DNA of 36,378 bases from Cytophagales bacterium. Lineage in GTDB: Bacteria > Bacteroidota > Bacteroidia > Cytophagales > Microscillaceae. The notes beneath the pieces are model-generated. The model was not told the DNA's origin, ran no database searches, and saw only the letters and a list, made by a program, of their open reading frames with translations. Location: NCBI GenBank assembly GCA_013298075.1, contig JAAFJG010000046.1, positions 1 to 36,378 on the forward strand, given 5' to 3'. This document shows, one piece after another, positions 1 through 36,378 of this stretch. Position 1 is the stretch's first letter. Every line of letters starts with the position of its first letter. The translations under genes and the position numbers were made by a program.

Positions 1-176
1 AAGAGGGAGTTTTGGCATTAGTTAAACTTGTCGGTTTTACTCCCTCCAAAAAACAACCTTTACCAGGCGTAAAAGTCTTAGCAAGCGCCTTAGAAAGATT
101 TTATTTTATGAAATTAGGCGCAAAAGTAAGTAGAGAAATAGCAAATAAAACAAAAAAAAGTATAACTATCAAATAA
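1..176 (+). CDS. IS4/Tn5-family transposase, C-terminal end only
   Basis: An open frame enters from the left edge (first complete codon at position 3) and stops at TAA 174-176, giving about 57 residues. It contains a run reading LVKLVGFTPSKK, then PLPGVKVL and ALERFYF. This resembles the C-terminal tail of IS4/Tn5-type DDE transposases, where a glycine- and lysine-rich turn precedes a PGVK..W.GLQRL-like helix. The catalytic residues would lie outside the window, so intactness cannot be judged. No ATG suits an independent start, so it is the 3' end of a longer gene. An imperfect inverted repeat follows at 203-255, which might be a terminator or part of the element end. The family call rests on pattern memory of a short tail and is moderately sure. 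Confidence 0.55.
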   Translation, partial: EGVLALVKLVGFTPSKKQPLPGVKVLASALERFYFMKLGAKVSREIANKTKKSITIK

Positions 177-202
177 CCCCTACAAGATAAGCCCGAAGGT
201 GA

Positions 203-255
203 GGGAACTAAAAATAAGTTTTTTTGAGTGGGTAATTTATTTTTTAGATGCTCCC
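203..255. repeat. imperfect inverted repeat downstream of the transposase end
   Basis: CTAAAAATAA (208-217) can pair with TTATTTTTTAG (237-247) with one bulged T, and flanking GGGA (203-206) lies opposite CTCCC (251-255). The loop is about 19 nt. It could be a terminator for the transposase or part of the insertion-sequence end; the other end of that element is outside the window, so neither can be decided. Confidence 0.25.
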
Positions 256-305
256 TAATACTAATTGTAAAATTTTCAACTCACATATTTTTAAAACCAA
301 AAAAA

Positions 306-803
306 ATGCAAAAATACAAAACTTTATTTTTTTTTCTATTGATTATTTTTACTTTTAATCAATGTAAAAACCGCAACAGTACGCCACAAAACCTATTTAC
401 GTGTGAAGTTGATGGTGTGCAATGGCAAACTACACAAGTTACTACGCAAGTAATACAATCAGGCAGTTTATTTACGGTCGATATTATTGCTACACACACA
501 AATGGGCAAGCAATTTTTCTTAAAATTTATAGTTTAAGTCAAAGCGGACAAGGAAATTATCCGTTAGGAAATCCAAATTTTCAGAATGAAGCTACTTTTG
601 CACCACAAGGAAATTTTAATCAAAGTTCACAAAATTGGAAAAGTTCGAACACTTGCAACGCTCCACAAGGCAATTATATACAAATAGACGAACTCCAAAA
701 TGGTTATTTGAATGGAAGTTTTACGACTTCAGTTTGTTTCTCAACGGGTACAATCAAAAGAGTTACCAATGGAAAATTATTTCAACTCCTTGCAAGAATG
801 TAA
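306..803 (+). CDS. small lipoprotein, DUF6252-like
   Basis: This is a predicted lipoprotein of 165 residues. The start is placed at ATG 306 because MQKYKT followed by a hydrophobic stretch and FNQC forms a lipoprotein signal peptide with Cys at about residue 20. An in-frame GTG at 228 would put 26 extra residues before that signal and is rejected. The mature part begins FTCEVDGVQWQT and ends with GTIKRVTNGKLFQ. Both fit the small Bacteroidota lipoproteins annotated DUF6252, in which a conserved DG..W opens the domain and an I..GKF strand closes it. The function of that family is unknown. It lies between the transposase remnant and the 3' end of mfd, with only 19 bp to the convergent mfd stop. 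Family assignment is from recalled pattern, not a search. Confidence 0.6.
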   Translation: MQKYKTLFFFLLIIFTFNQCKNRNSTPQNLFTCEVDGVQWQTTQVTTQVIQSGSLFTVDIIATHTNGQAIFLKIYSLSQSGQGNYPLGNPNFQNEATFAPQGNFNQSSQNWKSSNTCNAPQGNYIQIDELQNGYLNGSFTTSVCFSTGTIKRVTNGKLFQLLARM

Positions 804-822
804 AGAAAACAAAATAAGTTTT

Positions 823-3800
823 TTACGTTAGTTGCATCAAAATTTTCTTTGCCATTTCAACATTTTTTACATTTTCTGCTACAAACAAAGGTTTTTCTTT
901 CACTTGTTTGAGCATACCGAGTTTACGATTTTTTTGTAAAGTATCGATTATTTTTCCAAATCTATCCGATTTAAAATAATCAGGTTTATCCAAAAACCAA
1001 CCTCTTAAAAAATTCTTTTTGAGGCTCAATCTTGCAAAACCAATTTTTTCGCCCAACCAACGCAAATGTACGGTTTCTATCAAATCTTTCACAGATTGTG
1101 GCAACGCACCAAATCTATCAATCAATTCTTTTTTAAATTTTTCGATATTTTCTTCATCTTTTATTTCGTCTAATTTAGTATATAAACTCAATCTTTCAGA
1201 AATATTGATGACATAATTATCAGGAATTAAAAGTTCTAAATCAGTTTCAATATTACAATTATTCGTAATTATTTCTGCTTTCAATTCGTGTGCAAAAAGT
1301 TCTTTAAATTGCGTTTGTTTCAATTCTTTGACCGCTTCATCTAAAATTTTATGATAGGTTTCGAAGCCCAAATCATTGATAAAACCACTTTGTTCTGCTC
1401 CTAACATATTGCCCGCTCCCCGAATATCTAAATCTCGCATCGCCACTTTAAAACCATCACCCAATTCTGTAAATTCAGTCAAAACAGTCAATCTTTTGCG
1501 TGTTTCGGGAGTCAAAAGCGTACTCGATGGGGCTAATAAATAACAAAAAGCCTTTTTATTAGAACGTCCCACACGCCCACGCATCTGGTGCAAATCTGCC
1601 AAACCAAACGTATGGGCTTGATTGATAATAATGGTGTTGGCATTAGGAATATCCAAACCTGACTCGATAATATTGGTGGCTACCAAAATATCATATTCAC
1701 CATCAATAAATTTTAACATTGTTTTTTCTAACATTCGCCCTTCCATCTGCCCATGCCCCACACATATACGCGCATCAGGCACAAGTTTTAGGATTAAATT
1801 AGCAATCGAATCAATATCATTCACACGATTATGCACAAAAAAAACTTGCCCACCTCTACGAATTTCTCGACTAATAGCATCTCTAATAATTTCTTCATTA
1901 AAACCGTGAACTTCTGTGGTTACAGGTTGGCGATTGGGAGGAGGAGTGGCAATAATCGATAAATCTCTCGCATTCATCAACGAAAAATGTAAAGTTCTTG
2001 GAATTGGCGTGGCTGTCAAAGTCAAAACATCAACATCAGGCTGTATTTCTTTGAGTTTATCTTTGGTTTTTACGCCAAATTTTTGTTCTTCATCAATAAT
2101 CAAAAGCCCTAAATTTTTAAATTTAAAGTCTTTTCCAGCAATTTTATGCGTGCCAATAATAATATCAATTTCACCTTTGGCTAATTTTTCTTTAGAAATT
2201 TTGATTTCTGCACTCGTTCTAAAACGACTTACATAATCGACTTTACAAGGTAATTTGGCTAATCTTTCTGAAAAAGTTCGAAAATGTTGCATCGCCAAAA
2301 TAGTTGTCGGTACTAAAACTGCGACTTGTTTACTCTCACAAACCGCCTTAAAAGCAGCCCGAATTGCCACTTCTGTTTTTCCAAAACCTACATCACCACA
2401 GACCAATCTATCCATCGGATTTTGGGCTTCCATATCCGTTTTTACGTCTGTAATGGCTTTGGCTTGGTCTGGCGTTTCTTCGTATAAAAAAGACGATTCT
2501 AATTCGTATTGCAAATAATTATCAGCAGAAAAAGCAAAACCTTTCGAGGCTTTTCGTTGTGCATAAATTTTTATTAAATCTTCTGCAATGTCCATCACTT
2601 GTTTTTTTACTTTCCTTTTTTTATTGTCCCATTCTGCCGAACCCAATTTGCTAATCGTTGGTGGAGCGTTATCTTTGCCCGAATATTTTGTAATTTTATG
2701 CAAAGAATGAACATTGACGTACAATAAATCGTTATCTCTATAAATCAAACGAACTGCTTCTTGAATTTTTCCATCAATTTCTCTTTTTTCCAATCCCGCA
2801 AATCTCGCCACTCCAAAATCGATGTGCGTAACATAATCACCTGCTTGCAAAGAATGTAACTCTTTGATTGTCAATGCTTTTGACTTCGAATATTTTTCTT
2901 TACTTTTATATCTGTGATATCTTTCAAATAATTGATGCTCTGTATAACAAGCAATTTTATTTTCATTATCAATAAAACCTTCTCTCAAATCAATCGGTAA
3001 CATCAAATATTTAAGATTTCTGTCTATTTCTTCAAAAATATTTTCCAACCGATTGATTTGTTTGGTTGAGTCTGAAATAATAATATTAGTGAAATAATTA
3101 TTCTGATTATTTTGTAAATTTTCGACAATTAAATTAAAATCTTTTCTAAAATTAGGCTGTGGAGAAGACTTAAAAACTACTTCTTCCGCTTGCACTCTCG
3201 GAAAACTCATACCAAAATGCACACAAGGAAAGTTTTTAATTTCTTGATAAAAAATCTCTTTGGTTTCGAACAATAAATGAGGAGAATCTATAATTTGTGT
3301 GTTACTTTTATCGATTAACATCTCAAAATATATCTGAACTTTATTAAAATATCTATCTAAATAATCACCAATTCCTTGATAATCTTTGAAAAAAATAGAC
3401 GTATTTTTAGGAATAAAAGTCCAAAAACTCTCACGTGTGGCTTGTGTGAGCCTATTATGTACGTTAGGAATCAAAGTAGCAAATTTGAGATTATCGACAG
3501 AAAGTTGAGAAATTGGTTCAAAACTTCTAATGCTTTCGATTTCATCACCAAAAAATTCGATTCGATAAGGTAATTCTGAAGAGAAAGAATAAATATCTAA
3601 AATTCCACCACGTTGGGCAAATTGTCCTGCTTCATATACAAAATCATTTCTTTCAAATTCGTATCCCACTAAAATTTCGGTAATAAAATCGATGCTTATT
3701 TTTTCGCCTTTTTTGAGTACAAAAGTATTGTCTAACAATGATTTTTTGTTGATAACTTTTTCGCCCAATGCTTCGGGATAAGTAACGACAATAAAATTTT

Positions 3801-4182
3801 TATTATTTTTGTTAATAGTTTGGTTGATAGTATTCAAAACCTCTCCACGCTGCAAAACGCTGGCATTTTCGATGGCTTCAAATTGATAAGGACGCTTATA
3901 AGAGGCGGGAAATATCTGTATATTTTCGTCAGGTAATAAATTTTGTAAATCATTTTGAAAAAAATTGGCTTCGTCAATATCATTCATTACAAACACAAAA
4001 TTATCTATATTTGTATTATTTTTTTGTTTGATATTTTCATACATAGCGGCAAAAATAACCGCATCAAAACTTCCTGTAATATTTTTAGCGAATATATGAG
4101 GCGTTTTTTTTTCAATTTGATGTGTTAAAATATTTACTAAACTTTCTTTTTGATAAATAGATACCAACTCTTTTATTTTCAT
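823..4182 (-). CDS. mfd: transcription-repair coupling factor Mfd
   Basis: Mfd is the superfamily 2 DNA translocase that removes RNA polymerase stalled at lesions and recruits UvrA. The protein is 1119 residues, close to the usual 1100-1150. In order it shows a UvrB-like N-terminal region (GGILDIYSF and YRIEFFGDEIESIR), a CarD-like RNA polymerase-interacting domain (GDYVTHIDFGVARF), Walker A GDVGFGKTE near residue 597, a DEEQ box (IIDEEQKFGV) near 697, TATPIPRTL, a GRVGR helicase motif VI and a C-terminal TRCF domain. I start it at ATG 4182. An upstream in-frame ATG at 4230 lies inside a -7 promoter box (4217-4224 on the minus strand), so it should not be transcribed. It converges on the DUF6252-like gene. 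The partner uvrA is in the same window at 6848. Confidence 0.97.
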   Translation of the reverse strand: MKIKELVSIYQKESLVNILTHQIEKKTPHIFAKNITGSFDAVIFAAMYENIKQKNNTNIDNFVFVMNDIDEANFFQNDLQNLLPDENIQIFPASYKRPYQFEAIENASVLQRGEVLNTINQTINKNNKNFIVVTYPEALGEKVINKKSLLDNTFVLKKGEKISIDFITEILVGYEFERNDFVYEAGQFAQRGGILDIYSFSSELPYRIEFFGDEIESIRSFEPISQLSVDNLKFATLIPNVHNRLTQATRESFWTFIPKNTSIFFKDYQGIGDYLDRYFNKVQIYFEMLIDKSNTQIIDSPHLLFETKEIFYQEIKNFPCVHFGMSFPRVQAEEVVFKSSPQPNFRKDFNLIVENLQNNQNNYFTNIIISDSTKQINRLENIFEEIDRNLKYLMLPIDLREGFIDNENKIACYTEHQLFERYHRYKSKEKYSKSKALTIKELHSLQAGDYVTHIDFGVARFAGLEKREIDGKIQEAVRLIYRDNDLLYVNVHSLHKITKYSGKDNAPPTISKLGSAEWDNKKRKVKKQVMDIAEDLIKIYAQRKASKGFAFSADNYLQYELESSFLYEETPDQAKAITDVKTDMEAQNPMDRLVCGDVGFGKTEVAIRAAFKAVCESKQVAVLVPTTILAMQHFRTFSERLAKLPCKVDYVSRFRTSAEIKISKEKLAKGEIDIIIGTHKIAGKDFKFKNLGLLIIDEEQKFGVKTKDKLKEIQPDVDVLTLTATPIPRTLHFSLMNARDLSIIATPPPNRQPVTTEVHGFNEEIIRDAISREIRRGGQVFFVHNRVNDIDSIANLILKLVPDARICVGHGQMEGRMLEKTMLKFIDGEYDILVATNIIESGLDIPNANTIIINQAHTFGLADLHQMRGRVGRSNKKAFCYLLAPSSTLLTPETRKRLTVLTEFTELGDGFKVAMRDLDIRGAGNMLGAEQSGFINDLGFETYHKILDEAVKELKQTQFKELFAHELKAEIITNNCNIETDLELLIPDNYVINISERLSLYTKLDEIKDEENIEKFKKELIDRFGALPQSVKDLIETVHLRWLGEKIGFARLSLKKNFLRGWFLDKPDYFKSDRFGKIIDTLQKNRKLGMLKQVKEKPLFVAENVKNVEMAKKILMQLT

Positions 4183-4216
4183 TGTAAATTTTCTTTGCTT
4201 ATTTTGTTTTGATGTG

Positions 4217-4224
4217 CAAATATA
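4217..4224 (-). promoter_or_regulatory. mfd -7 box (TATATTTG)
   Basis: The minus strand reads TATATTTG, an exact match to the Bacteroidota TAnnTTTG box, 35 nt before ATG 4182. No clear -33 TTTG is seen. The box excludes the upstream ATG at 4230 as translation start. Confidence 0.6.
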
Positions 4225-4290
4225 CAACACATATTTTATTTTGATTTTTAAATTGATGTTTTTTTTGAAAATAAAACTTGATTTAGTCTT

Positions 4291-4491
4291 AAAAAATTTG
4301 TGTAAAAAAAGATTTTTTTTAAATATTTTTTTTGAATTGTCTCTAAATTTATTTGGAGGATATTATAAAATTCAATCGTTGGTTTTAATCGAAAATCTCT
4401 CCGTTTTTCAATTTGATATTTTTCTATATTTTGAAAATAAATGGCTATTTATAATAGAATAAAACTAGATCTGCGATACTTTTCCATGAAC
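4291..4491 (-). repeat. three-hairpin repeat, copy 1 (reverse, diverged)
   Basis: This fills most of the gap between mfd and the next gene. Compared with the copy at 30425-30638 it has the same order: AATTTGTGT-like end, the CCTCC-type hairpin (here TCTCTAAAT/ATTTGGAGG, about 4340-4359), the GGCT/AGCC-type hairpin (GGTT/AATC, about 4380-4390), then the ATGGC-type hairpin, whose second arm is missing. It ends with ATCTGCGATAC and CATGAAC. Several differences keep base pairing, by G.U wobble or a compensated pair, if the plus strand is the RNA. Confidence 0.65.
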
Positions 4492-4499
4492 TATTTTAT

Positions 4500-4931
4500 T
4501 TATTTAATCTGATTATTTTTTTTCATCATATTTTTTAATAATTCTTCAATTTCTTCTGCAGGAGTATTTTTATCAATTTTCAATAATTTTTTTTTATCTT
4601 TTTTTCTAAATAAATAGGCATATCCTAAACCTTCGGGCTGTTTCAAAATATCATTAAAACCAATTTTTATAAATCTTTGTTTTGATTTTTCCAAACTTTC
4701 TTCTGTTGTTTTATCATAAATTCCAAATAAAATAGGCTCACGCGCCATTACCCACGCAACTTGATGTAAGTGATGATGTAATTTTTGGCAATCAGGCGTA
4801 TATTTATCGTAATATTCTATCACCACAAAATCATATTCTTTGGGCGTATTTGCCCAATCCATATCAGGTCTTTGATAGAGTACAAAAAAAATAATACTAC
4901 AAACAATCAGTAAAATAAAAAAATCTCGCAC
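4500..4931 (-). CDS. membrane-anchored protein, possibly thioredoxin-like
   Basis: I do not recognise this 143-residue protein with certainty. Residues 4-20 (FFILLIVCSIIFFVLY) form one N-terminal membrane segment, and the rest is charged and soluble, presumably periplasmic. The start is GTG at 4931; the next in-frame Met (about residue 24) would delete the membrane segment. VVIEYYDKYTPDCQKL has the strand-then-helix look of a thioredoxin active-site region but with a single Cys (TPDC). Later KQPEGLGYAYLF followed by KKDKKKLLK resembles the cis-proline strand and hairpin of that fold. A redox role is therefore doubtful; it may be a degenerate thioredoxin-fold protein. It is followed by repeat copy 1 and diverges from the thiolase-like gene. 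Confidence 0.55.
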   Translation of the reverse strand: MRDFFILLIVCSIIFFVLYQRPDMDWANTPKEYDFVVIEYYDKYTPDCQKLHHHLHQVAWVMAREPILFGIYDKTTEESLEKSKQRFIKIGFNDILKQPEGLGYAYLFRKKDKKKLLKIDKNTPAEEIEELLKNMMKKNNQIK

Positions 4932-5051
4932 AATTTTAGAAGTTAATAAAAAAATAAGAAAAAATAAGATGGCATTTTAAATATAACCAAAATAATACCA
5001 TTTTTATTTCATTTATTACTTAATTTTTAAAAAATAAACTATTTGCTCAAT

Positions 5052-6563
5052 ATGTTACACCCAAAAACGCCTATTATAGTCGGAGTTAGTCAATTTACAC
5101 AAAGATTTAGCACCGACGAAATATTATTAGAACCCATTAAAATGGCAGAAAAATGTATTCGTGAAGCCATTGCTGATTCGAAAGGAGAGAATATTTTAAG
5201 CCAAATTGACGCTTTATATGTTGTCAATATTTTTGGTTATCAATATGCAGATGCGCCACAAACTTTATCAGAAAATTTAGAAATCAATCCAAAAATAAAA
5301 TTTTATTCGGCGTATGGAGGAAATACACCGCAATATTTAGTCAATAAATCAGCACAATTATTAGCCAAAGGAAATATTAATTTTGCTTTAATTACGGGTG
5401 CAGAAGCCAATTATTCATTGGGAAAAGCCCTAAAAAACAATATAAAATTAGATTGGACAGCCCAAAAATCGCCACGTGCTACTGATGATGAAAACAAAAT
5501 GGGGAGTTCTATTTTAGAAAATGATTACGAATTATTTTTACTTTCTAATGCTTATCCCATTATCGAAACAGCTTTGAGAGCAGAAAATAAAACAAATATC
5601 AAAGAACATCAAAAAATAATCGCTCAAATATACGAAAAATTTGCCAAAACAGCCGTAGAAAATCCTTTTGCGTGGACACAAACGCCTTATACGCAGGAAG
5701 AAATCGAACATATTTCTGACGAAAATCGTGCTATTGCTTTTCCTTATCTCAAACGAATGTGTGCCAATAATCAAACTGACCACGCAGCCGCTCTGTTGCT
5801 GACAACGGTGGAAAATGCTCAAAAACACAATATTCCCGAAGAAAAATGGATTTTTTTGAGTTCAGGAGCAGATTTGAATGATAGTTGGCATTTTACACAA
5901 CGAGAAAATATGACCCATTCGCCTGCCATTCAAAAAGCAGTCGAAGTTTGTTTAGAAAAGGCTGATTTGAGTTTGGAAAATATCGATGCATTTGATTTAT
6001 ATAGTTGTTTTCCTGCGGCAGTTCAGGTGGCACAAAAATCAATCGGTATCAATAATGAAGATAAAAGACCCATTTCTTTGACAGGTGGACTTTCTTTTTT
6101 TGGCGGACCTTGGAATAATTATACAATGCACGCCATCGCAACTACCATCGATAAAATACGAAATAATATTTTTAAAAATGTGTTAATAAATGGTTTAGGT
6201 TGGTATATTACCAAACATTCTATTGGAATTTATACTAAAAATCCGCCTAAAAATCTTTTTAGTTTGCCTGATTTATCTATTTTTCAAGAAGAAATTGATG
6301 CCAAAAATTTGCCCGATTTAGTTAAAGAAGCAAACGGAAACGCTATTATTGTAGGCTATAGTATTTTATTTGATTTCAAAAATCAACCCAATAAAACGAT
6401 ATTTTTACTCGAATTAGAAAATAAATCACGTGCTTTATCTTATTGGAAGGCAACACCTGAGGAAATGAAAATCGGTATGGAAACCGAATTAGTAGGCAAA
6501 AAAGTAAATGTTTCTTTTGATGAAACTAAGAAAAGAAATTTTGTAAGTGAGATTTTTGATTGA
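5052..6563 (+). CDS. thiolase-like protein type 1 (acetyl-CoA acetyltransferase family)
   Basis: This is a 503-residue thiolase-superfamily protein from ATG 5052; a TTG nine bases upstream is an unlikely start. The N-terminal half begins with TPIIVGVSQFTQR, typical of SCP2/thiolase-like proteins. The loop that carries the nucleophilic Cys in true thiolases reads YGGNTPQ (about residues 88-94) and has no Cys. The C-terminal half has GGLSFFGGPWNNYTMHA where thiolases have GG..IGHP.G, and LINGLGWYITKHSIG, as I recall for mycobacterial TLP1. About 110 further residues fit the extra C-terminal domain of TLP1 proteins. It is probably a CoA-thioester-binding enzyme or scaffold rather than a classical thiolase. 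A three-hairpin repeat separates it from uvrA. Confidence 0.8.
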   Translation: MLHPKTPIIVGVSQFTQRFSTDEILLEPIKMAEKCIREAIADSKGENILSQIDALYVVNIFGYQYADAPQTLSENLEINPKIKFYSAYGGNTPQYLVNKSAQLLAKGNINFALITGAEANYSLGKALKNNIKLDWTAQKSPRATDDENKMGSSILENDYELFLLSNAYPIIETALRAENKTNIKEHQKIIAQIYEKFAKTAVENPFAWTQTPYTQEEIEHISDENRAIAFPYLKRMCANNQTDHAAALLLTTVENAQKHNIPEEKWIFLSSGADLNDSWHFTQRENMTHSPAIQKAVEVCLEKADLSLENIDAFDLYSCFPAAVQVAQKSIGINNEDKRPISLTGGLSFFGGPWNNYTMHAIATTIDKIRNNIFKNVLINGLGWYITKHSIGIYTKNPPKNLFSLPDLSIFQEEIDAKNLPDLVKEANGNAIIVGYSILFDFKNQPNKTIFLLELENKSRALSYWKATPEEMKIGMETELVGKKVNVSFDETKKRNFVSEIFD

Positions 6564-6588
6564 TAAAAAACGTCATTTTTCTAAAAAA

Positions 6589-6783
6589 ATGGTTCAGGGA
6601 AATTATTGTGGATATAATTTTATTTAATATGAATAGAAATGGCATTTATGCCATTTATTTTGAGAATACAGAAATTTCGGCTAAAGCCAATGATTGAATT
6701 TTATATTATCCTCCAGATAAATCTGGAGGCAATTCAAAAAATACATTCCAAAAAAAATTTTCATTTTTCGCACAAATTTTCTA
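6589..6783 (+). repeat. three-hairpin repeat, copy 2 (forward, best preserved)
   Basis: This copy lies between the thiolase-like gene and uvrA. Hairpin 1 has arms AAATGGCA/TGCCATTT at 6637-6656. Hairpin 2 is GGCTAAAGCC at 6679-6688. Hairpin 3 has 9-bp perfect arms CCTCCAGAT/ATCTGGAGG at 6710-6729. It starts GGTTCAGGGAAATTATTG and ends TTTTTCGCACAAATTTTCT. Relative to copies 1, 3 and 4 it lacks about 20 bp between hairpins 1 and 2. It does not overlap the uvrA -7 box. Confidence 0.8.
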
Positions 6784-6812
6784 ACAACGATATTTTTTTC
6801 ATTAATTTTTAT

Positions 6813-6820
6813 TACTTTTG
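6813..6820 (+). promoter_or_regulatory. uvrA -7 box (TACTTTTG)
   Basis: TACTTTTG matches TAnnTTTG and lies 27 nt before the uvrA ATG. No convincing -33 box. No SOS-type LexA palindrome was seen by eye. Confidence 0.6.
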
Positions 6821-6847
6821 CAAAAAATCATATATTAATTTTTTAAG

Positions 6848-9673
6848 ATGGAAAATTTTGTTAATACTGAAAACTTAGACTTATTAAGTCCCAAAGAAAA
6901 TATTATCATCAAAGGTGCAAAAGTAAACAATTTGAAAAATATAAGTTTGGCTATTCCTCGCAATCAATTTGTAGTTATTACAGGTTTGTCAGGTTCGGGC
7001 AAATCTTCTTTGGCTTTTGATACATTGTTTGCAGAAGGACAAAGAATGTATGTAGAAAGTTTGAGTTCTTATTCTCGACAATTTTTGGGGCGAATGGAAA
7101 AACCAGACGTAGATTCTATCAAAGGAATTTCGCCTGCGATTGCGATTGAGCAAAAAGGAAACTCCAAAAATCCGCGTGCGACAGTAGGAACGACCACAGA
7201 AATTTATGATTATTTTAAATTATTTTTTACTCGAATTGGTCGAACTTTTTCGCCTACTTCTCAAAAAGAAGTGAAAAAAAATACGATTACAGAAGTAGTA
7301 GATTTTTTATTAGCTAAACCCGAAAATACAAAAGTACAAATTCTTTGTCCGATTATCAATCAACCTGAAAGAAGTTTTGAAGATGAATTAAAAATTATTT
7401 TTCAAAAAGGTTTTACAAGATTGGTTGTGAAAGGAGAAATTAAATTTATAGAAGAATTATTGACCGATGTGGCACATTTGCCCAAACTCAAAGAAGTAAA
7501 ATTATTGATAGATAGAATTAGCATCAATCAAGAAGAAGAAACGCAATATAGAATTTCGGATTCGGTTCAGACTGCTTTTTATGAAGGACAAGGTTTTTGT
7601 GAAGTAGATATAATAGATGATAAATCTTATTCTTTTTCTGATAAATTTGAATTAGATGGAATAACTTTTGAAACGCCAACGGCAAGTTTTTTTAGTTTTA
7701 ATAATTCTTTGGGTGCTTGCAAAACTTGTAATGGTTTAGGAATTACGACAGGATTTGACGAAAAATTGATTATTCCAAATCATTCTTTGTCCCTTTTCGA
7801 AGGAGCAGTGGCGTGCTGGACAACCGACAAAATGAGCGAATGGCAAAGGGCTTTTATCAAAGCGACTTCTAAATTTGATTTTCCTGTGCATCGTGCTTAC
7901 GAACATCTCACAGAAGAAGAAAAATATACGCTTTGGAATGGCAATCAACATACAAAAGGCATTAATGATTTTTTTAGGCATATCGAATCTCAAATTGATA
8001 AAATTCAATATCGAGTAATGGTTTCTAAATTCAAAGGAAAAATTACTTGTCCTGATTGCAGAGGCACACGCTTACGCAAAGATGCAGGTTACGTAAAAAT
8101 CAACAAAAAATCTATCATTGATTTGGTTTTGATGCCGATTGATGAATTGCTTGTATTTTTTGAAAAATTAGAATTATCTGAATACGAACAAAAAATTGCG
8201 AAAAGATTATTACCCGAAATTTTAAATCGTGTTAATTATCTCAATAAAGTTGGTTTGGGATATATGTCTTTGAATCGATTGACTTCTTCTCTTTCTGGTG
8301 GAGAATTCCAACGCATTAAATTAGCGACCGCTTTGGGAAGTGCTTTGGTGGGTTCGATGTATATTTTAGATGAGCCAAGCATTGGTTTGCACCCAAGAGA
8401 TACCGAAAAAATGGCAAATGTATTGAAAGATTTGAGAGATTTGGGCAATACGGTGATAGTTGTAGAACACGAAGAAGAGGTAATGGAGGCAGCAGACCAA
8501 ATCATAGATATTGGGAAAGGTGCAGGTACAAATGGCGGAAATTTAGTTTTTCAGGGAAATTGGGAAGATATTAAAAAAATAAAAAATAAAGAGCAAATCG
8601 AAAATTCTCATACGATTCAATTTTTGACAGGTTTAGATGAAATTCCTGTTCCGAAACGAAGACGTGCTTTTTCTTCTTCTATTTTGATTAAAAATGCAAG
8701 TGCTAATAATCTTAAAAATATCAGCGTAAAAATTCCTTTGGGCATTTTTACAGTCGTTACGGGTGTGAGTGGCTCAGGCAAATCAACTCTAATAAAAAAA
8801 ATATTATATCCTGCTATAGCTAGAACAATTGGTTTATATGGCACTTTTCAGACAGAAGAATTTGAAAAATTGGAAGGAGATGTTAAAACATTAAAAGGGG
8901 TAGAATTTATAGACCAAAACCCTATTTCACGCAGTACAAGGTCAACTCCTGCTACTTACACAGGCGTATATGACCACATCAGAATTTTATTTGCGAAATT
9001 GCCTTTGTCTATTCAAAGGGCGTACGATAGCGGTTATTTTTCGTTCAATTCTACTCGCGGTGCGTGTGAAACTTGTGGTGGAGATGGGAAAATTAGAATT
9101 GAAATGCAATTTATGGCTGATGTAGTTTTGACTTGCGAAAGTTGTCAAGGCAAACGTTTCAAAAAAGAAGTCTTAGAAATTACTTATAAAGAAAAGACGA
9201 TTTTTGATATATTAAATATGACAATTGACGAAGCCTTAGAATTTTTTCACGACCAAAAAAGTATCATTGCGTCTTTGCAACCTTTGTCTGACGTAGGTTT
9301 GGGGTATGTTTGTTTGGGTCAATCTACGGATACTATTTCGGGAGGCGAAGCACAACGTTTGAAATTAGCAATGTTTTTAAAAAATCAACAAGTGAAAACT
9401 TTATTTATTTTTGATGAGCCAACTACAGGATTACATTTTCATGATATTCATAAATTGTTGAAAGCTTTCCAAGCCTTAGTCGAAAAAGGTCATTCTATAT
9501 TGGTCATCGAACACAATGTAGAAGTAATAAAATGTGCAGATTGGGTAATAGATTTGGGACCCGAAGGCGGAAAAGGTGGCGGACATATTTGTTTTGAAGG
9601 TACTCCCGAAGACTTAGCAAAAGAAAAAAATAATTATACAGGGAAGTATTTGAAAAGGAAGTTGAAGAAATAA
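6848..9673 (+). CDS. uvrA: excinuclease ABC subunit A
   Basis: UvrA is the damage-sensing ABC ATPase dimer of nucleotide excision repair. The 941 residues contain two ATPase halves: Walker A GLSGSGKSS (46-54) with signature LSGGEFQR (about 482) and DEPSIGLHPRD; then GVSGSGKST (about 638) with ISGGEAQR (about 829) and DEPTTGLH. The C-terminal zinc module is present as CETC and CESC near 739 and 762. In the first half only CKTC (about 289) and CPDCRGTRL (about 400) are present. The CxxC that precedes the FSFNN segment in E. coli UvrA is absent, and the segment after the first Walker A reads RTFSPTSQKEV without cysteines. As far as I recall this is normal for Bacteroidota UvrA. It converges on gpmI. 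Confidence 0.97.
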   Translation: MENFVNTENLDLLSPKENIIIKGAKVNNLKNISLAIPRNQFVVITGLSGSGKSSLAFDTLFAEGQRMYVESLSSYSRQFLGRMEKPDVDSIKGISPAIAIEQKGNSKNPRATVGTTTEIYDYFKLFFTRIGRTFSPTSQKEVKKNTITEVVDFLLAKPENTKVQILCPIINQPERSFEDELKIIFQKGFTRLVVKGEIKFIEELLTDVAHLPKLKEVKLLIDRISINQEEETQYRISDSVQTAFYEGQGFCEVDIIDDKSYSFSDKFELDGITFETPTASFFSFNNSLGACKTCNGLGITTGFDEKLIIPNHSLSLFEGAVACWTTDKMSEWQRAFIKATSKFDFPVHRAYEHLTEEEKYTLWNGNQHTKGINDFFRHIESQIDKIQYRVMVSKFKGKITCPDCRGTRLRKDAGYVKINKKSIIDLVLMPIDELLVFFEKLELSEYEQKIAKRLLPEILNRVNYLNKVGLGYMSLNRLTSSLSGGEFQRIKLATALGSALVGSMYILDEPSIGLHPRDTEKMANVLKDLRDLGNTVIVVEHEEEVMEAADQIIDIGKGAGTNGGNLVFQGNWEDIKKIKNKEQIENSHTIQFLTGLDEIPVPKRRRAFSSSILIKNASANNLKNISVKIPLGIFTVVTGVSGSGKSTLIKKILYPAIARTIGLYGTFQTEEFEKLEGDVKTLKGVEFIDQNPISRSTRSTPATYTGVYDHIRILFAKLPLSIQRAYDSGYFSFNSTRGACETCGGDGKIRIEMQFMADVVLTCESCQGKRFKKEVLEITYKEKTIFDILNMTIDEALEFFHDQKSIIASLQPLSDVGLGYVCLGQSTDTISGGEAQRLKLAMFLKNQQVKTLFIFDEPTTGLHFHDIHKLLKAFQALVEKGHSILVIEHNVEVIKCADWVIDLGPEGGKGGGHICFEGTPEDLAKEKNNYTGKYLKRKLKK

Positions 9674-9700
9674 TTTCTAACATTGAAAATTTTTTTGATT

Positions 9701-9799
9701 CTGTCCTAAATTTATTATAAAAAATTGATTATTTGAAATGAAGTCATTACATAGATTTGTTTTCAACATAAAAAACAATTTATAACGAATTTGGGACAG
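9701..9799. repeat. 99-bp imperfect palindromic element
   Basis: The left arm starting CTGTCCTAAATTTATTATAAA (9701) is the inverse of the right arm ending GAATTTGGGACAG (9776-9799). About 21 of 24 positions match, with a 3-nt gap. It sits between convergent uvrA and gpmI. It could act as a terminator, but the arm length and a related single arm at 17767 suggest a small mobile-element relic. Confidence 0.5.
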
Positions 9800-9813
9800 C
9801 ATCATCATTTTAT

Positions 9814-9906
9814 CTACAAATATACTTTCATATCTATCATCAAAACATCATCAATTTGAGGAAAAACACCTTGCCAAGTTACCAGTTCTTCTTCATAAAT
9901 TTTTTG
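9814..9906 (-). pseudogene. possible 3' remnant of an unknown gene
   Basis: The minus strand holds 30 open codons ending at TAG 9814-9816 and preceded by an in-frame stop at 9907. They read KIYEEELVTWQGVFPQ, then IDDVLMIDMKVYL. The residue make-up looks like protein rather than random AT-rich sequence, but there is no start codon and I recognise no family. It abuts the palindromic element, so it may be cargo or a gene end cut by an old insertion. This is an inference from composition only. Confidence 0.2.
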
Positions 9907-9937
9907 TTATTCAAGCATAGACTTGTTATATTTTCAA

Positions 9938-9972
9938 ATCTGCAATAATTTTCAATGAACTATTTTTTTGTA
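9938..9972 (-). repeat. possible end fragment of the three-hairpin repeat
   Basis: AAATCTGCAATAATTTTC followed by AATGAACTATTTT resembles the end of repeat copy 1 (ATCTGCGATAC, CATGAACTATTTT at 4469-4497) and the AGCAATAATTTCC end of copy 4. As with copy 1 it lies just downstream of a minus-strand gene. No hairpins remain here. Confidence 0.3.
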
Positions 9973-9983
9973 TGATAAAATTT

Positions 9984-11507
9984 TTAAAATAAATCAAAAC
10001 CTGTCATTTCTTTTGGTTTTTCGATGCCCATTAATTTTAAAATAGTCGGGGCTAAATCTCCTAATTTTCCATCTTTTAAAGTAGGTTGAAAATCATTATC
10101 TACCAAAATACAAGGCACTAAATTAGTTGTATGGGCTGTGTGAGCCGTTCCATCAGGATTTATCATAATATCAGAATTACCATGATCAGCAATAATAATC
10201 GAGGTATAACCATTTTTCAAAGCACTTTTTACGACCTCACCCGCACACATATCCACCGTTTCACACGCCTTGACCGCAGCCTCAAATACGCCTGTATGAC
10301 CGACCATATCCGCATTAGCAAAATTTAGACAAATAAAATCCGTTTCTTTTGCGTTCAATTCTTTGATAATGGCGTTTTTGATGTCATTGGCACTCATTTC
10401 AGGTTGTAAATCATAAGTAGCGACTTTGGGAGAATTACATAAAATTCGTTTTTCATTCTCAAATTCTGTTTCACGTCCTCCCGAAAAGAAAAAAGTAACG
10501 TGTGGATATTTTTCAGTTTCGGCAATCCGAATTTGTTTTTTTCCTGCTTTGCTGATAATTTCTCCCAATGTATTATTCAAATTATCTTTCTCAAATAACA
10601 CATTTACATGTTGATATTTTTCGTCATAAATAGTCATGGTTAGATAATGCAAATTCATTTTTTTCATACCAAAATCTTCAAAATCCGTTTGAGTCAATGC
10701 TTGTGTGAGTTGTCTTCCTCTATCGTTTCTAAAATTAAAAAACAACACTACATCGCCTTCTTGAATAGTTGAAATTGGCTTTTGAGCGTCATCAACCGCA
10801 ATTATTGGCATAATAAATTCGTCTGTAATATTATTTTGATACGATTTTTTGACGCTTTCGAGTATATTATTTGACTTTATTCCTTCTCCTTTTACCAACA
10901 AATCGTAGGCTAATTTTACTCTTTCCCAACGTTTATCTCTGTCCATGGCGTAATATCTACCCACGACAGAAGCAATTTTTGTAGATAAATTTTTGATATG
11001 ATTTTCTACTTCTGTTAAATAATTCACGCCACCATTAGGCGAAGTATCACGCCCATCTGTAAATGCGTGTACGAATACTTTTTTTAAACCTTTTTCATCG
11101 GCAAATGTGCAAAGAGATTTTAAGTGTTCAATATGAGAATGAACGCCACCATCAGACAACAAACCAATAAAATGAACTTGTTTATTGTTGTTTTTGGCAT
11201 ATTCGAAAGCCTGCAATAATTTTTCATTTTGATATAATTCGCCATCTTTTTCACACGCTTTATTGATTCGAACTAAATCTTGATAAACCACTCTGCCCGC
11301 GCCAATATTGGTATGTCCGACTTCAGAGTTACCCATTTGACCTTCAGGCAAACCAACCGCCAACCCAGATGCTTCTAATTTGCTATGCGTATATTTTTGA
11401 AAAGCCTCGTCCATAAAAGGCGTTTTTGCTTTTGCAATCGCAGATACTTCAGGATTTGTACCCAAACCCCAACCATCTAATATCAAAAGAATTACTTTTT
11501 TATTCAT
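9984..11507 (-). CDS. gpmI: 2,3-bisphosphoglycerate-independent phosphoglycerate mutase
   Basis: GpmI interconverts 3- and 2-phosphoglycerate in glycolysis and gluconeogenesis, using two Mn ions and a phosphoserine intermediate. The 507 residues match the usual 505-515. ILDGWG gives the metal-binding Asp11 and GQMGNSEVGHTNIG the catalytic Ser61. HIEHL and DGRDT lie in the phosphotransferase insert, ANADMVGHTG carries further metal ligands, and ADHGNSD sits near residue 439. The start ATG 11507 is preceded by a good -7 box, so it has its own promoter despite following the AAA ATPase gene on the same strand, 113 bp away. The gene appears intact. Confidence 0.97.
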   Translation of the reverse strand: MNKKVILLILDGWGLGTNPEVSAIAKAKTPFMDEAFQKYTHSKLEASGLAVGLPEGQMGNSEVGHTNIGAGRVVYQDLVRINKACEKDGELYQNEKLLQAFEYAKNNNKQVHFIGLLSDGGVHSHIEHLKSLCTFADEKGLKKVFVHAFTDGRDTSPNGGVNYLTEVENHIKNLSTKIASVVGRYYAMDRDKRWERVKLAYDLLVKGEGIKSNNILESVKKSYQNNITDEFIMPIIAVDDAQKPISTIQEGDVVLFFNFRNDRGRQLTQALTQTDFEDFGMKKMNLHYLTMTIYDEKYQHVNVLFEKDNLNNTLGEIISKAGKKQIRIAETEKYPHVTFFFSGGRETEFENEKRILCNSPKVATYDLQPEMSANDIKNAIIKELNAKETDFICLNFANADMVGHTGVFEAAVKACETVDMCAGEVVKSALKNGYTSIIIADHGNSDIMINPDGTAHTAHTTNLVPCILVDNDFQPTLKDGKLGDLAPTILKLMGIEKPKEMTGFDLF

Positions 11508-11530
11508 TTTTTTATTGTTTTTTTGATATG

Positions 11531-11538
11531 CAAAGGTA
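11531..11538 (-). promoter_or_regulatory. gpmI -7 box (TACCTTTG)
   Basis: The minus strand reads TACCTTTG, an exact TAnnTTTG match, 23 nt before the gpmI ATG. No clear -33 box. Confidence 0.6.
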
Positions 11539-11620
11539 TGCTAATTTTTTGATTTGACTACATTTCGCATAGTTATTTTTGAAAAAATAATGGTTTTATT
11601 TTTTTGTAAATATCAATATT

Positions 11621-13207
11621 TTACACCCAAATGGCTAAGATATTTTTATCTTTAAACTCGATATTTTCTTCTTTAAATTCTTTCTTTTGATTAAAATTAA
11701 AAATCAATAAAAAACCTTCTTTTTTGTTGTATAAATCTAAATAATCGCTTAATTGTTCTAACCCTTTTTGATGATATGCTTCACCTCGCCAAATTTTTAA
11801 TTCTAAAATATACAATGCTTTCATATACGTTATGACAATATCCATTCGTCTTTCATCACCCACTGTTGGCTCTTTGAAATCAAAACCTACGCCATTTATA
11901 ATTGGTCTTAAAAAAGATAAAAACAACAAACGTCCTTCTTTTTCGATAAAATTAGCGTCTTTTTGATTATAATTTTCGAGCATAAATTGTTGAAATTTAC
12001 GCAAAATTTTAGGCATATCTAAGGCATTATCTACCGAAGTATAAGAATCTGACAATAAAAAATTAGGTCTATACTCGTGTTTTCTAATTGCCTGTGTCGT
12101 AAAAAATAAATACATTCTTTGCTCAAAAATACGATTATTAATTTTACAATATTCTGCATCTCTGTCAAAAACTCCATACGTATTTGCTAATTCTATCAAA
12201 TAATCGTTCGCATTATTAGGTAATTTTAAACCATTGATAACTACATCTCTTGTCAAAGCATATAGGTCTCGATTATTTTCTATATTTTTAAATAAATCAT
12301 CAAAAATAGTAGTGGTATAATTTATTTTTACTAAATATTTAAAACTATTTTCTATGTCTATCAAGTCCCATTCTGTCTGATTTTCTTTTTCTGGTAATAA
12401 AATCTCATCAATGACTTTACACATTTTACTGACCAAAAAAGGATACCCTGAAGTATAGTAAAAAATACGTTCCGAGAGTTTTTGAATATCCATTTGTATA
12501 TTTTTTTCTGTTGAATATTGCAATAACATCGTCGAAATTTCTGCGGGATTAAAAAACATATTTATTTTAAAATCTACGGCAATATTCCAAGGACTATTTA
12601 TTTTTTTTTCTTCATCAGGACGAAGTTTTAATTTGATAGTTTTGATGTCGTGAATGCCCACTAATACAACCGAATGAAAAGTAGGTTGAGTTCCTAAATC
12701 TCTTTTCAAATATTTATCACGCAACATTCCCAAAAAATGTAAAAATAATTGATTATTGGTTGATTTATCTACTTCATCGATTAAAACAACTATTTTTTTT
12801 CCTACTTTTTGGACAAAATCAGTGATTTGTAAAGATAATTTTGCAAAACCAACTTTATCTGTTTTAAATTTTTTATCTATAAAAATTTTTTGATTGGGAT
12901 AACTCAATTTTAATTCGTCATTAAACTTTCCTATAAAATGAGAAGAAAATTTATCAGCATCTTCATAAGCATTATCATCACTTATTTCAAAACTCAATAA
13001 AATTGTTAAATAATTATCTTTCGCTAACAATTCTTTATGCAAACGATATAAAGCCGTCGTTTTACCAAATTGACGTGGACGATTCATGATAAAATATTCT
13101 CCATATTCTATCAGTTCAAAAATCTTCTCAATTTTTGAGGTAGTATCCACCATAAAATGTTTGTCTTTGATACAAACACCTGTGTCATTAAATCTTTTTT
13201 TCATCAT
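11621..13207 (-). CDS. AAA ATPase with C-terminal PD-(D/E)XK nuclease-like domain
   Basis: From ATG 13207 this protein is 528 residues; the adjacent ATG 13204 is equally possible. An upstream TTG (13231) is part of the promoter box and is rejected. The N-terminus reads RFNDTGVCI..KHFMVD, then Walker A RPRQFGKTTALY near residue 45 and Walker B IVVLIDEVDKS near 140. This is the AAA-like ATPase type that is often multicopy in Bacteroidota and Firmicutes. The C-terminus has RRMDIVI followed by ALYILELKIWRG and KGLEQLSDYL, which fits the D, E-x-K and trailing helix of a PD-(D/E)XK nuclease fold. Function is unknown; defence, mobile-element or DNA-processing roles are all guesses. No partner gene or flanking repeat is seen. 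It has its own promoter and follows the exporter operon terminator. Confidence 0.7.
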   Translation of the reverse strand: MMKKRFNDTGVCIKDKHFMVDTTSKIEKIFELIEYGEYFIMNRPRQFGKTTALYRLHKELLAKDNYLTILLSFEISDDNAYEDADKFSSHFIGKFNDELKLSYPNQKIFIDKKFKTDKVGFAKLSLQITDFVQKVGKKIVVLIDEVDKSTNNQLFLHFLGMLRDKYLKRDLGTQPTFHSVVLVGIHDIKTIKLKLRPDEEKKINSPWNIAVDFKINMFFNPAEISTMLLQYSTEKNIQMDIQKLSERIFYYTSGYPFLVSKMCKVIDEILLPEKENQTEWDLIDIENSFKYLVKINYTTTIFDDLFKNIENNRDLYALTRDVVINGLKLPNNANDYLIELANTYGVFDRDAEYCKINNRIFEQRMYLFFTTQAIRKHEYRPNFLLSDSYTSVDNALDMPKILRKFQQFMLENYNQKDANFIEKEGRLLFLSFLRPIINGVGFDFKEPTVGDERRMDIVITYMKALYILELKIWRGEAYHQKGLEQLSDYLDLYNKKEGFLLIFNFNQKKEFKEENIEFKDKNILAIWV

Positions 13208-13228
13208 TTTAATTATTTTATTTTTTTG

Positions 13229-13236
13229 CAAATTTA
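13229..13236 (-). promoter_or_regulatory. AAA ATPase gene -7 box (TAAATTTG)
   Basis: The minus strand reads TAAATTTG. A TTTG lies 23 nt upstream (13260-13263), a rather long spacing. ATG 13207 follows by 21 nt. Confidence 0.5.
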
Positions 13237-13346
13237 ATGATTTATTTTTGTATTTTCAGCAAAAAAAAATTTATTTGCACCAAAAAAATATCTCTCAAAA
13301 AAAAGAAAAAATAGATAAAAATTTTTCGATACATCTGAAGATAATT

Positions 13347-13387
13347 CAAAAAAATAATGGTACAAATTGTGAAGTTTGTGCCATTAT
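13347..13387 (-). terminator. Rho-independent terminator of the exporter operon
   Basis: On the minus strand a 13-bp stem (ATAATGGCACAAA with TTTGTACCATTAT, one G.T pair; 13387-13354) with an 8-nt loop is followed by seven T residues. It lies 26 bp past the outer-membrane channel gene and should end the four-gene operon. Confidence 0.8.
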
Positions 13388-13412
13388 AAATCATTGCAAC
13401 TTTTTTTTTAAC

Positions 13413-14729
13413 TTATTCCCCCATTGCTTTTTGATATTTTAATTCTGCGACCAAAAAATTATAATACAAATTAATGGCGTTGTTTTGGGCAGTTTGAAGG
13501 CTGTATTCTGTATTTTTGAGTTCAGACGCATTTATTTTGCCTTCTTTAAAACGCAACATATCAATTTTTAAAATATTTTCTGCTAAGGTTATGTTTTCTT
13601 TTGCATTTTTTATTTTATCCCCAATATTTTGAATTTCTACGACTGAACTTTGCAATTCATATTGAAAATCATTTTTTAGTTTCAAGATTGTGTTTTGTGT
13701 TTGCATTGATTTTAATTGAAAATCGGTTTTGGTTTTTTTTCTCAAAAATCCATCAAATAAATTTACATTCACTTTCAAACCTACATAACTAAACGGAAAC
13801 CAAACATTAGACGCAAATGGCTCAAAATTATTGCTCAAATTTTGTATGCTATAATTGCCATACAAAGAAATTGTAGGCAATGTCAAACGATTTAATTTAT
13901 CGATATTAAGTTGATTTTGTGTTATTTTTAATTGCTCTTGTTTGAGTTCTATTCTGTTGTCAATGGATTTAGAGGTTTTGTTAGATTCAATATTTTGAAT
14001 AAAATCAGATAAATTTTCTGAAATATTGATATTTTCTTCTACTCCCATTTGATTTACCAAATATAATTTTGAAAGTTGTAGATTTTTTGTATCTTCTTCT
14101 ATCACCATTTTTGCATTGGCATTGTCTAAAATTAGTTTATCAAAATCAGTTTGTAAAATCGTTTTTTCTTTCAATTTTACTTTTCCTTCTTCAATATATT
14201 TTTCTGTTCTTGCGATATTTGTTTGTGCATATTCTAATTTTTCTTGATTCAATAAAACCAAATAATACGCCTGTGTAATCGAATGTTTGATGTCAATTTC
14301 GCTTTTTTGAATATTTGCTTTGTCAATTTCTATATTTTGTAAAGCAATTTTTTTGTCCGCTAAATTGGTAGGATTATAAATATCATAAGTCGCATTTATC
14401 CCAATCAAATTATTAAAATTCGTTCCAAAACGTACCGCACGCGCATCGGGACCAAAAGCACCTGCGGGCAAAATACTTGTTTGCAGTTGCGTATTATACC
14501 TAAAATCTGCGTTGGCATCAAGTTTTGGCAGGTTTCGGGTTTTGATTTTTTCTACTTCATTGGCAGAAATTTGTGTATTGATTTGCAAATTTTGTAAATC
14601 TTTTCGGTTTTTTAAACCTACTTCTATGGCATCTTTGAGTGTGATATTTTTTTGTGCGAATGTATTATTAACCAAAAAAAATAAAACCAAGAAAGTTGCA
14701 ATATGTATAAATAAAAATGTATGTTTCAT
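13413..14729 (-). CDS. TolC-family outer membrane efflux protein
   Basis: This protein would form the outer-membrane channel and periplasmic tunnel of a tripartite exporter. Its 438 residues start with a signal peptide ending NTFAQ (about 25 residues), followed by ITLKDAIEVGLKNRKDLQ, the usual opening helix of TolC-type efflux proteins. The rest shows the internally duplicated long-helix pattern with ITQAYYLVLLNQEKLEYA in the first half and ELQSSVVEIQNIGDKI in the second. Beta-strand segments such as FSYVGLKVNVNLFDGF precede the second helical pair. It is the last gene of the operon, 46 bp after the permease gene, and is followed by a strong terminator. Confidence 0.9.
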   Translation of the reverse strand: MKHTFLFIHIATFLVLFFLVNNTFAQKNITLKDAIEVGLKNRKDLQNLQINTQISANEVEKIKTRNLPKLDANADFRYNTQLQTSILPAGAFGPDARAVRFGTNFNNLIGINATYDIYNPTNLADKKIALQNIEIDKANIQKSEIDIKHSITQAYYLVLLNQEKLEYAQTNIARTEKYIEEGKVKLKEKTILQTDFDKLILDNANAKMVIEEDTKNLQLSKLYLVNQMGVEENINISENLSDFIQNIESNKTSKSIDNRIELKQEQLKITQNQLNIDKLNRLTLPTISLYGNYSIQNLSNNFEPFASNVWFPFSYVGLKVNVNLFDGFLRKKTKTDFQLKSMQTQNTILKLKNDFQYELQSSVVEIQNIGDKIKNAKENITLAENILKIDMLRFKEGKINASELKNTEYSLQTAQNNAINLYYNFLVAELKYQKAMGE

Positions 14730-14775
14730 TGTTTTTTAATGCCTTATTTAAAAAAAAAATTTAAAAGGCTTTGTT

Positions 14776-15897
14776 TTATGTTCTAAAAACTTGTGCTGGT
14801 TCTATGCTTGTAACTCTGCGAATAGCAAATAAACTTCCGCCAAAAGCAATCAATAAAGTAACAAAAAAGAACGTGAATTGTAACCAAAGTGGAAATGTAA
14901 ATATCGTGCCTGCGTTGGCAATGCCTTTTCTGAATGAATCTATCAAAAAATAACCAATGCCATAACCCAATAATGCAAAAATCAAGGCTTGTGTCAAAAT
15001 CAATCTTGTAATATAGCCATTTGTCGCGCCTATGGCTTTCAAAGTGCCATAATCCTTGATTCTGTCGGTGGCTGCGGAGTATAAAGTCAAACCAATGATT
15101 ACAAAACCTGAAATCAACGCAAAAACTAATAATGTGCCTATTGAAATGGCAATTCCACTCGAAGATAAAACGGTAATAACGGTTGCTTTTTCAAATTCTT
15201 CGCCATTCCACGCCCTTACGCCCGGTATTCCTGCATTTATTTTTTGAATTACGATTTCTGCAGAGGTATTTTTGTCCCATTCCACCAAAAAAGCACTTGC
15301 TTTATTGACCGACATTTTGGATAAATATCTCGCTCTCTCGATAGTTGTAAAACCATATACGCCTCCAAAACCTCTAATTCCTTTGGTTTGTCCTGCGATA
15401 AATACTTTTTTATTGTTGATTTCAAAACTTTCGCCTACTTCTACGCCACCCAAAGTTTTTTTATCAAAAAAATCAATAATAATCGCCCCTTCTTTGAGCA
15501 TATCTTTTTCTGTTCCTATATCCATTAGCAAAGGACCTCCTTTAAAATAAGGTGCTTGCGAACCAATCAAATTAATTCCGCTTGATTTTCCATTATTAAA
15601 TTTGGCAGAAACGCCCGCTACAACTAAAGGATACACTTTTTTAACGCCTTTGATAGATTCAATTTCACGCCCCAACCTTACATCAATGGCAGATAACGCA
15701 TTTACGTTGGTGGTTTTGCTGTCTGTAATCCAAATATATTGCTTATTATTTCTCACCAAAACGCCCATCGCATCAGTCAAAAATATAAAAATTCCGCTTT
15801 GTTGTCCTATCAAAAAAATAGAAATCAACACGCCTGCCAACGCTCCGATGGATTTTGGTTTATCGTACCAAATAAATTTTAGTGCTGTAAATAACAT
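14776..15897 (-). CDS. ABC transporter permease, DevC/FtsX-like
   Basis: This is the membrane subunit of the exporter, 373 residues. It has one N-terminal membrane helix (about 15-38), a roughly 200-residue periplasmic domain, and three C-terminal helices (about 250-280, 300-325, 340-362). This is the MacB/FtsX topology. The opening ALKFIWYDKPKSIGALAGVLI and the periplasmic GVKKVYPLVV, GFGGVYGFTTIERA are closer, in my memory, to cyanobacterial DevC and related permeases than to LolC/E. The C-terminus ends SIEPAQVFR, typical of the FtsX family. It lies 39 bp after the adaptor gene and would pair with the ATPase at 16900. The exported substrate is not evident. Confidence 0.85.
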   Translation of the reverse strand: MLFTALKFIWYDKPKSIGALAGVLISIFLIGQQSGIFIFLTDAMGVLVRNNKQYIWITDSKTTNVNALSAIDVRLGREIESIKGVKKVYPLVVAGVSAKFNNGKSSGINLIGSQAPYFKGGPLLMDIGTEKDMLKEGAIIIDFFDKKTLGGVEVGESFEINNKKVFIAGQTKGIRGFGGVYGFTTIERARYLSKMSVNKASAFLVEWDKNTSAEIVIQKINAGIPGVRAWNGEEFEKATVITVLSSSGIAISIGTLLVFALISGFVIIGLTLYSAATDRIKDYGTLKAIGATNGYITRLILTQALIFALLGYGIGYFLIDSFRKGIANAGTIFTFPLWLQFTFFFVTLLIAFGGSLFAIRRVTSIEPAQVFRT

Positions 15898-15936
15898 ACT
15901 TTTTTGACTATTTTTTTAAATATTTTTTTGAATACT

Positions 15937-16872
15937 TTATTTTATAAAAATGACACATTCTAACCTACTTCCAATCAAAATATTATCGTTTTTTTCGAGT
16001 TCCACGTGTATTTCACGTATGCGTCTGTCCTCCAAATTTTCTGCTTTATCTGCAAACAAAGATTTTTTCTTTAAATAAGGAGCGGTAAAAATCACTTTTC
16101 CCTTGCCCAATATTTCAGTTGTGCCTTGCGGTCTGATGTGTGCATTTTGTCCAATTTTTATTTTATTGGCAAATAATTCATCAATTTCAGTAATTGCAAT
16201 CAAATTGCCTGCAGGTGCAAAATCGCCTAACGTTGAATTATTGGTGATAGAAGCCCCAATTTTTGTATCAATAGACAAAATTTTTCCGTTGGTTGGGGCT
16301 TTGATAAGTTTTCTATCCACTAAGGTTTGGTAATAATTTACATCACTTTGCAACTCTGACAATCGTCCTTGTTGTTGGGCAATAGTGGCTTGCGAAGCCT
16401 GAATATCTTTTTGTAATTGTTGAAATTGAAAGCGACTATCGTCCAAAGTTTGTTGCGTGGCTGCACCGCCATTAAATAAATTTTGGTTTCTATCAAAATT
16501 ACTTTTGGCATTTGCCAAACGCACTTCCAACGAAGAAACATTTGCTTGGGCAGAGTTAATCACCGCTTGTTGTGTATTTAATTTGCTTTTTGCTTGTGAT
16601 AATTGGGCAGATTCCACTTTATAATCGAGCATCATAATCGTTTGTCCTGCTCGCACTGTGTCATTTGCTTTTACCAAAATTTCGGTAATAATGCCATTTA
16701 TTTCAGAAGTCAAAGGCAATATTTTTCCTGCGGGTTCTATATTCGCAATGCCTACAATTTTATCAATATCGGTTTCAATTTTCTTATCTTGAGCCTGTTT
16801 TTTTTGTTCTTCATTTTTAGGACTTCCGCAAGAAATCAAAAATAAAAGAAAAATAATGCTTATATTTTTCAT
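15937..16872 (-). CDS. HlyD/DevB-family periplasmic adaptor, lipoprotein
   Basis: This 311-residue membrane fusion protein should link the inner-membrane permease to the TolC-like channel. The N-terminus MKNISIIFLLFLISCGS is a lipoprotein signal with Cys15, so it is lipid-anchored rather than held by a transmembrane helix. GIANIEPAGKILPL, then GIITEILVKANDTVRAGQ, is the first half of the biotinyl-lipoyl-like domain and resembles DevB. Residues about 80-175 are rich in Q, A and N with heptad character and form the coiled-coil hairpin. KLIKAPTNGKILSIDTKIG is the second lipoyl half, and a beta-barrel domain follows. It starts 27 bp after the ATPase gene. It looks complete. Confidence 0.88.
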   Translation of the reverse strand: MKNISIIFLLFLISCGSPKNEEQKKQAQDKKIETDIDKIVGIANIEPAGKILPLTSEINGIITEILVKANDTVRAGQTIMMLDYKVESAQLSQAKSKLNTQQAVINSAQANVSSLEVRLANAKSNFDRNQNLFNGGAATQQTLDDSRFQFQQLQKDIQASQATIAQQQGRLSELQSDVNYYQTLVDRKLIKAPTNGKILSIDTKIGASITNNSTLGDFAPAGNLIAITEIDELFANKIKIGQNAHIRPQGTTEILGKGKVIFTAPYLKKKSLFADKAENLEDRRIREIHVELEKNDNILIGSRLECVIFIK

Positions 16873-16899
16873 TTTTTTCTATGTTTTTATGTTTTATTT

Positions 16900-17592
16900 T
16901 TAGTGTAAAAAATTATCATTGGTGCTACTTTCGGTAGCAATTCCATTATTTACCTCGATTACTCTGTGCGAATATTGCATCAAACGAGGGTCATGCGTTA
17001 CGACTGCGACCGCTTTTCCATTATCCGCCAAATGCCTTAATTCACCCATCACCACGCCCAAAGAATCTTTGTCTAAGGACGCAGTTGGCTCATCACATAA
17101 TATTAGTTTTGGATTTGTAACCAATGCACGTGCAATCGCAACTCGTTGTTGTTGTCCGCCTGATAGTTGTTTTGGAAGATTTTTTCGTCTATCAGTCATG
17201 CCTACCAATGCCAATGCTTCTGCGGTTCTTTTTTTGATTTCGCTATATTTTACGCCTTGCAGTTGTAGGGGCATCATCACATTTGCCTCTGCGGTGAGCG
17301 GTGCAATGAGGTTAAAATTTTGGAATACGAAACCAATGGTATTTAACCTTAATTTTGCTAATTGATTTTCAGACATTTTATTCACATATTGATTATCGAC
17401 CCACAAATCGCCTTCTGTGGGATAAATCACGCAACCCAAAAGAGAAAGCAAAGTTGTTTTTCCAGAACCCGAAGGACCAATTATCAATAGTAATTCGCTT
17501 TCATTGACAATTAAATCTGTTTTTTGGAGGGCGGTAATGACGTTGTCGCCTACTTTATAAATTTTATTGACCTGTTCTAATTTTGCAATCAT
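16900..17592 (-). CDS. ABC transporter ATPase, LolD/MacB/DevA type
   Basis: This is the cytoplasmic ATPase of the exporter, 230 residues. Walker A GPSGSGKTT is at 39-47, the Q-loop in FVFQNFNLIAPL near 88, signature LSGGQQQR near 143, Walker B LILCDEPTASLD near 163 and the H-loop THD near 200. The GFVFQNFNLI and TAEANVMMPL segments are characteristic of the MacB/LolD/DevA group, whose ATPases work with FtsX-type permeases. It is the first gene of the operon, which continues with the adaptor, permease and channel, all on the minus strand with short gaps. A complete TTTG-N20-TAATTTTG promoter overlaps an 11-bp inverted repeat just upstream, suggesting repressor control. Confidence 0.92.
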   Translation of the reverse strand: MIAKLEQVNKIYKVGDNVITALQKTDLIVNESELLLIIGPSGSGKTTLLSLLGCVIYPTEGDLWVDNQYVNKMSENQLAKLRLNTIGFVFQNFNLIAPLTAEANVMMPLQLQGVKYSEIKKRTAEALALVGMTDRRKNLPKQLSGGQQQRVAIARALVTNPKLILCDEPTASLDKDSLGVVMGELRHLADNGKAVAVVTHDPRLMQYSHRVIEVNNGIATESSTNDNFLH

Positions 17593-17609
17593 GGTGTATA
17601 TTTACTACG

Positions 17610-17644
17610 TTTTCGTAATATTTAGTGCAAAATTATTACGAAAA
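17610..17644. promoter_or_regulatory. operator-like inverted repeat over the exporter promoter
   Basis: TTTTCGTAATA (17610-17620) and TATTACGAAAA (17634-17644) are perfect 11-bp inverted arms with a 13-nt spacer. The -7 box (17628-17635) lies in the spacer and touches the right arm. An extra small palindrome TACG-TTTT-CGTA occupies 17606-17617. The size and position suit a dimeric repressor such as a TetR-family protein, but no regulator gene is in the window. Confidence 0.6.
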
Positions 17645-17659
17645 AATAATAATTCCAAA
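17628..17659 (-). promoter_or_regulatory. exporter operon promoter (TTTG-N20-TAATTTTG)
   Basis: On the minus strand TTTG (17659-17656) and TAATTTTG (17635-17628) are separated by 20 nt, a full match to the Bacteroidota vegetative promoter. The ATPase gene starts 35 nt downstream of the -7 box. Confidence 0.75.
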
Positions 17660-17766
17660 TTTTTTGATGATTATTTTTTGAAAAAGTATTTGAGGTGGAG
17701 GTTAGTTTGTTTTTTGAGGTCAATAACAATATTTTATATTTACATTTTTAAATATTTTTTTTGACG

Positions 17767-17790
17767 TTGTTCCAAATTTGTTACAAAAAA
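17767..17790 (+). repeat. single arm related to the 9701-9799 palindrome
   Basis: TTGTTCCAAATTTGTTAC plus the following A run matches the left arm at 9701-9724 in 19 of 24 positions. No inverse arm is visible nearby. It lies about 75 bp from repeat copy 3. Confidence 0.3.
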
Positions 17791-17839
17791 TATTAGTATA
17801 TGTTTTTGATGGCTGATATTATAATTTTTAGGTTCGTGA

Positions 17840-18185
17840 GCGATGGTAGCAAAGATAATTTTACTTTGTATGAATAAAAATAGCATCTATACCATTTATC
17901 TTGAGAATATATAAAAACCTCAATTTAGATAACAAAGAGATTTCGGCTGTATCCAACGATTGAATTTTATATTAGAGTTTTTTAAATGGTAGCCAAAAAT
18001 TGAGAAAAATCATTAAAAATTCGAGAAGAAAGAAAAAAAATCCGTGTTAATCCGCTAAATCCGTGTTATCTGTGTGCTAAAATCTCTTTCATTTAAAAAA
18101 TACTATTATCCTCCAGATAAATTTAGAGGACAATATAAAAGACACATTTGAAAAAAAATATTTATTTTGTGCGTCAATTTTTTAA
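17840..18185 (+). repeat. three-hairpin repeat, copy 3 (forward, interrupted)
   Basis: Together with the exporter promoter this accounts for the 621-bp gap at 17593-18213. Hairpin 1 is decayed (AGCATCTATACCAT, about 17882-17895). Hairpin 2 is GGCTGTATCC (17945-17954). Hairpin 3 is CCTCCAGAT/ATTTAGAGG (18110-18129). The end TTTTGTGCGTCAATTTTTTAAG matches copy 2. A 129-bp insertion separates hairpins 2 and 3. Confidence 0.65.
17975..18103. mobile_element. 129-bp MITE-like insertion inside repeat copy 3
   Basis: The ends GAGTTTTTTAAATG (17975-17988) and CATTTAAAAAATAC (18090-18103) are inverted repeats sharing an 11-bp core. TATTA is duplicated on both sides (17970-17974 and 18104-18108). In copy 2 the same site reads TTTTATATTATCCTCC without interruption, so the insertion boundaries are supported. 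Inside, 18040-18076 holds four degenerate 9-10-bp units of the ATCCGTGTT type. It is too short to encode a transposase, so it would have been moved in trans. Confidence 0.65.
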
Positions 18186-18213
18186 GAGGCAAGTCTTTCA
18201 TAAACTCAAAAAC

Positions 18214-19761
18214 TTATGTATTAGGCTTTATTTCTTTCATTTGTTTCGTAATTTTTTCTAATATTTCAGCCATTACACTGATGGCATTTCTATCTTTATT
18301 CGTAAGTTTTAAACGAATATTTGTATTTTGAGTTTGATTACCCCAAGGCTCTGCTTGTATATCAAAAACTTCAAATTCTTTTAATATATTTTGATAAAAA
18401 GATTTAGGTGTATTATTAATTTGAACGCTATCCCAAGGCATAAATTTGTTCATTTTTTCATAATCTAATGCAAATAACAAAGATTGATTACCAATAGAAG
18501 CACTTAATTTGCCTGATATTTTTGTATTTTCTTTCAAAATTTTATCTCTTAAATCTGCACTCAACGTAATAAATAAAGATTTTTCTTTCTCAATCAAGAA
18601 CAATCTATATTCATCATAATTGATGACATAATAACCTTTTTTCTTTTTAATCAACCCAAGAGAAGAAACGCCCTCGATAAATTTATCAAAAAGTTCTTTT
18701 TTCTCTAATCCTAAACCTATCAAAAAATCATTGTCTTGCCAATCTTTTGCCCCATAAGTTTGTCCACTAATTGCGACATCACCTGAAAGCATTGTAAAAA
18801 AATCTTCAATTTTCATATCTAAAAATGATACTTGAACTTTTAATTTTTCTAAATATTTTAATTCATCTAACATTTTTTCTACTCCACGCATATCCAAACC
18901 AAATGCAGTGATAAAAATTGGTTCTGACAAAGGAATATTTTTGACTAATTCTTGATCATACGAAGGTTTTATTAAATTTTTATATTTTTTAAATGCTTCT
19001 TCATTGAATTTAATCGTATTTTTAGTGATTACTTCTCCTTTTTCAAAATTGATAGTTCCAAAATGAGAATCTACCATTTTTGGTAAACCTAATAACATTT
19101 CTAAGCCTTCGATATTAGACACATAAGGAATATTTTTGGTCGAAATATCAGGATTAAACCAATAAGCAGCGTCAAAATTTTTACCTAATAATTCTTTAAA
19201 AGATGCTTGTTTTGTTTCTAAAGATGCTGTTTGAGGAGTTTTTGTGATTTTTTGAGCTTCTGCAAATAATTTTTCTTCGTCAGATTTATCGCCTTGCACA
19301 AGAAAAAATGTTTGTTTTTCATTCCACATCAAAATTGCTTGATTATCTGAAGTGATAAATTTCCATTCATCTTTTTTCTTAATTTCATTCTTTAATTTAC
19401 CTTCTTCCAAAGATTTTTTGAGTGCCGTTTCAAAAGTTTTGGCATTGCTCAAAGGCATATATCCTGCGGTATAATTTTTGGATAATTCAGGAGAAGCATG
19501 TACAAAAATATATGCCTGTTTTGTATAATCTAAGCCCGCATTTAAAGCTTGATTGATAAAACTATATTTATCGCCACTGATTACTTTGATAGCATTCGAA
19601 AAATCGGTTGCTTTGCTACTTATATTTTTTAGGTTGATGCATATAACGCCTGACACGTCATTAGGAATGTAAGTTGGTTCAATTTTTTTCTCACTACAAG
19701 CCATCATCAGCGAAAAAACAACTACAAAAATAGAGAGAAAATATTTTCTGGTTTGAAACAT
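18214..19761 (-). CDS. DUF4836-like lipoprotein
   Basis: This 515-residue protein begins with a signal peptide and lipobox LMMAC (Cys22), so it should be a lipoprotein. The mature part starts with YIPNDVSGVICINLKNIS. This fits DUF4836 proteins of Bacteroidota, which open with a Y.P.DA..V..IN motif and run to about 500 residues. Later parts alternate helices and strands, including MLSGDVAISGQTYG and FLIGLGLEKKELFDKFIEG, the latter resembling a repeated module of the family. The function of the family is unknown. It stands alone on the minus strand, with its own complete promoter, divergent from the DivIVA-domain gene. The family call is by pattern memory. Confidence 0.65.
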   Translation of the reverse strand: MFQTRKYFLSIFVVVFSLMMACSEKKIEPTYIPNDVSGVICINLKNISSKATDFSNAIKVISGDKYSFINQALNAGLDYTKQAYIFVHASPELSKNYTAGYMPLSNAKTFETALKKSLEEGKLKNEIKKKDEWKFITSDNQAILMWNEKQTFFLVQGDKSDEEKLFAEAQKITKTPQTASLETKQASFKELLGKNFDAAYWFNPDISTKNIPYVSNIEGLEMLLGLPKMVDSHFGTINFEKGEVITKNTIKFNEEAFKKYKNLIKPSYDQELVKNIPLSEPIFITAFGLDMRGVEKMLDELKYLEKLKVQVSFLDMKIEDFFTMLSGDVAISGQTYGAKDWQDNDFLIGLGLEKKELFDKFIEGVSSLGLIKKKKGYYVINYDEYRLFLIEKEKSLFITLSADLRDKILKENTKISGKLSASIGNQSLLFALDYEKMNKFMPWDSVQINNTPKSFYQNILKEFEVFDIQAEPWGNQTQNTNIRLKLTNKDRNAISVMAEILEKITKQMKEIKPNT

Positions 19762-19797
19762 TTTTGAAATATAGTTTTAAAATTTTAATTTCGAGGA

Positions 19798-19829
19798 CAA
19801 AATTAGTAAACTTATTCTACTATTACAAA
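19798..19829 (-). promoter_or_regulatory. DUF4836-like gene promoter (TTTG-N20-TAATTTTG)
   Basis: On the minus strand TTTG (19829-19826) and TAATTTTG (19805-19798) are separated by 20 nt. The ATG at 19761 lies 36 nt further on. Confidence 0.7.
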
Positions 19830-19898
19830 AAAATATGACATTGACTAAAAAAAAATACAAAAAAAAACGAAAAAAAGATTTTATTTCAAAAAAATAGT

Positions 19899-19906
19899 TA
19901 TATTTG
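19899..19906 (+). promoter_or_regulatory. DivIVA-domain gene -7 box (TATATTTG)
   Basis: TATATTTG matches TAnnTTTG, 53 nt before ATG 19960. No -33 TTTG at the expected distance. Confidence 0.5.
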
Positions 19907-19959
19907 CGTAGTTTTTGTTATGAAATATTTTTTTTTACGCCCAATTACTATTTTGAAAT

Positions 19960-20673
19960 ATGAAATTTACACCCTCTGAAATAAAACAAAAAAAATTTTC
20001 TGTCAAATCTTTTGGAAAAGGTTATGATAGAGAGCAAGTAAATCAATTTTTGATGGAAGTCGCCGATGAATGGGAAAAATTATTAGATGAAATCAAAGAA
20101 CAAAAAATTAAATTAGAGTTAATGGATAAAGAACTTCAAAAACAAAAAGAAGTCGAAAGCTCTTTGTACCGAACACTCAAAACTGCAGAAGATACAAGTG
20201 CTAATATCATAGAACAAGCCCGAAAACAAGCGGATTTAAAAATACAAGAAGCACAATCAAAAGCGGATTATATGACCAATGAAGCACGTTTGCAAGGAAA
20301 ACATATCGTCCAAAAAGCACAACAACGTTCCTTGAATGCGTTAGATGAAATGCTAACCGAAATGAAAGCAAGAGAAAGAGTGTATAAAGATTTGGAAAGT
20401 TACAAGGATAATTTTTTATTAGAATTGAAAAATTTTATGCAAGAAAGTGTTACTAAATTGGATAGATTTGCTGACGCACATACCAAAAATTATTTTGCAG
20501 GAAAAATAAAAGAAGCAGGAGAATATTTGGAAGATAGACAACAAGTTTTTGACCAACATAGTTTTCAATTAGAGCCTGAACTAAGTCCGAAAGAAGATTT
20601 AGAAAAAACATTAGCAGAAGAAAAAGAAGCAGAAAGCAAAGAGCCTTCTTTTTTTGACCATTTGAACGCTTAA
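19960..20673 (+). CDS. DivIVA-domain protein
   Basis: This 237-residue cytoplasmic protein opens with MKFTPSEIKQKKFSVKSFGKGYDREQV, then NQFLMEVADEWEKL, the N-terminal DivIVA lipid-binding and coiled-coil start (I..K.F....GYD..EV..FL). Residues about 35-175 are almost continuous coiled coil, with a KAQQRSLNALDEMLTEM segment typical of Bacteroidota members. The C-terminus is acidic and ends EPSFFDHLNA. In Firmicutes and Actinobacteria such proteins organise poles or septa; the role in Bacteroidota is not established. It has its own promoter and lies upstream of folB on the same strand, with a hairpin between them. Confidence 0.85.
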   Translation: MKFTPSEIKQKKFSVKSFGKGYDREQVNQFLMEVADEWEKLLDEIKEQKIKLELMDKELQKQKEVESSLYRTLKTAEDTSANIIEQARKQADLKIQEAQSKADYMTNEARLQGKHIVQKAQQRSLNALDEMLTEMKARERVYKDLESYKDNFLLELKNFMQESVTKLDRFADAHTKNYFAGKIKEAGEYLEDRQQVFDQHSFQLEPELSPKEDLEKTLAEEKEAESKEPSFFDHLNA

Positions 20674-20709
20674 TTTTATACGCAAAAAAAAAGAAATAAT
20701 TATTTTTTT

Positions 20710-20739
20710 AACCTATGACTTTAAAAAATTTCATAGGTT
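20710..20739. terminator. hairpin after the DivIVA-domain gene, weak terminator
   Basis: AACCTATGA (20710-20718) and TCATAGGTT (20731-20739) form a perfect 9-bp stem with a 12-nt loop. The following sequence has only a broken T stretch, so termination would be partial; folB may depend on read-through. Confidence 0.45.
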
Positions 20740-20822
20740 TCATTATTAAAATACTTGTAATCATTTTCTTTATTCATTTTTTTGATAGAAATTGATTATT
20801 TAAAAAACTAATAAATTAAAAA

Positions 20823-21188
20823 ATGCAAACCAAAGGCACAATTACCTTAGAAGATTTAGAATTTTTTGCCTATCACGGACTTTTTCAAGAAGAAAGGAAA
20901 ATCGGTAATAAATATAGTATTGATGTAACAATTGAGGCTGATTTTTCGGAGGCTGCCACAGAAGATAAATTTTCTGCCACTGTCGATTATGGTGCTTTGT
21001 ATAAAATTATTGCTGATATGATGCAACAACCTACAAAATTATTAGAAAATTTGGCATATAAAATTATTCATCGCATTTTTGATAATTTTCCACAAGTTTC
21101 ATATATCGAAGTAAGCGTTGCCAAACATAATCCACCTGTGGGCGGCGTGTGTAAGTGGGCAAAAGTAAAATTAAATCAAAGAAGATAA
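20823..21188 (+). CDS. folB: dihydroneopterin aldolase
   Basis: FolB converts 7,8-dihydroneopterin to 6-hydroxymethyl-dihydropterin and glycolaldehyde in folate synthesis. The 121 residues match the usual 115-125. LEFFAYHGLFQEERKIG contains the conserved HG....ER motif with the substrate-interacting Glu24. VDYGALY follows at about 54-60, LLENLA gives the pterin-anchoring Glu75, and VAKHNPPVGG gives the catalytic Lys101. No other folate gene is in the window. It converges on the SulP gene. I see no good -7 box directly upstream, so it may be co-transcribed with the DivIVA-domain gene. Confidence 0.93.
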   Translation: MQTKGTITLEDLEFFAYHGLFQEERKIGNKYSIDVTIEADFSEAATEDKFSATVDYGALYKIIADMMQQPTKLLENLAYKIIHRIFDNFPQVSYIEVSVAKHNPPVGGVCKWAKVKLNQRR

Positions 21189-21330
21189 TTAAGTCTTGGT
21201 AAAAAATTTGTCTTTTTAATATATTTTTCAAAAATTTGAGCAATAGTGAACACTAATATTGACTTTAATCGCTTTTTTTTATTTTAAAAATAAGTAGTTA
21301 TTCTAAATGATCATAATTTCGCAAAATTTT

Positions 21331-23556
21331 CTAAGAACTATTTTTTTCTGTCATATAAATAGTTCTTAGCATTTCTTCAATAAAAAGCAAAGTGTCTTCG
21401 ATTTCTGTTCGATTCATGAGTTGTAAATCTTTATAAATCAGAATACGTTTTTCATCCACTTCGATATTAAAATTCATATTTTTTTCTAAAAACATGATGA
21501 GTTCATCACTAAAGAAATTTCTAATGCTTTTTTCGTCTTCTCCTTTCAATAAATATTTTTCAGAGAAAAGCGGAAATTTATCAAAATTAATATCTCTATA
21601 ACCAACCGTTTGTAACACACGCGACATAAAACTTTCTTGTGTAAGCGTAAAATCAGGAATTTCATTGGGCAAATCAGTAACTATATATCCCGACAAAAAT
21701 TTATTTTGCTCACTCATTCTAATTCCTTTGGAGAAAAATACATCAAAAAATTCAATTAAAATTGGTTTATTTGAATTAAAAGCCGTTTCAAATTTTTTTG
21801 TAAATTTATTTTCTCTATATTTTATTTCATATCCTAACGCAAATTTAAAACCTTGTAATTTTGAGCCGTCATAAGTCATATTGGGTTTAAATTTGGTATT
21901 ATTAGTAGATGCCACGCCCCAAACGTCTAATTGTCGCTCTCCAAAAGTAGTTTTAACGCTTAATTGAGAGCCTTTTGGCATCATCACACGCGTGGCTAAT
22001 GGGTGTTTTGACAAAGATTTGTGGTCGTCCAAACCTTGCAATTCGATAGAACCATCTTGATTATCATAATTATAAGGGTGTTGATAAACCAATTCTAAAA
22101 AATTATAATCGACTAATCTACTTTTTGTAAAATCTAAGAAAATAGTAGCGTCTTTGGGTAATTTAGAAATAATTTTTTTCAAATGCAAATAATTAGAGGC
22201 TAACGCTTCGCTTCGAATCCCAATTTTATACCTATTTCTATCTTTCATATCTACAATTCTTGTATCAGATAAGAAAAATAAATTTTTAATACTCGTTTTT
22301 GCTCGTAAATAAATGATTAAACTACTGATAAATCCACCTAAAATTCCTACCAAAATTCCGCCCAAGAAAGTACAAATAATCGTAACTAAAAATATGGGTA
22401 ATTGCCCTGTACTATTAATATTTTTGAAAAGAGAAGGCGAAAAAAGTTTGTGAGCGTGGTAAATTAAAATGCCTGACAAAACCGTAATCGGAATATAACT
22501 AAAAATAGGAATCAATAAATAACCCGCACAAAAAATCAAAATGCCCACAATAAAACTCGATAAACGTGTTTTTGCACGACTATTTACATTCGTAGAACTA
22601 TATTCTAATGAAACTACCATCGGCAACGCTCCTATGATTGCGCCCAAACCATTGACCAAACCCAACACAGATAATTCTCTTTGTAGATTTGATTTTCTTC
22701 TATAAAAATCTAAAGCATCTATCGTTTTTAGATTTAAAATGGTTTCTAATGACCCTAAAATAGCAATCACAATCGCATAATACCAAGTTTTTGGGCTGCT
22801 GATTTGTGTTAAAAAATTAGTACTTTCCCACACATAAGGAATTGGTTGATAAGAAGTTGGTAAAAATAATTTTCTATATTCATCAGCGGTTGTAAAATTA
22901 AAATAAAAAGCCAATATCATACCTACCAAAACTGTTACCATTTCCGCAGGAATAATAGGCACAAAATCATATCGAATAGATGAAAATGAAAACATAATCG
23001 CCACACAAACCAATCCGACAATCAAAACTTCTACTTCCATATTCCAAATATAATAAGGAATATTCAATAAAATAAACCAAAAATCAAAACTTTTTGGCGT
23101 AAAACCTAATAAAAACGGAATTTGTTGTAAGATAATATATCCACCACAAACCGCCAACAATCCATACACAATCGCATCAGGTAACACATACAAAACTTCG
23201 CCTATTCGAAATAAACCTATCAAAAATTGTATCGCACCTGCTAAAATCAAAATAGTTAAAAGTTCTTTGTAGGAAGTCAGCCAAAAATTATCATTGCCTA
23301 AATATTGAAAAGATAAAGCAATTACCGCTACAATACTCAAAGAAGGCGTTTTGATAGTTACATGAGAACTTCCCAAAAAACTAACAATAATTCCGCCCAA
23401 ACTTGCGGTAATAATTCCTGAAAGCAAAGGCATATTAGAAGCCAAAGAAACGCCTAAACAAAAAGGCAATGCCAATAAAAAAACCATACCCGAAGCAAAA
23501 AAATCTGCTCTTAGATTTTGTAATCGAAATATAGAAGTTTTGTTATTTGTAGTCAT
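21331..23556 (-). CDS. SulP-family anion transporter with large C-terminal extension
   Basis: This 741-residue protein starts with a SulP transporter core: about 10-12 membrane segments up to residue 420. It carries FLLALPFCLGVSLASNMP near the N-terminus and KTIDALDFYRRKSNLQRELSV near residue 275, both SulP hallmarks. The substrate could be sulfate, bicarbonate or another anion. Residues about 430-490 are STAS-like (ATIFLDFTKSRLVDYNFLE). Then follow about 230 residues not normal for SulP, including LPDF-like DIPDFTL-type strand, GYRDINFDKFPLFSEKYLLK and GEDEKSIRNFFSDELI. I recall the pattern PxFSxxYxLxGxDExxVRxLF from unnamed bacterial proteins of unknown function. No carbonic anhydrase gene adjoins. 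It is divergent from the exonuclease gene. Confidence 0.85.
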   Translation of the reverse strand: MTTNNKTSIFRLQNLRADFFASGMVFLLALPFCLGVSLASNMPLLSGIITASLGGIIVSFLGSSHVTIKTPSLSIVAVIALSFQYLGNDNFWLTSYKELLTILILAGAIQFLIGLFRIGEVLYVLPDAIVYGLLAVCGGYIILQQIPFLLGFTPKSFDFWFILLNIPYYIWNMEVEVLIVGLVCVAIMFSFSSIRYDFVPIIPAEMVTVLVGMILAFYFNFTTADEYRKLFLPTSYQPIPYVWESTNFLTQISSPKTWYYAIVIAILGSLETILNLKTIDALDFYRRKSNLQRELSVLGLVNGLGAIIGALPMVVSLEYSSTNVNSRAKTRLSSFIVGILIFCAGYLLIPIFSYIPITVLSGILIYHAHKLFSPSLFKNINSTGQLPIFLVTIICTFLGGILVGILGGFISSLIIYLRAKTSIKNLFFLSDTRIVDMKDRNRYKIGIRSEALASNYLHLKKIISKLPKDATIFLDFTKSRLVDYNFLELVYQHPYNYDNQDGSIELQGLDDHKSLSKHPLATRVMMPKGSQLSVKTTFGERQLDVWGVASTNNTKFKPNMTYDGSKLQGFKFALGYEIKYRENKFTKKFETAFNSNKPILIEFFDVFFSKGIRMSEQNKFLSGYIVTDLPNEIPDFTLTQESFMSRVLQTVGYRDINFDKFPLFSEKYLLKGEDEKSIRNFFSDELIMFLEKNMNFNIEVDEKRILIYKDLQLMNRTEIEDTLLFIEEMLRTIYMTEKNSS

Positions 23557-23612
23557 ATTGATAGAAAAATATATAATTTATTTCAATTTTTATTCCATTT
23601 TATTTTTTGTTG

Positions 23613-23620
23613 CAAATATA
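23613..23620 (-). promoter_or_regulatory. SulP gene -7 box (TATATTTG)
   Basis: The minus strand reads TATATTTG, 56 nt before the SulP ATG. No -33 TTTG at 19-20 nt. Confidence 0.5.
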
Positions 23621-23713
23621 GTACTTTTATTCTAATTTGATAACTTTCCTTTGATTGTTTTTGTGTGTGTTTAATTTTATTTATTCATATTTAAAATATA
23701 AAAATAAAAAATA

Positions 23714-23745
23714 TTTGCAAAAATATCTTTTATTTTGTACTTTTG
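23714..23745 (+). promoter_or_regulatory. exonuclease gene promoter (TTTG-N20-TACTTTTG)
   Basis: TTTG (23714-23717) and TACTTTTG (23738-23745) are separated by 20 nt. The start of transcription implied lies after the upstream in-frame ATG-like codon at 23655, which fixes ATG 23778 as the gene start. Confidence 0.75.
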
Positions 23746-23777
23746 TAATTCATTCAAAAAAGTACAAAAAAGACATT

Positions 23778-24506
23778 ATGTTTACACGCCAAGAAATTTC
23801 AAAAGTTTTATTTTTAGATATTGAAACTGCTCGAAGTGAACAATATTTTAAAACGCTCACGCCCGCTATGCAGGAAATGTGGAAACACAAATCACAATTT
23901 ATCAAAACCGATGACCAAAACGATAGCCCCGAAGAAAAATATTATGAAAGAGCAGCCATTTATGCAGAATTTGGGCGTGTGGCTTGTATTAGCATTGGTT
24001 TTGTGCATTTCAAAAAAAATGAAAACGGAATAGAAGAAGGAACTATTCACCTAAAATCTTTTTGTGGTACTGATGAAAAACAAATATTACAAGATTTTGG
24101 ACAACTCATCAACGAAAAATTTAAAGATTGGAAACTTTGCGCCCACAATGGAAAAGAATTTGATTTTCCTTATTTATGCAGACGTTTTTTGATAAATCAA
24201 ATGCCAATTCCTTATTCATTAAATATTCAAGGCAAAAAACCTTGGGAAGTCAGCCATTTAGATACAATGGAATTATGGAAATTTGGTGATTATAAAAACT
24301 ACACAAAATTAGAATTACTTTGTAATTTATTTGACATTCCTACGCCCAAAGATGATATTGATGGTAGTCAAGTTGGGGTAGTTTTTTGGGAAGAAAAAAA
24401 TTATGAACGATTATCTATTTATTGTGAAAAAGACGTGGTAGCCACTATTCAAGTATTATTAAAATTTTCTTTGTTTGATTTAGCCAAAATAAAACAAAAA
24501 GAATAA
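23778..24506 (+). CDS. DnaQ-like 3'-5' exonuclease
   Basis: This is a 242-residue exonuclease of the ribonuclease H-like fold. Motif I is LFLDIET (Asp14, Glu16), motif II HNGKEFDFPYL (Asp near 128), and motif III IYCEKDV (Tyr and Asp near 214-218). The spacing and GRVACISIGFVH resemble the stand-alone PolB-type exonuclease domain group (predicted 3'-5' exonuclease) common in Bacteroidota. The in-frame stretch from 23655 to 23777 is rejected as coding because the promoter lies inside it. Probable role: proofreading or repair nuclease, cytoplasmic; substrate not known. Gene appears intact. Confidence 0.85.
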   Translation: MFTRQEISKVLFLDIETARSEQYFKTLTPAMQEMWKHKSQFIKTDDQNDSPEEKYYERAAIYAEFGRVACISIGFVHFKKNENGIEEGTIHLKSFCGTDEKQILQDFGQLINEKFKDWKLCAHNGKEFDFPYLCRRFLINQMPIPYSLNIQGKKPWEVSHLDTMELWKFGDYKNYTKLELLCNLFDIPTPKDDIDGSQVGVVFWEEKNYERLSIYCEKDVVATIQVLLKFSLFDLAKIKQKE

Positions 24507-24592
24507 AAACTAAAAACCATCAATTATACTAATTTTTTGTTTTTTACGTTACAAATATTCCTATCTTACATTATTTTTCAATAAAAAAATCT

Positions 24593-26020
24593 ATGAAAAA
24601 AAGTATTTTATTTATAATTATAAGTGTTTTATTTTTCGTATCAAAATTAAAAGCCCAAGAAGAAATAGAAGAAAAAAATATGTTTTATCTTTCTTTGGAT
24701 TCTGCTTTGAATGAACCTGAAAAAGTAAAATATTTAGATTTAACTTGGCAATATTTGATAGAAATTCCCGAAACAATTGGACAATTAAAAAATGTAGAGG
24801 TATTAAATTTGGGTTGGAATAAATTGATTACTTTGCCCAAAGAAGTCGTCAATTTACCAAAATTAAGGCGTGTGGCTTTGAATGATAATCCTAAATTAAA
24901 TATGAAAAAAATATTTAGAGTATTAACGCAAATCAAAACTCTGAACGATTTAAGTATTGGTTATTCAACTTTGAAAGATATTCCTGATGAAATTGTAGGT
25001 TTAAAAGGTTTAGAATCTATCGAACTTTTGTGTGATTCTGTGGCAAATACTGAACATATTTTTGGTGTTTTAGCAGAAATAAGAGGCTTAGAAAAGTTAA
25101 AATTTCATAGAAATAAAATGAAAAATATTCACGATAATATTGGTTTATTGATGAATTTATCTTATTTAGATTTGAGTAATAATAAACTATTAGAATTACC
25201 CGAAAAACTTATCAAACTAAAAAAAGTAAGAGAATTATATTTGCATACCAACGAATTGTCCGAAATTCCCTCAAGTACTACCAATATGAAAGATTTGATA
25301 GTTTTGGATATTCATAACAATAGATTATCAGATATTTCTTCGCGAATTGCTTATTTTCCTTCTTTACAAAAATTAGATTTGAGTGAAAATAGTTTAGCGG
25401 AGGTTTCATCAAGATTATTTACATTGAAAAGTCTTAAATCGTTGAATGTTTCGAGAAATGACATCAAAGAATTGCCCTCAAGTATTTCTTTATTGAATAA
25501 ATTAGAAGACTTAAATTTGAGTTATAATAGTCTTTCAGATTTACCTTCAGGTTTGGATAGAATCAAAACTTTAAAAACTTTAGAAATTGCAAGCAATCCA
25601 AAAATAAACTTTTTACGGTTTTTTCAACAAAATAACAAAGGTTTTGTAGGCTTAAACTATTTAGATTTATCCAGCAATAAATTAGATTCTTTATCAGGCA
25701 GAATGAATCAAATAGAAAATTTAAGAATTTTAAAATTATCTAATAATGCTCTTGCTCACATTCCTGAATCGATGGGAGAAATGAGAAATTTGAGAGAATT
25801 AGATTTGGGAGGTAACGTTTTTCGTGAGTTTCCTGCCCCTGTGATGGCAATGATGAATTTGGAAAAATTAGTCTTAGATTTTAATAAAATTGCTTATATT
25901 CCCGAAGATATTGCAAAAATGAAACAATTAAAAGAAATTTCTTTGCGGTATAATCCATTGCCCGAAAAAGAAGTAGATAAAATTCGGACTTTATTACCAA
26001 CAGTCAAAATTATTAGATAA
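24593..26020 (+). CDS. secreted leucine-rich-repeat protein
   Basis: This 475-residue protein has a signal peptide ending KLKAQ (about residue 22), so it is exported. Nearly all the rest is leucine-rich repeats of about 23 residues, near 16 in number, with the pattern LxxLxLxxNxLxxLPxxI; examples are LSYLDLSNNKLLELPEKL and LEDLNLSYNSLSDLPSGL. Some repeats are irregular (NPKLNMKKIFRVL, with longer spacing). The end, LPEKEVDKIRTLLPTVKI, is a typical cap. Such proteins bind other proteins; the partner is unknown. No type IX secretion C-terminal domain is seen. DinB-like gene follows after 27 bp, possibly the same transcript. Confidence 0.85.
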   Translation: MKKSILFIIISVLFFVSKLKAQEEIEEKNMFYLSLDSALNEPEKVKYLDLTWQYLIEIPETIGQLKNVEVLNLGWNKLITLPKEVVNLPKLRRVALNDNPKLNMKKIFRVLTQIKTLNDLSIGYSTLKDIPDEIVGLKGLESIELLCDSVANTEHIFGVLAEIRGLEKLKFHRNKMKNIHDNIGLLMNLSYLDLSNNKLLELPEKLIKLKKVRELYLHTNELSEIPSSTTNMKDLIVLDIHNNRLSDISSRIAYFPSLQKLDLSENSLAEVSSRLFTLKSLKSLNVSRNDIKELPSSISLLNKLEDLNLSYNSLSDLPSGLDRIKTLKTLEIASNPKINFLRFFQQNNKGFVGLNYLDLSSNKLDSLSGRMNQIENLRILKLSNNALAHIPESMGEMRNLRELDLGGNVFREFPAPVMAMMNLEKLVLDFNKIAYIPEDIAKMKQLKEISLRYNPLPEKEVDKIRTLLPTVKIIR

Positions 26021-26047
26021 AAATTAAAAAACAAAAAACAAAAAAAT

Positions 26048-26581
26048 ATGCTTAATGCTGATGTTATTTTCGCTCAAATTGAAAAAAGTTTAGATACTTA
26101 TTTAAAAGATTTAGATAAATATTCTGATGTTCAATTTTATTTCAAATCTACGCCTAACACTTGGTCTTTGGGGCAAATGTACGAACATTTAACACTCAGC
26201 CATAGTTTTTTTATTTATCATATCAATAATTGTTTGCAAAAACGAAAAGGACAAGAAGGTGGAGAAAAAAATGAATTTGGTAAAAAAATTTCTTTAAAAA
26301 ATAGTTTTCCGCCTATCAAAATTCAAATGCCTGAAGCTTGGAGAGGTGAAGAACCCACTGCCAAAACGATTGCTGACTATAAAAATGCCTTGCCAACGAT
26401 GAAATCAAACGTAAAAAATATCATGGAAAATATTAAAACAGATGATCAATCATATAAAACTTTACACGTGGCAGCAGGTTGGTTGAGTGCGGTAGAATGG
26501 TTGCAAGTGGCAGATATGCACCTTAGACATCATTTTAGACAACAAGAAGAATTAGAAACAACGAGTAAATCTGCGTCTTAA
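26048..26581 (+). CDS. DinB-like four-helix-bundle protein
   Basis: This 177-residue protein fits the DinB/YfiT superfamily of small four-helix bundles, often metal-binding and some acting as thiol-dependent transferases. TWSLGQMYEHLTLSH follows the W..G...EHL..S pattern with the first His ligands, and LQVADMHLRHHFRQ near residue 160 carries the closing H..HH motif. A PPIKIQMPEAWRG segment lies between. The precise reaction cannot be read from sequence. It starts 27 bp after the leucine-rich-repeat gene and has no -7 box of its own that I can find. Confidence 0.75.
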   Translation: MLNADVIFAQIEKSLDTYLKDLDKYSDVQFYFKSTPNTWSLGQMYEHLTLSHSFFIYHINNCLQKRKGQEGGEKNEFGKKISLKNSFPPIKIQMPEAWRGEEPTAKTIADYKNALPTMKSNVKNIMENIKTDDQSYKTLHVAAGWLSAVEWLQVADMHLRHHFRQQEELETTSKSAS

Positions 26582-26638
26582 AATCAAAAGTTACACAAAG
26601 AAAAAAGTATTTTTTTAGAGATATATAAAAAATATCAT

Positions 26639-26646
26639 TACTTTTG
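26639..26646 (+). promoter_or_regulatory. apt -7 box (TACTTTTG)
   Basis: TACTTTTG matches TAnnTTTG, 28 nt before the apt ATG. No clear -33 box. Confidence 0.6.
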
Positions 26647-26674
26647 CAAAAAAAAATAAAAACTTAAAATTCAA

Positions 26675-27190
26675 ATGTCAAATTTAGAACAATATATTCG
26701 CACCGTGAGCGATTTTCCAAAACAAGGCGTAAGTTTCAAAGATATTACCACTTTATTAAAAGATGCCAATGCTTTGCAATTAGCAGGAAATCAACTTTTT
26801 GAAAATGCAAAACATCTCAAAGTAGATAAAGTAATTGGCATCGAATCGAGAGGTTTTATGTATGCACTTTGGTTGGCAACGCAATTAAAAGCAGGTTTTG
26901 TACCCGTGAGAAAACCGGGAAAATTGCCTTCTGAGGTTTTTAAACAAGAATATCAACTAGAATATGGCACAGATACATTAGAAATGCACACAGACGCAAT
27001 TCAAAAAGGCGACAAAGTATTGGTGCATGATGACGTATTAGCCACAGGCGGAACAGCCGAAGCAGTATCTAAATTGGTCGAAAAAGCAGGTGGCGAAATT
27101 GTGCAATTTTCGTTTTTGATAGAAATTCCTTTTTTAAATGGCAGAAATAAGTTGCTTAATTATGAAATAAAATCTTTGATACAATACTAA
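26675..27190 (+). CDS. apt: adenine phosphoribosyltransferase
   Basis: Apt joins adenine and PRPP to make AMP in purine salvage. The 171 residues match the usual 170-180. The N-terminus has IRTVSDFPKQGVSFKDITTLL, the Apt-specific FP..GI.F.DIT signature. GIESRGFMYALWLA is the flexible-loop region, VPVRKPGKLP the adenine-site region, and VLVHDDVLATGGTAEA (near 113-128) the PRPP-binding motif. The first residue pair of that motif reads HDD where VDD is more usual, a conservative shift. Own promoter upstream; a bidirectional terminator separates it from the convergent permease gene. Confidence 0.95.
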   Translation: MSNLEQYIRTVSDFPKQGVSFKDITTLLKDANALQLAGNQLFENAKHLKVDKVIGIESRGFMYALWLATQLKAGFVPVRKPGKLPSEVFKQEYQLEYGTDTLEMHTDAIQKGDKVLVHDDVLATGGTAEAVSKLVEKAGGEIVQFSFLIEIPFLNGRNKLLNYEIKSLIQY

Positions 27191-27263
27191 AAAGTTAGTT
27201 TTTTTATAAAATTGCTTTTTACAAAAGCCAAAAATTTGGTAAAAATCAAAATATATTACACAA

Positions 27264-27301
27264 AAAATAAAGACACCAAAAAAATTTGATGTCTTTATTT
27301 T
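27264..27301. terminator. bidirectional terminator between apt and the ABC permease gene
   Basis: AAAATAAAGACACCAAA (27264-27280) pairs with TTTGATGTCTTTATTTT (27285-27301): a 17-bp stem with one mismatch and loop AAAA. A and T tracts on both sides suit termination of both convergent genes. Confidence 0.8.
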
Positions 27302-27330
27302 CTTATCGAAATAAAAGTAACGAAATTGAA

Positions 27331-28191
27331 TTAAACCGTATCCATAAAACTTTTTTCTACTTTATGAAACATACCCAAACCTACCAAAAATATAACAATC
27401 GTGCAAATAGTACAATATAAAAGTTGAGAAATCTCAAAACTTCCCGCACCCGTAAACGCATACCTAAAACCTTCAATCAAAGGAGCAGCAGGATTAAAAC
27501 CAACTACATATTTCCATTTCTCAGGCAAAATTGACATCGGATAAATCACAGGAGTTGAATACATCAAAAGTTGTACGCCAAACGAAATCAAATGGGCAAA
27601 ATCTCTATATTTGGTAGTCAAAGAAGAAACAATAATGCCTAAACCTAATCCTAATAATCCCATCAAAAAGATAAAAAAAGGCAACGCAAGCAACCAAATA
27701 TTTGGTTTTAAAGATACATTCGTAAAAAAGAAATAATACGCATATATCAATAAAAATAAACTTAATTGGATAAAAAATGAAATCAAACCCGAAATTACAG
27801 TCGCTACAGGCACTGTCATTCTTGGAAAATAAACTTTCCCAAAAATAGCCGCATTGCTCGTGAATGTAGAAGAAGTTTTATTCAAACAACCCGCAAAATA
27901 CGTCCAGACCGTAACTCCCGCCATATAAAATAAAATAGGCGGTTGTCCATCGGTAGAAATGCCTGCAATTCCTGTAAAAACGACTAAGAAAGTGAAAGTT
28001 GTCATCAAAGGCTGAATAATATGCCACAAAGGACCTAAAATTGTTTGCTTATAATTCGCTACAAAATCACGCCAAACAAATAACATAATCAAATCTCGAT
28101 AACGCCAAAGTTCACCTAAACGCAAATCAAACCAACTACTTTTGGCACTGATAATTTCCGTCCATTCTTCATTTTTAATAATTTTTTCCAT
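27331..28191 (-). CDS. ABC-2 type permease, polysaccharide/teichoic-type export
   Basis: This 286-residue inner-membrane protein belongs to the Wzm/TagG/KpsM permease group. It has a short cytoplasmic N-terminus ending DFVANYKQTILGPLWHIIQP, the typical entry motif, then six membrane segments. The region LLMYSTPVIYPMSILPEKW and GFNPAAPLIEGFRYA is a strong family signature. Such permeases export polysaccharide or glycolipid with a Wzt/TagH ATPase, but no matching ATPase gene is in the window; it may lie elsewhere in the genome. It is the last gene of a minus-strand cluster (yicC, DUF6728-like gene, permease), 15 bp after the small gene. Confidence 0.88.
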   Translation of the reverse strand: MEKIIKNEEWTEIISAKSSWFDLRLGELWRYRDLIMLFVWRDFVANYKQTILGPLWHIIQPLMTTFTFLVVFTGIAGISTDGQPPILFYMAGVTVWTYFAGCLNKTSSTFTSNAAIFGKVYFPRMTVPVATVISGLISFFIQLSLFLLIYAYYFFFTNVSLKPNIWLLALPFFIFLMGLLGLGLGIIVSSLTTKYRDFAHLISFGVQLLMYSTPVIYPMSILPEKWKYVVGFNPAAPLIEGFRYAFTGAGSFEISQLLYCTICTIVIFLVGLGMFHKVEKSFMDTV

Positions 28192-28206
28192 ATTTTTCTA
28201 ACGTTT

Positions 28207-28398
28207 TTAAAATGCTCTTACAATAAATCTTGCGACTATTACAATAAAAGCAATTAAAAACATAATAATCGAAATTCGGTTGATGCCGTGCATCATTCTC
28301 AAATTCAAATTATTGGGGTGAGAACCGTCATTTTTACGAAATACACGTAAAAAATAACTAAAAAACTCACCAAATTTAAAAAAGTGTTTTATATTCAT
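28207..28398 (-). CDS. small membrane protein, DUF6728-like
   Basis: This 63-residue protein starts at ATG 28398; a TTG six bases upstream is not needed. It has a basic amphipathic N-terminus (KHFFKFGEFFSYFLRVFRK), a conserved-looking NLNLRMMHGINRIS, and one membrane helix near 40-60 (IIMFLIAFIVIVARFIV). It fits the small Bacteroidota proteins annotated DUF6728, whose function is unknown. Its place between yicC and the permease gene, with gaps of 39 and 15 bp, suggests co-transcription. Confidence 0.65.
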   Translation of the reverse strand: MNIKHFFKFGEFFSYFLRVFRKNDGSHPNNLNLRMMHGINRISIIMFLIAFIVIVARFIVRAF

Positions 28399-28437
28399 AT
28401 TCAAAAAACGTATTGTATTATTTTTTGTTTAATTTTT

Positions 28438-29325
28438 TTAAAGAATATTTAAAGATTGTTCTTTTATTTTTTCCAATTCTTCTTTCATTTTCACCACCAG
28501 ATGTTGAATGGCTGCATCGTTTGCTTTTGAGCCAATCGTATTGATTTCTCTGCCCATTTCTTGACTGATAAAATTGATAACTCTGCCGTTTGCTTCGTTT
28601 TCTTTCAATTTTTCGAACAATAATTTTAAATGTTGTGTTAATCTATCTTTTTCTTCAGAAATATCCACTTTTTCGACATAAAAAATCATTTCTTGTTCCA
28701 ATCTATTTCTATCAAAAGCTTCATTTTGCAATAATTCACCAAATTTTTGTTCAATTTTTTGTTTGATAATTGGAATTCTCAGTTTATCCAAAGGCTCAAT
28801 TTCAAGCAAATAACCTTCAATTTTTCTGCCTTGTTCTTCCAATACTTTGCTCAATGCTTTTCCTTCCGTTTGTCTAAAATGAACGCATTTTTGTAACGCA
28901 TCTACAAAACTTTTTTTGATAATTTCCCAATGTGTATTAAACAAATTATCTTCCGAATTGATGGCTTGCGAAGTCGAATCAGGCATTTGAACAGCCAAAC
29001 GCAATATATCATCAGCATTTACCTGCATTTTTTCAGCCACTTCTTTGAGTGATTCGATGTAGGCTTTTACAATATCTTGATTGATTTTTACGGCAGTATT
29101 GGCGGCTAATTTTGTTTGAAAATCAACAGAAATAGAAATTTTTCCTCTTTCTAAATATTCTTTGATAAGATTTCTTAATTCGATTTCTTTATCATTGGGA
29201 AAAGAACGCGGTAATCTTAAACCCAAATCGAAAAATTTTGAGTTTAACGTTTTTACTTCTGTGGATACAATGATTTCGTCGTTTTCAATCAAAGTAGTTC
29301 CAAATCCTGTCATTGAAATTGGCAT
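28438..29325 (-). CDS. YicC/YloC-family endoribonuclease
   Basis: The 295 residues show the YicC family pattern. The N-terminus MPISMTGFG is the invariant MTGFG start, followed by VSTEVKTLNSKFFDLGLRLP. The C-terminus has VDISEEKDRLTQHLKL and GRVINFISQEMGREINTIGSKAND, the family's DUF1732-type end with EE..R and Q...RE.NT..SK. Members are reported as RNA-cleaving or RNase-regulating proteins. It has its own -7 box and heads a small cluster with the DUF6728-like gene and the permease gene. No gmk follows it here, unlike in many bacteria. Confidence 0.93.
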   Translation of the reverse strand: MPISMTGFGTTLIENDEIIVSTEVKTLNSKFFDLGLRLPRSFPNDKEIELRNLIKEYLERGKISISVDFQTKLAANTAVKINQDIVKAYIESLKEVAEKMQVNADDILRLAVQMPDSTSQAINSEDNLFNTHWEIIKKSFVDALQKCVHFRQTEGKALSKVLEEQGRKIEGYLLEIEPLDKLRIPIIKQKIEQKFGELLQNEAFDRNRLEQEMIFYVEKVDISEEKDRLTQHLKLLFEKLKENEANGRVINFISQEMGREINTIGSKANDAAIQHLVVKMKEELEKIKEQSLNIL

Positions 29326-29365
29326 AATTTATTTTTTTGAATAGAGGTTTTTGAAAAATCTTGTG

Positions 29366-29373
29366 CAAAAATA
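29366..29373 (-). promoter_or_regulatory. yicC-type gene -7 box (TATTTTTG)
   Basis: The minus strand reads TATTTTTG, 40 nt before the ATG at 29325 and just after the lplA stop, so this gene need not depend on lplA transcription. Confidence 0.5.
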
Positions 29374-29393
29374 CATTTTTTTTCTTAAAAAAC

Positions 29394-30386
29394 CTAATCA
29401 CATAAAAATTTTGCTAATTCTTCTGCAGAAATATTTCCAAAATAATATTTTAAATCAATTTCGAGTAGAATATTTTTGATATTTTCTTGTTGATATAATA
29501 CATTTTTTAGTTTTTGTTCCAATTCCGCCAATTCTCCATAACCCAAAAAATCACCAAAAAATTTAATTTCATCAATTATTCCATCTTTTACATCAATTCG
29601 AGCATCAATTTGTCCAAAATCAAAACGATTTTTTCTTTGAATATTGAACTCAGGAGAGCGTCCATAATTCCATTCCCACGTTTGATATTTTTCTTTTGAT
29701 AATTGATAAACTTCGTCCCATTGTTGTTTTGAAAGTTTATAAATAGGAATTTCGGTTTCATTTTTGAATATTTCTTGCAATATAAATGTTCTAAATTCTT
29801 CCATTTCCATAGGTTTTTCCAAAAATTCGGCAATATTTGCCACTCTACTTCTGACCGATTTAATGCCTTTGGAAGTAATTTTATCACCCGAAACATTTAA
29901 CGCACTCACTACATTTTCTATATTCGAATTAAATAAAAGCGTTCCGTGACTAAACATTTTTTTCATCGTTGAAAATTGTGCATTTCCAGATATTTTTCTA
30001 CCTTCTGCAATAATATCATTTCTACCTGTCATTTCTGCTTTTACGCCCAATTTATGCAACGCATCAACAATCGGTTGCACAAATTGAATAAAATTATTTA
30101 CTTTTTTGGTATCATATTTAGTCAAAAAACTAAAATTTAAGTTGCCAAAATCGTGATAAACCGTTCCGCCACCAGAAATTCTTCGAATCACAATCACATT
30201 ATTTTCTTTGATATAATCGGCATTGATTTCCTCGACAGTATTTTGATGTTTTCCAATAATTACTGAAGGTTGATTGATATAAAAAAGCAAATAATCTTCC
30301 TCTGCTTCAAAATTTCGGACAATATATTCTTCTAATGCCAAATTGATTTGAGGATTATTATTGCCTTTGTTGTCTATAAATTTCAT
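29394..30386 (-). CDS. lplA: lipoate-protein ligase A
   Basis: LplA activates free lipoate with ATP and attaches it to lipoyl domains of 2-oxoacid dehydrogenases and GcvH. The 330 residues match the two-domain form. VIIGKHQNTVEEIN is near residue 42, VIRRISGGGTVYHDFGNLNF (66-85) is the adenylate/lipoate loop, and GRNDIIAEGRKISGNAQ gives the catalytic Lys131. The C-terminal accessory domain begins near 245 with WNYGRSPEFNIQRKNRFDFG. It lies on the same strand as the fused E1 gene, 549 bp downstream of it, which fits shared use of lipoyl proteins. Two repeat copies fill that gap; no -7 box is seen just upstream. Confidence 0.93.
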   Translation of the reverse strand: MKFIDNKGNNNPQINLALEEYIVRNFEAEEDYLLFYINQPSVIIGKHQNTVEEINADYIKENNVIVIRRISGGGTVYHDFGNLNFSFLTKYDTKKVNNFIQFVQPIVDALHKLGVKAEMTGRNDIIAEGRKISGNAQFSTMKKMFSHGTLLFNSNIENVVSALNVSGDKITSKGIKSVRSRVANIAEFLEKPMEMEEFRTFILQEIFKNETEIPIYKLSKQQWDEVYQLSKEKYQTWEWNYGRSPEFNIQRKNRFDFGQIDARIDVKDGIIDEIKFFGDFLGYGELAELEQKLKNVLYQQENIKNILLEIDLKYYFGNISAEELAKFLCD

Positions 30387-30424
30387 ATTTTTAATGTTTT
30401 TTTTTATGTGTGATGTTTTGTTTT

Positions 30425-30638
30425 TAGAGAATTTGTGTGAAAAATGATTTTTTTAAAATTTTTTTTCTTGAATTGCCTCCAGATTTATCTGGAGGATAAT
30501 AAAAAATTCAATCATTGGCTTTAGCCGAAATCTCTGCATTTTTCAACTTAATATTTTTATATTTTCTAAATAAATGGCATAAATGCCATTTCTATTCATA
30601 TAGAATAAAATTATATCAGCAATAATTTCCTATCAACC
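30425..30638 (-). repeat. three-hairpin repeat, copy 4 (reverse, full)
   Basis: All three hairpins are intact: CCTCCAGAT/ATCTGGAGG at 30476-30495, GGCTTTAGCC at 30517-30526, and AAATGGCA/TGCCATTT at 30572-30591. The ends AATTTGTGTGAAAAATGA and AGCAATAATTTCC match copies 1 and 2. With copy 5 it fills the 549-bp gap at 30387-30935; I see no gene there. Confidence 0.8.
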
Positions 30639-30705
30639 AATAAAAATTAACTTCGCAAAAATAACCATAAAAAACTAAAAATTATCAATAAATTTATTTT
30701 TTATT

Positions 30706-30924
30706 TTTAGAAAAATATAAATTCGAGAAGTATAAAAATTTTGGCTAAAGCCATCTATTAAATTGTATATTATCCTCCAGATAAATCTGGAGGCAATTCA
30801 AAATACGATTCAAAAAAACAGCATTAATATTTTTAAATAGAAATAATATTTAGAACATTATGAAAATATGAAAAAAAAAATATTTCAAAAAAACATAATT
30901 TTATTTTTCGCATAAATTTTTAAG
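30706..30924 (+). repeat. three-hairpin repeat, copy 5 (forward, partial)
   Basis: It keeps hairpin 2 (GGCTAAAGCC, about 30743-30752) and a perfect hairpin 3 (30774-30793), and ends TTTTTCGCATAAATTTTTAAG. Hairpin 1 is missing. It contains a 75-bp expansion bounded by direct repeats TTCAAAAAAACA (30809-30820 and 30884-30895). Copies 4 and 5 face each other as an inverted pair. Confidence 0.7.
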
Positions 30925-30935
30925 AAATAAAAATC

Positions 30936-32927
30936 CTAAAAACTCAATAACTTTTCTAATTTTTCTTTCATTCTTTGTTTTGGCAAAAAATTCTGTTCCA
31001 AAATAGTCGCAAACGGAATTGGCGTATCCAAACCACCTTCACGCATTACAGGCGCATCTAAATATTGAAAACAATTTTCACCAATCCAAGCCGCAATTTC
31101 AGAAGCAATACTTCCTGTCAAAGTATCTTCATTACAAACCAATACTTTTCCTGTTTTTTGCACAGTTGCCTGCACCGCTTCTTTGTCCCAAGGCAACAAA
31201 GTGCATAAATCTATAATTTCAATTTCACCTTCCAAATTCAATTCTTTCACAATTTCGAGAGCATATTGTACGCACAAACCGTAAGTAATAATAGAGGCTT
31301 GCGTGCCTGTCTGCACCACTTTCGCCTTTCCGATTACCAACGTATAATAATCATCAGGCACATTGCCCAAAGTAGAACGATATAAATATTTATGCTCGAA
31401 GAAAATAATCGGACTTTCATCTTCAAATGACGCACACAAAAGTCCTTTCGCATCATAAGGATTAGAAGGATAAATGACTTTTAAGCCGGGCGTATGAAAA
31501 AACCACGCTTCATTAGATTGAGAATGAAAAGGTCCCGCACTCACACCCGCACCTGTAGGCATACGTATAACCACGTCTGCTTTTTGTCCCCAACGCCAAT
31601 AAATTTTCGCTAAATTATTGATAATTTGATTAAATCCACACGTTACAAAATCTGCAAATTGCATTTCTACCATCGCTTTCATACCTCGCAAAGAAAGCCC
31701 CAACGCAGTTCCAACAATCGCAGACTCACACAAAGGCGTATTTCTGACACGTGCTTTGCCAAATTGCTCTACAAAACCTTGCGTAATTTTAAAAACTCCA
31801 CCATATTCTGCAATATCTTGTCCCATTAAAACTAAATTATCAAATTTTTCCATTGATTGTCGAAGTCCGTCAGAAACGGCATCAACCAATCTTTTTTCGC
31901 TCATTTTATCACTTTGAGGCGCAATTGGTTGGTTGGCAAAAGGCACATAGACATCATTTAATTCTGTTTCTGTATCAGGAATAGGAAAAGGCGTAGCAAA
32001 AGAACGCTCCAAAACGTCATTCAATTCACTTTTAAAATTTTCTTTGAAATCTAACACCATTTTTGGCGTAGCAATTCCCGCTTTTAAGATATAATTTTCA
32101 AAATTTTCTACAGGGTCTTTTACTTTCCATTCTTCAAATAAATGATTAGGAACGTATTTTGTGCCTGATGCTTCCTCGTGTCCACGCATACGAAAAGTCA
32201 TCGCTTCCACTAAAATCGGTCTTGGAAAATGCCTTAATTCTTCTGAAAAATGCCTAATCGTGTGATATACTTCTAAAATATTATTGCCATCAATTTGTAC
32301 GCTTTCCATACCATAACCAATGGCTTTATCAATCAAATTTTTGCATCGATATTGTTCGTTTGTAGGCGTAGAAAGCCCATATCCGTTATTTTCTATCACA
32401 AAAATAACAGGTAATTGCCAAACTGCAGCCACATTCAAAGCCTCGTGAAATTCGCCTTGGCTCGTTGCTCCATCGCCTGTAAAAGCCAATGAAACGCCTT
32501 TTTTTAGTTTGATTTTATCTGCCAACGCCACGCCATCTGCCAACGATAATTGAGGTCCGAGATGCGAAATCATACCTACAATATGATGTTCCATTGACCC
32601 AAAATGAAAAGAACGTTCACGCCCTTTTGAAAAGCCTGTCATTTTTCCTTGAAATTGCGTAAAAAGTTGGTATAAATCCATACCTCTTGCCGTAAAAACG
32701 CCTAAATTTCGGTGCATTGGAAAAATAATATCATCTTTTTCGAGTGCCAAAGTGCAACCCACAGAGATAGCTTCTTGCCCAATTCCTGAAAACCATTTGC
32801 TAATTTTGCCTTGTCGCAACAAAACTAACATTTTTTCTTCAAAAAGGCGAGGAATCGTAAGTTCTTTATAAATATTAAAAAGAGATTCGTCATTTAAAAG
32901 TTGACGGTCATATTGAAATACAGACAT
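30936..32927 (-). CDS. 2-oxoacid dehydrogenase E1, fused alpha and beta subunits
   Basis: This 663-residue thiamine-diphosphate enzyme decarboxylates a 2-oxoacid and transfers the acyl group to the lipoyl arm of E2. Residues 1-320 are E1-alpha: WFSGIGQEAISVG, the ThDP/Mg motif from GDG (151-153) to NN (180-181), and FRMRGHEEASGTKY with the active-site loop His. A short linker near 325-345 leads to E1-beta, with VLMGQDIAEYGGVFKITQGF, PLCESAIVGTALG and GAGVSAGPFHSQSNEAWF. The sequence resembles branched-chain (2-oxoisovalerate) E1 more than pyruvate E1, but substrate cannot be fixed by eye. The alpha-beta fusion is common in Bacteroidota. E2 and E3 genes are not in the window; lplA is nearby. 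Confidence 0.92.
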   Translation of the reverse strand: MSVFQYDRQLLNDESLFNIYKELTIPRLFEEKMLVLLRQGKISKWFSGIGQEAISVGCTLALEKDDIIFPMHRNLGVFTARGMDLYQLFTQFQGKMTGFSKGRERSFHFGSMEHHIVGMISHLGPQLSLADGVALADKIKLKKGVSLAFTGDGATSQGEFHEALNVAAVWQLPVIFVIENNGYGLSTPTNEQYRCKNLIDKAIGYGMESVQIDGNNILEVYHTIRHFSEELRHFPRPILVEAMTFRMRGHEEASGTKYVPNHLFEEWKVKDPVENFENYILKAGIATPKMVLDFKENFKSELNDVLERSFATPFPIPDTETELNDVYVPFANQPIAPQSDKMSEKRLVDAVSDGLRQSMEKFDNLVLMGQDIAEYGGVFKITQGFVEQFGKARVRNTPLCESAIVGTALGLSLRGMKAMVEMQFADFVTCGFNQIINNLAKIYWRWGQKADVVIRMPTGAGVSAGPFHSQSNEAWFFHTPGLKVIYPSNPYDAKGLLCASFEDESPIIFFEHKYLYRSTLGNVPDDYYTLVIGKAKVVQTGTQASIITYGLCVQYALEIVKELNLEGEIEIIDLCTLLPWDKEAVQATVQKTGKVLVCNEDTLTGSIASEIAAWIGENCFQYLDAPVMREGGLDTPIPFATILEQNFLPKQRMKEKLEKLLSF

Positions 32928-32953
32928 AATTTTTTCTTTTTAGAAAACGTTTG

Positions 32954-32961
32954 CAAAGGTA
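32954..32961 (-). promoter_or_regulatory. fused E1 gene -7 box (TACCTTTG)
   Basis: The minus strand reads TACCTTTG, 26 nt before the E1 ATG. No clear -33 box. Confidence 0.6.
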
Positions 32962-33064
32962 AGAATTTTTTTGAAAACATATTTTATTTTTGAATTGAAA
33001 TTTATAAAAAATAAAAAGAATGGTGAAGTTTTAAGATTTTTAGCCTGATACTGCAAATTATTTC

Positions 33065-33094
33065 TTGTTATTGATTGAATATTTTGTATTTTTG
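33065..33094 (+). promoter_or_regulatory. EamA-ispD promoter (TTG-N19-TATTTTTG)
   Basis: TTG (33065-33067) and TATTTTTG (33087-33094) are separated by 19 nt; the ATG at 33122 follows by 27 nt. It would serve both overlapping genes. Confidence 0.65.
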
Positions 33095-33121
33095 CAGCGG
33101 ATAATTTCTATATAAATAAAA

Positions 33122-34015
33122 ATGCAAAAACAATACAGAACATTGACTTGGATAATTTTAATTTCGTTAAGTTTTATTTGGGGGACTTCGTTTATTATGA
33201 TAAAAAAATCTTTATTAGTTTTTTCACCTTATCAATTAGGTTTTTTAAGAGTATTGATAGCGAGTTTGGTTTTATCGCCTTTTAGTTTTTATTACCTAAA
33301 ATCAATCACCAGAAAAGAATATTTACATTTATTTATTGCGTCATTTTTAGGTATTTTTTTATCTTCTATGTTGTTTCCAATGGCTCAAAACAATGGAGTC
33401 AGTAGTTCAATTACCGCCATTTTGAACGCTACTTATCCTATTTTTGTGATGATTTTAGGGGTTTCGTTTTTTAAAGAAAATATCAATAAATATCAATTAT
33501 TAGGATTGCTATTGGGTTTTTTGGGAATTATATTTTTGATTTTATTTAATGCGAAAGGCGAATTAAAATGGAATTATTTTGCTATTTTTGCGTTATTGGC
33601 GGTACTTTGTAATGCTACTTATGCGTATTGGGTAAAAATTCATCTCAAAAATCTTAATTTTTTGGCGAGTGCAAGCGTATCTATTTTATTGCTTTTACCT
33701 TTGGGAATTGTAGGAATTTTTATCACTGATGTTCCCCAAACCATTCAAAATAATCCAAATGCTTGGAGAGGAATTTTGTCTGTGATTTATTTATCGGTAT
33801 TGGCAACTGCTGTGGGAACTTTGGTGTATAATAAATTGATACAAATTTCAACTCCTGTTTTTGCATCTTTGGTGGCTTATTTAATTCCGATTGTATCTTT
33901 ATTTTGGGGAATTTATGATGGAGAAATGTTTAGTTTTTGGCAAATTTTAGGCGTTTTTGCCATCATTGGTGGTGTTTATTTATCCAATAAAAAGAAAAAA
34001 GAAATACAAATATGA
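33122..34015 (+). CDS. EamA/DMT-family transporter
   Basis: This 297-residue inner-membrane protein has about ten hydrophobic segments in two repeats of five, the EamA (drug/metabolite transporter) fold. The first repeat opens with ILISLSFIWGTSFIMIKKSL and carries SPYQLGFLRVLIASLVL. The second ends with TPVFASLVAYLIPIVSLFWG, then a closing helix and a lysine-rich tail. These are family hallmarks; the substrate cannot be predicted. Its stop codon overlaps the ispD start by four bases (ATGA), so the two genes are translationally coupled. Confidence 0.9.
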   Translation: MQKQYRTLTWIILISLSFIWGTSFIMIKKSLLVFSPYQLGFLRVLIASLVLSPFSFYYLKSITRKEYLHLFIASFLGIFLSSMLFPMAQNNGVSSSITAILNATYPIFVMILGVSFFKENINKYQLLGLLLGFLGIIFLILFNAKGELKWNYFAIFALLAVLCNATYAYWVKIHLKNLNFLASASVSILLLLPLGIVGIFITDVPQTIQNNPNAWRGILSVIYLSVLATAVGTLVYNKLIQISTPVFASLVAYLIPIVSLFWGIYDGEMFSFWQILGVFAIIGGVYLSNKKKKEIQI

Positions 34016-34698
34016 AAAAATACGCAATCATTTTGGCAGGCGGTTCGGGTACACGTATGGGTGGCGAAATACCAAAACAATTTTTATTGTTAAAAGATAA
34101 ACCTATTTTGATGCAAACTTTATTAAAATTTGCCGTAATCAAAGACGTAGAATTGATATTGGTTTTGCCTGATAATCAACTTATTTTTTGGGAAGATTTA
34201 TGTAAAAAATATAAATTTTCATTGTCTTATACATTGGTTTTGGGCGGAGATACTCGAGTAGAATCTGTTAAAAATGCTTTGAATTATATTAGTGATGAAA
34301 AAAGTTTGGTAGCAATTCACGATGGCGTAAGACCTTTGATAGAGGTAAAAACGATTGAAAAAAGTTTTGAAAAAGCACAAAAAGATGGAAATGCTATTAC
34401 GGTTATTTCTTTAAAAGATTCTATCAGACAAAAAATAAACAAAGAAAATACAAACGAAACTAAAAGCGAAACAAAAAGCGTTAATCGTGATGATTTTTAT
34501 TTGGTACAAACGCCACAAACTTTTCAAACAAAATCGATTAAAGAAGCGTATCAAGCTAAAAATATCGAACATTTAACAGATGATGCAAGTGTGTTAGAAA
34601 ATATAGGTGGAAAAATTTTTGTGATAGAAGGAAGTTATCAAAATATAAAAATAACAACTCCTGAAGATTTAGTTATTGCCAATGCTTTTTTTTCGTAA
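34012..34698 (+). CDS. ispD: 2-C-methyl-D-erythritol 4-phosphate cytidylyltransferase
   Basis: IspD makes CDP-methylerythritol from MEP and CTP in the non-mevalonate isoprenoid pathway. The 228 residues match the usual 225-235. The N-terminal ILAGGSGTRMGGEIPKQFL holds the CTP loop with Arg15 and Lys22. HDGVRPLI (Asp near 104) is the substrate loop, and VQTPQTFQ follows near 163, then LTDDASVLE. The C-terminus NIKITTPEDLVIANAF is typical. A short lysine- and asparagine-rich insertion lies near 143-155. It overlaps the EamA gene by 4 nt and is followed by a bidirectional terminator. Confidence 0.96.
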   Translation: MKKYAIILAGGSGTRMGGEIPKQFLLLKDKPILMQTLLKFAVIKDVELILVLPDNQLIFWEDLCKKYKFSLSYTLVLGGDTRVESVKNALNYISDEKSLVAIHDGVRPLIEVKTIEKSFEKAQKDGNAITVISLKDSIRQKINKENTNETKSETKSVNRDDFYLVQTPQTFQTKSIKEAYQAKNIEHLTDDASVLENIGGKIFVIEGSYQNIKITTPEDLVIANAFFS

Positions 34699-34719
34699 TA
34701 AACAAACATAAAATCAAAA

Positions 34720-34751
34720 AAAAATGGCTTTTCTTACGAAAAGCCATTTTT
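34720..34751. terminator. bidirectional terminator between ispD and the ABC1 gene
   Basis: AAAAATGGCTTTTC (34720-34733) and GAAAAGCCATTTTT (34738-34751) form a perfect 14-bp stem with loop TTAC. The A/T ends supply U tracts in both directions. Confidence 0.88.
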
Positions 34752-34757
34752 ATAATT

Positions 34758-36083
34758 TTACATTTTTTCTCGCAACCAATCTGGGCGTGTGATATGAATA
34801 TGATTGCATCTTAATTCGTTCAAAATAGAATACAAACCAAAGAAAGTTCTGTTGATATACAAAGAATCTTTTGAGCCTCTTGCTTCTTTTGAGTTCATAA
34901 TCTCAGGTTTTTTAGCCAAACTTTCTCCAAATTCATAAATTTCTTGAAAATAAGCATCATCACTAAAATCGAAAACTTCACTTTCATTTTGATAAGGTCG
35001 AGTCAAAAGACTAATTAATTGATTGAAAACGCCTGAGAAAAATTCAATATCTTTAGGCGAATCTTTTTTTGTTAAAAATTCCATTTTATAAAAAACTTCT
35101 CTCATTTTTTCTTTATCAGCATAAAAATAAGGATTTATGACGCAAAAATAATCTTCATAAATACTTTCAGGAATTTCTTTTACACAACCAAAATCAATAA
35201 TCCCCAAAGTTCCATCACTTCTCATCAAAAAATTACCGGGGTGCGGGTCTGCGTGTACGGCTCTGACCGTGTGCATCTGAAAATTATAAAACTCCCACAA
35301 TGCTTGTCCAATTTGATTTCTCACTTCTTGTGAAGGATTTGTCAATAAAAATTCTTTCAAATGTAATCCTTCTAACCAATCCATTGTTAATATTTTTTGG
35401 CAAGATAATTCAGGATAATATTCTGTAAAAACTAAATTTGGAATGACCGAACACGCTTTAGAAATTTCGATAGAACGTCTCAATTCTAAATCATAATCAG
35501 TTTCTTCGGTTAGTTTTTGTTCTACTTCTTGCAAATATTTATCAATATCTTTATCAGGCAAACCTAAAATCATAGACGCAAAAGGTTTTACCATTTTCAA
35601 ATCTGCTTTGATACTATCTGCTACGCCGGGGTATTGAATTTTTACGGCTAGATTTTTTCCATTTTTAGTAGCCTTATGCACCTGTCCCATTGAGGCTGCA
35701 TTGGTGGCTTCTATTTCAAAACTATCATATAATTCTTGTGGATTTTTTTTGAAAAACTTTTGAAAAGTTTTAATCACCAAAGGAGCAGAAAGTGGAGGCG
35801 CACTATATTGAGCCATCGTAAATCTATCTACATACGCTTTTGGTAAAATATTTTTATCCATGCTCAACATTTGCGCAACTTTTAAAGCACTTCCTTTGAG
35901 TTGGCTCAATGAATTATAAATGTCTTTGGCGTTATCTTCGTGTAATTCTTCTTTGGTTGGATTCATTCCTACGGCTTTTTTGGCGTAGTGTTTGAGGTAA
36001 TTTCCGCCTATTTTTATACCTGTGGTTACAAATTTAGTGGCTCTTGCTACTTTTGAGGTAGGAATATTATTTTGCTCTTTCAT
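34758..36083 (-). CDS. ABC1/UbiB-family atypical kinase-like protein
   Basis: The 441 residues belong to the AarF/UbiB/COQ8 family, which supports quinone synthesis in other organisms. The N-terminal extension motif, usually KxGQ, reads KGSALKVAQ (63-71), with Ala for Gly. The Ala-rich loop is NAASMGQVHKA near 130, LAVKIQYPG gives the ATP-binding Lys near 146, HADPHPGNF is the catalytic-loop region near 279, and GIIDFGCVK carries the metal-binding Asp near 297. As I recall, Bacteroidota members share the KVAQ variant. No C-terminal membrane helix is obvious. The upstream TATATTCG (36097-36104, minus) is one base off a -7 box. Confidence 0.9.
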   Translation of the reverse strand: MKEQNNIPTSKVARATKFVTTGIKIGGNYLKHYAKKAVGMNPTKEELHEDNAKDIYNSLSQLKGSALKVAQMLSMDKNILPKAYVDRFTMAQYSAPPLSAPLVIKTFQKFFKKNPQELYDSFEIEATNAASMGQVHKATKNGKNLAVKIQYPGVADSIKADLKMVKPFASMILGLPDKDIDKYLQEVEQKLTEETDYDLELRRSIEISKACSVIPNLVFTEYYPELSCQKILTMDWLEGLHLKEFLLTNPSQEVRNQIGQALWEFYNFQMHTVRAVHADPHPGNFLMRSDGTLGIIDFGCVKEIPESIYEDYFCVINPYFYADKEKMREVFYKMEFLTKKDSPKDIEFFSGVFNQLISLLTRPYQNESEVFDFSDDAYFQEIYEFGESLAKKPEIMNSKEARGSKDSLYINRTFFGLYSILNELRCNHIHITRPDWLREKM

Positions 36084-36378
36084 ATTAAAATCTTCGAATA
36101 TAGAAGTTTTTTGTTATTTATATAGATAACATTTTATGAAAGATTTATGTTTTGTTTTATGTAATATTTTTTGGTTATTAGAAAATGGTGACAGAATTAT
36201 TTTTAGTATTTATGTATATTTTAATGTTTTCTTAAAAAAATAGAGTTATTATTGAAAACTGTGGAAAAATTGATTATTATTAAAAAAGTCGGTTTTAATG
36301 ACTTTAAATGCTATTTTTATTAAATTTTTAAATTTTTAATATAGAATAATACGAATATAATTTGTTAAAATAAATTAT
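36084..36378. other. gene-free AT-rich right end
   Basis: No open frame with protein-like composition is visible in these 295 bases. An 18-bp imperfect palindrome, GTTATTTATATAGATAAC, lies near 36112-36129, upstream of the ABC1 gene. I find no tRNA, terminator or repeat-family copy here. Confidence 0.4.

Follow-up and report, generated by a model that had tools for sequence, protein, structure and literature searches.

A family of dispersed intergenic elements in a Cytophagales bacterium with terminal inverted repeats around the 3' end and hairpins of a Y1 transposase gene

Five places in the window (the whole analysed stretch of 36,378 nucleotides, contig JAAFJG010000046.1 of the Cytophagales bacterium assembly GCA_013298075.1) carry one related sequence in both orientations, as had been proposed before. 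They belong to a family of about 300-400 copies, nearly all of which are intergenic. From left to right the element consists of a terminal inverted repeat (TIR), a hairpin (H1), the end of a Y1 transposase gene, a second hairpin (H2) that contains the stop codon, a third hairpin (H3) and a right TIR. The family is likely a chimeric MITE of the DDE type, in which the captured 3' flank of a Y1 gene is enclosed in ISL3-type ends and which was spread in trans. The parts are all of known kinds, and their combination appears to be new.

Copies in the window and in the genome

A profile was built from 23 copies, i.e., 22 from the rest of the genome and the window copy at 6591-6789. It matches all five window copies, with 183.8, 183.0, 103.4, 71.9+36.6 (two parts separated by an insertion) and 83.9 bits. 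The second copy (6591-6789, plus strand) has both ends and all three hairpins. Its left TIR (6591-6613, GGTTCAGGGAAATTATTGTGGAT, read from the sequence) is one base shorter than the consensus and is followed on the same strand by H1 (6637-6656, AAATGGCATTTATGCCATTT), a shortened remnant of the 3' coding end of a Y1 transposase (6659-6684, stop TAA at 6682-6684), H2 (6677-6690, TCGGCTAAAGCCAA) with the old stop codon within it, H3 (6710-6729, CCTCCAGATAAATCTGGAGG, then CAATTCAA) and the right TIR (6766-6789, reverse complement CGTTGTTAGAAAATTTGTGCGAAA). The remnant in this copy was read from the sequence, and the statistics given for it below are those of the family consensus.

The fourth copy (30419-30638, minus strand) is also two-ended and has H1, H2 and H3. 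In the third copy (17831-18190, plus strand) both ends are degenerate (10 and 9 mismatches), as are the hairpins, and the copy is interrupted between H2 and H3; it is long because an unrelated 129-bp element has inserted at 17975-18103 (plus strand, TIR GAGTTTTTTAAATG / GTATTTTTTAAATG, 5-bp duplication TATTA). The order of three hairpins that had been proposed for all copies is therefore complete in the second and fourth copies and degenerate in the third, but H1 is reduced in the first copy (4284-4492, minus strand), which is two-ended with the right TIR at 4284-4307 (8 mismatches) and the left TIR at 4469-4492 (5 mismatches), and it is missing from the fifth. The latter (30706-30926, plus strand) is truncated and has no left end; it comprises H2, H3, extra sequence and a degenerate right end that was placed by eye. 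The ends proposed as shared, CAATAATTTCC and TTTTTCGCACAAATTTT, are only the inner parts of 24-bp TIRs, and the true ends had been missed. A lone end resembling the right TIR (ATTTCGCAAAATTTTCTAAGAACT) was also seen in the window at 21316-21339, where it overlaps the stop of an ORF ending at 21331 (permease-like by eye).

In 1.065 Mb of the genome, 87 copies span at least 60 profile positions. This sample consists of nine large contigs chosen as known match-bearers, four of them read partway (C99 over no more than its first 80 kb), and extrapolation gives about 385 copies per genome or one per about 12 kb. Five copies in 36 kb are thus the ordinary density. Genome-wide, the H3 palindrome CCTCCAGATWWATCTGGAGG occurs at 294 sites with at most 2 mismatches, compared to 0 for the reversed control, and the joint TIR pattern at 273 sites (135+138) with at most 3 mismatches, compared to 0 and 1 in the controls. 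Chance similarity is therefore excluded, and the original observation is confirmed.

Hardly any copies lie in coding sequence: 100 of the 104 sampled copies overlap ORFs of at least 100 aa by less than 20%, where such ORFs make up 83.5% of the sequence. Convergent gaps hold 28 of 102 copies (106 of 614 gaps of at least 50 bp are of this type) and divergent gaps 11 of 102 (117 of 614). The bias to convergent gaps and the avoidance of divergent ones are compatible with selection against insertion at promoters. Both ends are kept in 44 of the 119 profile matches in 1.19 Mb, the right end only in 30, the left end only in 13 and neither in 25, while 7 are H3 fragments.

Terminal inverted repeats, target duplications and the search for a transposase

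The ends and target duplications that the original prediction had asked for were both located. Intact copies are about 205 bp long, and the alignment of copies yields 24-bp TIRs starting with GGTTC (left GGTTCATGGGAAATTATTGCGGAT, right GGTTCTTAGGAAATTTGTGCGGAA). A perfect 8-bp target duplication flanks 13 of the 55 distinct two-ended places, compared to 0.28 expected from cross-pairing and to a maximum of 4 in 20,000 permutations. At 22 of the 55 places 7 or 8 of the 8 flank positions are identical, and the flanking 8-mers are 92% A+T. Perfect duplications of 9 or 10 bp were found at none of the 55 places, and the four two-ended copies in the window all lack a perfect 8-bp duplication.

Duplications of 8 bp at TIR-bounded copies are the mark of a DDE-type transposase, and the family is therefore a MITE of the DDE-transposase type. 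TIRs at both ends, a target duplication of fixed length, the lack of a transposase inside and a high copy number, in the hundreds, agree with the earlier proposal of a MITE moved in trans. In PMC3733652 and PMC3116915, bacterial MITEs such as ERIC, NEMIS/Correia, RUP and Nezha are portrayed as short, non-coding, TIR-bounded and intergenic elements with many copies, which are thought to be moved in trans. However, the interior here comes from a gene of different chemistry, a HUH/Y1 transposase, together with the hairpins of that gene.

ISL3 elements generally make 8-bp duplications. One ISL3 (PF01610) element from the same order (locus L184) has the ends GGTTCATCGTCAC(ATTCC/TTTAT)GTGAAA and the 8-bp duplication AATTTACA, and a second ISL3 locus (L173) has similar ends, GGTTCTTCTCCATTTTATGTGGAA / GGCTCTTCGCTAAAAAGTGTGGAA, without a duplication. 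Among the 20 ISL3 loci scanned, GGTTC ends with an 8-bp duplication were found in one element, covered by two overlapping loci, and GGGTC ends with an 8-bp duplication in one other; most loci have neither. The ends of the present family are probably ISL3-like, as they share the GGTTC start and the AT-rich 8-bp duplication with the one ISL3 element of the order.

The two differ in that this genome has no ISL3 match and the sample no autonomous parent. A matching transposase was not found among the three Pfam families tested for a DDE enzyme: ISL3 (PF01610), IS1595 (PF12762) and IS256 (PF00872) gave 0 matches in the assembly, which is 97.9% complete. Therefore, the assignment to ISL3 is based on the similar ends and the duplication length, and the parent is lost, unassembled or of another family. 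A congener has one ISL3 gene, which is cut off at the contig end and whose locus has no matching ends. To search for the parent, the surroundings of unpaired TIRs were scanned for TIR pairs in 20 stretches, seven of which were partly read. No autonomous relative with the same TIRs was seen in the sampled stretches; the parent may have been lost, and its presence is not strictly required for a MITE. The sole TIR pair at a spacing typical of IS elements in the 20 stretches (L097) is a weak candidate, with 7 mismatches at one end and ORFs that are not transposase-like by eye; in another stretch (L082) two ends lie 4.3 kb apart.

Ends of this kind also enclose other interiors. In another genus of the same taxonomic family, an element of 116 bp combines similar ends (6 and 4 mismatches) with an unrelated interior and, by eye, the duplication ATCATTTT. 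A weaker resemblance (6 and 7 mismatches of 24), again with another interior, was seen in the own genome at C1:84300-84431 (L035 4300-4431). This is a 132-bp case of a degenerate element that is also found in the window at about 9700-9961, with a similar TIR on its right side (AGTTCATTGAAAATTATTGCAGAT, minus strand at 9961, 4 mismatches) and the palindrome arms CTGTCC / GGGACAG in its interior.

The interior and the Y1 transposase gene

The interior of the element corresponds to the last approximately 15 codons, the stop codon and the flanking hairpins of an IS200-like Y1 (HUH) transposase. At offset 0 the consensus of 52 copies is identical to the Y1 gene of the same genome in 33 of the 45 bases before GGCTAA and in 25 of the final 30 bases. 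Among 300,000 AT-rich windows from the same sample the highest values were 31 and 23, respectively, and no other offset along the gene gave more than 17 of 30. The consensus tail translates to FENIEKYQFEKYRDFG followed by a stop, and the Y1 gene of another Bacteroidota member (L232) ends with FIEKYGLEIFKDFG and a stop. When single copies were compared to a profile of the protein tail, 9 of 53 exceeded 8 bits (4 of 1060 shuffles). The remnant is thus eroded in many copies and becomes clear in the consensus instead.

The genome has one match to Y1_Tnp (PF01797), a complete gene on contig 82 with a Pfam score of 94.1 bits. The NCBIfam model for IS200/IS605 gives 60.8 bits (cut-off 55) and the enzyme has a remote match to ISHp608 TnpA (E 7e-5). 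The protein has the motifs DHCH, WQ and YIKNQEEHH and ends with ...KYEFEKYKDLG, and its stop codon lies within GGCTAAAGCC, which is H2. Immediately upstream of the gene three repeat pieces adjoin in reverse orientation. Downstream there are two profile matches, of which the first is the end of the gene itself together with its H2 and H3 and the second a further repeat piece. Palindromes therefore flank a single-copy Y1 gene at contig 82, as in REP/REPIN systems.

By its motifs the enzyme would be placed in TnpA-Y1 subclass 1.2. According to Quentin et al. (2018; PMC6006769), this subclass occurs in Cyanobacteria and Bacteroidetes at low copy number and without REPs, and the DHxH, WQ and Y---Q--HH motifs, the length of about 150 aa, the occurrence in Bacteroidota and the single copy here all agree with it. 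In contrast to the lack of REPs given there, hairpins adjoin many genes of the clade. To count them, genome contigs were scanned with a Y1 alignment and the best 79 of 449 loci, all from Bacteroidota judging by their titles, were taken, of which 74 have a full frame; the hairpin patterns were picked after reading 32 loci. DHxH, WQ and Y---Q--HH occur together in 65 of the 74 loci, partly by construction, as the scan peptides held WQ and QxxHH. Of these 74 loci from the best 79, 53 carry an H2-type hairpin at the stop codon (1 of 132 control windows) and 30 have GGAGGCAAWT within 170 bases (0 of 132); both are present in 25 loci (0 of 132). An upstream H2-type hairpin was seen in 31 of the 74, a count made without a control set, and the strict H1 pattern in 4 (0 of 132). 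In two Lacihabitans loci the order is, by eye, Y1-H2-H3-H1-H2-H3-H1.

This indicates that a Y1 subclass given as REP-less in that study often has flanking hairpins in Bacteroidota, which are a candidate substrate of the enzyme. In the open-licence literature no description was found of the element, of its combination of parts or of hairpins that adjoin genes of this subclass.

By eye, H1 (AAATGGCATTTATGCCATTT) resembles hairpins of the type GAATAGGAATGYGGCTTTAGCCCATTC that adjoin some Y1 genes of other Bacteroidota. The ATG in H1 was considered as the Y1 start codon and rejected because of this resemblance to a third type of hairpin near some Y1 genes of other species; the overlap ATGCCATTTAT is probably a coincidence. 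H3 is conserved at 0.936 compared to 0.87-0.90 for the rest when 34 elements are chosen by their TIRs alone. With all matches the value is 0.966, and much of the excess therefore results from the way the copies were found, so that the high conservation was dropped as a sign of selection.

H3 units also form tandem arrays with a period of about 22-24 bp within or beside copies, e.g., at L165 12376-12563 (C24:92376-92563) and L139 17591-17736 (C88:37591-37736). Tandem GGAGGCAATTCA units were seen 3' of Y1 genes in other species as well (e.g., L193, L195 and L237). In another genus of the same family (G009, loci L053 and L074), which has four Y1_Tnp matches, copies of another hairpin (AGGCATAAATGCCT type) were seen; possibly this is another pair of a hairpin and Y1 genes.

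Dispersal of the element and alternative explanations

To compare the dispersal with that in other genomes, 49 genomes with the Y1 clade were drawn via 50 of the best 79 of 449 Y1 loci. In 1.19 Mb of the own genome the H3 core TGGAGGCAATTCA was counted 84 times (control 0), compared to 0-9 times per genome in the 49 others; 34 of these have it, often in tandem clusters. The core represents the form of H3 found in this genome and in several species, and hairpins of different sequence fall outside the count. Exact H2-H3 pairs are found at 171 sites in the own genome and at none in both congeners, and 15 of the other 240 genomes in the order sample have 1-9, several of which are chance-like (control: one each in 3 genomes). 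The TIR pattern with at most 1 mismatch occurs at 134 sites in the own genome and at a single site in three genomes among the other 240 (the control matches once, in one genome). One of these three sites is the right end of the 116-bp element mentioned above. There are thus TIRs that lack the hairpins and hairpins that are not dispersed, and it is their combination that is found dispersed.

This points to a dispersal that goes with the TIRs, the hairpins having spread only through their enclosure in them. An element with ISL3-type ends would have captured the 3' flank of a Y1 gene once, and a DDE transposase, which was not found in the assembly, would then have spread the chimera in trans by staggered insertion. 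The hairpins would be mainly passengers. Against this explanation stand the many copies without an end, since only 44 of the 119 profile matches keep both, and a pure passenger status leaves the slightly better conservation of H3 and its tandem arrays unexplained. How REP-like hairpins spread is still unsettled, according to PMC8266576. The present genome is a natural case in which Y1 hairpins occupy hundreds of sites while their core motif is rare in 49 others, and this contrast coincides with the enclosure in DDE-type ends.

Alternatively, the family could be of the REP/REPIN kind, with H2-H3 and H1 being spread via single-stranded DNA by the Y1 enzyme of contig 82, and the TIRs would then be incidental. 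REP/REPIN and TnpA-REP (RAYT) systems likewise have multicopy palindromes that also flank a single-copy Y1 gene, and the slightly better conservation of H3, its tandem units, the 25 of 119 matches with neither end, and one copy that folds as single-stranded DNA better than shuffled sequences (z -3.7) all favour this explanation. However, the two-ended copies carry TIRs and 8-bp target duplications, where IS200/IS605 members are described as lacking TIRs and larger duplications (PMC2817692), and the H3 core is not amplified in the 49 other genomes with the same Y1 clade. In addition, no GTAG/GTGG tag was seen by eye, as neither strand of the profile consensus contains the GT[AG]G tetranucleotide expected 5' of a hairpin, and the contig-82 enzyme scores below the cut-off of the NCBIfam REP transposase model (30.8 vs 80) while exceeding that of the IS200/IS605 model. 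We therefore consider this explanation unlikely. The earlier proposal of a REP type is right in part: the hairpins correspond to those that adjoin an IS200-like Y1 gene, but what has been dispersed is an element with TIRs and not a bare REP.

A dual element, inserted as a MITE by a DDE enzyme and with hairpins on which the Y1 enzyme also acts (by copying, H3 expansion or exchange between copies), is quite unlikely. Both signatures are at hand, i.e., the duplications and the Y1 gene with DHCH, WQ and YIKNQEEHH, and H3 arrays here as well as tandem GGAGGCAATTCA units in other species would fit. However, there is no direct sign of Y1 action on the dispersed copies, and replication slippage can produce the H3 arrays. 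The Y1 enzyme may nevertheless have a role. That two chemistries are united in one miniature element, with a DDE enzyme inserting it (8-bp duplications) and a resident Y1 enzyme of a subclass thought to be REP-less recognizing and copying or expanding the hairpins, is an idea to which we give little weight. If true, REP-like hairpins and MITEs would be linked mechanistically and the Y1 subclass would gain a DNA substrate.

A structured RNA family had been proposed as well; this explanation, in which a regulator or terminator would have been dispersed because of its function, is highly improbable and was rejected. It is true that one copy has a stable RNA fold (z -3.0, 1 of 200 shuffles as good), that copies are fewer in divergent and more frequent in convergent gaps than the gap background, and that H3 shows a slight excess of covariation, with 6 double changes compared to 1.4 expected, which equals the maximum of 500 shuffles. 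However, the window has no Rfam match at the gathering score, and for one copy at E<=5 all 9 matches are below it. Compensatory changes are otherwise near shuffled levels (H1 5 vs 2.7, maximum 7; H2 1 vs 0.4; outer H3 stem 0 vs 0.5), no terminator-like site was found at the two copies scanned, the duplications show transposition and the exact H2-H3 match is missing from both congeners.

Two further short families were observed in the 1.19 Mb of the own genome. A second MITE-like family of about 129 bp, with the TIR GAGTTTTTTAAATGG and ATCCGTGTTAATCCG-type repeats in its interior, has 19 end matches, 7 of which show an exact 5-bp duplication TATTA/TAATA. Its copies lie inside the third window copy (17975-18103), inside C77:12660-12969 and directly beside the piece C88:105949-106086. 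A third, palindromic family of about 110 bp with CTGTCCCAAATTCGTTGCAA ends, seen for example at L139 2058-2167 (C88:22058-22167) and on other sampled contigs, has 42 end matches with at most 4 mismatches.
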